Source of the DNA: Metarhizium brunneum
Taxonomy: Eukaryota > Ascomycota > Sordariomycetes > Hypocreales > Clavicipitaceae
Assembly: GCF_013426205.1 (NCBI RefSeq)
Contig: NC_089422.1
Coordinates: 372,001-436,000, forward strand
Direction of reading: 5' to 3'
Length of the DNA stretch: 64,000 nt
The first letter of the stretch is position 1, and every line of letters starts with the position of its first letter. The position numbers and the translations under genes are program-made. The notes below the pieces were generated by a model that was not told where the DNA came from, searched no databases, and was given only the letters and a program-made list of their open reading frames with translations. Positions 1 to 64,000 of the stretch are shown one piece after another.

Positions 1-1
1 A

Positions 2-160
2 CCATTTGTGGCAACGGACGTGTTGGATGCGTTGGAGGACAATGATGAAGCAGAGTTTGTTCTCGAGAGAGACTTCCGCGGTGCGAACATGCCTCTCACT
101 TCGTCGGGGTCCATGGGGTTGCTACCGCTAATTGCGCCCCATGCTGGTCGAGAAATCTGA
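2..160 (+). CDS. Possible C-terminal end of a gene entering from the left edge
   Basis: Frame 2 is open from the window edge to a TGA at 158-160 and gives about 52 residues, rich in Asp and Glu at first (LEDNDEAEFVLERD) and ending in APHAGREI. I recognise no domain. An open stretch this short can occur by chance, so it is only a candidate for the last exon of a gene lying mostly outside the window. Confidence 0.25.
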   Translation, partial: PFVATDVLDALEDNDEAEFVLERDFRGANMPLTSSGSMGLLPLIAPHAGREI

Positions 161-1170
161 GGGAAGGTCGGAGGGCTGGCTACTGCGGTCATGAGGAAGG
201 CTCAAGCGTATCTTGTGGTGAAGGGGGCGGGCACACTGCGGATGCCGTGATGGCCGTTGCGGAATGGAGCCTCGGACGCGTAGTTGGTCGACTTTACACC
301 TGTCCACCGCCCTTCGGACGACACCGGGCCACGATTTGAACCTCTCGAGAAACAAAGTGATGCTTGAGCAATGGTCGATTCCCTCGAATGCCAATGGAAG
401 TTCCGGTGTGGATGATTCTGGATGCCAAAAATTCGTCAGCATGAGCGTCGGACTCGGATCGAGGGGTGGCAGCATTGGCGGCTCTCCAGATAAAGCGAAA
501 GAGCGACTGCCGGGCGGCCACGCCAGGGGAAATTGTCAAACTGGACCGCCGTGACCTACCAAAACAAAAAGTTGGGGGTGCCGGCGATGGAATCGGGCGC
601 GCGTGTCCTGAGAAAGCTGGTGTGGAGTGAACTGAAGGGAGATTTGGCAATCTGGCGTTACCCCCGTTCTGTGTTGCTCCTAGACGCTGCTGGGTCTCTT
701 GCTGTGCTCGCTGTGTTCAGTAGCGAGAGTGATGGGAGCCACATACAGTGCAGAGCGCACTCGAGGTGCTTCACCAACCACCGGTAGAAGTCACAACGAA
801 GACGGTCTGGATATTGTAAACAGTGTCCGCGATGCTTTTCGATTGCATGGGACTAGGTCCAACGGGCATAAATTATCTCATGACTCTGTGCTAGACCCAT
901 CGCCCGCTCATGATCATGGTTCACGTGATGGGGAGCACAGTAGAAATAGGTGCTCCACCACGGAAAGAAAACTGTGAGGGGCGCTTCAACTGGCGGGATA
1001 ATATTTACCCAAACCCGCGGGCCACATCCAATCAAGTCGAGTGTTTGACGGGAGCTTGAACAAGGGTCCAACCGTCCAAGAAATCAGATGGTTGTGGTTG
1101 AACGAGACTGGATTTGTTCCAAGGAAGCACCGACCTCACTGCCGAGAGAGCAACCTCACCAAGAAACAAT
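161..1170. other. Intergenic, no gene seen
   Basis: I see no family resemblance in either strand and no convincing splice-linked exons. The stretch just before 1171 should hold the promoter of the MGR2 gene. Confidence 0.4.
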
Positions 1171-1740
1171 ATGCCTCCTGTCACAGCCGTCCCCACGGGC
1201 GGCCAGCATGGCCCGTCTAACTTTGACAAGCGTAGGACTGCATATTAAGTGTGGTGGAGAGAGGACAAAACAGCTAACAAAATGGGCGTCTAGTTAAAAT
1301 GGGTGCCATGATGGGCGGTAGTATGTCAAACGAAGAATTTCCAGCGTCTTGTCGCTTGCGCTGACCAGGATGTAGCTGTCGGGACCATTATGGGCTTCAT
1401 CTTTGGTACGAACACGGAACAGCAACCCGATTCCATGGTTTGCTCGGCATCTAACAGCATGACAGGAACCGTCAATATCTTTCGATACGGCGCTGGTACG
1501 CAGGGCATCATGAGAACATTGGGCCAGTATATGCTTGTTTCTGGCACTACATTCGGGTATGATTAGCCCTCCCTTGCGCCAGTCTCTGTACAATAACTAA
1601 TAGCCCTCTGCAGCTTCTTCATGTCGATTGGTTCCGTTATCCGATCAGACGCCGACCCTAAACTGCACGAATTGTACATGCGGGCGCAAAGACGACCGAT
1701 AGTAAACATGGCTAGCCCAGCGTGGCGAAAATCCCCCTAA
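1171..1740 (+). CDS. mgr2: Mgr2/Romo1-family mitochondrial TIM23-associated protein, five exons
   Basis: Spliced exons 1171-1231, 1294-1320, 1376-1405, 1466-1556 and 1614-1740 give a 111-residue protein. Introns are 55-62 bp, start GTAGGA, GTATGT, GTACGA or GTATGA and end in AG; CTAAC, CTGAC or ACTAAT branch-like sites are visible. The product begins MPPVTAV, then FDKLKMGAMMGGTVG, TIMGFIFG, NIFRYGAG, a QYMLVSG segment and GFFMSIGSVIRSDAD, which is the two-helix hairpin layout of yeast Mgr2 and animal Romo1. In yeast Mgr2 sits in the mitochondrial inner membrane and couples the TIM23 channel to the import motor, acting as lateral gatekeeper. The Gly-rich helix packing motifs are kept. Length fits the family. 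No single exon exceeds 130 bp, so ORF calling alone misses it. I am confident of identity; exact splice choice at intron 2 rests on the frame match to the family. Confidence 0.88.
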
Positions 1741-2737
1741 TCTCAACCCCGTGTCGAAATGACAATATATATCCGCTGGAACGACTAGAGATGTATGGAT
1801 GGAGCCCTTCTCTGACAACACCTCATTGTAACATATACACATGTAACATGATTCATGTCTGTACTATCTAGAGTAGGAAACTGCTTGTGCATACGAAGAA
1901 TGACAAGTCCTATTACAAGCGATTGCAATATTAACGCCTGTGAGACGGTTCAGGAGTGGTTTCACGCCAGTTCTCGCCAGTCATATATCAGACTGTCCTC
2001 CCTGCGCTGATGACCGCAGTCGGTGGAATATTTCCCCGGTTTTCGACCTAGCTTGAACGGATTTATACTACCAGCTCATAAAATAATTCGGTTACTTCTA
2101 CTTCTCCCTTGTTTCTTATTTATTCTTCTGCCTATTCTACCACAGTTTCTCTTTTCATTTTTCGTTATACGATATCTTAACGAGCCGTACAAGGGCACGG
2201 CCGCATTCCTCCATGGCCTACTATTGTCGTATAGTCTTTCATTCTGTAAACCGCCACCGCAACCGACCATTAGTGGGTTGCAATGAACCTTTTCGCAAGG
2301 AAATAAAAGCTCTCTCAACTTCTCCTCGCGCGGTCCCTGCCATCTCCTTGACAACCCAACGGTTTGTCAGGGTGAGCTCTTGTGGATAGTGGCCGATTGT
2401 CACACTCTATGTGGGTTAGTAATCCTCGAGCTGTCCTTTGTGTTCCTTTCCTCTTCACCCTTGGGCACTCGCAGTAGTCGTCTAGCTAGTTGTCAATACA
2501 CTTAGCTTGAACTGGTACACCCTGCTGACTAGCCTCAGACTTGGTCCATTGAACAATAACGCTTCGCAACCTGTTGTGCAATGCAAGAACCCTCATCCCC
2601 ACTAGCACTTAACCTCGAGAAAGAATGCTATCAAAGTAAGCATGCAAGTCTTTGGGGCTGATCGGCGCTGGCCGGAGTGACTGGAAGTGCTCCGAGGTTT
2701 TTAGTGCAGCCACCGTCTTGTCATTGTTGAACATAAA
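1741..2737. other. Intergenic, no gene seen
   Basis: Pyrimidine-rich and otherwise featureless. It lies between the 3' end of mgr2 and the 3' end of the convergent NRPS-like relic. Confidence 0.4.
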
Positions 2738-4646
2738 TTACCACCGCGTCCTACCGTTCTTGACCCTTTCCATTAGCATCGGAAACAGCGGCTTCAACCC
2801 AAGCTCTACACCCGACTTGTCCGCCTGCAGGAGAGCGTGTACCCAATCTCCATATGCTAAGGCAGACAGGGCGATGCCGGTGTGCTGCTGTGCGATTCGA
2901 AAGTACTCGTTGACGGATATATTTTCTCGAACACCAGGGGTAAGGTGATATACCTTGCCAAGATTCCTATTGGACATGACCATCATTCTCATTGCTGGAG
3001 CGACATAGTCGACCGGTATCATTTCCTTACGCTGGTCCGGAAGATGGGGATATATCCCTAAACGGAAGCAGTCTGCTGTAAGCCGGCTCAGAAAATCATC
3101 CGGGTTCCCTACGCCGTCCTTGCTATTGCACACGACAGCACCCATGCGATACACGGCGGCCGGGAAACCTCGCTTCATCAACTGGCAAAGCATCTCGTCC
3201 GAGACCCATTGACTCTGGCCGTAGCCCGTCTCGTATGCAACCGTTGTATCGAGATACGGTTGCAAAGGTGCATCTTCCGTGAGTTCCCCTACTTTGTCCG
3301 CCACCAGGCCAGTTGGTCCAAAGGCAGCCATGCTCGACGCGTAGTGTAGTGCCTTTGGTCGCGACGCGACGGCCAACTGGATCATGTTCAAGACCCCCGT
3401 CATATTCGCAGCGCGGTTGGCCAGGTACGGCTCGTTGTAATTAATCTGGGCACCGAGATGAAATACAACACTTGTGCTTTCCGCAAGAGCCAAGAAGGCC
3501 GGCTCACTCAATCCAAGTCGTGGCTTGGAAAAATCTCCCAGGAGAATCTTGATCTTTGACTCGAATTCAGTAGCAAGATGTTGCAGGTGGTATTTTTCGA
3601 GATTTCTGCCCATCTTTTTGCGGGCTGATGCGTGCGAGTCGGAACGGACGAGACAGCATACCGACCTTACTTGAGGGCATTGTAGCAAATTGACGAGTAA
3701 ATGCGCGCCAACGAAGCCCGTAGCACCCGTGAGAAACACGTTTCCTTCATCCTTGTCGAGCCAGTTAACCGGGGGGGTAGTGGGAATGGAAATATGCCTT
3801 CAGATCTGGAGATTCTCCCCCAATTACAACCGTGTGGCATTCTGAAAACGCAGTCGGGCATACGGGGGCAACAATATGGAAGATAGCAGTCGGCATAAAC
3901 AGATATGTGACGTGATTCTCCTTGAGCATACGGTCTAGACTTTTCGGAAGCAAAGCCTCACGCCTATCCAACGCCGCAATTGTTGAGCCATTGAGTAGTG
4001 ACGCCCATATGTCCATGAGCGAGAGGTCAAAACAAGGGTTGCCAAGATGGCCAACTGTGTCCGAGGACCGCGGGCCGTAGACAGGGTCGCGTGCAAGCCT
4101 CACGATACCACGGGCTAGGATTTCAACAGCCTTCGGGGTACCAGTGGTGCCCGAGGTGAAGAGAATGTGGGAACGGAAATCGGCCTTGGTTTCCACTGGG
4201 AGAGTTGCTGCATTGCCTGCCGTGTGCCCCCCATCGGGGCTTTGTAACAGCGGGATCTTTGTTACGGGTAGATGCCGATGTTGAAACGCATCATCAACGA
4301 CCATGTTCTTAACACCGGCCACTTGTAACTGTGTCTGCGTGTCCGGCCGAGGTCGGTCCGGGTCTAGCGGAACGCAAGTGCCGCCCATGTAGATGATGGC
4401 TAGTTGTGCAATAACTTGGTGTGATCCGTGGGTAACCCATATGCCGATGGGTTCTTCATGGCCTAATCCACGCTGAATTAACTGCATGGCTAATGCTCTG
4501 GCCATGCCGTCTAGTTGGGAATATGTATAAAAAGTGCATTTCCCAGTAACTGCAGTTTTGTCTCCGTTTCTGCTGGCTATACAGGCAAATATATTCCCTA
4601 TACTAGACGAGGCTAGTGTAGTGTGATTATAGGCAGTCTTTTCCAT
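2738..4646 (-). pseudogene. NRPS-like (adenylation-reductase) gene with a large internal deletion and a frameshift
   Basis: Read on the minus strand, the ATG at 4646 starts an adenylation domain: A3 motif LFTSGTTGTPKA, then FDLSLMDIW and an A5-like VVIGGES. It then stops. The reading frame passes directly into a thioester reductase domain (VFLTGATGFVGAHLL, Rossmann fold, with the YxxxK-type YGQSQWVSDE region) that ends at 2738. Everything from A6 to A10 and the whole carrier (T) domain are absent, so no acyl thioester could be made or reduced. The two halves are also in different frames: a run of seven C (minus strand) near 3770-3776 precedes a TAA. NRPS-like A-T-R proteins reduce carboxylic acids to aldehydes; this copy is very unlikely to work. 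A repeat copy covers the region just upstream of the ATG. An earlier in-frame TTG at 4808 was not used because it lies in that repeat. Confidence 0.82.
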
Positions 4647-4693
4647 TTTAATTGAGGAGGGTTTTGGAAGATTTTGAGGAATAATATCTTGTA

Positions 4694-4800
4694 TGTGACA
4701 AGGGCTTAATGAGAGCTTGTGAATAGCTTTTAATTCAGCCAAGAATCGTCTTTGGGTTCCCAAGGTTCTTGGTTTCTCTTCTTCTAGGTCCTGACCTGTT
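4694..4800 (+). repeat. Copy 1 of TGTGACAAGGGCT dispersed repeat
   Basis: Begins TGTGACAAGGGCTT and later has GTCTTTGG and AAGGTTCTTGGTTT blocks shared with the copies at 22.1, 22.4, 28.2 and 49.2 kb. It is shorter and more diverged than those, and lies immediately upstream of the NRPS-like relic start codon. Confidence 0.55.
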
Positions 4801-4802
4801 AC

Positions 4803-6178
4803 CCGCAAGTATATATCGCGTATATGTATAACCCGACCTACATAGCTGAGGCATCCATATTGTTACTACATATGTATCTTGAGTTGCTACTTCGTATGCC
4901 CTGACTCATCTCCTTGACTATCTTGTGTGCTTCGGCCCGTGCCTTCATGGCAACGTGAATTTTGTGTTAGCAGACAGCCCCGTTGTACATTATTGTCTTT
5001 ATATTTTATATTACCGCTATTTTCGCCTGTCTTCGCACGAAACACTCGGTCGCTACATGGAACTGGTGCCATTACCTCCAAGTTCACTGTACTTTTCATA
5101 AAATCCGAAAAGAAAAAGAAAAAGAAATTCCAGCGTCCGGACTCAGGGAGCGGTGGCAAGGCCCCGTCTTGATGCATGCTGGCAGCAATATCTCGGCGCA
5201 CCTCGGAATCCTATAATCCAAGGGATGCGGCCGAACTTGGATGCTACACCAAGGCCAAGGCCCCCTTTACGCCCGCCCGTAAAGAACAAGAAGCAAAAAT
5301 ATTTGCCAAAAGACCCGCGTCTCCCTTGTGCGTCTGCGGTCCCGTCCGCACTGGCACTAAGACGTCTTTTACGTCAGAATGCAACATTCCTGTTGATGAT
5401 GGTCGCGGGGCAGAAGGAGAATCATGCCATCCGGCACAGATATCCGTATTCCCATTTCGAATGCATTCAGAACTCTGCACTGGGTACGGAATAGCCGCTC
5501 AGAGAAGCATCAATGCTAGGCGCCGTGACTGACCGTTTTCTCGAAGGGGCGACGAAAAACTGAGACATTGAGATTGTGATGTGTCAACCTGGCATCAACA
5601 AACCCCGCAAAACGGCGAGCTAAAAAAAGCAAATCTGGAGTCACGTTTTCTCCTAAAGAGAATACTAATCAAGCAGTGTACGGAGTACTCCGTACATATC
5701 CCGAAGTTGTCAGTCATCTCGCATACCTAATTGCTGTTTTCGGCGCTCCTTGCTTGGACCTCTTTACTCCTAGAGTGCTCCCAGACTCGAGCAGCCACCA
5801 CGCATATACATACAGCATCTCCATTTTCGACATGAGCTCGTGATGAAATCCGCGGCGCTAACCATGTACCTAGACCGCATTGTTCTTAAGTTGTTCCACA
5901 AGATCTGGAGGCCGGCTCAGCTTCCATCTGAGACAGGGAACCTTGCATGCGCCTGCTTCTGGCGGGATGCTCCCGTCTCCCTCTCGACCGAGTAGTAATC
6001 CGCACATCACCTGGCACTACGTTGGAGAATGGAAGAAAAATCAAAACAGGACGATGCAGACCCTTTCCACACTGTCACAATATTGTGACCCTTTTGCGCC
6101 GCCGTCGGTGCAGATGGAGTCGTCAACGTCTCCCTCGGCTTACTGGCGGATCCGGATCTAGTATAGATGTGCTCATGC
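4803..6178. other. Intergenic between two divergent genes
   Basis: No coding resemblance found. It holds a 20-bp perfect palindrome near 5677 and, at its right end, the laccase promoter. GA-rich and CT-rich tracts around 5106-5130 are low complexity. Confidence 0.4.
5677..5696. repeat. 20-bp perfect palindrome built on TACGGAGTA
   Basis: The sequence TGTACGGAGTACTCCGTACA equals its own reverse complement. Half-sites (TACGGAGTA or ACTCCGTA) recur near 10105, 26060, 31359, 37378 and 48235, so this may be a common genomic motif, not a specific operator. Confidence 0.6.
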
Positions 6179-6182
6179 TCTT

Positions 6183-6190
6183 ATTATATA
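6183..6190 (+). promoter_or_regulatory. TATA-like box upstream of laccase
   Basis: ATTATATA lies about 105 bp before the chosen laccase ATG at 6292. The position suits a core promoter and argues against starting translation at the upstream ATG at 6167. Confidence 0.4.
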
Positions 6191-6291
6191 GAGCAAGCAT
6201 ATTGTTTTAAACGCCGAGGCGTTGTTGTCTCGTTCCATTTTCCGCTCTCTCTTCTCTATTTATGGTTTGGGAAGAGTTGCCCGCTTGAATC

Positions 6292-8270
6292 ATGGGCATC
6301 ACGTTTAGCAAACGCGATGCAGCGACGTACTCGGCAGCCAAAGTTGGGGGAAAGCTGCTACAAACAAGAACGAATGGGTACATGGCAACACTCGCAAGCA
6401 CTCGATGCTCCCCTGAAAAACAATGCGCTAACATGTCACAGCAAATCAGTTTTGGGAACACTTGTCGCGCCTCTGCTGCCCATGTTCCTGGAGAATAATC
6501 CCCTGCCCAACGGATCTCCCTGGAGTCTGCTCAACCACACCACCGACTACTACGAACACTTCCCACGTACTGGCGTGATACGATCGTATGATTTCACCGT
6601 CAGCCGCGGCGTCATCGCGCCAGACGGATACCAGCGCTCGGTGCTGCTCGTCAACGGCGCATTCCCCGGCCCCCTGATAGAAGCCAACTGGGGCGACACG
6701 ATCCAAGTCACGTTGCACAACAACATCTCGAGCGCCGAGGAGGGCGTCGCCCTGCACTGGCACGGCTTCCTGCAACACGGCAAGCCCTGGGAAGATGGCG
6801 TCCCCGGTGTCACGCAGTGCCCCATTGCGCCGGGCAAAAGCTACACGTACTCCTTCGAGGCCGAGTTGTACGGCACGACGTGGTACCACTCACACTACTC
6901 GGCGCAGTATGCAGGCGGCATCGTCGGACCAATGATTATATACGGACCTCGGACGGCGCGGTACGACGTCGATCTCGGCCCCGTCATGCTCTCGGACTGG
7001 TACCACCGCGACTACTACGCCCTGGTCGAGGAGACGATGAAGCCCAACGGCCGCCCCGTCCGGTCCGACACCAACATGATCAACGGCAAGGCAAACTTTG
7101 ACTGCTCCAAACTGCCGGCCGGCGACAAGACGCCGTGCCACAGCAACGCCGGCATCGCACGCTTCAAGTTTACGCGCGGCAAGACGCACCGCCTGCGCCT
7201 CATCAACTCGGGCTGCGAGGCGCTGCAGCGCTTCACCATCGACGGGCACACCATGACCGTCATCGCCAACGACTTTGTGCCCGTGGAGCCCTACGACACC
7301 AAGGTGGTGACGCTGGGCATCGGCCAGCGGACAGACGTCCTCGTCGCCGCCGACGCGCCGCCCGACGCCTACTGGATGCGCAGCAACATCTCCGAGGCGT
7401 GCAGCCTCGCCGGCGAGCGCCACGCCTACGCGGCGATATACTACGACGGCGCCGACGAGGCGAGGCAGCCGCAGTCGCAGCCGTGGGACGTCCCCGACCC
7501 CCTGACCTGCGCCAACGACGACCTCGCGCTCACAAAGCCCGTCATGCGCCGCCGGCCCATTGCGCCCGACTTGACCTACGACATGGAGGTCGGCCTGTTC
7601 AAGAACGCGAGCAACATCACCCTGTGGTCGTTTGGCGGCGTCGACTTCAGGGGCGACTACAACCGCCCGACGCTGCTGCTGAGCGCCCTGGGCAACCACA
7701 CGTTCGAGAAGCAGTGGAATGTCAAGAACACACAGGGCGCCAAGAGCGTGAGGGTTCACGTCATCAACAACACGCCCGTTGCGTAGGTCCCCTCCCCCTT
7801 TCGCCCGTACACTCGTCGGAGCTCTTTTGCTAATGGCCCGCAGGCACCCGATGCACCTGCACGGGTTCAACATGTACGTCCTCCACGAGGGCGAGGGCCC
7901 GTGGGACGGCACCATTGTCAACAGGGACAACCCGCAGCGCCGAGACGTGGTGCAGGTCCGCAAGCACGGCCACCTGGTGATTCAGTTTGACGCCGCGGAC
8001 AACCCGGGTATGTTTGCCGTTTCTCCCCCGTTGACCCCCCTGCCGGCGAGCACGTTGCTAACGATACAAACTACCGTGGCAGGCGTCTGGCCGTTCCACT
8101 GCCACATCGCGTGGCACGTGTCGGCCGGCTTCTTCGCGCAGTTCCTCACCAACCCCGACCAAGTGGCACGGTATCGGCACACGATGCCGCATGTTGTTGC
8201 CGAGACGTGTCGGCAGTGGGGGGAGTGGACGAACACCAATATCCCGGATCAGATCGACAGCGGGTTATGA
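6292..8270 (+). CDS. Multicopper oxidase (laccase), four exons
   Basis: Exons 6292-6377, 6442-7782, 7844-8007 and 8083-8270 join into 592 residues; the three introns (64, 61 and 75 bp) have GTACAT/GTAGGT/GTATGT donors and GCTAAC or GCTAAT branch sites. All four copper-ligand motifs are present: HWHGFLQ, WYHSHYSAQ, HPMHLHG and HCHIAWH, followed by a hydrophobic residue typical of laccases. Three cupredoxin domains are in the usual order and the length is normal. Such enzymes oxidise phenols or pigment precursors with O2 and reduce it to water. The chosen start lies after a TATA-like box and splices in frame to KSVLGTLVAPLLP. The predicted N terminus (MGITFSKRD) is hydrophilic and not a clear signal peptide, although a hydrophobic stretch follows at about residues 31-43; a further upstream exon is possible. 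Tail-to-tail with the sirtuin gene. Substrate unknown. Confidence 0.9.
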
Positions 8271-8472
8271 ATCGGAAAAGGGGGGCCCGGCGTGTGTGGC
8301 GAGTATATAAAAAAACCGAGGCCTGTACATTTTTTTTCTTTCTTTCTAGAAATTCTCCCTGTGCCGTGTAGACTAGCTGTATATTTCGACTAGACAACCC
8401 AAACGCCTCTATGTATGTGCCTTGACATGACGAACCAATCGTGACTCAAAATGCGTGAATGAACGGGTGGTT

Positions 8473-9780
8473 CTAAAGGGACGGCTTTTCAGCCTCTTTT
8501 TCCTTTTCCTTTTCCTTTTCGTCGACTGTCTCGGAACCTGCTGCTTCAGCCGCTGCCCTCGGAACATGTTGCTCAACACGAGTTTCGGGTGTCTCTGGCG
8601 AAGACTCTGCCCTCGCCATCGAATGCCCTCCCTTTGCCGCCGACTCCTCCTCCGAAACCACAGCCTCATGTCCCTGCTCCGCCGATGGCCCAGCCCCGTC
8701 CTCGCCCTCGCTCTCCCCGAGCCTCAGCGCCTCCTCCACCCCCTCGGCCAACTTGCGCACCTCGTCCTCGACCTCGCCCTCGACCTCGCGCCCCCCGCCG
8801 CCCGCGCTCCTCAGCTGCCTGTCCGCCTCCTCATGTCCGACAACCGCCCTCCAGCACGTCTCCAGCTCGTCCCTCCACCCCAGCGCGTCGGCCAGCTTGC
8901 GAATCCCCTCGTCGCACTCGCCCAGCTCCACCACATCGTCGGGCCGGGTGCCCAGCCGCCCTACCCTCTCCAAGTTCAGCAGCACGCGCGGCCTCCCCTC
9001 GGCCGCCAGCTCGGGTAGCCCCGCAAACGGGTGCACCGTCAGGCTCGTCCCCATGACAAGCAGCAGGTCCGCGGCGCGCGCGTGGCCCGCCCGCTCGCCA
9101 AACGCCGCCGGCAGCATCTCGCCAAAGAAGACGATATCCGGCTTCACCGTCCCCGCGCAGCCGGCCTCGCGGCACCGCGGCACCGCGCCCCTCGCCACGT
9201 GCTCCGTCATCAAGTCCCCCGGGAACGCGGCCCGGCACTCGATGCACCGCTGCGTCGCGAAGCTGCCGTGCGCCTCGACAATCTTGTCCGCGGGCACGCC
9301 GGCCCGCCGCTCGAGGCAGTCGATGTTTTGCGTGAAGAGCATCTGCAGCATGCCCTTGTCGTCGAGGAGCTTGATGAAGGCGTGCGACACCGTCGGGTGG
9401 AACTTGCCCGGGTAGAGCTCCCGCGCGAGCACGTAGAACGGCTCCGGGTGCGTGCGGAAGTAGGTCAAGTCGAAGACGGCCTCGGCGTAGGGGAGGTTGA
9501 GCCGCGCGAGGTTGTTGTAGAGTCCTGTTTTGGGGGACCGGAAGTCGGGGACTGCCGCGCGAGGGGGTTAGATGGATGTTTTTGGAGAGCAGAGGGAGTA
9601 GTTTGGAGCGAGCCGCTACGTACTTCCGGCGGCGGTAGAGATGCCGGCGCCCGTGAGGACGACGACCTTTCTCTGCTGGGACTCGTCATTGAGGTAGGCT
9701 GCCACTGCTGCTAGCGACCTCTCCGTCAGCGTCGAGGGCTTGACCGACTCGGCGACGAGGGCCGACTCCTCGTTGCCCAT
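8473..9780 (-). CDS. hst2: NAD-dependent protein deacetylase, HST2-type class I sirtuin
   Basis: Exons 9780-9624 and 9551-8473 (minus), joined over a 72-bp intron, give 411 residues. The sirtuin core runs from about residue 35 to 290: TGAGIS for NAD binding, IPDFRSP, FTQNID, the catalytic His in EAHGSF, two zinc-binding cysteine pairs (CIEC and CREAGC) and GTSLTVHPF. The protein starts MGNEESA, a good N-myristoylation signal (Gly2, Ser6), as in fungal Hst2-type proteins that cycle between cytoplasm and nucleus. The last 90 residues are a low-complexity Glu/Lys/Ala tail ending EKEKEKEKEAEKPSL. Hst2 removes acetyl groups from histone H4K16 and other targets and can affect silencing and secondary metabolism. 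Convergent with the laccase, about 200 bp between stop codons. Confidence 0.92.
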
Positions 9781-10130
9781 GGTGCGGCGGAGCCAGCGCG
9801 GGAGCCGGAAGCCTCGTTTGTCGCGATCGCGTCGACTTGGACCTATTGTGGCGGCTGCTGCAGCGGGCGTCCCCTGCAGGGTCGTGTGCGGATGCAGTCG
9901 TCGTCTGCAAACTTCTGACAGTCGTGGGTGGTGGTTGTAGAAATGGTTTTGCCTTCGGTCAGCCACCAACCGCCGACGTGGGGTTTTGCACCACCGTTAC
10001 ATCATTTTGATCTTATCGATACAACCGTCGACGGCTCCTGGGGTCGTACAAGAAGAGCGGTAGCATTGGCCAGGGGGTTTCATGTTTCTTGTGGGGCAAT
10101 TACTCCGTACGCGTCTGCTTAACTGCAAGC

Positions 10131-10152
10131 ATCTTTCTTTCTTTCTTTCTTT
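10131..10152. repeat. TTTC microsatellite
   Basis: About five uninterrupted CTTT/TTTC units, lying between the C6 regulator's stop and the sirtuin promoter. Confidence 0.7.
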
Positions 10153-10222
10153 TGCGAACCAGTCATTTAAAATGCCTTTACAAAATCATGACACGTGTTT
10201 TGTTATCACCAGTCTAGGCCCT

Positions 10223-12867
10223 CTATTTTCCCCACATGTTTTCATTATTCCTCAACGGGTTCGCCAGGCTCGCTGCTGACGTCCATCCGCTCGGCTCAGA
10301 GCTGCCGAGAAACGTGCCTGCAGACATGCTGTCCGACAAGCCCAAATCTAATGCGCCCTCTGACGAACTCGACTCTCCCGCCACCTTCATCGCCTCCAAA
10401 GGGGGAATGTTCAACTTGCTCAGATCCCACCGGAACATACGCCTGTTCTCTATATTCCAATCCACGCGTTCTGCCATCTGCGGGTATTCGTACCTTGAGG
10501 GATCCGCCAGCCAATGCTCCTTCAAGTTGACTTCCGCGGCCTCTTTTGCGCCACGGTCGCCAAAGGGCTGGCCCAGCATCATGAGAAGGACAAATGAGAG
10601 CTTAACGAGTGAGTCATTTGCTTGAGGCGGAATGTCTAGGAGATAGGCACAATTTGCTTCCCCGACATCATCCATTGGAGTAAAAGGGTTGTCCGCCCGG
10701 AGAGGGATTTGCTGGGCATCCGTCTCCATGAAAGCCCCGTTTGATTCGCTACTGAAAACATATGCCGCGGCTGTCTGGTAGATGGTCTCGAGCTGCTCAT
10801 GGAATTGTTCAGCGACACGATCCTGAGAGCCGCAGAAGGCAAGTACCGAGAGGCAGTCTTCGGCTCTTTCTAAATCGTCCTGCCACCGCGATGGCTCAAA
10901 GCCGTGTAGTTGCTTCTGGATCACAGAATGGAGAAGAATCGTACAAGCGGTGTAGGTTTGGAAACTATGTACGTCATTGTTAACGAATCAAACTCGCCTC
11001 CTCATTCCGCTGAGTGAGACATGGGGGGTACGGACATGACAAGCCAACAATGTTTGAAGACACCATCGTCGTCCAGAAGTAGCTTGACGATGCTGGCTGA
11101 TGTGCTGGCTGCGAGAACAGCTTCAGCGCTTTGCTGGACAAACGCCTCGCGCGGGTGAAGGTGTAGGCTGCCGCCAAGGCCCCCAACTGCGTAGGACTGC
11201 AAGAACTGGGTTGCTACTCTGCGATAGAGAAGCATTATGGCCCCTAGGTAAAGCATGTGCAGATGCAAGATGGATCGCTTAGTTCCCACCGGAAGATCCT
11301 CATGTGCCGGCACTCCGAGTCGCATGGATTCTGGTAGCTCTCCGTACCAGCTTTGCAAATCTCCCCTAATGGTCTCGACAGCCAGGCTTGTGAGATCCTT
11401 GAATACCAAATGCATTCGCAATATTTCCGCCTTGAGAAGGCATATTCTCGCCATTTCCGTCTGCACAACTGCTCCACGTCAGTAACGAGCGCTGTGGTCG
11501 CTTCTTGCTGAAACATACCTTCGGTGATATTGTCCGCATCATCAAACTTGAGGTCAGCGAGCTTGGAGAAAAGTCAGATTCTGTCAGGCTAAAAGGTCGA
11601 GTCGATGTTGTCCACGTACCACTCTTTTCTCGGCCGACCAAGCGTTCCCGGAGATGTACCCAAGTGTCGATGAGAGCCAGCTGCAGGGAACACATGCTGT
11701 CAGGACCCAGAAGCAGACGTCTCGGCCAAGAATGTTTCTTCGTTTGCATACCTCGAGAAAAATATCAAAGTTCTCCATGTATTCCGAAGGTCGCGCCATT
11801 CCACGCTGGGTATGGAATCAGGCCGCAAAGCCCTGTTGTTTATTCCGTAGATGTGACACATGCTCAGCCCAGTTTCTGTAATTAAAAAGGGCACATTAGC
11901 GGCGTCAAACAACATTTAAACACCCTGGGTCAAAAATTGACACCAGTCACTTACCAACGTATGTGAGGGACACCATCTCCTTGTTCATGATGTTATACTG
12001 GGCAAACAAGGCGCAGGCCTTGATTGCGTGTAGAGGTTCATGCTCAATCGTGACCTCAAGGAAATGCCTAGCGAGATTATACAAGCCCACCTCCACCTCC
12101 TTGCTGATTGTGTCGGGCGAGTACTGGGCTCCTACTGCAGCAACCGCCGCCAGGCAGCAGACCTTGGTCTTTAAAAGTTCCGAGGGAGCTTGAGACTCAT
12201 CAAAGATTGCGCGATAGCACTGCAGGATATATGTGTCTGAAAAGACGTGGAATAGCTTGCCGCTGCAGCTGAAGAATGAGTTCACCGCCCGCATCATAAC
12301 CGGTGCTTCCGGGAGCAGGAGGCGGAGATCGCAAGTCAGCTTGTTGGCCAGGAGCAACAAACCGTATTGGTCATCCTGCCTGTTCAAAGCAACTGTCTGA
12401 CTTGCAAGGCTCTCAATCGCCCCGACGGCGTCGTCATCATCTCGTATGCTGTTTAGGATCGTGGAGAGCTGCTCGGGGCTACTGGTTTTCAGCGCAGCTA
12501 GCAGCTCTTCCAAAGACTCGAGCCGTGACTTGACAGCAGTGGCTCGACTCTGGCCCTCCTGGCCGACGTAGCCACAGGCTCGGTTCTTGGTCGTACACGT
12601 TGAGCACTTGGGCCAGTTGCCATCGCACTGGTTGCGCAGCAGCGGTGTTAGCAACGGTAAGCAAGGCTTGGAGCATATTCAAGCATGCGACGAGAAAGAG
12701 GCCGGGGCAACCTTTATCTTTAATCTTCGACAGTCAAGACAAGCCTGTATAGCTAGTGTCCGACTCGGACCGGCACCAGGGGATCGAGCATCGTCACTAG
12801 AAGATGTATTACGGGATGCGGATGGGCGTTTTCTGAAGGTGGCGGGTCTCAGTGGTCGGAAAGCCAT
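10223..12867 (-). CDS. Zn2Cys6 fungal transcription factor, seven exons
   Basis: On the minus strand, exons 12867-12712, 12627-11955, 11875-11752, 11680-11620, 11561-11519, 11468-11036 and 10964-10223 join into 743 residues with introns of 50-84 bp. The binuclear zinc cluster is split by the first intron and has spacing C-X2-C-X6-C-X6-C-X2-C-X6-C (ACLDCRRLKIK then CDGNWPKCSTC). A coiled-coil-like leucine stretch (SRLESLEELLAAL) follows, then the helical fungal transcription factor middle region (for example SWLSSTLGYISG). The start at 12867 was preferred to an upstream in-frame ATG at 13005 because the extra 46 codons cover a TATA-like stretch. The acceptor at 11681 was chosen because the alternative at 11697 leads to a stop. 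Targets unknown; it is not next to an obvious biosynthetic cluster, apart from the NRPS-like relic and laccase some kilobases away. Confidence 0.88.
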
Positions 12868-13618
12868 CTTGTCGCTCGCTCCATATCCCAAAATGCAACT
12901 CTCAGGCTTTGGGATGCAACTGCGAACAATTGGGGGAGCAGATTCAATAGTGTGGGCAGATGGGTGTGTGAAGCTGTACCCGATTGTTATATATGGAATT
13001 TGCAAAACCCAACCGAAAAATGGATAACTGGAAAAAGCAACGACGATGCAGGGAAATAGCGACTGGTGGGGGAATCAACAGCTGACTGGAACATTCACGG
13101 AGATGCCGCCGTCATGAAGTCGGCACCAATCAGACGGGAGCACATTGTGTTGCGGACCGATCTAGATCGAAGCCATGCCGGCAATGCTGGAATTACCTTG
13201 CCACACAAATTTTGTCACTTGCTGGAACTAGTGAATTGAGGCGAGATGGCACCGGCTAAATGGCAAAATGGCGCTTGGAATACTACAGTAAAGCAAAATT
13301 GCAAAGGACAAAGGATATTCCTTGACCGAGTTGTGGAAAGTGGCGTAGCGACTTGGATGAACCCGTAGATATTATATGTATATTCAAAGCACTACATGGC
13401 CTTTCCCCGATCGTTATATCTTTGCGAACCTAGGACCCGATGTGTGTCCTTTCGCGATGGATTCAACGATTAACCAAATAAACTCAAAAGATCCCAGCAA
13501 ACAATCTTCGCATCGCCAATCATTTGTGTCCTATATGTCAACGCCAAGCAATGCCCATCACGACGCCCAATAAAACGAAGCAGCTCCCCTGTCGTACGAA
13601 AAAAAAAAGAGGCAAGAC
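12868..13618. other. Intergenic between C6 regulator start and NC2-beta stop
   Basis: Upstream region of the C6 regulator, with a TATATATAAC-like stretch near 12990. Nothing else recognised. Confidence 0.45.
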
Positions 13619-14751
13619 TCATCCATGTCTCTCTCTGGCCTGGGCGAACTGTTCTTCTTGCAAACGCGCTAGTTCTTCCATGGACATGCCGCTGTTGGCA
13701 AATTTGTCCGCCTTTTTTTCTCGGCCCTGCGGTAGATGTGGCAGATTAGCAAAACGCCCAGGGGAGACGGAAACACGAAAGACGAGTCAAGACGCACCTT
13801 CTGAACCTCCTTGTGCTCGGCAGCAGCTTCAAGCACAGCGGGCACGTAGTCGGAAAAGCCAAGCTGCTCGAGGGCCTTTGTAATGTGATCACAGGCAATG
13901 GTCTTTTTGGCCTCCTTTTCGGAAATTTCGTTGGCTTCGGAAGAAATGAGGGTGATGAATTCCACGCAGCATTCAATCAGGAGATCTCTGGCCTCTTTTG
14001 CGAAAGCTACTCCCCCGTGTGGTGGCAGGATTTCACCTACAATCTTCTGGACGGTGGCTGTCGACAGGTGTTAGCTTCGGCGCCCTTCCGTGGCAGTGAA
14101 TGGGCGGCTATGAATAGCATACCTTTGGGGAGAGACAGGTCATCGTTGGCTATAAATCATCTCGTTAGAAAATTTGGCGCAGACGGCGAAACAAAGAAAT
14201 GCAGCGTTTACTGAGGCCTGAATCCACCCTGGCCCAATATCGGTCCGTCAGAGGCTTCCTGGGCATAGTAAAAATGCGCCGGAAATCAAGGCAGACAGGG
14301 CTAGTTCTCAAAAGATGACGGCGCACCCTGATAAATAGACCGAAAGATGGGTAGGAACCGTAGGATGAGGCGGCTAGGGACGTGAGAAGAGACGTGACAG
14401 CAAGCACTTGCGTTGCGACTGCGACCACGACACACGAGGCTTGATTCATCAGTGGGAAAAAAAGGGAGAGAAACAGAAATGGCTCGTGCACTGCGTAACA
14501 ACAACTCTGCTTCATATCAAGTTCAGTGGGAGGGCCGTGATGGCAGCAGCACCGACATTGACCGGCTTCAAGTTTGATATGACAAGAAGTGGGCGGGTGC
14601 GAGAGAGACCAAGACAAGAAAGAATTAACGAAATGGTGGTACGACAGGGAATGCATGAAAAGAGGCAAGCAATGATGAACATGCGACGAGAAAAAAAATA
14701 AAACAAGAGGAAAATAAAGCTGAACGTACCGCCGAACTCGTGATCCGACAT
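13619..14751 (-). CDS. ncb2: NC2 beta (Dr1/Ncb2), TBP-binding transcription repressor, four exons
   Basis: Exons 14751-14730, 14149-14123, 14057-13798 and 13726-13619 (minus) give 138 residues. The protein starts MSDHEFGANDDLSLPKATVQ and continues through a histone-fold: KIVGEILPP, ARDLLIECCVEFI, LISSEANEI and KKTIACDHITKALEQLGF. This is the highly conserved core of Dr1/NC2 beta, which pairs with NC2 alpha (Bur6) on TBP and blocks TFIIA and TFIIB. The length equals that of fungal orthologues. The first exon carries only seven codons plus one base and is followed by a 580-bp intron, unusually long here; the other introns are 65 and 71 bp. Frames agree at every junction. The large intron may hold regulatory sequence, but I see nothing coding in it. 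Confidence 0.92.
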
Positions 14752-16255
14752 GTTGACGGATGAAAGTCGTGATGATTTGTGCAGGAAGGAGGTGCGGCAG
14801 GATACGGCGCGGCAGGCCACCTAAATGCAACGTCAATGCGGCGTGCAAAAGCAGACTGGAAAATTAGATGCAAGTGAGGGCCTGGGTAGATGAGCTCAGG
14901 GACAAGTTGCGGATAGACGCGAGGATGCTGAGGCAGCCAGAGAAAGATGTGATGTGAGCGACGCGCCACGGTCAGGCCAGTTCACAGCTGAAGGTCGAAA
15001 CAGTTGAGCATTGAAGAATGACGGATGGCGAGGGTCTGGTGCATGGTGGGGCGAAGCTGCGAATTATACCTCCCAAGATGCCTTGAACTTGAGCGCTTGA
15101 GAGAGCTTGAGCAGCACAGCCTCTGGTCTGGCGCTGCACGGCTATGGAGGCCACAGTGCCGCGTCTAGCGGGGCGCCGGGGCAGTGGCCACTAGCAGCTC
15201 GCCAAAGCTAGACGGGCTCTCCACTCAAGGTGCTAAACCCACTGACTGAAGGGCTGGGAATTCTGCTCTACAGTCAGCGTGCACGTGCCAGCGGGTCCTC
15301 ATCTAAAAAGCGACCTGCAAAGAAAAAAAAAAAAAAACCATCCTTTCTAGTTTCTCTCTTCTTCACCAAACATTCGTCATGAATTCAACAACACGCATGC
15401 CCGTGTCGCAATTGAGCTGATTCTGCTCTTGCGTTGACTGGCTTGACCGAAATTGGCTCCCTGGAGGTAAGATCTACACAGCTGACGTCCTTTCCTTCGT
15501 GCCTTTCCAGTGATGAGATTCGTTGTCGCCCCAGTCTGAGGAGGTCCGACAAGCCTCTTTGCTGACAGACACGTCTTATGCCAAATAGACCCAGCTGAAC
15601 CCTTGTTGGCCCTGAGTCCCATCGTGTTGCGCACAATTATGCAAGGCCAAATCAAGCTAACCCGCGCCCCGGCTAGGCTTCCACGTTGCTCGTGCACAAT
15701 GTAAGATTTTCCACCCTTCGCCATGCCGACCTTCGACTGCCATGATGCCTTTTTGCTATCTGGTACTATCAAATACCGATCATTCATGACGGAGACATTC
15801 GATAGCCTGAGCGCAGCACCCAAAAATTTGTTGAATGGAAGTGTCAACAACGCGACTGGGCATGCTAACAAGCTTCGAAATAGGCACTGCGTCAAGCCAT
15901 CACTTGGACGAAAATACCGTCACGCAAGGATGAATCTTCAAAAAGGTAAGAAAAATTGCCATGTACACGTGCTTCGCTGTGACATATTTGCTATGATGAA
16001 GAAACTTACATTCCATGCTAATACCGAATCACGCATGTGGAGTAAATTAAGAGCTTTTCATCTTTCGACTGACTGCAAATTTTTTATCTGTTTCTATAAA
16101 CTTATTCATGTTTTGATGGAATCGAAGCTAACATGATCGGAAGCAACTCTTTAGTCCACGTGCCTGTCGCCTACTCCCGATAGGAAGCCAACTCGGCAGA
16201 ATTCCAACTGTTCATGTTGTCAGTAAGTACCAATAACGCAGTTATGATTGGGCGC
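14752..16255. other. Long intergenic stretch, no gene supported
   Basis: Two overlapping ORFs (172 codons minus, 137 codons plus) show no recognisable motif. There is an A tract at about 15325-15338. The right third is AT-rich. Confidence 0.4.
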
Positions 16256-17142
16256 CTACTTCAGGTCTTTCCCACTCAATTCCCTATTGGGGGTTGCCAC
16301 AAATTTGGCAATCACGTTGCCAGGTTGCTCGGGTTTTAGCAGTTTGCCCTGCTCGAATGCTTCGATAAATGTGTCGTATTGTGCCTTATCCATGGATTGC
16401 TGCCCTGATGATCGAATCTGCACTTGCATGTCTGTATCTACGCGTCCCGGACTGACGGTGATGCTCGTAACGTCCCTTTCCTCAAAAGCAAGATGCGACG
16501 AGAGGGAGTTGAGCGCTGCTTTGGATGAACCGTACGCGCTCCATCCCGTGTATGGTTTGAGAGCGGCACCCGAAGAGACCCAGACAACGCATCCCTTGGT
16601 CTTTCGTAGTTCACCAAGTGCTGCTTGAGCCTAACGTAAACGATCAGTATTGGGTACTTGATAGTCGGCGCGATAAGAGGTTTACCATGGCCAAACAGCT
16701 AAAGACGTTGACGTTGTAGAGATTCTTGAAGGTGTCGATGGACGTATTCTCTAATCTCGAAGACACGAGAAGTCCATGATTGATTACAAGTCCATTCAGT
16801 TTGCCAAACGATGTGACGGCAAGGCTGGTCAACTTGTCGGGCATCTGCCACATATCATCAGCTCATGGTCCGCCGCGTGCCAACGCCTTCATTCCCAGAA
16901 ACACCCACTTGCCTCCAACGTCAACAACTCGGGATGATGGGAATAAGCCATACCTCGGGACTGGTCATATCCCCCGCCACATATTCAACTTGACCCGGGT
17001 ACGCGTTTTTGATCCCTTCCAACGGCTCCGCCGAACGAGCCGTGACCACGACCTTGTGCGACTGGTCGAGCAGGTAGCGCGTGACGGCTGCTCCGATACC
17101 CTTGCTTGCGCCGGTTACGATGAAGACCTTGGGAGATGCCAT
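16256..17142 (-). CDS. Short-chain dehydrogenase/reductase, three exons
   Basis: Exons 17142-16954, 16844-16686 and 16630-16256 (minus) give 240 residues. The Rossmann cofactor motif is TGASKGIG at residues 10-17; the NNAG position reads INHG; the catalytic Ser lies in WVSSGAAL and the Tyr/Lys in SAYGSSKAAL. Arg in TARSAEP after beta-2 suggests NADP(H). The sequence resembles the yeast Irc24/YIR036C group of small cytosolic carbonyl (benzil-type) reductases, whose physiological substrate is uncertain. Introns of 109 and 55 bp have standard ends. It is divergent from the decayed LYS2 copy to its right. Confidence 0.9.
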
Positions 17143-18289
17143 ATTTGCACGTTGCTGTCATGGGCTTGGGAGGTTTGAATGGGGGGAAGTTTGCGCGATG
17201 CGGTGATTTTTTTGATAGCCATTGCGGGTGGCTCCGAGAATGTGGAGCCGGTCGTTTCTAGTGTCAGGTCGCTGGTGGGTATTACAAGCCCGTGTTGGTA
17301 CAGCTAAGAACATGGTGAAGTCTGGTAGAATTCGTTTTGATCGAGTGTGCGGTGGGCGTGCTCCGTGCGGTCGGGGTCGGGAGGGCGACACCCCATGACC
17401 CGTGTCTGAGAAGTCGCCGATGCAGGATGATTGGGCGAAAGTTTGGCGCGGAGTGAGAATGCACATTGCGGCATCATTCTGTATAGAGAATTGACATGAG
17501 GAAACCCCGTTTGTTGTGGCGTTGGGAAATGATATCAGTTCTCCCTTGATGGTGCGTACGTGATCCCCGGCCCGGGTTTACCGTCGCGAGTGGCAGATAT
17601 TGCATTCATCGGCCATCTTGTGCTAGAGTACCATGTACAGCTTGGCGATACGATGATGTATAAGGTGGTATATCCGGAGTTTTTGTATCACTATGGCAGG
17701 GCTACTCGCTTTGAGTCATGAAGATCTACAGCAGCATATAGAAGAAAGAGTACACTGCTTTGACATTGCATTGCAATTGGCATTGTCGTTGGTTGGGATT
17801 GTGACTGCGCGCCAGGAGCATTCGATGCCTGAATATGCGTCCAGCCCAGGATTATATTTGCATGATTTTGCCCCTCCTGCTGAGCCTGGAGCGTTTCTGA
17901 ATGGCCCCGCGATTGGGCTTGAAGCATGAATTGATTTCATGACGTCAGGCGTGCGTTTCAGCGTGCTCAACCTTGGCTCCAGCCTGGGCCAGTCTCCTTA
18001 CTTAGCATCTTTGGTCCTCTCCCTCAACTCAGGAGTAGATGAGAGCTGTCGCCAGGTGTGCGAGTCTCTGTGAATGCTCGACGCTTGGTGTACATGCTGA
18101 CCGCCTGCTACAATCAGGCACTGACATCAAGCACCTGCCCCTCCGGGCTCCCAGCTCAAGCATCTTGGTCCGCCCACTGATATCCCTACCCTGCTTCTGG
18201 CTCTTTTCAATTGGCTCATTTTTCTTTGGCACCAAACCACCACATACTCTGGAAACCCAATCACCATGAGAGGCACTCAAAGTAACGGG
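17143..18289. other. Intergenic, divergent promoter region
   Basis: Upstream of the SDR gene and of the LYS2 relic. No additional coding family recognised. Confidence 0.4.
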
Positions 18290-20660
18290 ATCCTACCATC
18301 CATCTCCACTGGAGCGGCTGGGTTGGGGCTATCCATGACATCTTCCAGGAAAATGCTCGAGCGAACCCCGACAGGCCCTGCGTCACGGAGACGGCTTCTT
18401 CTACCACTCCTGCGAGGCGATTCACCTACAAATAAGATCTATGAGGCGTCCAACATACTGGCCAACTAGCTCCACGACGCTGGCATCACCAATGGCGATG
18501 TCGTTATGATCTTCGCCTACCGCTCCGTCGAGCTCGTGATTGCCTTCATGGGCACTCTCGCAGCTGTCGTGACCATAACCGTGTTGGACCCGGCGTATCC
18601 TCCGGCAAGACAGAAGATTTACCTCCAAGATTCCCAGACAAAGGCACTCATCTCCATTGGAAGAGCCAAGGGCGGGCCGTTCGTGGCTTCCGCATCGAGC
18701 TCAACGAGATCGAGAGCAACCTAAGAAGGCCCCTCTCATCTGCGAGTCCAAGACACTTCTTCGAAGAGATCAAAATGAAGAGTCGACGCTCGCCAGCTAT
18801 ATTGTGACTGACTATCAAGAGTGTATTCGGTGGCTAGCCGACCACGGCCTAACGGACAATGAAGAGGAAGGCACCCGGATTGGACCCGTCGTCGTCTATC
18901 ATAAGCGCTTCGGGTCAATGCAAGCGGAAGTCCGAGGTCATCTCAAATCTAAGCTACCAGCCTACGGCGTCCCAAGGTACTGCATCTTCCCAAAAAGCAT
19001 GCCTTCAAACCCGAACGGCAAAGGTAGACGGTCCAATTCTCCCGTTTCCAGATGCAGCTCTGATTTCGGAGGAGGCTTCGGAGGAGGATTTGAAGAGCTG
19101 GGAAGGCCTCATCAGCACCAACAAAGATCTTGCGGAGCAGTGGGTGACGCTTGTCTGTGGTCTGAATGCCAATACTCTTCGACTTGAGTCGGATTTCTTC
19201 TACAGCGGTGGGCACGGTCTGCTGGCACAGCAGCTTCTCCTTAATATTCGCCAGAAGATGGGCACCAACGTTTCCATCCACTCGCTCTACTCCAACTCGT
19301 CTCTTAAGGCGCTCAGCGTCCAGGTCGACCGCCCGCGTGAGGGAAATGATGACACCGGCGCTGCGGAGGAAGGCGAGCCTGCCTTCACCCAGTCGCTCGA
19401 GAAGCTGCTCGGCAGCCTGGATGCCAAGTATCGGACGGCGGACCCTGCAACGCTCACTCCGGAACGCAAGACTACCGTCTTCATGACCGGCGCTAGAGGT
19501 TTCCTGGGCTGTTACATAGTCAAGGACCTACTTGAGCGTAAGAACGTTGAGGTGCTTGCCCATGTGCGAGGAACCAGAGACGTCCAGGCCGCCCTCGGGC
19601 GACTCAAGAGGCCCCTCAGCTACCGCGTCTGGCAGGATTCTTGGGCAGTCAGGCCGAGCGCAGTCATTGGTGACCTCTCGTAGCCGTACATTGGACTTGA
19701 CGACAAGACATGGGGCGCGGTTGCCGACGCTGCGGACGTCATCATCCATAACGGCGCCCAGGTTCATTGGGTACAACGGTACAAGCATCTTGAACGCAGC
19801 AACGTCCTATCAACGCTCGATGCCCTATGGCTCTGTAACCAAGACAAGCCTAAGCTCTTCTCGTTTGTCAGCTCAACAAGCGTTCCGGATACCGATCACT
19901 ACATTAAGAGCAGACCGGCACGAGACGAAGCCCCATCATGGAAGCGGACGACACAATGGGCAGCCGCGCCGGCCTTGGTATTGCCAGACCAAGTGGGTGA
20001 GTTGACTACCAACCCCTTTCCGCACCTAACAACGATTCTAATAGACCACAGGTATCTGAAGCTCGTCCGCGAGGCTGGCAGACGAGGTCTCCTCGGATCT
20101 GTCGTCCGACCCGGCTACATCCTCGGGAACACCGCCACTGCTGTTCGTAACAATGACGACTTCCTCACTCGCAGGCTCAAGGGCTGTATTCAGCTGTCGA
20201 ACCGCCCCACGCATCGTCAACACCGTCAACGCCGTGCCTGTAGGCCACGTCGCCCGCGTTGTCGTCCTCGCTAGCTTCAATCCCGTCTCGGCCGAGACTG
20301 GCACCAGCGGCGGCGACGTCGGTGTCCACGTTGTCCATGTCACGGCCCATCCGCGCCTGTGTATGAACAAGTATCTCTCCACGCTGAACTACTACGGTTA
20401 TGACGTGCCAGAGGTGGATTCCAATCATTGGAAGGCCCAGCTCCCTTTATTTCAGCTGGTTTCGTCCAAAAGGATAAGGAATAGCGTGCCTTAATGCCCC
20501 AGTTTCACGTGGCGATAAATGACTTACCATCAACTACGCGTACGCCAGAGTTTGATGATCACAATGCCGTTACCGTGCTTAAAACTGATGTAGACCGGTG
20601 GACAAATATTGATGAGTGTGCCGGCGAGGGCATCAGCCAGGAGACCGTCGGCCGCTTCTG
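18290..20660 (+). pseudogene. Decayed alpha-aminoadipate reductase (LYS2) paralogue
   Basis: Fragments in all three plus frames follow the Lys2 order. Near 18330 the translation reads GAIHDIFQENARANPDRP, then RRFTYK, YEASNILA, a stop, and GDVVMIFAYRSVELVIAFMG and LDPAYPPARQKIYL. The A domain then jumps to RGFRIELNEIESNL (A8), so motifs A3-A7 are deleted. The A10 lysine region follows (MPSNPNGK), then a carrier domain where the canonical GGHSI reads GGHGL: the phosphopantetheine serine is lost. The reductase domain starts VFMTGARGFLGCYIVKDLL at about 19480 and continues with several stops (for example TAG at 19681-19683) to an end near 20660. A working Lys2 reduces aminoadipate in lysine synthesis; this copy cannot. 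The intact housekeeping gene must lie elsewhere. At least one intron-like interval remains near 19996-20050. Confidence 0.87.
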
Positions 20661-21816
20661 AGGTACCTGGCTGAGACTAAGTTCCTGGCCTGGCCGACCT
20701 CGACGTCTGGTTGCGCAGGCACAGGCACAGGCGCAGTGGGGAGTTGGTGGGCGTGGTGGTGCGGCGTAAAGCAAGGAAAATATAGATACATATGTAACGA
20801 TATGCGCCATGTAAATACAAAGTTGGAGGAAATAAAAAGTGAACATCATCAGCCTTTGAAGTATACGGGCCAGCCTCTAGGATCCAAGGAGCCCGTGAAT
20901 CATGCCACTCTTGATGCCCATTTCGGTTAGAGCACACTCGTACGTTGGATGGACAGGATTGCTTTTAAAATGGATTGGAAATGGAACGTCAAGGCTGCAA
21001 TTCCCAGAGTGCATTAACAAATTGTTGCTGCAGTATACGATAAAGAGTGCCCAACTTCGTAGCTCTTAAGCCTGCAAGTTTGACCACGCGGTCAAACCCA
21101 ACGGCTATCGTGAATGACGAAATATGAAAGTCTTCAATGACAGGTCGCATCAGTACTAATGGCTTTGTGCGGTCTCTACGAGGATATCAAGGGTTTGATA
21201 CCGTCGCGTATAATTCCACATGCGTGAACAGCATGCTGACCAAATAAGGTGCCGGCCAATACTTCTACAGATGGCGCAACGCTGGAATAGGTTGAACAGA
21301 CGTGGCGACTTGCCTATTGTTAGAATCGCCCCACGATGTATCAAGTAGGTGACATTGGGATACCTGAAGATTGGTGTGACAGTGACTATCGGGTTTGATC
21401 ATTGAGCTATGGAGCAAATAGATCCAGAAATTCCGCAGTTCAATCACTGCTACAATCTGGAAGCTATAAAAGCAGGCCTGGGTACATGTATCTCGAAGCT
21501 GAGAAAGAAGAGGTCTCATTCTTGGTAAATCTGAGCTGTAGGCGGAGCAACACTCCAATCTGTGTTTGTTATACCTAGACTGTTTGTTCCCCGGAAATGC
21601 GTCCATTCTGTCTGCATGTTGAACTCGAGCCTATGACGAAGTGCAAGAAGCCCAACTTCCAGCCAAAGGGATATGTTGAAATGCTTTGTTACAACTCAGT
21701 TCATCGCGGCCGAGATGCACTGCCCTGCTTTACCAACGGAATTACCACCATCAGCCCCGAGCTGGACTTGCAACAAGTAGTCAAGAGGCTTTACTGACCG
21801 TTTGTAGTAGATAGGC
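20661..21816. other. Intergenic, no gene seen
   Basis: Only short unrelated ORFs. No repeat copy recognised here. Confidence 0.4.
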
Positions 21817-22002
21817 CTATGGACCCGGCATAGCCAGTAGTGCGGCACATGCTGCTTGGCAAGCCGCATAGATTGCAACAGCAGTAGGCCCTGCGGCGAG
21901 ACTTTCCGCACAAGCATTTTGACAGGTGGCGTAGGCGACAGGCCCAGCCATCGCGGTACTGGAAAGAGCAACGGCGATGGCAACAATTTTGATAGTCTTC
22001 AT
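21817..22002 (-). CDS. Small secreted Ala/Cys-rich peptide
   Basis: The ATG at 22002 starts a 61-residue protein with a clean signal peptide (MKTIKIVAIAVALSSTAMA) and a mature chain of about 42 residues with four cysteines as two CxxxC units, separated by an Ala-rich helix (TCQNACAES then ACQAACAAL). This matches a broad class of small fungal secreted proteins, including those annotated as zygote-specific-like, whose function is unknown. A longer in-frame ORF starts at 22104 but its extra 34 residues have no signal-like features and lie in a repeat. Effector or surface role is inference. Confidence 0.6.
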   Translation of the reverse strand: MKTIKIVAIAVALSSTAMAGPVAYATCQNACAESLAAGPTAVAIYAACQAACAALLAMPGP

Positions 22003-22069
22003 TTTTAGGAGTGTGGCCTTATATTTGGTTCGGCTTGTAATATTCAACGGCAGAAGCTGCGGGAGGCGT

Positions 22070-22255
22070 TGTGACAAGGGCTTGTGAAGAAGGGCTGAGA
22101 ACAAAATTGCATTCGGCTAAGAATTCGCTTTAACATCAAAGGTTCTTGGTTTTCCTCAAGGCCTTGAGGGCGGGTGACCCTTATTTATATCAAACAGTGG
22201 TGAGCAAACAGGCCCAGAGGCCTGAGGCCTCACTAGGTCCGAGCCATTGTGTAAC
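22070..22255 (+). repeat. Copy 2 of TGTGACAAGGGCT dispersed repeat
   Basis: Starts TTGTGACAAGGGCTTG and ends near CCATTGTGTAAC. Shares the CAAAGGTTCTTGGTTTTCCT block with the other copies. It lies directly upstream of the small secreted peptide gene and overlaps its probable promoter. Confidence 0.65.
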
Positions 22256-22380
22256 TATCGCCGGGTTCAAGATCTGGCCCGCGCTTTTATGACAACGTGA
22301 AATTCGTGGAACAGGCGTTGCCGGGACTAGCACCCTCAATATTCCTGTACCCCAAGGAGGAATCTCGATCTGAATCTCGA

Positions 22381-22550
22381 TGTGACAAGGGTTCAATACA
22401 GAAGGCTTGGTCTCAATTCATCTAATAAAAGTCTTTGGTATCATAGGTCCTTGGTTTTTCTTAAGGCATTACTGACCAAAGACCTCTTTAAATACAAGAA
22501 GTCGGTGAGGAACTTTGCCCTAGGTCCTGTGATCGTAGCCCTTGTGTAAC
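22381..22550 (+). repeat. Copy 3 of TGTGACAAGGGCT dispersed repeat
   Basis: About 170 bp from TGTGACAAGGGTTC to AGCCCTTGTGTAAC. The ends are imperfect inverted repeats (ACAAGGGCT and AGCCCTTGT). Very similar over its whole length to the copy at 28.2 kb. Confidence 0.75.
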
Positions 22551-23938
22551 CGTGTGATATTGGGCCGTTTCCGCGTGACACTCGATCACATCGCCGGTGC
22601 AGACAATAAAATCAGCAAGGCGGAACGACCCAATAGCATCATTTGGTGGTTCATACAGGGAAAAGCCGTGGGTGCTGAAACACGGCATTCGTTGCGGGGT
22701 TGCCCGGCGTGTTATTATTACGACGTTGCGCTACTCCACCAAGCCGTGAGATCTTGGAGAGAATGGCAATCGAGGTACAACGGGGCCGCAGTATGGAATG
22801 CCACGGTCATTTACAGTTTCCTAGCTCTGAAATTTGAGCTCGTACGGGAATTGGCTTGTTGCGTCCACATCCGTGGCTGAGGACACGTTGCAGGGCCTAA
22901 GAGGCTGAGACTGTTCATACTGCTGTATAAGATGGTGTGAAGAGGGCATTATGTGAAAACGCTTATGTTAGGGGGGCCATGGGTAGTGAGTTAGATTCTC
23001 TGGTTGGGATTTTATTGTCGGCAGGTTTGTCAGTGTGTAAACTACTCCTATTCCGTGCGTTCCGGTGCAGAGCCGCCGGTGGTTCGGCGAGGGGATCCGG
23101 GTGATGTGGGTCTCCAGCCGGCGGGTGGCGGAGAAGTCCCGTTTGTCGCCGCCATGGTGAAGGACGAAGCTATAGTAATACATGCGGCGATATAAAGCCC
23201 TTGCACTACCAGGAGTAGTCTCCGCTTTTTATAGTGTAGGTGGCAAAACCTTTTATCCTTTTATCAAGCCATGGGACAAACCGAGCGTATACTGCCAGAG
23301 GACCAGAGGAAGTTGGCGACTCGGGGGATTCTGAGCCAATGTAGATAAACTGGGAGCTATGCGGGAATTGACCGTCGGAAATTCCGGAAAATCTGACAAC
23401 ATGTAACTAATAGTCCAAGCGAGTCTATTAACAACTGGCCAGGCGACGACTGCAAGTATCTGAAGCTGAAGAAGAAAGACAAGTAGAATAAAGAAAGGGG
23501 GAGCTTACGAGCTTGCAAGTCATTAATGCTCATCTCGTTCATAGTAGGTCTAGACGCGGGAGGCCGGGGCGGAAGACGAGAGCGCCAGCCAAGCCGCTTT
23601 CGGGTCGAGGCCGTTACAGGTGAAAAGTTTGGTTTAAACGAATATATTAATAGTGGAAGACAACTATTACTACAATGTATTTATAAAAATCACAAAAGAA
23701 AGAAAGAAAAGGCAACAAATATATTCTCTTTCTTAATATAACTAATTGCTTTATCAAGACTTTAACTTTAAGAAAATAGTCTTTGCTGGCGACAGTTTAA
23801 CAAAGCCGTTAGCCAGGCTTTTGTACATATAAACAGCTCTGGAGGTGCTGTGGCATGTACTTGTCGGAATCCTGAGGGCCAGCTCTTCTCGGTTTGTTAT
23901 TGTACCTTCGCCGCCTCAAATTGCCACGTGTGTTCTTG
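22551..23938. other. Intergenic, no gene supported
   Basis: A 35-codon ORF on the minus strand near 23150 begins MAATNGTSPPPAGW but has no recognisable continuation. AT-rich stretch from about 23630 to 23780. Confidence 0.35.
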
Positions 23939-24751
23939 TTAGGCTTGCTTAGCTTCCTGAGTCTTAGCAGCTTTCTCGGGCTTAGATTCCTGAGTCTTAG
24001 CTTTTTCAGGCTCAACTTCCTCAGACGTAGCTCCCTGAGTCTTAGCTCCCTGAGACTTGGCTTCCTCAGGTTTACTGCTAGGGTCCTCGGGGCATTCGTC
24101 AGCTTCCTTAGAATTATCTCCCAGAGACTTAGCTTCCTCAGGTTTGCTGCTAGGGTCCTCGGGGCATTCGTCAGCTTCCTCAGGATTAGCTTCCTGAGAC
24201 TTGGCTTCCTCAGGTTTGCTGCTAGGGTCCTCGGGGCATTCATCAGCTTCCTCAGAATTAGCTCCCTGAGGCTTAGCTTTGTCACCCTTAACTTTCTCAG
24301 GTTTGCTGTTGGGGTTCTTGGGGCAATCGGATCCTCTTTTGGATGTCGACGGGCTATTGCCAACGCACGTCGAGTACACCTTCCAGATTGGGAAATAGCA
24401 CTCAGTTTCATATTGGCCAGGCTCACATTCAGAATGACGAGCCCTCTGCCAAGCAGCTGCTTTGCATTTCTCTACTTCCTTGTCCATTTCCACAAGAGAA
24501 TCTTTCTCGCCCGTTTCGAAATTCCCCACAGTTGTCGCAGTATTTTCTATCATGCACTGCATGTCCTTCTTGACGTGCTTTTTATAATCCTGTCCTCCCC
24601 GGTGGGTGCAGTGGCACGACCAGATACTCATGAAAGCTTCTTGCCACTGCTCCGAGGATGCCTCAGGCTGGGCAGAACTCGTAGCTGGCAAGGCCAAGGT
24701 GGACGCGGCCAGAAAGAGGCCAGAGACGGTGGCGAGTACGGCGATCTTCAT
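23939..24751 (-). CDS. Secreted protein with cysteine-rich N half and acidic 24-residue tandem repeats
   Basis: The ATG at 24751 opens a 270-residue intronless protein. A signal peptide (MKIAVLATVSGLFLAASTLA) is followed by a domain of about 110 residues with seven cysteines (from CHC at 46-48 to C129) and then a hydrophilic tail. The tail has three near-identical units of 24 residues (ADECPEDPSSKPEEAKS plus a variable part) at about residues 169-236, with degenerate units on both sides (SDCPKNPNSKPEKV and KTQESKPEKAAKTQ). Each unit carries one cysteine. Secretion is well supported; no domain is recognised. Repeat-containing secreted proteins of pathogens often vary in repeat number, so this is an effector or wall-protein candidate by inference. 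Confidence 0.78.
   Translation of the reverse strand: MKIAVLATVSGLFLAASTLALPATSSAQPEASSEQWQEAFMSIWSCHCTHRGGQDYKKHVKKDMQCMIENTATTVGNFETGEKDSLVEMDKEVEKCKAAAWQRARHSECEPGQYETECYFPIWKVYSTCVGNSPSTSKRGSDCPKNPNSKPEKVKGDKAKPQGANSEEADECPEDPSSKPEEAKSQEANPEEADECPEDPSSKPEEAKSLGDNSKEADECPEDPSSKPEEAKSQGAKTQGATSEEVEPEKAKTQESKPEKAAKTQEAKQA
24044..24247 (-). repeat. 72-bp tandem repeat inside secreted protein gene
   Basis: Three units of 72 bp encoding the Pro/Glu/Lys-rich motif, the third partial. Differences between units are mostly single bases, which suggests recent duplication or gene conversion. Confidence 0.8.
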
Positions 24752-26123
24752 GGTGGATGATATTTAGAGGGGAGAAATATAAATGCTCAGAGTAGTAGTT
24801 GGTCAACTATAAAAAAGTAGCAGGTGCTAATAGTAGATGGGAGTGATGATGGCAATTCAATCTAGACAGAGGAAATCGAGGCTTTTATACCTGTCCTGGA
24901 CTCCTGGGCATCTGGATGTTAATTTGTCTATATCCATCTCCCCCTCTAGCTTTCTTTGCTAATAGCTGCAAGCCTTTTGTACAAGGCATCTCTTAAAGTC
25001 AATGCACCCAATATCAAGAGCGATTTGTTATGCGAATTATAATGCATGTCCTCGGTAATCAATAACGGCATTATCTTGTATGTTGGCATAAGTGAGTGCC
25101 CCCAAGTCTTGTTAATGCAAGAGAGCGCTGTAACATGCGAATTGACCTTATTTGGAGCTCCGAAGTACGCCTTGACTCGGAGACGCTTTATGGTACTTGC
25201 TTCTCTTTGAATCAAGTAGTCATTAAGGACCCGCCCTCTACATATGTATACACACATGCGCGGCATTAGCATTATCTGATAAATAAAGCCCCCCCCTGTC
25301 GGGCGGACTGTCTGACACATTTACTTGACAGCAACCATGTCACCTACTCATGAACCTAATATAACTTTTTGTCATGTATCATGTATAACTCTAATAGAAG
25401 AACTAACCTCGTCTCACATTAACGAAGAGTAGCTATAGAGTTTAATGCGCATTGCCGTTGTTGACTCGCCACTTGAGAGTTTGCTATCTGGTGGTGGTTA
25501 TCTCGACGAAATACCCCAGTTGGCCGCTATTAATGCCTCGAGCTGACTTGGCTCTCATGGAACTTGCCAACATTGAACCGTGCCCACATGTCTAAATAAC
25601 TGTTGAGGGTCCCACGTCATCACGTGCGGGCAAGCAGCCTCGCGTGCAGATAAAAAGCCATCTGCACATTCTTCTTACTCTAGCCTTTTACTTAGATTTT
25701 TCAAGATTATCGATGTAGAGCATGATTCAATGACAATCTCCTCTTTGCCCACAAAACGACCATGTCGGAAAAGTGGATAACTGCTGAAACCGAGATGTGG
25801 CCAACAAAAGAAGTCCAGCCAACTAACAATTCTGAAGATGGCATTATGCATGAATACAGGATTTACTTGAAACCATAGAGGTAATGCAACCGCTGCATTG
25901 TTCAAGGGACAAGTTTTTGTGTCATTGGCACGCAGATGCCTGACAGAACATATTCTCCGGGGTGACGTTGTTCCGGAGCTTGGACACGATCGTGCTGTCG
26001 AGGTTGGTCTCGTCCTTCGTGGCGTCGTCCTGGGTGTCCTTGCCCCTGCAAATCCCCCTGCATACGGAGTAGACATTCGACGACGACGACGACGACGACG
26101 ACGGAAGAGGCCGACTTTTCGAC
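24752..26123. other. Intergenic, no gene supported
   Basis: Contains the promoter of the repeat-protein gene at the left. On the right the minus-strand ORFs are inflated by a GAC trinucleotide run. Nothing convincing. Confidence 0.35.
26079..26103. repeat. GAC trinucleotide microsatellite
   Basis: Eight uninterrupted CGA units. It would encode poly-Ser or poly-Val on the minus strand, depending on frame. Confidence 0.8.
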
Positions 26124-27228
26124 ATGTTTACGATTGCTCAGCATGTTTTCCAACTCCTCTTTACCAAACTCCGGTCCCGGGTAACTGGCGTCTGGTCATT
26201 CATCACGCGCCTGCTCCATGGTGACGCGCCCGCCGCGCACGTCAACAAGCAAGACTCGGACTCGCCCAAGGTTAGCATCGGACCCTTTGTCAAGTCAGAT
26301 GGATTTTGAGTACTGACTATGAGATATATAGACCCAATCGTCCTCTGCCGAGGTTCAAGACTCTCCACAAGCTACGCCTTCTCCCAAATACCCGCAAGTG
26401 ATTCAATATGTCCATATCCCCGGTGAATGGCAACGGAAACTTTACCCACACTGGCCGGAGTCGGCCTTTAAAGTCCCAGATCCCGTTCCCGAGGGACCCA
26501 TATACTACATCACAAAGGGAGATTTCGTTCGTCGCGGCGCAACAGCGCTGGTAGAGCGACTACCTACTGGTCACATCTCTAAAACCCCAATGCCGAACCC
26601 GTACAACCCCTACGAAGAACAGAGAGATCGCCAGAGCATGCAACACGAATATGACGTCTATTGCTTCATTGGTCCAAGTCCGTTCATCCCTACAGTAATT
26701 AACTGGGATAGCGAGTCCAAGGTGTTGGTTCTTGAGGATTACGCCAACGGAGACCTAGAGACCTACCTTCGGAACCATGGCGATACCGATGCCGACACCC
26801 GTCGAAAATGGGCTTTGCAGGCGGCTCAAGCGCTGGAGAGTCTCCATAATGTCGGAGTAATTCATCAGGATATCACGCCTCGAAATTTTCTCTTGGACAA
26901 GAACTTGGACCTTGGAATCTGCGACTTCGCCGGGAGCTCGTTTCCAGGGCATACTGCCTCGACTGGTGCCCCAGGACCGAGGTATCAATCGTGGGCATGG
27001 GGCCGAGGGTATATCCCTAGTCAAGCAGACGATGTCTTCAGCCTTGGTTCCTTGTTGTATTTTATCATGGGTGGCGAGGAGCCCTATAGCGAACTTGATG
27101 AGGAAGAGGTGGAGCTTTGTTTCGAGAACTTGGACTTTCCAGCGTCTGATCACCTGGGCTGTGGGACTGTCATTCAAATTGCTGGGATGGACGATTCACT
27201 ACTGCAGAAAAAGTTGTTCAAGGTTTAG
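26124..27228 (+). CDS. Divergent protein kinase-like protein, two exons
   Basis: Exons 26124-26270 and 26332-27228, joined over a 61-bp intron in matching phase, give 347 residues. A kinase fold is recognisable: a hydrophobic hinge (KVLVLEDYANGDLETYL), ALESLHNVGVIHQDITPRNFLL for the catalytic loop (HQD in place of HRD, Asp and Asn kept), LGICDFAGSS for the DFG position (DFA) and DDVFSLGSLLYFIM. The usual N-lobe lysine is not obvious. This resembles a fungal family of small kinase-like proteins, expanded in filamentous ascomycetes, of unknown substrate. The C terminus is short and the gene may continue through a further 3' exon; the candidate intron there is only 35 bp, so I kept the stop at 27228. 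Activity is uncertain. Confidence 0.65.
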
Positions 27229-28213
27229 TTGAAGCTGGAGAGACTAATTGTCTATAGAACCGTACGTGCGCGAGCGTATTTGGTCGACTCGGTAAAATGG
27301 GACCCATTTAAATTGAGACCGGACGTGCCTTCGCCACGCAAACATCTCGGAGAACCTGGTAAGAGGACATGTGGAATTTAATCGCACTGATCAACGCTAG
27401 AGCCCTGCGGACACAGCGACATTTTTGCCTGCGGAACATGCCAATGAGGACGTCGTGCCCCTTGCTGTTCCTAGGCCTGCTTTCAAATTTGGCCAATGGT
27501 TGCCTGATCTCACGAGTCATCTCGCATGCGGCGCCAATCAGGCAACAGCTAGAGAGGTAAGACTTGACGTATCAAGGGACTGGTCCTTGTCGCCTCGCCT
27601 CTGTCATATCGGATGCTGAGTAGGGGTCATACCGGACGTATTCGACACATTTTGGGGTCATTCAACGCCGCTGGGTGGTCGAATCTTATGTCCACTAACT
27701 ATAGCTCAGCGCTTAGAGGTGTGATCCGAGCACATTCTGGCCATTCATTGGACTTTCTCAGAACCGCCTGCATGAAAAGTTTTGGGCGCGTATCGTCGAG
27801 CCTATCCCGGGCTGATGTGATAATTCTCGTTAAATAATAAGTAAATAACTAAAAAAAGCAGCATGTCAGAGATATAAAGCTAAGACAGAAAGAGGAAACT
27901 GCCAAGGCTAATAGTGGATATAGCCACGCGACCAGGATAGTAACGGCCTGTAGTAACAGGAAGAGAGGTGAGAGTGACAGGGCTACTAGAGGAAAGGAGA
28001 GGTTGAAAAGACTTACTAACCCTAACCCTTGACACAAAGTCTAAGCAACTTGTATCTATATGGCTAAAACTAGCCCTTTGTATGAAAAAGCTGCGGTGCA
28101 GCCAGGATTGGGGGCTTAAGGATAGATGCCTCGTTTATGTTCTCAAATACAGGACGTGATAAATTGTACAAGTTTTCTACTATAATAATCAGCAAAGAGC
28201 AGTTGGCCCTTGT
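27229..28213. other. Intergenic, no gene seen
   Basis: AT-rich in the right half. Contains two telomere-like units (CTAACCCTAACCCT) near 28015-28028. Confidence 0.4.
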
Positions 28214-28395
28214 TGTGACAAGGGCTCGATAGAGGGCTTGAAGCAAGAGCTCAATACCAGATGTCATCTAATAACAGCCTTTGGTATCAAAGGTCCTCGG
28301 TTTTCATCTAAACCTTGAGGGACCAGAGGTCTCTATATACAAGAAGTCGGTGAGGGACTTTGCCCTAGGTCCCGTGATCGTAGCCCTTGTGTAAC
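28214..28395 (+). repeat. Copy 4 of TGTGACAAGGGCT dispersed repeat
   Basis: About 182 bp, TGTGACAAGGGCTC to AGCCCTTGTGTAAC, closely matching copy 3 throughout (for example ACAAGAAGTCGGTGAGG and GACTTTGCCCTAGGTCC). Confidence 0.75.
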
Positions 28396-29102
28396 CTGAC
28401 ATTGGACCATTTCCGCGTGACGGATACTTTCTGTCAGCCCAGGTGCCCCAACAGAACTGGCACTGGGGCATGACTGGAAACAACCCTCACGGCACGGCCC
28501 ATGTCAAATTGACATGACCGGCTCTGTAACGTGCAAGGAGGGAAATGGAAATGGGCCGTCTTGCTTGTCACCCCATGTCGTCGCGGGAGGAGATTTATCG
28601 GCGTGGTATTACGAACACTTGGCGTCAATGGCATGTGTAAACGCTACAGCCAGTTCAAATACTCTCAGGTTCCTAGCCCGAAAGCCACCAAACCAGCCTG
28701 GGACAACAGAGGTGAAGATATCAATACTGTTTATATCGGTTGACTTGTTTCCACGAATGGCTGCATCGGCGGTCATGACGCCGTTTCAACAGAGGAGGGC
28801 CCCGTCTTTCCAGGATACGGAACCACCAAACGGGGGACAAGGTAACATGATTAGAGGCTTGAATCTCTTTGTAATCATTGGCATCGCAGACATGTGTTGC
28901 TAATCCCCTCACCAAAAGTATTACGTCGGGAACATGAACATATCGGTTGCACTCCAATCAACACAGGCAATCTAGCTCTTACGCAGATTCAGGCCGATAT
29001 TTTTCAGGAGTATCTGGATGGTTTCTCCAGTCTACTGCTTGAAATGCCCCCGACTGCTTCTGGGCATGATACATTTCCATGACGTTTGGCGCATACCTGA
29101 GA
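28396..29102. other. Intergenic, no gene supported
   Basis: Open frames on both strands but no recognisable family; it may hold decayed downstream parts of the GST-like fragment. Confidence 0.3.
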
Positions 29103-29357
29103 TCAAATTTGTAGAAAGAGGCATACTCGACGGCTGGAATCAGACTGGCAGATACGCGTTTTTCCGCCGCTGGTGCTGGGGTTTAGTGCGCTTCGGTATT
29201 CTTCCCGCTGCGGCTCGTCTTTGAGATTGGGAACGGAGAAGGTGAGAGGAATGGATTTGAGATGGGTTGCAATTATGACCCGATTGCAACAAGAGGATGA
29301 GTAATAACAATGCAAGCGGAAAGAGTCTGCAGGTTCCGTGTCTTGAGTGATGGCCAT
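29103..29357 (-). pseudogene. GST N-terminal (maleylacetoacetate isomerase-like) fragment
   Basis: From the ATG at 29357 the translation FRLHCYYSSSCCNRVII, ATHLKSIPL, VPNLKDEPQREEYR and ALNPS follows the thioredoxin-like N domain of zeta-class GST/maleylacetoacetate isomerase, including the SSxxxRV cofactor-loop pattern and the alpha-2 LNP. The next conserved block (VPTLI) is missing or shifted in frame, and no helical C domain follows before stops. I take it as a gene relic. A functional gene with unusual splicing cannot be excluded. Confidence 0.45.
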
Positions 29358-30641
29358 CGGTTGAGATGGTTGTGTGTAGAAGATGACGGATGCTGAGATT
29401 TGTCTCGGTGGGCGGGCGACGTCCTAGGGTCATGCGATGTTACGGAATATCAGGATGCTCATTACGTATTAGGGTCAATATCACGCAAGTATCGCAGGAA
29501 CCGGCCGGGGTGGATATCGCAGACCAGCCATTGCTCAGCTATATTTACGACCAGAATCCGTAGCTAGCACTACGTCGGAGAAATCATGTATGTCCGGCTT
29601 GAGTGAAAGCCGTCTGTACAGGGATTCTCCGCACATGTAGATACATCAACCGTAGGTATGTATCAGAATGCTGCAGAGTGCACTTCATAGCTATCTAGCA
29701 CCTATTCTACTAGACTGAACTTACTCCTAGATAGATGTAGGTATGCCAATATCATTCCTGAAAATATAAAACGTAAAGAGCCCTGTCTCCCCAGCCAGAA
29801 CCCCTCCCAGGGAGTGCTGATCGTAGCGGTAGGGATTCCCGCCCCTGCCCGCGCGATTAAGCAGGAACAGGGCTGGGTTGTGAGAGTTTTGGCACTTCTG
29901 CTTAATGTTATGCTTACTTGGGTCAAGAGGGACTTTTCCCGTTATTTCCAGTGTTGGCCCAACAATTCAGTTGCACTGGCGGAAAAGTTGCGGCGGGCCA
30001 TTTACACCAGATTTGCACCCTGTTATCCAGGCCAAAAGGGGAAGTCTGTGCAGTCAATCTGGCCAGTTGTCAACTCCGGTGGTGGAGCGTTGATTTTTGA
30101 TCAATGCAATCAAAGACTTTGGTCACCGAGCTCGGTAAACGTGAACGAGTTGCTAAAATCGACGAGGTGCATTTCGCATGCAGGTTAATCAGTCCACCTT
30201 TTCACAATAGAATGATGACAGAACCCACGGCGTCTCACTTTATTGATTATATGCATCATGCAAAATGTAAGCTTCTTCAACATGTGGCCTCGAGAACCCC
30301 CAAACCTCAACCCCTTGCATCCTCAAATGTATGTTGGTCCCCTAAAGTTCGTCTTGGCAACCAGTTGACGCAGCTCAAGAAGGCTTCAACAGAGTGCAAA
30401 ACGCATGATGTTATTCCGGGTTACGGCGATGAACGGCAAAGTGATCTCTGCAGGACCAGCAATATTGTTTGCTCATTGCGAAATGTTCGACAACTTGGAT
30501 GGTAGTATTTCACGCAATGGAGCAGCAGCCGTCGTTAAAAGGCGTAGGATTGTCACTTGCGAGTTCCCTTTGTTTGTAGTCAAGCTCCATCACAACTTTT
30601 CATAAGCCCAACAACTCATCAGCTACTTACACTCGAGCACA
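29358..30641. other. Intergenic, no gene supported
   Basis: Several ORFs of 60-130 codons without motif. The last few hundred bases are upstream of the secreted cysteine-rich protein. Confidence 0.35.
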
Positions 30642-31327
30642 ATGCGCGCTTCACTCACTTTACTCCTTTCTGCCGTCACAGCAACCGGCGTACGCATTGT
30701 CCCCACGATCCCATGATGTTTTAGATACTGAACAAGCCATAGGTACTTGGTGCAGAGGCTCCCATCCCCGGGTACGGCGTCGAGGTGCTCCAATGGGATA
30801 TTGAAGTTGCCGTCGGCAGGACCGAGGTGCTGAACGGCACCGTTCAAGAGGTCTATGCGCAAGCTCTCCAAATCAACCCCAAGTTTACCTTGACCATTGC
30901 CGCCGAGGCGAGGGATGTGCATCAGAAGCAGAAGCGTTCCTCTGTGCAGTGCGGCAACTGGCCGCTTGCCGATAAAGGCCGCATACAGCAGGGCATAAAC
31001 TACCTTCGTGGCGCGCCGGCGGCTCCTCGCAATGGGCCTGGTCCTGGAAACTGTGGTCGCGTGAGCTGCTCGTATAATTCCGCCATTTGGTGGTGCAACG
31101 ATGTGAGTACAAGCTTCATTGACCCCTACATTCTATCCGAGACGTGATGGTAACGACTCCTGTCCGTGGCGTAGAACACGACCCCCAAGACGTTGGATAG
31201 TTGGAACTGGGTTGCCGACAGTGCTCAGCATATTGTCAACACCTGCGCGCCAGCCGCTGGGTCGGTTTCGGGACAGAATTTTGAATCTGGGAACTGGAAT
31301 ACCATTGTTCGTGGTGACTCTTGCTAA
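30642..31327 (+). CDS. Secreted six-cysteine effector-like protein, three exons
   Basis: Exons 30642-30689, 30743-31102 and 31175-31327 join in phase into 186 residues. The signal peptide is split by the first intron (MRASLTLLLSAVTATG then VLGAEA). A pro-region of about 65 residues follows and ends in KQKR, a Kex2-type cleavage site. The mature part has six cysteines in the order CGNWP, CGRVSC, WWCND, NTCAP and GDSC. The motif PRNGPGPGNCGRVSC with SAIWWCND is a signature of a widespread family of small secreted proteins in plant- and insect-associated ascomycetes; function unknown. Intron ends are standard. It lies head-to-tail before the GT90 gene with no sign of co-regulation. Confidence 0.8.
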
Positions 31328-31993
31328 ATTGGGCGCATGATGGCGTAAACAATGCTCGCGTACGGAGTATGCTATTCCAGCGCGCCAAGGACCTTGGCGG
31401 CGGCCAATATGTTCCTCCTCTGGGTTCCGCAAGACACGTAATCAAGCGTCCTGGGCCTGAGGATTCAACATGCTGTAGCTAGACGTTAGGAATTTCATCA
31501 CAAATATATACATGTAGCTGGAGAATCGGTCAACATGTTCTTATTCAGCAGTCCAAGTTTCGCTGCGCAGAGTACATGTGTCCGAGGAATTTAAGGGCAT
31601 TACATTTCCCAGAGAGGGCGTGAATAGGCTTCCTCGTTGTAACTTGTGAGAATTAGCATCACGAGTCATTTACTCGGTACACCTGTCACCAGGTGATATC
31701 ACTTTTCGCCATGCGGCCCTGGACCCGGACTCGTGGGCCGTGGCCATGACAAGCCGCGGCTACGCTCGATCCGACTGGCTCCATGCAAGGATTATAAGCA
31801 GGGGTGCAACCAAAAAGAGATTCAACAGCATGGACGGGACCGAGCTTTGAACAAGGATCAACGATGGGCTTGTGGCTTGTACTGTCTGGTACTTTGGCTC
31901 GTCTCTTTTGAAGTCAGAGCACTCTTCTTCTCCGACCTGCACCAACGTTTCTTCATTTCCCACGCCCAACATGCATGTGTGCTCCCACACAGG
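31328..31993. other. Intergenic plus GT90 5' region
   Basis: No gene recognised. An in-frame open stretch reaches from 31733 to the GT90 start but its 87 residues look non-coding. Confidence 0.45.
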
Positions 31994-33883
31994 ATGTTCC
32001 AAGCATCGCCTACGATTGCACCTTTCCTACGCAGACGCCAGTTGCTACGCTTCCTATTTCTTGCCAGCTCGCTATACCTAGTCTTTTGGTTTTGGCTGCC
32101 TTGCCTCGAGAGGCTCAAGACGACAGAATGGATGCGCCACCGTGCTGAGGCGCGTCCGCAGCCGAAACTCAACCACTCAGCCCCTAAAAACCACCCGATC
32201 GACAATCTCATCCGAGATGCGAATGCACGCCTGGACAATTTGTTGGAAAAACGCTCCTTTACACTCCAAGAGTCGGCCGCCCGCTACCGAGAGCGCCGCG
32301 GTCGCCATCCGCCTCCCGGCTTTGACCAGTGGTTTGCTCAGGCGCTCAAAGATGAGGCCATCGTTGTGGAGGAATTCTTCGACAGGATACACCATGACAT
32401 CAATCCCTTCTGGGCCGTGGACCCGAGGGAACTGCGAACGCAGGCAAATACACACCCGCAAGTCATCCGAGTGCGAAACGGTCAGGTCAAATTCGAGACA
32501 GATGATCCAGATCGCGTGCCGTGGATCAATCTGTGGGCCAAGTTGGTCGAAGACATGATGCCTCACCTGCCCGACCTCGACATGCCCATCAATGTCATGG
32601 ACGAGCCCCGCGTGCTTGTTCCATGGGACCAGATCAACGAGTACGTCGGCACCGAGCGCGCCAACAGAAGGCTCCTAGATCCCCAAAACACCACCAATAC
32701 CTTCGGCACATTCAAACATGTGGCCGAGCCAAAGGAGCATCTCCACGACCCGGGATGGATCACCAACGATGCACACAGATACTGGGACCACGTGCGAGCG
32801 ACGTGCTCCCCCGACGACCCAAGCCGAACCGTGTCTTCTCTCGACTCCTTCGACGGCCCTGTGGACTTTCCGACAGAGCCAATGCGCTACATGTTTCACG
32901 GCTACGTCCAAAACTTCAGCCAAGCCCAAAACCCATGTACGCAGCCGCACCTGCGCGGCATGCACGGGGCTTTTGTGGAGAGCATCAGCATGTCCACGAC
33001 GCACAGCCTGTTCCCGCTCTTTGGCGGCTCGAAAATGCCCCAAAACAACGAACTGCTCATCCCGGGCGCCATGTACCTCTCCCCCAGGGAGTTCTACAAC
33101 GGAGGAGAGGACCACGGCCCAGCCTGGGCCGACAAGAAGGACGGCCTCATCTGGCGCGGCACGGCGTCGGGCGGGCGCAACAAGCACGACAACTGGTGGC
33201 ACTTCCACCGGCACAGATGGGTGCAGATGATGAACGCGTCCGTGCTCACCGCCATGGAAAGGGGGGACCCAACCGCCGCAAAGACGTTCAAGCTGCCCCC
33301 CCGCGAGAGGTACGCGGTCAAGGCACAGGCCGACGGAAGACTGGGCGAATGGCTCTCGCCCCTGTCGGACGCCGCCTTTGTCCACCTCGAGTGCTTCCCG
33401 GCCGTGGAGGACCGCGTGGGCACGTGGCCGTTTGGGCACGACGAGGTGCGCAAGACGTGCGCGTACACGTCGCCGTTTATGGAGGTCCGGCCGAGTCTGC
33501 CCATGAAGGAGCAGTACGGGTACAAGTTCCTGCCCGACGTGGACGGCAACTCGTTTAGCGGTCGGTGGAGGGCGTTTTTGCAGTCGACGAGCCTGCCGCT
33601 CAAGGCGACGATTTACACCGAGTGGCACGACGACAGGCTCGTGCCGTGGGTGCACTTCGTGCCGTTTGATAATACGTATCAGGATATTTATGGCGTCTTG
33701 GACTACTTTTTGGCTAGGGACGACGAGGCCGAGGCGATTGCGGGACAGGGCAAGGACTGGGCCGAGAGGGTGCTGAGGAGGCAGGATATGAAGCTGTACG
33801 TGTGGCGGCTGTTGCTGGAGTATGCGAGGGTGCTGGACGATGCGAGGGATAACTTGGCGTTTGTGGGGGACCTGTTGAAGTAG
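31994..33883 (+). CDS. GT90 family glycosyltransferase (CAP10-like), type II membrane protein
   Basis: A single exon of 629 residues. The ATG at 31994 was chosen over upstream in-frame codons because it puts a single membrane anchor near the N terminus (LLRFLFLASSLYLVFWFWLP, about residues 17-36) after a short basic cytosolic tail. After a stem comes the CAP10/lipopolysaccharide-modifying domain: FDQWF near residue 115, MPQNNELLIPGAMYLSP, the conserved DKKDGLIWRGTASGG, DAAFVHLECFP, KFLPDVDGNSFSGRW and VHFVPFDNTYQDIY. This is the family of Cryptococcus Cap10/Cxt1 xylosyltransferases and animal POGLUT; in filamentous ascomycetes it is expected in the Golgi, adding xylose or a related sugar to wall glycans or glycolipids. 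Acceptor unknown. Length and motif order are normal. Confidence 0.9.
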   Translation: MFQASPTIAPFLRRRQLLRFLFLASSLYLVFWFWLPCLERLKTTEWMRHRAEARPQPKLNHSAPKNHPIDNLIRDANARLDNLLEKRSFTLQESAARYRERRGRHPPPGFDQWFAQALKDEAIVVEEFFDRIHHDINPFWAVDPRELRTQANTHPQVIRVRNGQVKFETDDPDRVPWINLWAKLVEDMMPHLPDLDMPINVMDEPRVLVPWDQINEYVGTERANRRLLDPQNTTNTFGTFKHVAEPKEHLHDPGWITNDAHRYWDHVRATCSPDDPSRTVSSLDSFDGPVDFPTEPMRYMFHGYVQNFSQAQNPCTQPHLRGMHGAFVESISMSTTHSLFPLFGGSKMPQNNELLIPGAMYLSPREFYNGGEDHGPAWADKKDGLIWRGTASGGRNKHDNWWHFHRHRWVQMMNASVLTAMERGDPTAAKTFKLPPRERYAVKAQADGRLGEWLSPLSDAAFVHLECFPAVEDRVGTWPFGHDEVRKTCAYTSPFMEVRPSLPMKEQYGYKFLPDVDGNSFSGRWRAFLQSTSLPLKATIYTEWHDDRLVPWVHFVPFDNTYQDIYGVLDYFLARDDEAEAIAGQGKDWAERVLRRQDMKLYVWRLLLEYARVLDDARDNLAFVGDLLK

Positions 33884-34574
33884 GCCTGGGAGAATGCTTG
33901 TGTATTTTTGCTTGTATAGTCTATTGGATAGCTGGTGGCTGACTTGATACCCTGTGTGGAAATGTGTCGTGGCAGTTTGTAGATGGGACTGATGAAACTT
34001 TGCCGGCGTGTTGTGCGCCAAAGGACTTGCCACGAGTACCAGATGACGTATTCTGGGTCATCAAATGACATTGGAGTCATCTAACTGGCCTCGTCCTCTA
34101 GACGGCTCAAATTAAGTTGCAAGGTTTGAACTAGGCTAAAGGTTCAAACGAGAAGCTAATTCGCAAAAAGCACAACCGCTATTTTGTCTTGTCCGTTTTC
34201 AACTGCGCTGGATGGCTATAGGGGCTATTCACAACCTTCCCACCTTCTCCTTTTATGTGCCCCTATGCTGACCAACTTCATCATCCATATAGAACTGGCG
34301 TTGTGCCATTCCCAAGGACAACCAGACGACTTGACTGGTAAACCAGGCCACTTGTTTTGTGAAGAAGAGAGGTGTCAGCATATCTGGTTCTGGCTTTCCG
34401 GATATTCGTAAGAAATTCTTCTCCTTGGCTTCGTCCATCTATAAGAGATATTCAAGTCAAAAGAAGGGCAGAATAGCAAGTGAAGAATAGTGGGGCCAAT
34501 CGTTCCCCTCAAAGGCCAAGAGTCGAGACAAACCTCAACGTCAAACCAGACTCTTCTGTCCCCCCCAACGCACC
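33884..34574. other. Intergenic, no gene seen
   Basis: Spacer between two genes read in the same direction; a CCCCCCAACGCACC leader directly precedes the next ATG. Confidence 0.45.
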
Positions 34575-35606
34575 ATGAAGCGCATACTCATCTTGGACGG
34601 CGGCCTCGGCACGTCCCTCGAGCAAAAATACAACACCAAGTTCAACCCATCCACACCCCTCTGGTCGTCCGACCTCCTCGTCTCCGACCCCGCCACGCTC
34701 CTCCAATGCCAGAGCGACTTTGGAGACGTCCCCGTCGACATCCTTCTCACGGCAACCTACCAAGTCTCCATTGCAGGATTCGCCGGCACCAAAACGCCCA
34801 AATTTCCGCACGGCATCTCACCACTGGATATTCCCCCGTTCCTGGAAACAGCCGTGGCCGTTGCGGAAAATGCCACGCGCGCGCATCACGGCACCGTGGC
34901 GCTCAGCCTCGGCCCCTACGGGGCGTGCATGATCCCGAGCCAGGAGTACAGCGGGGAATACGACGACGCGCACGATTCGCAAGAAGCCCTGTGCCAGTGG
35001 CACCGGGAAAGAATGCAGCTGTTCGGCAGGGTGCGTGGCCTGGCCTCCCGGATAGGGTACATGTCCATGGAGACGATCCCCCGGGCGGACGAGATTGCGG
35101 CCATGCGCGCGGCGCTGGACCAGGTGCCGGAGCTGGCGGGCGTGCCGTTCTGGATGTCGTGCTTGTATCCGGGGGATAGTCCGTGTCTGCCCAGCGGCGA
35201 GGCGCCGGAGACTGCGCTGCGAGCCATGTTTGACTCGAGGGTGGCGAAGTCGGTTCCGTGGGGCGTGGGCATCAACTGCACCAAGGTGTGGAAGTTGACG
35301 GCTCTGTTGAAGCAGTACGAATCGGTGATGGATATGTTGGTACAGGATGGGACGTTGCTCGAGTGGCCGGCACTGGTTCTCTATCCCGACGGGACAAATG
35401 GGGAGGTGTACAACACGGTCACGCAGGTATGGGAGGTTCCTGGTGATGGAAGGGACGTGAGCAGGGTGCCGTGGGAGGAACAGCTTGCTGAGGTTGTGAG
35501 GGGGACGGAAGGGAGAGGGAAATGGAGGCAGATTGTGGTGGGCGGGTGCTGCATGGCGAGTTGGCAGGATATAGCACGCCTTCGGGAGATTCTGCTAACG
35601 GCATGA
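34575..35606 (+). CDS. Homocysteine S-methyltransferase (Mht1/Sam4 type)
   Basis: A single exon of 343 residues starting MKRILILDGGLGTSLEQ. The family's zinc-binding cysteines are visible in WGVGINCTK and in VVGGCCMAS near the C terminus; the substrate region TATYQVSIAGF matches the TxTYQ motif of the homocysteine-binding barrel, and SLGPYGA is also typical. The enzyme transfers a methyl group from S-methylmethionine or S-adenosylmethionine to homocysteine, giving methionine, in the cytosol. Length fits the family (about 325-350). No intron, and no partner gene next to it. Confidence 0.92.
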   Translation: MKRILILDGGLGTSLEQKYNTKFNPSTPLWSSDLLVSDPATLLQCQSDFGDVPVDILLTATYQVSIAGFAGTKTPKFPHGISPLDIPPFLETAVAVAENATRAHHGTVALSLGPYGACMIPSQEYSGEYDDAHDSQEALCQWHRERMQLFGRVRGLASRIGYMSMETIPRADEIAAMRAALDQVPELAGVPFWMSCLYPGDSPCLPSGEAPETALRAMFDSRVAKSVPWGVGINCTKVWKLTALLKQYESVMDMLVQDGTLLEWPALVLYPDGTNGEVYNTVTQVWEVPGDGRDVSRVPWEEQLAEVVRGTEGRGKWRQIVVGGCCMASWQDIARLREILLTA

Positions 35607-35730
35607 AACGGCCTGTGTTTTATGGATAGGAGTGGGCATAAGCATGATAGAAACATTATTATAGCGGCAGTTATATTCTTTCGCGCTTCTCTTATTCTGC
35701 TGAACAATCGAAGTTGATGGCAGAATATAG

Positions 35731-35853
35731 TTACCTACCCTTTTTGGCCTTTTTGGCCTCTTTGGCCTCGGCCTTGCTAGCCTTGTCGGCCCCTTTCGTG
35801 GCCAGTTTAACAGCTTCCTTGGTGCTACGCTTTGGTTCAGCGTTTTTGGAAGC
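35731..35853 (-). pseudogene. Orphan Lys/Ala-rich C-terminal coding relic
   Basis: On the minus strand the frame ASKNAEPKRSTKEAVKLA, then ADKASKAEAKEAKKAKK, ends in TAA at 35731-35733. Codon use looks like real coding sequence and the composition is that of a basic nuclear-protein tail. It is preceded by a 19-base homopolymer and a stop, with an acidic stretch (NPDSEEIREVTKMI) further upstream. No complete gene is present. It could be the end of a chromatin protein or of a transposase. Confidence 0.35.
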
Positions 35854-36338
35854 CTTTTTTTTTTTTTTTTAATTCCTGATCATCTTCGTAACCTCTCTGA
35901 TTTCCTCGGAATCAGGATTTGACAGTGGCTGAGGCTATCGCGAGATGGCCGCGGCTAGCGGGCCACGGCGCGGCACCAATTGCGCTGGTACGTCTGACGC
36001 GTCACGATGCGTAGACGGTCTACTTTTCTAGTCTCTTACTGTCCTTAGCCTAGTACAGCCTAATACTGTTTTAGATTTTACGCTTGTACGATACTTGTAT
36101 CATGCGTGTAATTTTATTTGACTACAGAGCAAAACAACCAAAAATTAATATAGTTACCTACCGAGACGTATGCACTAATATAGTATAATGTCTGTTGTAG
36201 CGCGATATCAAGGTACTAGATGGAATTAAATACCCTTTCCCTCCTACTATTTATAGAAAAAGTGATGAGTTGCAAGGAACTAAAACTGAGACCAACTCGA
36301 TTGGCAAATCGGGAGAGTCCAAAATACGCGTGCCGACG

Positions 36339-36372
36339 TGTGACAAGGGCTAAAGGCTTAGAGCAATTCAAT
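36339..36372 (+). repeat. Fragment of TGTGACAAGGGCT dispersed repeat
   Basis: TGTGACAAGGGCTAAAGGCTT and a short tail match the 5' end of the other copies; the rest is missing. Confidence 0.4.
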
Positions 36373-36685
36373 GTTGTTACATATGTACGCTGACATGGAA
36401 TTGATGGAGGCTGAGGGAGCAACACGGAGCTCCTGATGACAGGCGCAGCAGTCGGCTCCACACGGCCGTGTGTGGCTTGGTGCCTAAACTAGTTGGTCTG
36501 TTGCCTCATGTGCTCGTCCTGGACTCCTGGCGACTCCAGGTCGGCATTTTGGCCTGTTGGGCGGACTGACGACCTTGTACCAAATACACAAGTACGTTAT
36601 GAGAAGCCAGAAATCACTCAAATCATCTTCATTTCCCCTCGCTCACAACTGACTTATCCTCCCTTGTCTGTCAAAGCTTACCGGC

Positions 36686-38002
36686 ATGATCGAACCACAG
36701 CAGCGTCTCTGGGTAGGATCGGGGAGTTTGGTCCCTGGCGCGTATGGGCCGTTCACCTGGTTTATCACGGATTTCGACCAGAGAAGACATTTCTCCATCA
36801 CGTATGCTCCCAAAGTTCCTGTGGAAAACCGGGAAGAAACCGAGGACATCTGCATAGCGGAGCTCAAAAAGCATCTCGATAATCTTGGCGACGGTGTCTT
36901 TGGATTCCGGTTCTCTGAGCCAGACGGCCCCATCACGACATCTACAGACCTAAAAGACGACGCGACAATTTATGTCAATGACCCAGCCTTGTCATCCTTG
37001 GGCCTTTCTTTCCCCGTCAAGACTATATACCTAGGAAGTCTGACCGAGCTGGACCGACTAGCGCCACTGGTTGATAAGGTGTTGTATCATGACACGCATG
37101 GTGCCACAACAACCGCCGCCTTCAAGTACTGGTTCATGGCGAATGGCATGTCCCGGGTTTGGTACGAGCTCAACGACTGGTGTCGACTGCCTCGTGACCA
37201 TCCACACATTGTCCCATTCGACTCGGTCGTGCTCAGCGACGTGACTGGGCGCATTGTTGGTTTTACAAGCCGCTTCGTCTCGGGGGGCACACTGCATGAA
37301 AATAACGCCACGACCCGTCCATTCCGCCTTGGTTGGTTTCGCCAGCTCCTCTCTGTAGTAGATGGCTTGAATTACAAGTACGGAGTCATGCACCAAGACA
37401 TAGCAGCACGGAACCTGATCATCAATGAAGACGACAATCTGCAAATATTCGACTTTAACTACGCCATATCAATTGCAGAGTACTACACCCCTGAACGCGA
37501 TGATGTAAAGGGCGTCATTTTCACCTTGTACGAAATCATTACTCTAGACGAGCATTTCCGAGACGTTCCGCACAAGGACCAGGACGCCGAGGCGTTACTG
37601 CAGATGGAGTGGTCAAAACACCCCGACGTAAAACTTGATAGCAACATACAAGCATTCCGGGACGTCTTAAACGATTGGGTCAGCCGCCGGAAGCAAAGGC
37701 GCTTCGAACCAAGGGATACATGGCTCAGCTGGCCACATTTATCTGAGTGGCCTCTGGCGCCGAGGGCACTCTACGGGCCCGATGGGGAAGTGACGGGGAA
37801 AGAGATGCGCCCTACTGCTGCCTTGTCCCGGAGAGAGCTGGTTAGCATGGGAGAGGCGTTTTGGAACTGGGAGAGGCCGGCGAGCTATCGACTGGCGGGG
37901 GCGCTGTCACGAGGAGATTCGGATGGCAACCTCTCGGATGGTGCGGAGACGAAGGCGAGTGGGATAGGCTGTGCTTCTGTCGACACGTGCGCGGTTCCAT
38001 GA
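36686..38002 (+). CDS. Divergent protein kinase-like protein
   Basis: A single exon of 438 residues from ATG 36686. The C half has a kinase-like layout: FDSVVLSDVTGRIVGF (hinge side), GVMHQDIAARNLIINED for the catalytic loop (HQD, Asn kept) and LQIFDFNYAI for the DFG position (DFN). GVIFTLYEIITLD resembles the alpha-F region. The N half of about 150 residues has no recognised domain, and no clear glycine loop is seen. It resembles the protein at 26.1-27.2 kb in the HQD loop and altered DFG, but not in length or N half. Such HQD proteins are common orphans of filamentous ascomycetes; catalysis is doubtful because the metal-binding Gly is replaced, although the Asp remains. The last 30 residues are low complexity. 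Confidence 0.65.
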   Translation: MIEPQQRLWVGSGSLVPGAYGPFTWFITDFDQRRHFSITYAPKVPVENREETEDICIAELKKHLDNLGDGVFGFRFSEPDGPITTSTDLKDDATIYVNDPALSSLGLSFPVKTIYLGSLTELDRLAPLVDKVLYHDTHGATTTAAFKYWFMANGMSRVWYELNDWCRLPRDHPHIVPFDSVVLSDVTGRIVGFTSRFVSGGTLHENNATTRPFRLGWFRQLLSVVDGLNYKYGVMHQDIAARNLIINEDDNLQIFDFNYAISIAEYYTPERDDVKGVIFTLYEIITLDEHFRDVPHKDQDAEALLQMEWSKHPDVKLDSNIQAFRDVLNDWVSRRKQRRFEPRDTWLSWPHLSEWPLAPRALYGPDGEVTGKEMRPTAALSRRELVSMGEAFWNWERPASYRLAGALSRGDSDGNLSDGAETKASGIGCASVDTCAVP

Positions 38003-38673
38003 GAAAAGATGGATGCAATGTCAAGATGGGAAGGTTGAATTTCAAAGAGGAGAGAAAGGTTTGTGGTATGTGTCTCTGGTTGCTTCCTGTTTAGACGTGG
38101 TCGTTTTTAAGTCGTCGACTGACATTGGTCCACCCTGTCAAGAACCTGCATGAACCACTTGCACTGGGTGCATTACTAGCACTTGAGGACTTGAGATGTG
38201 GAATAATATAGTTGTTTGGACGCTGTTATTGAGACCACGTCCTCGTGCCCACGCTTGGCTACCAGCTCCATTGCCGACCCCCATGAAATCCTTTGCGTCC
38301 ATGTCCATGTCGGCGTCGTGGGCGAGCACGAGTCGCACTATCATGCCGGGAAAGAAACTTTTCAGCATCTACAAGCGCATATACCTTGCGTCGAGTCGCG
38401 TGACAAGGCTACGTGCGCCAAGCAGCCGCGTTCTTGGCCCAGGATGTAGTGGAAGAAAGCTGGTCGATGGGTTTGAGCAGCCTTTCTGCCATCTACTTGC
38501 CGTTATGCCTCATACCATCGCCAATATGCCTTCACGTAGTCCGGTCTTGCTCTTGTAGCACCTCGTTCCAAATAAAACCAACTTTCCAAATTGTACTTGT
38601 CATCAAGTCAAGCTACTCCCAATTAAAATAGATTGACATCAATTTCATCTACCAGGCCTCCACTATCATAGTA
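38003..38673. other. Intergenic between convergent genes
   Basis: No gene recognised; only short ORFs. Confidence 0.4.
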
Positions 38674-39945
38674 TCACGCCCAGTGCCAGTCCTTGAGAGC
38701 CAAATCTCCGCTCAGCGCCGAAGGTCCCTCAAATCGATCAAACCACTTGTCTATATTGCGCCACTTGGTAACCACCACACTCCTAGAAGACCCCTCACAC
38801 TTGGCCCTCAGTTCAAAAGCTAAAACCAAAAAAATTAGCATCACATGCTATATAGAAATGGACTGGGGGCACACATACTTGCGACCTGCCACGGGTCAGC
38901 CCAGTGGCTTTTACCCTCCCTCGAGTAGAGCATGACTTGGCGAACGTCCAGGGCGGAAACGGGAGAGCTTCCAAACTCGTTCTGGAGGTCAAGCGTCTTG
39001 TCGATGACGTCGCCGTGCGAGGGGGCCGTGGCGAGCAGGATGACGTGCTTGGGGAACATTTCGTTGCTAAAGTCGAGCACCAGCTCGTCGTTGGTGCCGG
39101 CGGTCAGGGCGGAGATGCCCGAGCCGAGTTCCAGGTGCGCCTCCATCGACTTGAACTTGGTGCAGGCGTTGGACTGCCCGATGGGCATGACGGCGATGGT
39201 GTCCGTCTTTTCGTCGGGGTGCTGCCACTTCCAGTCGCTTACGGCAATGCTGCCTGTGAAGTGGGATGGTTCGTTTCCTGTAATGTCGCCGAAGCGGTTG
39301 AACCAGTCGTAAATGTCGTCGTACTTGTTTATGATGACCTTTCGCGACGACTCGTCGCATGTCGCGGTGATGGAGATGCCTATTCGATGCTGGGTTAGGA
39401 CAATGTCGTCTCGGGTCAACTTGCAAGGGTTGGTACATGCCTCCAATCTCCCATGAGTCTGGGTTCGTCCGCTCATCTCGTACTGAGTATACTTTGAACG
39501 ATTTGACATCCTCGACCTTGACTCGCTTCAAGCCAAAGGCCTTCTCGAGGTCGATTGGTTTTGTGGACTCCTCGCCCTTGGAGGGATGGACCAGGATTGT
39601 CTGGTGGCTGTTGCCGAACTCGATGACGAGATCGTCAAAGGTGCCGGCGCCGTCGAAGCCAGAGATGCCGTTTCCGAGAAACAGCTTCACCTCGAGGGAC
39701 TTGAAGTAGTCGCATGTCTCGGGGCCGGGGTGCCAGCCGCCCTGCTCCGGGCGTGTGCAATATTGCGACGATTCCTGCTTCTCGCACGTATTTTTCCCTG
39801 CGTAGCCCCAGGTTGTTGGATCTACACCTAGCTTTGTAGCCATGGTGTCGATCAGCTCTGAGCATTGTCCATTCGCATTACTCTGTGCTGTGGCGCCTTG
39901 GAGCCATAGCACAGATAGGCCTGCAGCCCAACTAAAGTAGATCAT
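38674..39945 (-). CDS. Secreted protein with two tandem beta-rich domains, three exons (one GC-AG intron)
   Basis: Exons 39945-39441, 39379-38879 and 38819-38674 (minus) give 383 residues with a signal peptide (MIYFSWAAGLSVLWLQGATA). The mature chain contains the same domain twice: each copy runs FKSLEVKLFLGNGIS or FKSMEAHLELGSGIS, then GTFDDLVIEFG or GTNDELVLDFS, a DL..AFG type helix, a KVYS/MLYS strand, a Trp, a TC..SSR turn, WFNRF or WFDRF and a final DWKW/DWHW. The pattern vaguely recalls PLAT-like beta sandwiches, but I do not claim the family. The first intron has a GC donor (GGAG/GCATGT) and a 61-bp length; no GT donor gives the right phase. The last exon is only found by matching repeat two to repeat one. 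Divergent partner of the enterotoxin-like gene at 41.7 kb; a joint role is inference. Confidence 0.7.
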
Positions 39946-40857
39946 GGTTTTGCAAATGGAAAAATGTGGAATGGGCAGAAGTAGTAGGAGTCCCAATGCT
40001 GAAGAGTTTCGAGTTATTGTAGAGATGGGAATGGCAGCGCAGTTTATATATTTCAAGACACGAGAGCTGAGGCATGGAATGGCGCGATTTTGGCGACGGC
40101 TGCAATTACCATGCACGTCTGGAACACGGCACACATTCAATGTATTTGCATGAGGAGATTCTTAGTACAGTTAATTGTAGCACCCTGCAATAGGACCTAG
40201 ACTTACAAGAGCTTCTATAGGAAAGAGAAACACCATGATCCCCACACTCGCATCTCGTGATTTACCCAACCCTGCTGCTTTGCTAGAGATGCTTAATTAT
40301 TGAGTTATTGAGTCATGTGGCCATTTGCATAGGCCTTGCCAAGATGAAGAACAATATATCCAATACCGAGATAAGCTCTCTCCGTTTCCATCTGATGGAC
40401 GTCTGACCGCCGAAATCAGAATCACCGCTAGTCCAATCCGGATGGGATGTGATACGAGTCACCCCAATGGGGGTGGGGAGTGGCATGAGAGGTTGCCTGT
40501 GCAGCCTGGGGACTAGGGACCTTCGAATGCCTCCTTGCAGACTATGCGAGCTCTGCTATACTCTTATCTATATTTCCCCAGTATAGCCCTTTACTATGAC
40601 TAATGCAGCTATACACGAGAGCGAAGCCGTGTTGCGGGAGATGGCCATATGAGCCTATATCTGGCTGCGATACGACAGGATAACCACCATCTTAATACAA
40701 CATGTTTGATATAGTGAAGAAGTAGGTCGCAGGGAGCTGCATAAAGAAGAAAATTAATAGTGAGAAGAATACAGCTCAGCCAGACCCCGATACCTTGCAT
40801 TTACTAGGCAAGGTATTATGCACGCAAGGATATGACGTGACGATATAGGTCCACATA
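39946..40857. other. Left part of the divergent promoter region
   Basis: Upstream of the secreted two-domain protein. No gene. Followed by the inverted-repeat element. Confidence 0.45.
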
Positions 40858-41106
40858 TCCCTTTGAGTGCGCTAAGGTGCCACCTCCGTACCTGTCTCCA
40901 CCTTTTCGCGATACTTGACCTTTAAGGTACTTTTCTTAGTGGGGTTCTACTAGGAATTTAATATAGCCTTATATATATTATGAACTATAGGTACTTATAT
41001 TATTATACTAATAACATGTAAGCTAATATACCTTCTGATTTAAGATTTGTAATTGGCTCACATCCTTGCTCGCTACAAAATCGGCACCTTAGCGCACTCA
41101 AAGGGA
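40858..41106. mobile_element. 249-bp MITE with perfect 24-bp terminal inverted repeats and TA duplication
   Basis: The left end TCCCTTTGAGTGCGCTAAGG (continuing GTGCC in the next bases) is exactly repeated in reverse complement at 41083-41106. Both ends are flanked by TA, the target-site duplication of Tc1/mariner and Fot1/pogo elements. The interior is AT-rich (for example TTATATATATTATGAAC) and has no ORF, so it is non-autonomous and needs a transposase from elsewhere. The perfect ends point to recent insertion. It sits between the starts of two divergent secreted-protein genes. Confidence 0.85.
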
Positions 41107-41108
41107 TA

Positions 41109-41676
41109 CAATAGTTAAATAAGCTATATATAATAATGCCAATGCACCAGGGTCTTGTCAAGTTTTTCGACTCATGTGAGAATTACCCCATGTAGACTTT
41201 GCATTGCGACAATGCGACAATGGCTCGAGAGATATACCGAGGATTTTATTAACAGCAGACATACGAATATGAAAGCACCACCTATACGTCTAATCCTTGG
41301 ATGATACTCGCCTAAGTCCTTGACGACAGCGACCAAGTTAGCCCGTCTGGGCTCATCATGAGACCAAATCACGCCAACCCATCAGTGGGAACAAAACTAT
41401 GAAGACGCATTAAGATTGGGGCGAAATGGGAAGAGTGTATGCAACGACACGAAATATGCCGTCCAACGACTGGACTTGCAGCAAAGCGCAAAAATACGTC
41501 TCGGCCACAAATATAAATATCCAGTTCAAGACTCTTCATTGCACTACTTGTCAGACACCGCCAGTGTCACGAATCCGCTCAACTGCCTGATGCCCAGCCA
41601 CCCCCCGTCTTCTACAGATTGACCACCTGCCCAAGATATATTTTATTCCCCCCCTTCTGAGGCTCCATACGTCGCC
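41109..41676. other. Right part of the divergent promoter region
   Basis: Between the MITE and the enterotoxin-like gene; no coding sequence recognised. A pyrimidine-rich leader (ATTCCCCCCCTTC) lies just before the ATG. Confidence 0.45.
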
Positions 41677-42798
41677 ATGATGCTGCCCAAGGCCGCCTGG
41701 CTTCTCACCTGCTGGCTATGGCACACAGCCGTGGAGGCAACCCCAACCACCACGCCCCGACCACTGCCTACATTCCCAGTCTCCATGGCAGACCACGGCG
41801 AGGTATTCCTAGTCATCCCCGAAGGGCCCAAGGCCCTCGGAACGCCCGGCTACTTCCGGAGTCAGGGCGGCATCAGCGAAGGTTCGCTGCCTGCGCCCGA
41901 TGCCGAAACAGCAGCCGAGTGGCAGCGCCTTCGCAACATCAGACCCGACGACAGCGAGGACTCGATTGACTTTGAAGACTTGTCCCTCGTCCTCATGAGC
42001 CTTGTGCCCGACGAGGCAGCCGCGCGGCGCCAGGCCTGGATGATGCTCGATCAGCGCCGGCAGCCGGCTCAAGCAGAGCGCGTCTGGATATTCCGCATCG
42101 CAACAGGACCCAACGTGTGGCTTGGGGAGTGGCAAGATGTTCTCGGCAACCCCATGTCCATGTCCCGTGCGCTTGGGGGCCTGCCTTGGTCGCAAATCAT
42201 CAACTTTACCGAGTTGGACGGAACTAATGCCGATGTGAGAAACTTGTTTGAGACGTTGACCGAGAGGGACCCCGTTGTTCCGCCGGTGGTGGCTACAATG
42301 GAGCTGTCATGGATGAACAATGATGATTACGATGCGGCGTGGGGGAATTACGGTAGTGTCAGGGGAATACCGCACCGGGTATTCGATGCCCCTGAGGGCA
42401 TGACGCGCATGGAGATGGCGAGGGACCTGATGGCGCTGGTGACGAGTAGCCGGGTCGTGCCTGATGCGCAGCGACGACAGGAGTTGCGCGAGTTGCTGGA
42501 CTGGGATATTGATGCTGAGCCTGGGCGTGATTTCCCGCTTCTTCGGCACGGACAGCGTACGTATATTTTGCATTCTTTGTCACGGTGTGAAGGTTGATGC
42601 TAATACGCTCGTGTAGCTACGACGCTGGAGGCTGCTGCGTTGTCGCGGATTCAATGGGGACAGGTGCAGATCCCGCCTAATATTCAGCTAGCTCTGGCAT
42701 CGGGGCTTGTCACCATTGGTCAATGCGGCACGGCATTGAGACAGATTAGGGATGCTGTCAATAAGGGTCCAAAGGGCAAGAGAGGCGTGGTGTGGTAG
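41677..42798 (+). CDS. Secreted enterotoxin-like (ADP-ribosyltransferase-fold) protein, two exons
   Basis: Exons 41677-42556 and 42617-42798 join in phase into 353 residues. A signal peptide (MMLPKAAWLLTCWLW...) is followed by a proline/threonine spacer. The body shows the layout of fungal heat-labile-enterotoxin A-chain-like proteins: VFLVIPEGP followed by GYFRSQGG at the NAD-pocket start, RVWIFRIATGPN as the next core strand, and ALGGLPWSQI, a block typical of the fungal members. The arginine expected in the first core motif is replaced by Leu, so the catalytic set looks incomplete and activity is doubtful. The C terminus has one cysteine and a basic end. Such proteins are numerous in insect-pathogenic Hypocreales and are suspected effectors. 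The assignment rests on motif memory only; a secreted protein of unknown fold is the alternative. Confidence 0.55.
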
Positions 42799-43660
42799 AA
42801 ACGGTTCCTATCTTGTTATGTAGATGGCTTGAGTTGGGAGTGTGCCCGCCTTTGGAACCTTTTAGTCTCGTGAATAAAGGCTTTTATTGGACGAGGCTAC
42901 TCTTTTTTAATTGAATGAGTAGTAGACTTGGACGTAATTGCTGGGTTACAGGTTCAAAGGCCTGCTAGCTGTGGTAGTTTTATCATGTAGCTGGCAAAGG
43001 GTTTCGACTCTTGACAAATATAAATTATTCTGGCAGAGAGTCCGAAAGAGTGCGAATGACTTCCATCATCAAATTAGTTAACGCCAAGTCTTATGGCGTC
43101 AATGTTTTATTGAAGTCCTCCAGACGGTTCCTCAACCCCTTTAGCACCACATATAGCTTACTCGGCATTAAACAGTTGTTTCATCACAGCATATACAAAC
43201 CATTGGCGAAAAGATTGAAATACCAACCAAGCCAACGCAGTACATACCTTTACTTTTAACTACTATACAAGGAATATTTCAGAATAAACAATTGCTCTTC
43301 GTGAATAAGGCTCCGCACACGAGTTTCGTAATTCATTACCCCCAGAGTACAAAGTAGTCCTTCTCTTTTTTATGTAAGCGAACCGACGGTCTCTTAGGTA
43401 TTGTAACATAAATATATATGCCTACAAGTAGTTACAGCAAGTAGGCCTCGTCGGCATCACCGCAACGTAAACGCCTCGTCTTGAGCAAAATCGAGGCCTG
43501 GTTCAGCGGAAAGAATAGCACCTCCAGTATTCTGTAAGTATTGAAGAGGAGATGGTAAAGCTATTATTGATATGCTATTTTTCTACTCTTATAATAGCAG
43601 ACACATTCCAATATGAGTTGCTAATATGAAGGACGAGAAATCCCCTTTGTACTAGAATTG
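42799..43660. other. Intergenic, AT-rich, no gene
   Basis: Only a short ORF (43011-43259) without a recognisable motif. 3' side of both neighbours. Confidence 0.4.
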
Positions 43661-46600
43661 CTAACTTATACTAGTATATTGCGATAAACTCGCCTTCAGC
43701 AATTCCACGATGTTCTCATGCCCATACTCAGCGGCTAGGTGTAATGCCAAATCCCTCGAGACCTGATCCTGTACATTTACATCAGCGCCGTTAGCGAGCA
43801 GCAGCTTGACGGTCGTATCGTGCCCGTTAGCGACAGCGTGCATCAGGGCTGTCCTGCCGTAGTCATTCTTGGCATTAATACAAGCTCCATTCTTGAGGAG
43901 CAACTCCACAAACGTGTCTTGACCATCTCGAGCAGCGCATATTAGCGCTGTGTTACCCTTATTATTCGCCGTATTCATATTAGCGCCTTTCTCAATAAGC
44001 AGCTTTGCTATAACGTTATGACCATAATTAGCAGCGTATATTAGCGCTGTGCCGCCATACTTATTGCTCGCATTTATATTGGCGCCTTTCTCAATAAGCA
44101 GCGTTGTTATGACCTCGTGACCGTTTATAGCAGCGTATATTAGCGCTGTGTGACCCTTATTATTCGCCGTATTCATATTAGCGCCTTTCTCAATAAGCAG
44201 CTTTACTATAACGTTATGACCACGATCAGCAGCGTATATTAGCGCTGTGTTACCCTTATTATTCGCCGCATTCACATTGGCGCCTTTCTCGACAAGCAGC
44301 TTTGCTGTGACCTCGTGACCATAGCTGGCAGCGCAAATTAGCGCTGTCAAGCCCTCCTCGTCCGCCGCATTCACGTTGGCGCCGTGTTCAATAAGCGGCT
44401 TTACTATAACGTGATGACCACCGTTGGCAGCAAATATTAGCGCTGTGTTGCCATGCTCGTCCACCGCATTCACATCGGCGCCGTGTTCAATAAGCAGTTT
44501 CGCTTTTGTATCATACCCAAAGAAGGCGGCTCTTAGTAGCGCCGTTCTGCTCTCCTCGTCCTTCTCATCCACATTACCCTTCTTGGCGAGTAGCAGTTTC
44601 AGAATCGTACCGTTTCCACAGTCCACCGCACGAATTAGCGGTTTCTGGCTATTGCTAGACTTCACATTGACCTTGGAGCCCTTCTCAAGGAGCAGCTGAA
44701 CCAATGGCTCGTGCCCCCGATCGATGGCATAGAGAAGCGGAGTGTTGCCCAAATCATCCTCTTCCTTTTTTAGGACCCTTGAGAGTATCGAAAAGCGGCG
44801 GCCCGACAAGATTTTTCGAGCCAGCCACTCGATCCCGAAACAGGAAGCCAAGTGTAATAACGGTAGGTTAGGAAGTCGGCCTGAAGGCATGAAGTCTATG
44901 GGCATAGGTGTTTCAAGTGTCCACCAATATGACACCCACCAATATGTCCGCAAGTTAGATTGCTTGCGGAACATGGGTCGTGAAAGGTCCAAGTGCTTCT
45001 CCCCGTATGCAGAAGAATGTCTTGCATGTTCTGGCCACCATTCCAATGCGTAGTCCAAGAGAGGCGACTTCTGCAGGTCCAATGCGTCAGACACGGGCCC
45101 ATTACGCAGATCGCTGCCCTCAATGCAATCCAGACACACTTCTAGCAGTTCAAAATGAGCTTCACCAGTGTTGATGAGAAACTCCTCGGGTGCTTCGTAA
45201 TTGCCTGACATCATCGGTCTTAGTAAGTAGTCCCTGGCTGACTGGTGGACAAGGTCGACGATCTCCTTGTCTTCGCCCACCTTGAGCACCCTGAGCATCG
45301 GCTCACACAAAGTGATGTAGTCGCTCATGACCTTTTCGGCGCTCAGGCTCGCCAAGGGTCCGACTTGGACAGCCTTTGCTAATTCTGACAATGTCAGAGG
45401 CCGAGTGGCCATGACAACCCAACGCAAGATTTTGGAGGCCACCAGCCCTAGGCTATTTTTCATCTTCTGTAACATCCGGCCATACATTGCGTCCAGCCCG
45501 GGTGGAAACTCCTCCAGCGAATCCAAGATTTCGGTACATGTCGTCTTCTTCAACAGCTCCATTATCACGAGGCTGACCCAGAGAAAAGTGCCGTTGGCTC
45601 CATGTCGAAGAGTGGTTTCGACTTGCTCGCGAATGCAACCAAAGTCTTCCACCTTGTCAAGTTCCTCGACTTTGGCGGATATAAAATTCGTAATGTCGTC
45701 GCTGACATGTCCCTCGTCATCATGGTCTAGATTCACCTGACAAAAAGCCTCTAGCCCCTTGAGCTTTCGGCTAACAATTGCCAACTTGAGCATCTTGTTG
45801 GACTTGTCTGGCGGAAAAAAGTCGCAAAATTTGCCAACTAGCATGCCTGTGCTCTCACCGTCACATTCGTCCAGCCCGTCAATGACGCAGAGAACCGTGC
45901 CGAGGTTGGCCTGTAGGAGCGTTTGAAATACAACCCAGAGAGCTTGCGCAGAAGATACCGTCGTCTGTGTTTTCTGACTACTTTCAAAGTATTTCGAGAT
46001 GCTCTTCATCAAATGTGGGCGCTTGGAGAGCAGTTGGCACACGAGGGACCTAAGAACAGCCACGGCACTGTTGCGGTTTTCGTCCTGATGGTCGCAAAAG
46101 TAGAACAAAAGTTCCGTGTCTTTTGATTTTTGGGTATGCTTCTCAAGCTCCTCTGTTAGAAAGATGGAGAGCATTGTTTTCCCCTTGCCAGGGCCACCGG
46201 AAATCCAAAGAAATTGCGAGTCGCCACCAAGCCAGGATTGGTATTTTTCATTGTCCTTGACCCATTTGCAGGTGCCTTTAGTCCTCTGGCCTTTCCTGCT
46301 TTTGAGGGTTTCCAGATCAACGACTGGCTCTCTGAGGGATAATGCGTCTCGACAGGCGTTGACTTGATTGTCGCCCGTGAGGAGCTGGGCATCGCCTCGC
46401 TCAACAAGGGCAACTTTCGGTACTGCTCTTAGTTTCATCTTTGCACTGGGGAAACATGGTTCGATTGACAAATTACATACATCTTGTTCTGTCCGTTCTT
46501 GGGTAGCGCTCGAGCAGGGCTTTGGTAGCAGCTGCAGCCGTTGCAGCCGCGTAGTTCTGCCACTGCTTATTCTTGTGACTGTCTGCATAGTCACAAACAC

Positions 46601-47562
46601 TCTTGACTATGATACAAGGGATCTCGTCCCACACGCCGGCTCCTTCCATCTCAAAAGCGACAAGGTTGTGTTTCTCGGCTATAATGTCTCGGAGTTGGCC
46701 GGATTTTATCACTTTATCACCCGAGCCAATGCAACCAAAGAATACACTGGGATTCATAGGCGCCGAGCCATGTTCTTTCCCATGGATGTCGAGGCGAGCC
46801 CGCTGCACTAGTTGACCATGAAGATGACACTGAAGATCTTTACAAGTCTGGTTGCGTGCCTTGTCGCAAGACTTGTCTGGATGCTGGCAGCCCTCGCAAC
46901 CAGACTGGTGTTTGTGTAAATGGGTTGGCCCAAATAATTTATCTTCCTCAATGCCAGGATACTGGTATGTGGCTGAGCATGACTTCGGAACAGGCTTGTT
47001 TTGTAGCTTTCGGAGATGGGCTACTGTGCGTTCCTCGATATTTGTAATAAGAACTTGCGATTGAATTGTAGAGGAAGCTTCGTATCGTCTTGGTCGGCCT
47101 ACCAAGACCCTCATCCACGGTAGTTTTTGCCACAAATCCATCGTGATACTCACGTCCGAGATCGTACTGGACTACTCTCCTGGCGAGTATCACGTCTCCA
47201 AGCACAATTCCATTTGCCTCCGCATGGGGCACTCCGCCGCAGATGCCCGTCAGGACAACAGCAAGCTCAAGGTTTGGAAAGCTCGACCGAAGACTCGCTG
47301 CGGTGCTGGCGGCGATGACTTTGCCCATCTCCGAAAGACGAACAATGACAGCATCGACCGGGCCTATTCGTCCGGTAAAGTACGTATTTTGATCGCCGGG
47401 AGCCCGCCCGTAGAGGTCACTCGCCAAGTCATAGAAGCTGTCAAACAGAAGGCTGACTGCATTGTATTCACAGAGCAATGCGCATAGTATAGCAACTCGA
47501 AATTCGTCGCGACTTGCGGGGCGCGTTGCTATTGTCGTAGAGGATATGTCGGTAAAATGCAA
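43661..47562 (-). CDS. Fungal NLR: nucleoside phosphorylase - NACHT - ankyrin repeats (probably disrupted)
   Basis: Read on the minus strand. An N-terminal PNP/UDP-phosphorylase-like domain begins FRVAILCALLCEYNAV, with VVLTGICGGVPHAE and, later, LVAFEMEGAGVWDE. A 58-bp intron (46423-46480) leads to a NACHT ATPase: Walker A ISGGPGKGKTM, Walker B VLCVIDGLDECDG. About eleven ankyrin repeats follow to the stop at 43661. Such NLRs sense non-self or pathogen cues in fungi and trigger regulated cell death; the phosphorylase-like domain acts as the effector or sensor end. Two defects: no ATG in frame near the N terminus (the frame opens at a TAG and the first usable codon is TTG at 47562), and a one-base frameshift near 47068 inside a conserved part of the phosphorylase domain. 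Unless an unseen first exon and a sequencing error explain these, the gene is inactive. Coordinates of the N-terminal end are approximate. Confidence 0.8.
43930..44430 (-). repeat. Near-identical 99-bp ankyrin repeat units
   Basis: Units of 33 residues with almost the same DNA: NNKGNTALIYAA, GHNVIVKLLIEKGAN and MNT/VNA recur with few changes, whereas outer repeats are diverged. This is the mark of recent unit duplication or conversion seen in fungal recognition genes. Confidence 0.75.
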
Positions 47563-49081
47563 AAGGCTCTGTGGCTACTAGGGAACTTTCAGTCTGTGGA
47601 GATGCCAGAGCAAGGGCGGAAATATAACGTCAAGTTAGACAAGATCAGGCAAAAATTGGGTTCTGCCACTACACAAGGCTGGGGGGGCCTGCTCTGATGG
47701 CGTTTGATGGCTACTCCATCACATTACGTCTTGGCCAATCGGCCCATACAAAGTGTCAAATATCGACAGCCGTTGTGTGGCCCGCAAAGTAGAATCGTGG
47801 CGTCAAGTAACCTGAACATGCCTGCCGAACCTGACCCGGATGGCCGATGTATTTGATCGAGTCAGGAGAAAGACTGCCACAGAATGCAGTCTCAAATTGC
47901 TGGCAAGTAAATCCCCACATATCTCGTTGAAAGAAGACACGGCTTCTCATACTGGGCACTGAGCAGTAAAGTACCACTTGTCTTTGTTGCCGGATCCTCA
48001 CGGGTTGCCGTTGCAGCCTTGTATGATGCTCGAAGGGATCCGCACGCGCAGAAGCACCCGACATATTTGACCGAGACATTGACTGCACTACAACGTATGG
48101 CTTGCGGGGTTTGGACATGCAAGCATAAGACTTGTCATTTATGTTGCGTTGCGGTTGACAAAGTATCCTGGTCTCGGCCCTCTCTCATCCCACGACCTTA
48201 TCTGAGCAGCCTCAATACCCAACATGAGTATTCCGTACATCTACTCCGTATTGGAAGCCGTATGCATCCCAACATCCCCCGCATTGTCTGTCATACCATT
48301 TACTCGACCCTACCAGACACCCTTTAGCGACTAGCCCACCATCATCTTTCGCTTACCCGAGCCCGTGATGGTTGGGTTTCTCGGAACAGGTAGGAATTAT
48401 ATTCACCTGAGGCTCTTGTGAGCCAGTATTCGAATCCAAGCCGCGCCAACTACACCCAACTCGTATAATATGCGTACGAATGGCAGCGCCTCGCGAGATG
48501 GATGGGGTAGCGGAAAATTCGAGCTTCACACGCCGTGCGGCTAACGACCGGGCTTGAACTTGGTATTTCTCAATCGACTTGGCATTTCTCAATTCAAGTT
48601 CAAAGAGTATGGCGGCGAACTTCATTCTGCTGTGTGAATTGTCGTAATTTTCCGAACAGTTTCAAGAGGCTCCTTTGCTCGCCTCCGCCCCTTCGGCTAC
48701 ATCAGCGTGGTAAGGATATTACGTGCCGCGTACTCTAAAAATAGAAACGATTTATCTACCAATTGGTAGATGCCTGCCACTTGCCGGGATACTGCTTCCG
48801 GGAGTAAGCCGCGAATGGTCAGATCGATATAGCTGTTGCTTTTCATGTACGAAAGACAGTACTGCTTTAGCCTCTCGCAACCCTTGCCGTGGAAGGTTTT
48901 CCCGTGGCTTGAGAAAATTTCATTAAACTCATTTTCCATAAAAATAAAGTCCCTTGCAGATTCGTGAACGAATCGAACCGTGGCAGTAAATTATCAAGAT
49001 AGAACCCACCCGGTAATATTACGACAGTATATCGAATACGCTACCTACTACCGGGTAGCTTGGTCTCATTCGTCGCCATGT
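47563..49081. other. Intergenic, no gene supported
   Basis: Upstream of the NLR. No ORF shows a family resemblance. A first NLR exon could be hidden here but I could not find a phase-compatible one. Confidence 0.35.
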
Positions 49082-49223
49082 ATTACCCCTATTACAATCA
49101 ACTTGTATTTATAGAGCTCTTTGGTCCATTCAAGACTTGAGAAAACCAAGCGCCTTGAATACCAAAGACTGTTATTAGATGAATGGAGCTATCGACTCCA
49201 AGCCCCTTTGAGCCCTTGTCACA
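49082..49223 (-). repeat. Minus-strand copy of TGTGACAAGGGCT dispersed repeat
   Basis: On the minus strand it starts TGTGACAAGGGCTC at 49223 and shares ATCTAATAACAGTCTTTGGT with copies 3 and 4. The far end is diverged, so the left boundary is approximate. Confidence 0.65.
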
Positions 49224-49597
49224 CCTAGACCGAAATTTTGTTGAGATTATCAACAGCAATTTACACAGTGGGTTTTGGCAGATCGATTGAGCAAAGTAGC
49301 GATATTCGAAATTCATAAAGGTCTAAGATGAAAGCCCTGAAAACCCGGGAAATTGGTCTTCTTATAACCTGTTAGAACCCCTGAAGACCCCTGTGATGAT
49401 CCTCATCTAAGTCCTAAGTTTGAACCCTAGAAAAAGCAAATATCATGATTCATGAGGCACGACCGTCAATTATCGCCTGTTTGACTCAACAAATTTAGCC
49501 ATCCACGTTGAGGGAAGGAGAATTCTTGTATGAGGTTATGATGTTACCGTTTTCCAAAGGGAAGCAAGAGTATTATCCGCAGTTATCGATATCTCGA

Positions 49598-49675
49598 TCA
49601 GAGTAGCTTGACAACGACATCGTCTTCGTTCGCGGCGGCCTCCGACAGTGGCGTCTGACCAGCGATATCCTTCCC
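49598..49675 (-). pseudogene. Ankyrin-repeat remnant after the pseudokinase stop codon
   Basis: Directly after the TAG at 49676-49678 the same frame stays open for 25 codons (GKDIAGQTPLSEAAANEDD, then VVVKLL) and ends in TGA at 49598. GQTPLSEAA..ED.VVKLL is the core of an ankyrin repeat, so the parent gene once had an ankyrin tail. Confidence 0.65.
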
Positions 49676-52600
49676 CTAGAACGCGGCGCCAGGCCGATCG
49701 TTGTTGGGAAATTTATCGGATCCCTCATCGACATCGGCTGGCGAGGATGGGGTGTACAACATGGTGTTGCCTTTCTTCGATTCCTTCCGCCGGCTACTAG
49801 ACTCTGGGCCCATGGTACTGAGTACTTCTGCCGCGGTAGGTCGCTCCGCGGGATCAACAGCTAGCGTCCGCTTGAGGAGTTGATAGAGTTTTTCTGGCAA
49901 GTCCGGCCGCTCCCTGTTCTCGTCCTGGAAGCCCTTCCAGCGTATAATTTCGGCGCGGAGCTCGTTCCTTTCTTTGAATATACCATTCCCCACGTACTCG
50001 GTATTCCTGTAAGGCAGGCGATTGAAACACAAAAAGTAAAGAACCAAGCCCAGGGAGAATATATTTGAACTCGTGGTCGGGTTACCAAATTGACTGCTAG
50101 CATCCTGTGTTAGAAGCTCAGGGGCGTAATAGGAGATGGTGCGCGGAGCCCCAGTTAGGTCTTCAATGGCGCTCTTTCGTTGGACTTTGCCAAAGTTGGT
50201 AATCAGGCAAGTGAGTTTCCCCCCTTCACGGTTTAGAAGACAGTGACTAGAATTCAAGTCGCGGTGGATGTAATTCAAGCTGTGCAGATACGCCAGACCA
50301 GACGCGATATCCTTGAATAGGGAGCAAATTTCGTCGGGCGGGAGTCTGCGCGGGGGCGCCAGGGTTGAACGCTGATATTCGAACAGCACGCGTTCGGCGG
50401 GCTGGCCTAATTGAGCCATGAACTGCTCCTTCATCATCTCTGTGGAGAGTCCACTCATTACATACTGCTTCAAGTCGCCGACATTGCAGTATTGCTGGAG
50501 GATGAATACACAAGTCACGGATGAAGGATTAATCGGATGAAAGTTCAAATTAATCGGATCAAAGTCGGAATTAATCGGATCAAAGTTGGAATCCTCCAAC
50601 CATGCGTGGCGATACAAGACAAGGTTGGAGTGAGAGAGTTTGGTTAGGAGTTTGACCTCGATTAGGAACTTCTCTAACCATCCGTAATCGTCTCCAACTG
50701 GCACCTGCCTGCAGGCAAAGGAACCTAAGTAGGCACCATCGATCTCGTGGCGGACCAATCGAACAATACTGTTCCAATCCCACCCCAGCACTCTCTCTTC
50801 AACGAAGAAAGTTTTGAAATACCCGGGGGAGAGCGAGTCTCTGAGGATGGGAGCCCACTCATGCCAAGCCGGGGCGCTTGAAATTGATTCGGCGTCTTCT
50901 ACATCCCGAACACTATTGCTGACGGGAAGGGAGGACTGGGACTCGTGTCCAATGGGACTTGATGGCATAGGCTGGCCATCATTGCTGTCTCTCATGTCCG
51001 CCTCGAGCATGTGGAAGTAGCTGGGACCTATCCGGGACTCATCATTTGATGGTATATCCGATGAGCATGATGTTTGAGAGGGGAACCGGCCATCGCTGGG
51101 TTCGTCTACGAAGTAGTCATTGTGAGAGAAATAATCTTTATGAGATTTGACGATCAGCGCTGACTCCCCTGCGTCAGCCTTTGGCGGGTTCCGGTCGATT
51201 TCACAGAGTTGTAGTGATTGTTCGCCCATTAATGTCGTCTCGTCTGGCGGCCCAACGATGTCCAAACAGAGCGGGTTGCCTTCAGGATCGTAGACGAGTT
51301 TGATCCCGCGGTCCGTGTCGAAGCTTGGAGCTTGAGTCTCAGCCCATCCGGCGACGTCAAAGATATATACGTCGCCCTCACTGTCCTTGCCATGGCGGAC
51401 TGCGTGCGCCATGTCGAATGTTCCAACTGGTTTGTCAAGACTGATGGTCGGGTCGGCAGGCCAAGGCAGGGAACGGAGCGAGAAGTCATGGATGTGCTGC
51501 AAAACATGTTCAACCAGGTCTGGAGAATCCTGAGGACCTTCAGAATCACACAAGGGGCATTTCGTTATTCCCATTACGTTTAGTTCTGCTTCTTGCAACA
51601 AGGCCTCGAGACTGTCAGGTGCAGCGTCCAGATGCGCAGACATCAGATGAGCCGTGATTCCGGATATGGACTTGAATATGGGAGGGTCGCCTCCGCAACA
51701 AGGACATTGCCATTGCGGCGGGTGGTCACTCATGACGTGGTCGTTCCACTCCTGCTGCGTTACGAAGAGATGGTACGGCGTTGGGCAATTCTCAAGGATG
51801 CACGTGTACGGGCACAGGTCATTCGCCAAGTGTTTTCTGGCCTCGTTAGCTTCCTGACCAGACAGTGCGATTGACGTCAATTTCTTACCTCCATTGGCTG
51901 TCCTCCAGCTCTGTGGTTGGGATGGCCTGGCAGCAGCAGGGGCATTTGACCAGTCTCTGGTCCGGGTCCAACGAGTCGCGTGCCTTGGGATACGTCGCTG
52001 AAGCTGTGATGGCCGTGATGCGTGTCACTGTCGATCCCGGCCGACGACTATTTCGAAATCCTCCCCATTTGGAATCGAGGCCTGAAGCTGACGTTGCATT
52101 TACTGTGGGTGCTTCATTTGCCGCACCGGCCGCGCGCGCTTGTATCTGGCGAATTTGGGTCATGGGCTTGACTTTCTGGTTGGGATGCGTCCTGGCCAAG
52201 GCGAAGACTTCCTGTGATCCCACGGGACGAGAAGATTTCGTGGAGTAGTCTAGCAGCCCCTGGGAGTGTCGCTGCGCTTCGGTAAATCTGTGTCGCCGTC
52301 GCAAGTTTGCCTCGACGAGGCGATGCTGGATTGGCGGGAGCTCCAGTTCTGCAAAGTAATCCATGCTGTGTATCTCCTTCCCCTCGTCTGCGGGCCTGCC
52401 GCCTTCGGTTGGTTTCGACGCAACAACGCAGGCGAGATGTGCTCGGAGCTTTTGGTAATTGTCCCGGTTTCGCTCAAAGGAACCATCTACCTTTCGAAGC
52501 CGAGAGTTGCGGCCACTCCGCCGAATTTGTACGCCTATAAAGGCCAGGCTATCTATCGTCGAGTCAATGTTGGTGATTACATTTCGTAAATGGGCATCGT

Positions 52601-52892
52601 TGTCTGCCGCGATGAGGCATTCCCGTAGAAAGCCCTCTAGCATGTGGAGGAGGCTTTGGATGAAATAGATGTCGTCGGGCCGGTGCTTGAACCTTGCATC
52701 TAGAGAAGCCTTCTCCCGAGCTGTGGCCCCAACGCTGTCAGACCAAAGCCTCAAATCCGCAAGTCTGGTTTGAAGATGTGTCTTCTCCTTGCCCTCTTGC
52801 TGATGAATGCATTGTTGCAATTTTTGAAGGCAGGACCTCGTGACCTCGGCTGTCGAAGCCTCGGTAAGAGAGTCTTGTACGGAGGATGCCAT
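49676..52892 (-). CDS. Zinc-finger / pseudokinase protein of NLR-like type, two exons
   Basis: Exons 52892-51889 and 51836-49676 (minus), joined over a 52-bp intron, give 1054 residues. About 300 helical N-terminal residues are followed by cysteine/histidine fingers: CPCCCQAIP, CPYTCILENC, WNDHVMSDH, CPCCGG and CPLCDSEG, the cluster of fungal C2H2-type proteins that often precede ankyrin or kinase parts. The C half is kinase-like: SFACRQVPV (Arg where the ATP lysine should be), YIHRDLNSSHCLL (HRD kept; His replaces the metal-binding Asn) and LITNFGKV (NFG for DFG). It is therefore probably a pseudokinase that binds or scaffolds. Tandem DPIN heptads interrupt the N lobe. The protein ends at a TAG just before an ankyrin remnant, so it may be truncated. 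Tail-to-tail spacing to the NLR is about 2.1 kb. Confidence 0.75.
50521..50590 (-). repeat. 21-bp tandem repeat inside the pseudokinase
   Basis: Three units encoding NFDPINS, DFDPINL and NFHPINP, inserted between beta-4 and the hinge strand. Likely variable in copy number. Confidence 0.75.
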
Positions 52893-53240
52893 GACTGCTA
52901 GCCTCGAGCGTGAAGTGGTAGGTTATCCGAAACCTCCTTCTTGACTTTGCTCGACCTGCTCAAGGTCACCGACGGAAGGATAGCAGAGGACTTTGCGATG
53001 GCGGTTCGATGCGACGAGAACTGTTGCGCAGCGGGACGACAAGCTGTATGATGAAGGAAGGACAGAAAAAAATACAATTTGCGTCTGCTGGCCAGCTCTT
53101 ATTGAAGGCGTCATCTTTTAGCCAGTGTCACACGGCTGAGATTACAACAAAGGCATTGGGTCAACAATGGTTACAGAACAACAAAGAAGGTCCGGTATTA
53201 CAAGCCCGAGGTTAAGCCGCAAGCCTAAGCTACTTTAAGC
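52893..53240. other. Divergent promoter region, left part
   Basis: Upstream of the zinc-finger/pseudokinase gene. Nothing coding. Confidence 0.45.
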
Positions 53241-53440
53241 TTTTATATTTTTATATATTATTATATATTTTTATATATTATTATATATTTTTATATATTA
53301 TTATATATTTTTATATATTATTATATATTTTTATATATTATTATATATTTTTATATATTATTATATATTTTTATATATTATTTTATATTTTTATATATTA
53401 TTTTATATTTTTATATATTATTTTATGTTTTTATATAAAA
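53241..53440. repeat. AT-only minisatellite, ten 20-bp units
   Basis: Unit TTATATATTTTTATATATTA repeated ten times, the first and the last three units carrying small changes. Lies between two divergent recognition-type genes. Confidence 0.95.
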
Positions 53441-53678
53441 TATAATTTACTACTTCTAATTTTTCAAGTTATAAAGCGGGGTAGAACTGGCTTACAGGGC
53501 GTCCCGTTTGTGTAGCGGCTGGGAGCCTAAATGCTCTCCCGATACCTTAATGCCTCGTGCTTCTTCATGTTGGTGCCTGGTGGGCACAAACGGCGCCGCC
53601 AGCCAGCCCCAGATTGTCGCCACATACCGAAATCCTCGATTTTAATGTTCGCTGATGCTGATAACTACTTATATCGCC

Positions 53679-56600
53679 ATGAGCTATCCCAAAAATCGCA
53701 CACGCGTCTTTCCCTCGGAGATGCTGGCCTCGGTGGCTGCAGAGGCGTCGGATATTCTCTTCCCAATTGCCATTGCGAACATGAGTGCTTCCGCAGGCGA
53801 GATAGCCACCCGACTTCGCTATATCGGCGGGGATTTGTTGACACAGGGGCTTTATCAGCTTCCCCCAGATATCCAAACCTTTTGCCTCCAGGCTCTCCAG
53901 GATCTTTTGAAAATCTGCAAGGTAGGTTAGGGCGCTGGCCCGAGCATCGAGCAGTGAGCTAAAGTGGTGAACTCCCTAGTGGCCCGTACTGTCAACTGCT
54001 GCGAGTCGCTTGCATTCGAGTGAAAGCCCCCAGGAGCTACGCGATGCCCTCATTCAGCTATGCAAAAAAGAAGAGTTCAGAGATGGAGTGCAGAGATCAA
54101 TCACCAAGTTCTGCAAGGAGCGGGCCGATACTATGAAGCCTTACCAGTTACGCTTCGTCCAGCTTTCCGACAAACTCTCGAAAAATGCCCAAGAAATCGA
54201 CGGCAGTGCCAATGATGCCGGGCCGTATCTTCATCTCCGTCCTTTTGGGCGGGATGTGTATCCCGACGACGTCCACAAGCTGCTTCTTCACGGAATGACG
54301 AGACTTGCAACGTGTGCGCAACAATACCACAATGCGCCGGCTCTCAGTGATTTCACAGGAGCTGATTGGCATCCAACTAGGCTCTGCCTCAATTCTGGAT
54401 TTCGATCAGAAGACAAGCGGGCGCTCTTCAACATTATAACCGCAACCTCGGAAATGGTGTACTGGCAGGAAATGGGCGTCACTGTCCCCATGTAAGTTGT
54501 TACTTCCCTCCTCTCCTCTCCGGAATGACCATCTGGTCGTCTGTAATTCGAGATCATTGTAGTTATGCATCAAAATGCATGAGAGATGGTAAAAGGCTTG
54601 TCGTCTCCAACAGTCTGGCGACCAAAAGCCTTACAAAATGGCATGTCTCGTCTCGAAATCTAGCGCAGATATTCGCTCAATGAGACTTCCGTACATGAGA
54701 AAATTGCTGGTGCCACAAGTTTGTCCCTAGTCACTACTTTGACGGCAGAAAGTTTCTTGCCCAAGGTGCCTGTTTTTGACGTAGGGTGTAACAAACTATA
54801 GCGAGCGGACTCGTTAGTACTCAAGGTAGTCAGAATCAGCTAATAGGTCACAGAAAAGATGCCAAACATGGCAAGAGGTTTCCCTTCGACTTCGATTCTT
54901 CTAAATTGTCTTTCGTGGGGTACGGTGATGTTTGCAAGCGTCTCGAGAATCCTAACTATGCCAAAGTGTATCTCGGTACGTGAATACTCAATTTTTGGGA
55001 GCCTTATGACGTTGGAGTCCCTCTTCTCGTCATCCATTCCGACTCAATAAGATATCTCGGTCTCATATCTCAATGCGAGAACTCTTTGGCTAGACTCGAA
55101 TAAGCACTGACTTTTCAAATTAGATGTAGGTGAAGATTGTCAGCTCTATGAACGGCCAGATCCCGGGGGACTTCAGCATATCATAACAGGCTGTGGCGTT
55201 AAGCTTTCTGAACTATTAAGCTTGAGCGAACTCACAGTCGAGCACAAGATCAAGCTTTCTTACACCGTCGCTCGAGCCTTCTGGCAGTTTTACAATTCAG
55301 AACTAATGAATGCAAGGTGGACAAGCGAGGACATCGTCTTCATCCCACTCAATAAGGAATTCTCACCAGAGGAAGGGATTCCTCTGAGGGCCTTCGTTTC
55401 GTTTCCCTTCGGCCATAGATACAGGAAATCGCCAGAAGAATGCTACGATAAAGACCAATTCACTCATCGATATCCTAGAATACTGTATCTAGGCATTATT
55501 CTCTTGGAGATCGGGCTTGGCCAGGCACTCAGACTGGAGCACAACCCAAAACTCAGCCTCCTTGCACACATAAACACGGCCCATGCCAAAGCCAAGATGA
55601 AGTTGAAGGAGCTGAATGATGCTGAATGGGATGGTTTCAGGTGGAAGGAATATTTCGTCGAAGCCGTCAGAAACTGTTTTGACTCTGCGAATTTCAAAGA
55701 GAACCCAAAGCCACAAAACCCCGGACGACGAGGGGATTCGGAGGGTGCCGACAAGGACGCCAAGGCTTCGGCCTTTCTCGAACGAAGAGACGCCCTGTAC
55801 CAAAAGGTTGTTGCCCCCTTGTTTTGGTTAGCTACGACGGGGTTCGAAGACTCGGAAGAAGTGCCACTGGTACCCATTCGGAGCAAGATACGCCGCCGAT
55901 CAACACTTGTGAAAAATGGACATGAGGAACTGCAAACCTTTTGGAATGAAGTACACGCCCACCCCTCGTTCATGTCCGGTAGTTCAATCAACACCGAGGG
56001 ATTTCTTGAAGATCTTCAAGTAATAGCGGGGCATATAGCACGCTGTCGGCGGCTGGCCAAGACGACGAAACCAATCCGCGTCGCGATTCTGGATACTGGG
56101 TGTCACAAAGGCCTGCGCTTTTTTCAAAACCCCCAAAGAATTATGAGGCTCAAGGGCTGGAAGGACTTCACCTCTGCAGGCTCGGAAACTGAGATTGACA
56201 CATTCGGCCACGGAACATTCATGGCACGACTACTAATGCATGTTGCGCCGATAATTGATGTCTATGTGGTTCGCGTGGCAGAGAATGCAGAAGACCTGGA
56301 AACCCACGAAAATGAAATTGCCAAGGTATGTGCTGCGTAACTGGTCTTGGACGTACTGACCATAAACCAGGCCATCGAGTTCGCGGGGTTGGACCCAGAT
56401 TGGAAGGTCGACATCATTTCCATGTCGTTTGGCTTCCCCAACAAGCCCGGGGTAAAACACGTCGTCATTTCGGATGCTATTGAGAAAATCAAGAAGGATC
56501 GCAATGATTCCGTACTATTTCTCGCGAGCGCCGGAAACTCTTGGGAGAGGAGAGTCGATTTCCCCGCCAGCCACCAAGACGTCATACCCATCTACGCCGC

Positions 56601-57024
56601 CGATGCCACAGGAGCTTTCCTACGTTCGAATCCAGCCCACACAGGCAAAGGGTCTGCAAAGCTCGGTACTTATGGCACAGATATCCCGACCTCCATCATT
56701 GAGGAAGTACAGGAATTTTTGCCCACGGCGCATCTCGGCGCCGGCACATCGATCGCCACAGCGATCGCCGCTGGGGTCGTCGCTATGATGCTCTCGTACA
56801 TCCAAGCACTTCCGGCACTCCTCAAACTCCGGGGATTTCATGAGGTCTGTGCCAAGCTCTACACGAAAAGAGGGATGGAAAATATGCTACATGCCATGTC
56901 TTTGACGACTGGCTACCGGCAACAGTTTATTAACCCGATACACTTCTGGGGGGAGAAGAAGAAGGACGTGGAGGTCTTTATTTCCGTCTGCAGCGCGGTT
57001 GAGAAGATGAATAACGAAGCATGA
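53679..57024 (+). CDS. Subtilisin-like (S8) protease with N-terminal helical domain, candidate gasdermin activator
   Basis: Supported exons: 53679-53921, 53980-54491, 54563-about 54640, 54847-54975, 55124-56325 and 56371-57024; the third exon's 3' end is not resolved and the frame meets a stop near 54682 if unspliced. The first two thirds are helical (for example LREL-type stretches and KLSYTVARAFWQFYNSELM, similar to the DUF7580 region common in fungal recognition proteins). The C part is a peptidase S8 domain with all catalytic residues: Asp in VAILDTG (codon at 56092), His in FGHGTFMA (56209), oxyanion Asn in ASAGN (56536) and Ser in GTSIATA (56749). No signal peptide, so it acts inside the cell. 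It lies tail-to-tail with a gasdermin-like gene, 212 bp between stops, the arrangement expected for a protease that cleaves and activates that pore former (HET-Q2 type). Start is the first ATG in frame. Confidence 0.8.
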
Positions 57025-57236
57025 AGGGAACAGTCATTGCGGTATTTTGGTTATTTTATCGGCATGTTAGTCACTGGCCGAGCTTGTTACAAACTTGACT
57101 ACGAGACTTTGGCTGCTATGGGGAATTGACAGTCCCGAATTCTTTTTTTGTATATACTGGGCTACGTTTGGGGAGACTGAAAGCGTACATAAATGATAGC
57201 CGTTGAACTGACACGGTTAATTCAATGCCTCATTAT

Positions 57237-58076
57237 TCAGTTTTTAAGCGAGATAGAGATGCACAGCTCGTCCTCTCCAATCTCTGCGCTTTCGTACTCG
57301 ATCTCTTCCTCCAAGTCTCCATCAATTTCGTCCTTTGTGGCTTCGCCAAAGACCAACGGCACCGCCTCTTTCTTTCCAGCATCCCCCAGGAATGCGCTCT
57401 TGTGGCTAAACATTTCCGTCTCTACCCCCGCCCGTCGGGTTCTAATAACGCAGAGTCGGTACGCAAACACGACCCCAGACGCCGTGTCATACGAGTCGGT
57501 GAGCTTTGCCAGCCCCTCGTGCTTCATTCTCCCGCCAACCTCGGCGGGTATCGTACCAGCAGGCGGGCCAGACCCCGCAGCCTCCATGGTGAAATCCGAA
57601 CCCTGCCCCCTGGCCACGGTAAAAGACGAGGTGGCGATTCGCAGCCCCGAGACAATGTAGACGGGGCGCTTGCCAAACACGCCCGAGTCGATCTGGGCAC
57701 GGACCGCCGGGAGGTTGGCAATGGCCGCCACCGTCTCCGGCATCAGCGGGTCTCGGAAAGTTCGGACCTCGTGGTCCGTCTTGCCATAGTCGACGCTGTT
57801 GTTCTTCCCGACGCCTGCGCCGGCCGATGCGGACGCGAGGCCTTCAAACTTGGACCATAGGCTGAGGCTGTCGGACCGCGAGCGCGAGCGCGAGTGGGTG
57901 TGGTTTGGTTCTACAATGGTCTTGAGCGCCGGCAGCTTGATTTCGCCGGCGGCGCCGGAGGCCACGTCGGCGAGGACCGTGGTCGGCCTGGACCAGTGCG
58001 GAATCACCATGCCCATGCGGAGAGGGCCGTCGGCGGTGAAGGTAAAGTCTGGGAGGAGGAACCATGTTGCGGGCAT
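57237..58076 (-). CDS. Gasdermin-like pore-forming protein (RCD-1/HET-Q1 family)
   Basis: A single exon of 279 residues on the minus strand, ATG at 58076. Family marks: an N-terminal hydrophobic LPDFTFTADGPLRMGMVI strand, a central KRPVYIVSGLRIAT segment, a GVVFAYRLCVIRT strand and a following short linker. The body is about 240 residues, then an acidic tail of about 35 residues (Glu/Asp-rich, DLEEEIEYESAEIGEDE). Fungal gasdermin-like proteins of this size (RCD-1 in Neurospora, HET-Q1 in Podospora) have a membrane-inserting N part and a short inhibitory C-terminal tail that is cut off by a partner protease, after which they assemble in the plasma membrane and kill the cell. An Arg/Ser-rich loop (SRSRSRSDS) near residue 65 is basic and may bind acidic lipids (inference). 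The neighbouring S8 protease is the likely activator. Identified from motif memory; structure prediction would settle it. Confidence 0.8.
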   Translation of the reverse strand: MPATWFLLPDFTFTADGPLRMGMVIPHWSRPTTVLADVASGAAGEIKLPALKTIVEPNHTHSRSRSRSDSLSLWSKFEGLASASAGAGVGKNNSVDYGKTDHEVRTFRDPLMPETVAAIANLPAVRAQIDSGVFGKRPVYIVSGLRIATSSFTVARGQGSDFTMEAAGSGPPAGTIPAEVGGRMKHEGLAKLTDSYDTASGVVFAYRLCVIRTRRAGVETEMFSHKSAFLGDAGKKEAVPLVFGEATKDEIDGDLEEEIEYESAEIGEDELCISISLKN

Positions 58077-59128
58077 CGTGGCGCTCTTGGGCTTCGGGTG
58101 CTTGGAGCTGCCAACATGAAGGACTTGAGCTGGATGAGGCAGAAGTCTGCTGGTTTTGTTCGCGCCCCGCAGTATTAGTGCGATGGATTCCAGAACCCTC
58201 CTTTACTACCAGTTGTGCCTTCTTGTTACGGACTTCAATACGACCTTGTCACAAGCTAGGCGGCAGGGGCACGACAGCTAACGGATCAATAGTCGGAACG
58301 ATACGGGTGACATGGGGTGTTCACGAGCCGTGTAAGTCCATAATCTATGGCAATGTAACACGAACTTGCCCAGGGATCGCGTCAATCTTGGGCGTGTGAT
58401 TCTCGGCATGGAGATGAAATCTTGCACCTTGATTTTTTGACCCTGGTCAGTGGTATATACTCTACTAATGTCAACCGTCTCACAGCTATTATGTTCCCTC
58501 CTAAACTCTGCAAACTCAAGATATTTAATACTTCAGAATACTACTGCCTTCACGCTACACTGTTACCACTTGCCATTTTGGTGGCAAAAAGCCCCAATGT
58601 GTTTCAATTAACAGAGGCATTTTTATTCGACACATGACGGCATGTACGGAAATGGCTGGACTGACATGCGTTTTATCAGCGGTCTGGCACCACGACGTAT
58701 TTCTCGGTAGTATGACAAGTGCAACGGCCGTGAATAGGCTGGCCATCCCTGGAGCGTGCCCGCCGCTTTGCTGTATTGCGTGAACTCGAAGATAGTTGAC
58801 CGCATGTGAGCTGAGTGACTGTATGGTGATGAAAAAAGCTATTCAAGTTATAATAGTATTTTATTAAGCCCTGGCATGTATACTCCTAGCGGCTGGTTAG
58901 TGTACTTTTGGAACATGTCCCAGTCAATGTGCGTGTTTGATCAGAAGGGTCAAGTCAACCCTGGGCCACACCAGTGGACTTGTACTTGGCTTATGTGGCA
59001 GCATTTCTCAGCGAGAAGTGGTATGAATGTAATAATCAAGTCAATTGTAAAGATGTAACTAGTCTATAAATGAATAATGAGAAGGATAAGTATAAGCCGT
59101 AAAAATAGGCAGTAGCATTCTATTCAAG
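58077..59128. other. Intergenic, gasdermin 5' region
   Basis: Promoter side of the gasdermin-like gene; no other gene recognised. AT-rich toward the right. Confidence 0.4.
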
Positions 59129-59629
59129 GTGTCATGTGGTGTATTTGACCCGGTAACACCAGACTACACCAGACTCAAGTCGGCAACCAACATCAAGGAC
59201 TCGGAACTATGGATTCAGATCGGACAGGTACAGTCATTGCCCCCAACCAACTTGGTGCACATACTCACATTACCGAACCAGGTCCCATGGGCAACCAAAT
59301 ACTCCAATTGGCATTACCAGTACATGGCGTATCCCACCCAGGCCCTCGCCGCCGTAGCCGCGCTCCGGGAATATACCCTCACTGACTGGGAAACGTACCT
59401 GTCTGTGGATGAGTCAGTACGGAAACAGATTACAATCTATAAGAAGGGGAGCGAAAGCACAAACGATCCGCTGCTGATGCCGGCGCATTTGCTGATTAGC
59501 AGTCGGGCCAAGAACGCAGGCATGGCGAAGAAGTTTGCCGACTGGCTGACGAGCCGAGCGGGCCAGGAGGTGATTGAGCAGTTTCGCAAAAACGGCCAGC
59601 AGGTGTACACGCCGGCACCGACAATTTAA
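59129..59629 (+). pseudogene. C-terminal fragment of a periplasmic-binding-like (PBP, tungstate-type) protein
   Basis: The translation SCGVFDPVTPDYTRL, then ATNIKDSELWIQIGQ, VPWATKYSNWHYQYM, LREYTLTDWETYL, DPLLMPAHLLISS and FADWLTSRAGQEVIEQF matches the C lobe of fungal extracellular PBP-like proteins related to bacterial tungstate/molybdate binders. A 54-bp intron with normal ends (59228-59281) is still recognisable and happens to be readable. The N lobe and signal peptide are missing; the sequence upstream is AT-rich and stops immediately. I take it as a truncated relic. Confidence 0.6.
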
Positions 59630-60549
59630 TTGTTGCCAGACGCTTACTCTTCAATGTTGGGTTCGAATCTTGATTGGAGATGGAAGTGAGGAGGATAGTA
59701 TTCCATTTTTTGGTTCTTAAATTGATTCATTACGGGTATTTTCTCTATTAGCGCCAATGAGGTAGTAAACGTGGCATTATACGCTTTTCCGGCGATAGTA
59801 GAGTTGGTTTAAATCGACATCCATTCACTCCGCTGCCAACGGAGATATAAGGGGTCTGGTATATTTGCTATTCAATTGGAGCGCAACCTTATTGTGACAT
59901 GCGCAGTCGGGCTAGCATTTTCCGTACCACTACTTTCTGACTGTCACCGGGTCATGTTTCCATTTAATTCGACAAAGCTGTCTTTAATAATAGGTTCGTT
60001 ATGTGGAGGCACTCACTAGGTAATGCTTAGAATAGCGTGGAGAAAATCTCCTTAAAGTCGTCTGGTGTTTCGAGTTCTGAGGAATCAAGTGCCTGTCACC
60101 CCCTCTGGCTGTGCTACTACTGATATCGTGGATCAGGCCGTAAACCGTCTATCCCTAATGGGCGGCTGATCCCGTCTTGTGCGCCGGGGAGTGGAGTCAG
60201 CGGGACAACCCGGGGGCACTAGTAAAATAAGCTCCACCAATGGGATGTGTGATCTAGCCAGTTTACGACGGGAATAAACGCAACGCCGGCGGAGTAGAAG
60301 GTCTTGCAGCCTGACTTCTCCGCCGTTTTAGTTTTGATCTGAGTAACGACTTGGAGCCCCGAGGTTAAATTAGTATGTAATTATCTATTTTATGTTCTGG
60401 GAGGAGCATAGTTGCTTACTTGGGCCTGATAACTAGTGACCAGTAACGCAGATTATAAACCCGGCAGCTTTTTTTTTTTAATTTTTCTTTTAGAAAGTTG
60501 GCTAGTTTCTTGCCCAGCAAGTCCTTTCGATTAAACATGGGAGCACCTT
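59630..60549. other. Intergenic, no gene seen
   Basis: Spacer between two relics. T tract near 60471. No gene or clear repeat. Confidence 0.4.
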
Positions 60550-61410
60550 CTAGCTTGACCCTGCTGAGAGGAAAGGTAGCTTGATATCAAGATTGCCAAC
60601 CCACTCATCTGCAGCTCCAGAGGCAGTGGCTGCACCTATGGTAAAGATCCTGCTCGTTACTTTAGCCGGGTAGGTTTCATTCTGCTTAGCACCCTTATCA
60701 CTAGCTGAGAAAAACACGAGTTTATTCTCATCGACCGCCTTCACGATAGCGGCCTCGCGACACCGCCTTTCGTTTTCATCCTCTGGCGGGTCGATCGTCC
60801 AGGACATGGAAATAATGTGAACACTCTTTCTCATGGCCGCCAAGATGGCCTGTATTTGAAATGTTAGACCTTCATGACTGCCAAGAAGAGCGCTGGGAGG
60901 CAGGGACCTGAGCTGCGCTCCTAGCAGTGATTTGACAGCCAGCCTCCTCGGAATAGTAATATTCCAGCCTCAATACGAAGAACTTTGCGCCGGGGCACAA
61001 AAGATGAATTCGCTTCGCCATGATAGTTCCGTTACTCGTACTTGACACATAATATAAGTCGTTGAGATTATATTCCTCATCACGAGTGCAGAAGGTCCGT
61101 CCACCAATAAACGAGTCCTCCAGGTCTTTCGCATCCACACCATCATTAATGAGGGCAACTTTAACAGGCTCTTCTACGCCGTCTTTAATCTCTCGACTAT
61201 CATGATATCTCTCGGCGTCAAAAAGCAGCTTGCGAGATTCCTTCATGCACTGGATCCATTCATGCTTGGCTGAATGTGCCTTTTCGGCCCGCGCGGCGTT
61301 GGCATCTGATGGCCATCGTTGAACGGTTGGTCCTTCTCTGAGAATCGTAACCTATGGGCACAGCTCCTTCATGCGCTCATAAAATTGATCGACTTTTTGT
61401 TGTGTGCGAT
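60550..61410 (-). pseudogene. Degenerate subtilisin-like (S8) protease relic
   Basis: Minus strand. DQFYERMKELCP runs into an in-frame TAG (61352-61354), then continues AEKAHSAKHEWIQCM, KLLFDAERYHDS and VKVALINDGVD, the start of an S8 domain. A 58-bp intron (60850-60907) leads to AAMRKSVHIISMSW, VFFSASDKG and FTIGAATASG. Catalytic Asp is kept, but the GHGT motif reads SNGT (His lost), SAGN reads SASD (Asn lost), and a stop at 60550 removes the part with the catalytic Ser. It must be inactive. It resembles the S8 domains of large fungal recognition proteins more than it does the intact S8 at 53.7-57.0 kb. Confidence 0.75.
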
Positions 61411-62033
61411 CCGTCGACTCGAGACCCTATGGTGACAGACTCTTGGGTTAGACTAGTCAGATGTTCACTCAGTTCTAGAACAAACATCTGCCACAGAATA
61501 AACGAGCAAGGTATACATTTTGGACCTGGAGATGCACCGTTCTTAATTCAGACAATCGCTTCAAGCCCACCTCTTTGCTTCAGCCCCTTAGCACGGCATG
61601 GTTACCATTATTAGTGAGCAGTTGTGACAGCTCGAAAGTTTTGATCCATTAACCGGGTATATATTGTTTGCAGCAGAACTGGGCCGGCAATATTTCCATC
61701 AACTAAATCCATAGTCCTCCAGAGACTGTATCAAGCGAAAGTAAAGAAGACCAGGTGCTACAGGAGATTTTAATCGCGTGTTCAAAGGCATCCATGAACA
61801 GACAACTTTTAGATGGCTTCTATCCTGGATTCTGTACTCGGTAGGAGCACTCAGTATTCGGAAACCTGCAACAATTGCCTAAATAGGATCGGACAAGGAC
61901 CGCCAAGGGCTTGCGGAGCCACCTTCATTAACATGGGGAGACTTCATTGCACTCTACCAAAAATGGTTTTCTGGGATCGCAGAGATCAATTAGAATGAGA
62001 TTAGAATCACCGACCCAAGATTGAGGAGAATCT
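61411..62033. other. Spacer between two relics
   Basis: Short ORFs only. Could include unrecognisable upstream parts of the ankyrin/ZZ relic. Confidence 0.3.
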
Positions 62034-64000
62034 TGATGAGCGTTGTTGCAATAAAGTCAGGCCCTGGGAAAGCGAGGTTTATATGGGACCAAGTGAAAGA
62101 GACAGCGCACTACGAAATCGCAGCCCTGTGCATCGATTAGTTATCAAGACCCAGCGTAGTGAAAATTCTCAACGAACCCTCTGAGTTCACTGACGCGGAA
62201 TCCTTCGAAACGCCCGAATTTGTTGACCGAGGAAATCTGTGTTCATACGCCATCCAGGCGTGGCCTCGTCATCTCTTGCTCGGCTCTTCTAGGCCAGACT
62301 TGTCGCTATTGCAGTTGCAATCAAACTATCCTGTTCTTTCAAAAGTTTGTTCAAAGGTGTATTGGGCTCTGTTGAACTGCGTAACAAGAAGTCCCACCTG
62401 TGGAGAGACGTTGTTTCCTATTTTTACTGGATTTGGAGTACCAGATGTGATTAGGCGGATTGTTGCAGAGAATGAAGCTGACCTCTCTACGCGGCAGCAC
62501 GGCACGATGCCCCGCCGAGGATGCTGGAATTCCCGAGCAAGATTGACTTGGACAAACAGAATAGCGAGGGATCATCGGCTGTTCATCCCAATATACCACT
62601 CACAAACTTCAAAAGTCCCGTCAACGCTGGTGCCAAGTTGGAAATTCAGGACACCGTCGCAGGAGACACGCCTTTGGCAAATGCCGCGTACAATAATCAG
62701 TTAGAATACGCCGAGTATCTTTTGAAACTTGGCGCCAATATCAATCTAGTCTCGCCATGCTACTGCGCGCCTCTTCATCAAGCGCATCTGGCATGTAGCT
62801 TGAGTATGCTGATGTTGCTCATCAAGCACTGGGCCGATCCAAACTGCCCTTGCGAGGATGCTGTTACGGGCGCCCCTCTACAGGCTGAACTAACGGCACA
62901 CGATGCTAAGAATTCTCGTGTTGACGAGATAGTTGACTATCTGATTGCAAAGGGCGCAGACGTGACGGCCGAGGGTGGGTTGTTTCGTTTTACAATCAAC
63001 GCCGCGGCATTCCAGGAGACACCGACGCTGATCAGTCGTCTTGTCAACAACGGAGCAACTATAGACGTCATGGACCAGACAATTGTCGATTTGGGCGGTG
63101 ACATCAACAGCTGGGACGAAATGGGTCGAACGGCGGCCCATTGGGCATCACAACCAGGTCGTTCACAGCACTTGAGGTCGTCGAGATGATCATGTCGTCA
63201 ACAGCGGAAAGGCAATCCGCCAATATACCAGACATAGATGGTTGGACACCATTGTTCTGGGCCGTGCGTGGAACTCGCTCCTTGCTGAACAAAGGTGTGG
63301 CAGGTGAGCCGCAAGATCAGACCAAGGTTATAAAACTCTTGCTTCAGAGAGGAACTGACCGCTCTATTCTGGTGTCTGCTACTGGACCTAAATGGTCTCC
63401 TCTCAAGATTTCGCGTTTCTCGTGACGATCCGCGGGGGTCGTCCATCTCCCCGAGCATGGTCTCGCTTTTACAAACACATCCAGAGGAGCAGAGAGTGGC
63501 AACCCTTCAGAGGAACCGGATGAAAGAGACGTAGACCAATTCAAAGCAGCCAACACCTGATCGCTTTACTGTGACGCTTGTCTATGTGTACGTTTTAATG
63601 TCACGGTTCAAGTCTATATTATTTTCTTCACATGCTTGCCTAACCTCCGGCAGATACCAGCATCTCTTGCTGGGATCCAAAATGTACTAACCCTCCTGCA
63701 GGATATTCGAGGCTTTATATACCGCTGCAAGACATGTTGCAACTTTGAGTTCTGCGTCAAGTGCTATCCGCACAGACGCATCGTATACTCATCCCCGGAC
63801 CATATTTTCGAGGAGCTTGGCCCGGAATTTGAAGATGTCCCTGGCGCCGACGGCACAGACACGCCGGGTGCTAGTACATCTTCGAACTCGGATTCAGACT
63901 CGGACTATGAAGACTGGGAGACTCCTCTGTACTCTGTAGTATCTTGTGCTAGCTGGTTTTGCAGAGCCCGTCTGCGAGTTCACCAAAGACTGGTTATTGG
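62034..64000 (+). pseudogene. Decayed ankyrin-repeat / ZZ zinc-finger recognition-type gene, cut by window edge
   Basis: Starts with KARFIWDQVKETAHYEIAAL, reaches an in-frame TAG (62138-62140), then LCSYAIQAWPRHLLLGSS and FTGFGVPDVIRRIV, typical of the linker between NACHT-type and ankyrin parts in fungal proteins. Ankyrin repeats follow in a shifted frame from about 62530 (GDTPLANAAYNNQLEYAEYL, IVDYLIAKGADV) and shift again near 63150 (DIDGWTPLFWAVRG, VIKLLLQRGTD). After an intron-like acceptor at about 63699 comes a ZZ-type finger (YRCKTCCNFEFCVKCYPHR, then DHIFEELGPEFED) and an acidic Ser tail, open to the window end. At least one nonsense and two frameshifts mark it as inactive. Confidence 0.72.

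Follow-up and report, generated by a model that had tools for sequence, protein, structure and literature searches.

The 64,000-nucleotide stretch of DNA analyzed here (the window) raises the question of whether two of its genes, one encoding an S8 serine protease and the other a gasdermin-like protein, compose a regulated cell-death module or are neighbors by chance. The genes are convergent, lying tail to tail with the 212 bp between them that the first-pass annotation had claimed (Table 1). The best explanation of this arrangement, to which a probability of roughly 0.8 is assigned, is a two-gene, pyroptosis-like module of regulated cell death in which a gasdermin is triggered by a protease.

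Table 1. Features of the locus (positions in the window, except for the last row)
Feature	Position	Strand	Remarks
Possible third gene	49676..52922	-	Two overlapping frames, inferred to form one gene
DUF7580-Peptidase_S8 protease gene (HET-Q2-like, Q2L)	53679..57024	+	910 aa from five exons; frame intact at the DNA level
Protease exon 1	53679..53921	+	Alignment with relatives
Protease exon 2	53980..54491	+	Alignment with relatives
Protease exon 3 (short)	54854..54975	+	Alignment with relatives
Protease exon 4	55124..56325	+	Part of DUF7580; S8 Asp and His motifs
Protease exon 5	56371..57024	+	S8 Asn and Ser motifs, C terminus
Convergent intergenic gap	57025..57236	.	212 bp
Fungal gasdermin gene (fGSDM)	57237..58076	-	Single exon, 279 aa, uninterrupted ORF
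Gasdermin protein parts	residues 1-279		Body to about 215; linker 217-237 with Phe223 and Phe229; acidic tail 230-279

The gasdermin and its neighboring protease

Taken singly, the 279-aa protein matched no Pfam family at E<=1, and its sequence gave chance matches only in the PDB. When a profile of this protein and 49 of its 87 relatives (A1) was compared with all PDB sequences, four matches were obtained at E<=10, all of them to RCD-1, while a wider profile of 43 sequences (A4) gave seven at the same threshold, all to gasdermins. Specifically, the best A4 match was RCD-1 (8jyz, 1.6e-7), and the others included HET-Q1 pores (9uv9, 2.7e-4) and bacterial gasdermins (8sl0, 4.3e-3; 7n51, 5.4e-3). 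Judged by these profiles, the protein is homologous to the gasdermin pore-forming domain; the initial identification as gasdermin-like holds, and a fold unrelated to gasdermins is not suggested. An AlphaFold2 model of moderate confidence (pLDDT 70.8, pTM 0.66; linker below 50) places long strands at residues 51-76/82-107 and 153-168/182-197, ends the final strand of the body at residue 213, and has a low-confidence linker at 217-237. The beta body had been said to extend to about residue 240; on this model it is shorter, and the expected cut should move from there into the linker.

The acidic C-terminal tail described at the outset is borne out by the composition of the terminal 50 residues (16 Asp/Glu, four Lys/Arg, pI 4.05), and a net negative charge is found in all 83 tails measured, the window's among them. 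Within the linker, Phe229 is conserved in 84/84 and Phe223 in 82/83 members of the window's gasdermin family, and the Phe229 column holds Phe in 40 of the 43 sequences of the wider set. Two paralogs in the same genome carry His (L033) and Leu (L035) at this column, with Phe and Tyr at position 223. The tail beyond Phe229 comprises 50 aa (5.4 kDa). Conservation of Phe229 could reflect folding instead of cleavage.

The exon structure of the protease gene was predicted from the DNA and from alignment with three relatives (P0088, P0089, P0091), of which protein model P0088 places the exon-4 acceptor six bases further on. All four introns (58, 362, 148, and 45 bp) are GT..AG, and the spliced frame runs from its ATG at 53679 to its stop at 57024 without an internal stop; a broken frame, which would have counted against the module, is ruled out at the DNA level by the alignment with relatives. 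The full Asp/His/Asn/Ser set reported by the first-pass annotation is present, each motif occurring once in the spliced protein (AILDTG, GHGTFMA, ASAGNS, and GTSIATA, respectively), and among 32 protease relatives the catalytic columns hold D in 32, H in 30, N in 31, and S in 31. A Pfam search detected Peptidase_S8 above the cut-off and, N-terminal to it, DUF7580, a region missing from the earlier description of the gene. The name DUF7580 was not found in the literature searched; one review speaks of "predicted kinase-like domains" in gasdermin-linked proteases, which may or may not equal the DUF7580 region. A reading of this region by eye as a pseudokinase gained no support from a profile of six relatives, which matched no PDB kinase and gave one PDB match, 1gyt (E 0.35).

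Pairing within and beyond the genome

Gasdermin-controlling proteases (Q2L) are recognized by an S8 or CHAT domain whose catalytic residues are intact, by a distance of at most 10 kb from a gasdermin gene, within which the intergenic gap falls, and by an extra putative sensor or regulatory domain, a part that the DUF7580 region would play. The genome carrying the window (37.77 Mb) was found to contain 50 S8 loci, and a position picked at random would fall within 3 kb of one with a probability of about 1%. At least five gasdermin loci are present, the window's included. Two of the others lie no more than 3 kb from an S8 gene, and a third has a DUF7580-type protease remnant. An S8 gene within 3 kb at three of the five loci found has a chance expectation of about 1e-5. 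With two intact-looking pairs, one solitary gasdermin, and two decayed copies among these loci, a single genome shows such modules arising and degenerating alongside one another.

For the solitary gasdermin, which sits on C6, no S8 stretch was found within 900 kb, and the nearest of the genome's three CHAT protease matches lies about 78 kb away. That this gasdermin persists with no protease found in these spans speaks against an antidote role, in which the protease would hold back or degrade the gasdermin instead of activating it. Activating and inactivating cleavage are indistinguishable from sequence, and a toxin-antidote pair would also show tight pairing; yet conservation of the acidic tail calls for an explanation, and in both cases of fungal gasdermin proteolysis described in passages of PMC12881547, HET-Q1 cut by HET-Q2 and a Podospora anserina gasdermin cut by a TPR-CHAT protease, cleavage activates the gasdermin. 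An antidote role is considered very improbable.

Similar pairing is observed in other genomes. At least 32 of 113 gasdermin relatives lie on a contig equal in length to that of a protease relative among the protease matches listed (120 of 210), with an offset control yielding a mean of 0.11 and a maximum of 2. These 32 gasdermins sit on 31 contigs, 10 of them shorter than 25 kb, a long contig in common not establishing adjacency. The other 81, with no equal-sized contig among the same 120 of 210 matches, may lie on short contigs, have their protease among the 90 further matches, or be truly alone. Ordered locus tags are available for 28 gasdermins, 11 of which (from 10 genomes) have a same-prefix protease among the matches listed, and in 10 of these 11 comparable pairs the tags are consecutive (distance 1). 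Synteny with S8 genes in related genomes, on which the original proposal had been made to depend, is thereby found, and the gasdermin-protease pairing is conserved. A mirror-tree comparison covering the window's pair together with 21 matched pairs out of the 32 gave an r of 0.942, a value that includes the shared descent of the species and that none of 5000 permutations reached; the 21 were hand-picked as named ones, and the 11 omitted were ten unnamed or duplicate pairs and the named Rosellinia pair.

Together, the random expectation of about 1% and the recurrence in other genomes indicate that the adjacency is not due to chance. Accidental neighbors, with a gasdermin working without cleavage in the manner of RCD-1, would suit the finding that RCD-1, the best-scoring solved relative, is not under protease control (PMC12881547). 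Against such an arrangement stand the consecutive tags, the mirror-tree correlation, and the recurrence in the window's own genome, and it is the least probable of the explanations considered, being barely credible.

Proposed mechanism and the wider neighborhood

From intact genes, a catalytic set, gasdermin homology, tail charge, and conserved pairing, all of which are observed, we infer the following course of events for a protease-triggered gasdermin. The gasdermin would be made as an inactive precursor, its acidic tail (about residues 230-279) blocking the pore-forming body (about 1-215). The 910-aa neighbor would act as an intracellular sensor-protease whose N-terminal DUF7580 part senses a trigger; candidates are a mycovirus, another microbe, or non-self encountered when hyphae fuse. 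Because one genome carries both genes as neighbors, the protease presumably stays inactive until a trigger arrives. Sensing would release the C-terminal S8 protease. This protease would then cleave the gasdermin within the linker (217-237) and remove about 5 kDa, the likeliest position being at or beside Phe229 (or Phe223); by analogy with HET-Q1, the cut is probably near Phe229. The freed body would then be expected to oligomerize in the plasma membrane and kill the hyphal compartment.

The earlier proposal of a HET-Q-like toxin-plus-trigger module survives in the form of such a protease-triggered gasdermin and is not supported as a HET-Q incompatibility pair. In a heterokaryon-incompatibility locus proper, the population would hold alternative haplotypes, and gasdermin and protease would meet only upon fusion of unlike strains. 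The molecules correspond to HET-Q1 and HET-Q2, and the protease varies within the genus (618-aa query: 95% against a Metarhizium brunneum protein, 88% against one from M. robertsii); nevertheless, the idiomorphs het-Q1 and het-Q2 occupy one locus as different genes (PMC12881547), whereas here both genes occur together, and this pairing in cis recurs in other genomes. An incompatibility locus of this kind is improbable.

Divergent from the protease lies a putative gene whose N-terminal part is zinc-finger-like (Cys/His spacing by eye; no Pfam zinc-finger match) and whose C-terminal part is a protein kinase. Fragments of gasdermin, protease, and zinc-finger-like genes occur at the decayed C7 locus with the order and orientation seen in the window, and about 3 kb from the solitary C6 gasdermin lies a gene weakly related to the zinc-finger-like one. 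Together these data could suggest a three-gene death module of gasdermin, DUF7580-S8 protease, and an upstream-acting divergent zinc-finger-like/kinase protein, inherited or transferred together. Such a reading is weakened by the presence of the zinc-finger-like family at several loci (L050, L051, L052, and L053) with no gasdermin match in the stretches fetched; membership of this neighbor in the death module is a weak claim, and the three-gene version is unlikely. Elsewhere in the surroundings, an NLR-type gene is found about 6 kb from where the protease begins. The idea of a dense defense island around the pair was set aside: NPHP3_N-matched stretches number 57 in the genome, which makes a single nearby NLR-type gene unremarkable.

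Outside Metarhizium, the pairs most like this one among named relatives come from Cladophialophora, Xylogone, Phialocephala, and Clarireedia, which we take to belong to other fungal classes, and the pairs of Fusarium, Stachybotrys, and Trichoderma form a separate, well-supported clade. Given this distribution, transfer of the unit between fungal classes is possible, as is an early duplication followed by frequent loss.

Relation to known gasdermin systems

The locus adds what looks like an intact death module of protease and gasdermin to Metarhizium, insect-killing fungi used for biological control, and among the titles listed by a literature search for the genus with gasdermin, none concerns a Metarhizium gasdermin. 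It also yields a precise prediction, namely a loss of about 5 kDa near Phe229 that depends upon the neighboring serine protease. Should the death response restrict the mixing of strains or the spread of mycoviruses, it would matter for strain compatibility in the field.

The pair resembles HET-Q1/HET-Q2 of P. anserina in its gasdermin body, matched by profile, in its S8 protease partner, and in the C-terminal piece of about 5 kDa that would be lost past a Phe, likely F238 in HET-Q1 according to PMC12881547 and predicted to be Phe229 here. It differs from het-Q in that the genes are in cis and convergent and the protease bears a DUF7580 region. RCD-1-1 and RCD-1-2 of Neurospora crassa belong to one gasdermin family with the window protein by profile; RCD-1 is nonetheless a poor mechanistic model because it is not protease-controlled, being activated by the meeting of two allelic forms, without cleavage and with no C-terminal inhibitory domain. 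The protease pairing argues against allorecognition of the RCD-1 type. Bacterial gasdermins share a profile match and, according to reviews, pairing with a protease gene, and differ in being anti-phage systems far diverged in sequence.

The closest correspondence is with the fungal fGSDM and Q2L clusters, which likewise combine adjacent genes, an intact S8 catalytic set, an extra putative sensor region, and a short acidic tail, and from which no essential difference was found here. About 1,900 fungal gasdermins are in print, and PMC10197012 gives about 80% of fGSDM genes as clustered with proteases and about 63% with S8 proteases. The kind itself is not new, and the pair described here is a well-supported new example of a widespread, published fungal cell-death kit.

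Organization and identity of the gene pair

The genome carrying the window comprises 37.77 Mb in seven contigs (the window is C1:372001-436000). Within the window, a gasdermin-like ORF and a gene encoding an S8 protease lie tail to tail, separated by 212 bp, as the first-pass annotation had observed. The Asp, His, Asn and Ser catalytic motifs of the protease are each present in one copy, and the corresponding columns are highly conserved among 32 aligned relatives (D 32/32, H 30/32, N 31/32, S 31/32); Pfam additionally places a DUF7580 region N-terminal to the S8 domain. The exon model was read from the DNA and three protein relatives (P0088, P0089 and P0091) aligned onto it. The spliced frame is open throughout, and each of the four introns has GT..AG borders, such that the interruptions are read as introns and the disruption that the earlier annotation had entertained does not appear to exist. 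Among the matches listed for a 618-aa query, the protease matches S8 peptidases of M. brunneum at 95% and M. robertsii at 88%, while the top named match of the gasdermin is M. majus MAJ_05616 (94%); these identities suggest that the genome is that of a Metarhizium.

Features of the window and of four further gasdermin loci (window coordinates unless a contig or stretch is named)
Feature	Position	Strand or arrangement	Description
Gasdermin-like ORF	57237-58076	-	279 aa, one exon
Protease gene	53679-57024	+	five exons, 910 aa
Zinc-finger-like/kinase frames	49676-52024, 51885-52922	-, divergent from protease
AT-rich tandem array	53244-53437		20-bp unit, 9.7 copies, 98% match
177-aa frame	59096-59629	+	PBP_like_2, 1.6e-4, below cut-off
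Second S8-type gene, fragments	60550-61351	-	two overlapping frames, about 2.5 kb past gasdermin
Ankyrin-repeat frames	62482-63425, 63561-63998	+	two successive frames
NLR-type gene	43661-47574	-	three frames
Tandem array in NLR-type gene	43931-44504		99-bp unit, 77% match
Locus 2	C2 6.316 Mb (L033 4058-6179; C2:6.314-6.317 Mb)	tail to tail, 196 bp apart	275-aa gasdermin, S8 gene
Locus 3	C2 0.310 Mb (L034)	divergent	matches to gasdermin and DUF7580-S8, with stops
Locus 4	C6 0.357 Mb (L035 4346-5209)	solitary	287-aa gasdermin
Locus 5	C7 0.984 Mb (L036 4906-7277; C7:0.984-0.987 Mb)	convergent	N-terminal remnants of gasdermin and DUF7580-type protease

The gasdermin matches no Pfam family at E<=1, and as a single sequence it returns chance matches only from the PDB. 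When the window protein was combined with 49 of 87 relatives in a profile, four PDB sequences matched at E<=10, all RCD-1 (best 6.3e-4). A profile broadened to 43 sequences (40 of 113 relatives plus two same-genome paralogues alongside the window protein) gave seven matches, every one a gasdermin, including RCD-1-1 (1.6e-7), RCD-1-2 (2.9e-6), HET-Q1 pores (9uv9, 2.7e-4) and bacterial gasdermins (8sl0, 4.3e-3; 7n51, 5.4e-3). The AlphaFold2 model, of moderate confidence (pLDDT 70.8, pTM 0.66), contains long strands at 51-76/82-107 and 153-168/182-197; two helices (113-120 and 123-130) separate these pairs.

Pairing across and within genomes

Searches recovered 113 gasdermin relatives (87 initially and 26 further) and 210 protease relatives, 120 of which were used for pairing counts. 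With a shared contig scored when gasdermin and protease contigs were of equal size, at least 32 of the 113 gasdermins share a contig with a protease relative among the matches listed (31 contigs), compared with a mean of 0.11 and a maximum of 2 matches when sizes were shifted by 1-50 in both directions. Ten of the 31 contigs are shorter than 25 kb; on longer ones, a common contig does not by itself amount to adjacency. Ordered locus tags provide a finer measure: at least 11 of 28 tagged gasdermins (10 genomes) have a same-prefix protease among the matches listed, and in 10 of these 11 the tags are consecutive (for example PV07_09761/09762, PAC_11569/11568, MMC07_009064/009065 and N7494_009401/009402). 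The exception, RB595_010415, comes from a genome with two copies, the other of which is paired, and the remaining 17 have no same-prefix protease among the matches listed from those 120.

For the window pair together with 21 of the 32 pairs matched by contig, the distance matrices correlate at r 0.942, a value that still includes shared species descent; none of 5000 permutations reached it (highest 0.66). In both trees, pairs from Fusarium, Stachybotrys and Trichoderma, with some others, form one clade (support 1.000) that excludes the window, whose own placement among the pairs outside this clade has low support (0.66 and 0.75). Since Metarhizium belongs to the Hypocreales along with these three genera, the pattern calls for either duplication and loss or a transfer.

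Searches with single proteins, together with a profile scan of fetched stretches, place at least five gasdermin loci in this genome, window included. Locus 2 appears intact, with S8 motifs present by eye and no DUF7580 match there; the locus 3 protease match lacks the catalytic His motif. The locus 4 gasdermin bears a long tail of alternating Glu-Asp, and no protease match lies nearby. An S8 match occurs within 3 kb at three of the five loci (chance about 1e-5 given 50 S8 loci).

Beyond the decayed pair at locus 5 lies a zinc-finger-like relic, a paralogue of the window zinc-finger-like/kinase gene, and the three relics retain the order and orientation seen in the window. The two window frames look like one gene, whose product carries a kinase domain and is zinc-finger-like by Cys/His spacing (by eye), with no zinc-finger match in Pfam. 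A weak relative near the locus 4 gasdermin scored E 5e-6 with composition correction and filtering both switched off and was not reported at 1e-3 with both applied, and family members elsewhere in the genome lie in fetched stretches without a gasdermin match. The AT-rich array sits between this gene and the protease start.

Several other features occupy the window. The second S8-type gene, with a Pfam S8 match on one fragment and Asn at the His motif position (SNGTIMA, by eye), looks like a decayed protease. The 177-aa frame weakly resembles bacterial solute-binding proteins, and beyond the ankyrin frames is a weak ZZ-like zinc finger (E 0.059, below cut-off). The NLR-type gene, if its frames are rightly joined, encodes in order phosphorylase-superfamily, NPHP3_N/NACHT, winged-helix and ankyrin-repeat parts, the last containing the 99-bp array.

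The acidic tail and a predicted cleavage site

Although the beta body had been expected to extend to about residue 240, its final strand ends at 213 in the AlphaFold2 model, and residues 217-237 are of low confidence. Among the window protein and its 87 relatives, Phe229 is invariant (84/84 sequences covering it) and Phe223 nearly so (82/83), with looser residues between them (58-82%). The 50 residues after Phe229 (5.4 kDa) form the acidic tail noted earlier (pI 4.05, net charge -12), and all 83 sequences that have at least 20 residues in this region likewise carry a net negative tail (median -13). According to a review, HET-Q2 removes a ~5-kDa C-terminal fragment from HET-Q1, likely cutting at F238 (PMC12881547). 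Because size, region and residue match, cleavage of the window gasdermin is predicted, by analogy, at or by Phe229. Counting against this prediction is the variation of that column, which is Phe in 40 of 43 sequences of the wider alignment, His in the locus 2 paralogue and Leu in that of locus 4; either other modules cut elsewhere, or Phe229 serves a folding role in the window family.

Relationship to known gasdermin modules

The window pair belongs to an already described kind. In the review PMC10197012, approximately 1,900 fungal gasdermin genes are reported from 400 genomes. About 80% of them sit in clusters with proteases; S8 partners account for ~63%, and CHAT genes lie close to 19%. The linked proteases are there named Q2L (HET-Q2-like), with 18 architectures. 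PMC12881547 describes such proteases as putative sensors made up of several domains, in some cases joined to 'predicted kinase-like domains', and their triggers as an open question; the name DUF7580 was not found in the literature searched. Most likely, a trigger would act on the DUF7580-containing N-terminal part of the window protease, the S8 domain would then cut the gasdermin linker, and the freed body would form pores, leading to death of the hyphal compartment.

RCD-1 has no protease control (PMC12881547). The first-pass annotation was correct as to the kind of module but not in its incompatibility framing: both window genes reside in one genome, an ordinary cis type, whereas het-Q1 and het-Q2 are described as idiomorphs (PMC12881547). 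HET-Q2 is regarded as constitutively active (PMC10197012); the window protease, sharing a genome with its gasdermin, presumably is not.
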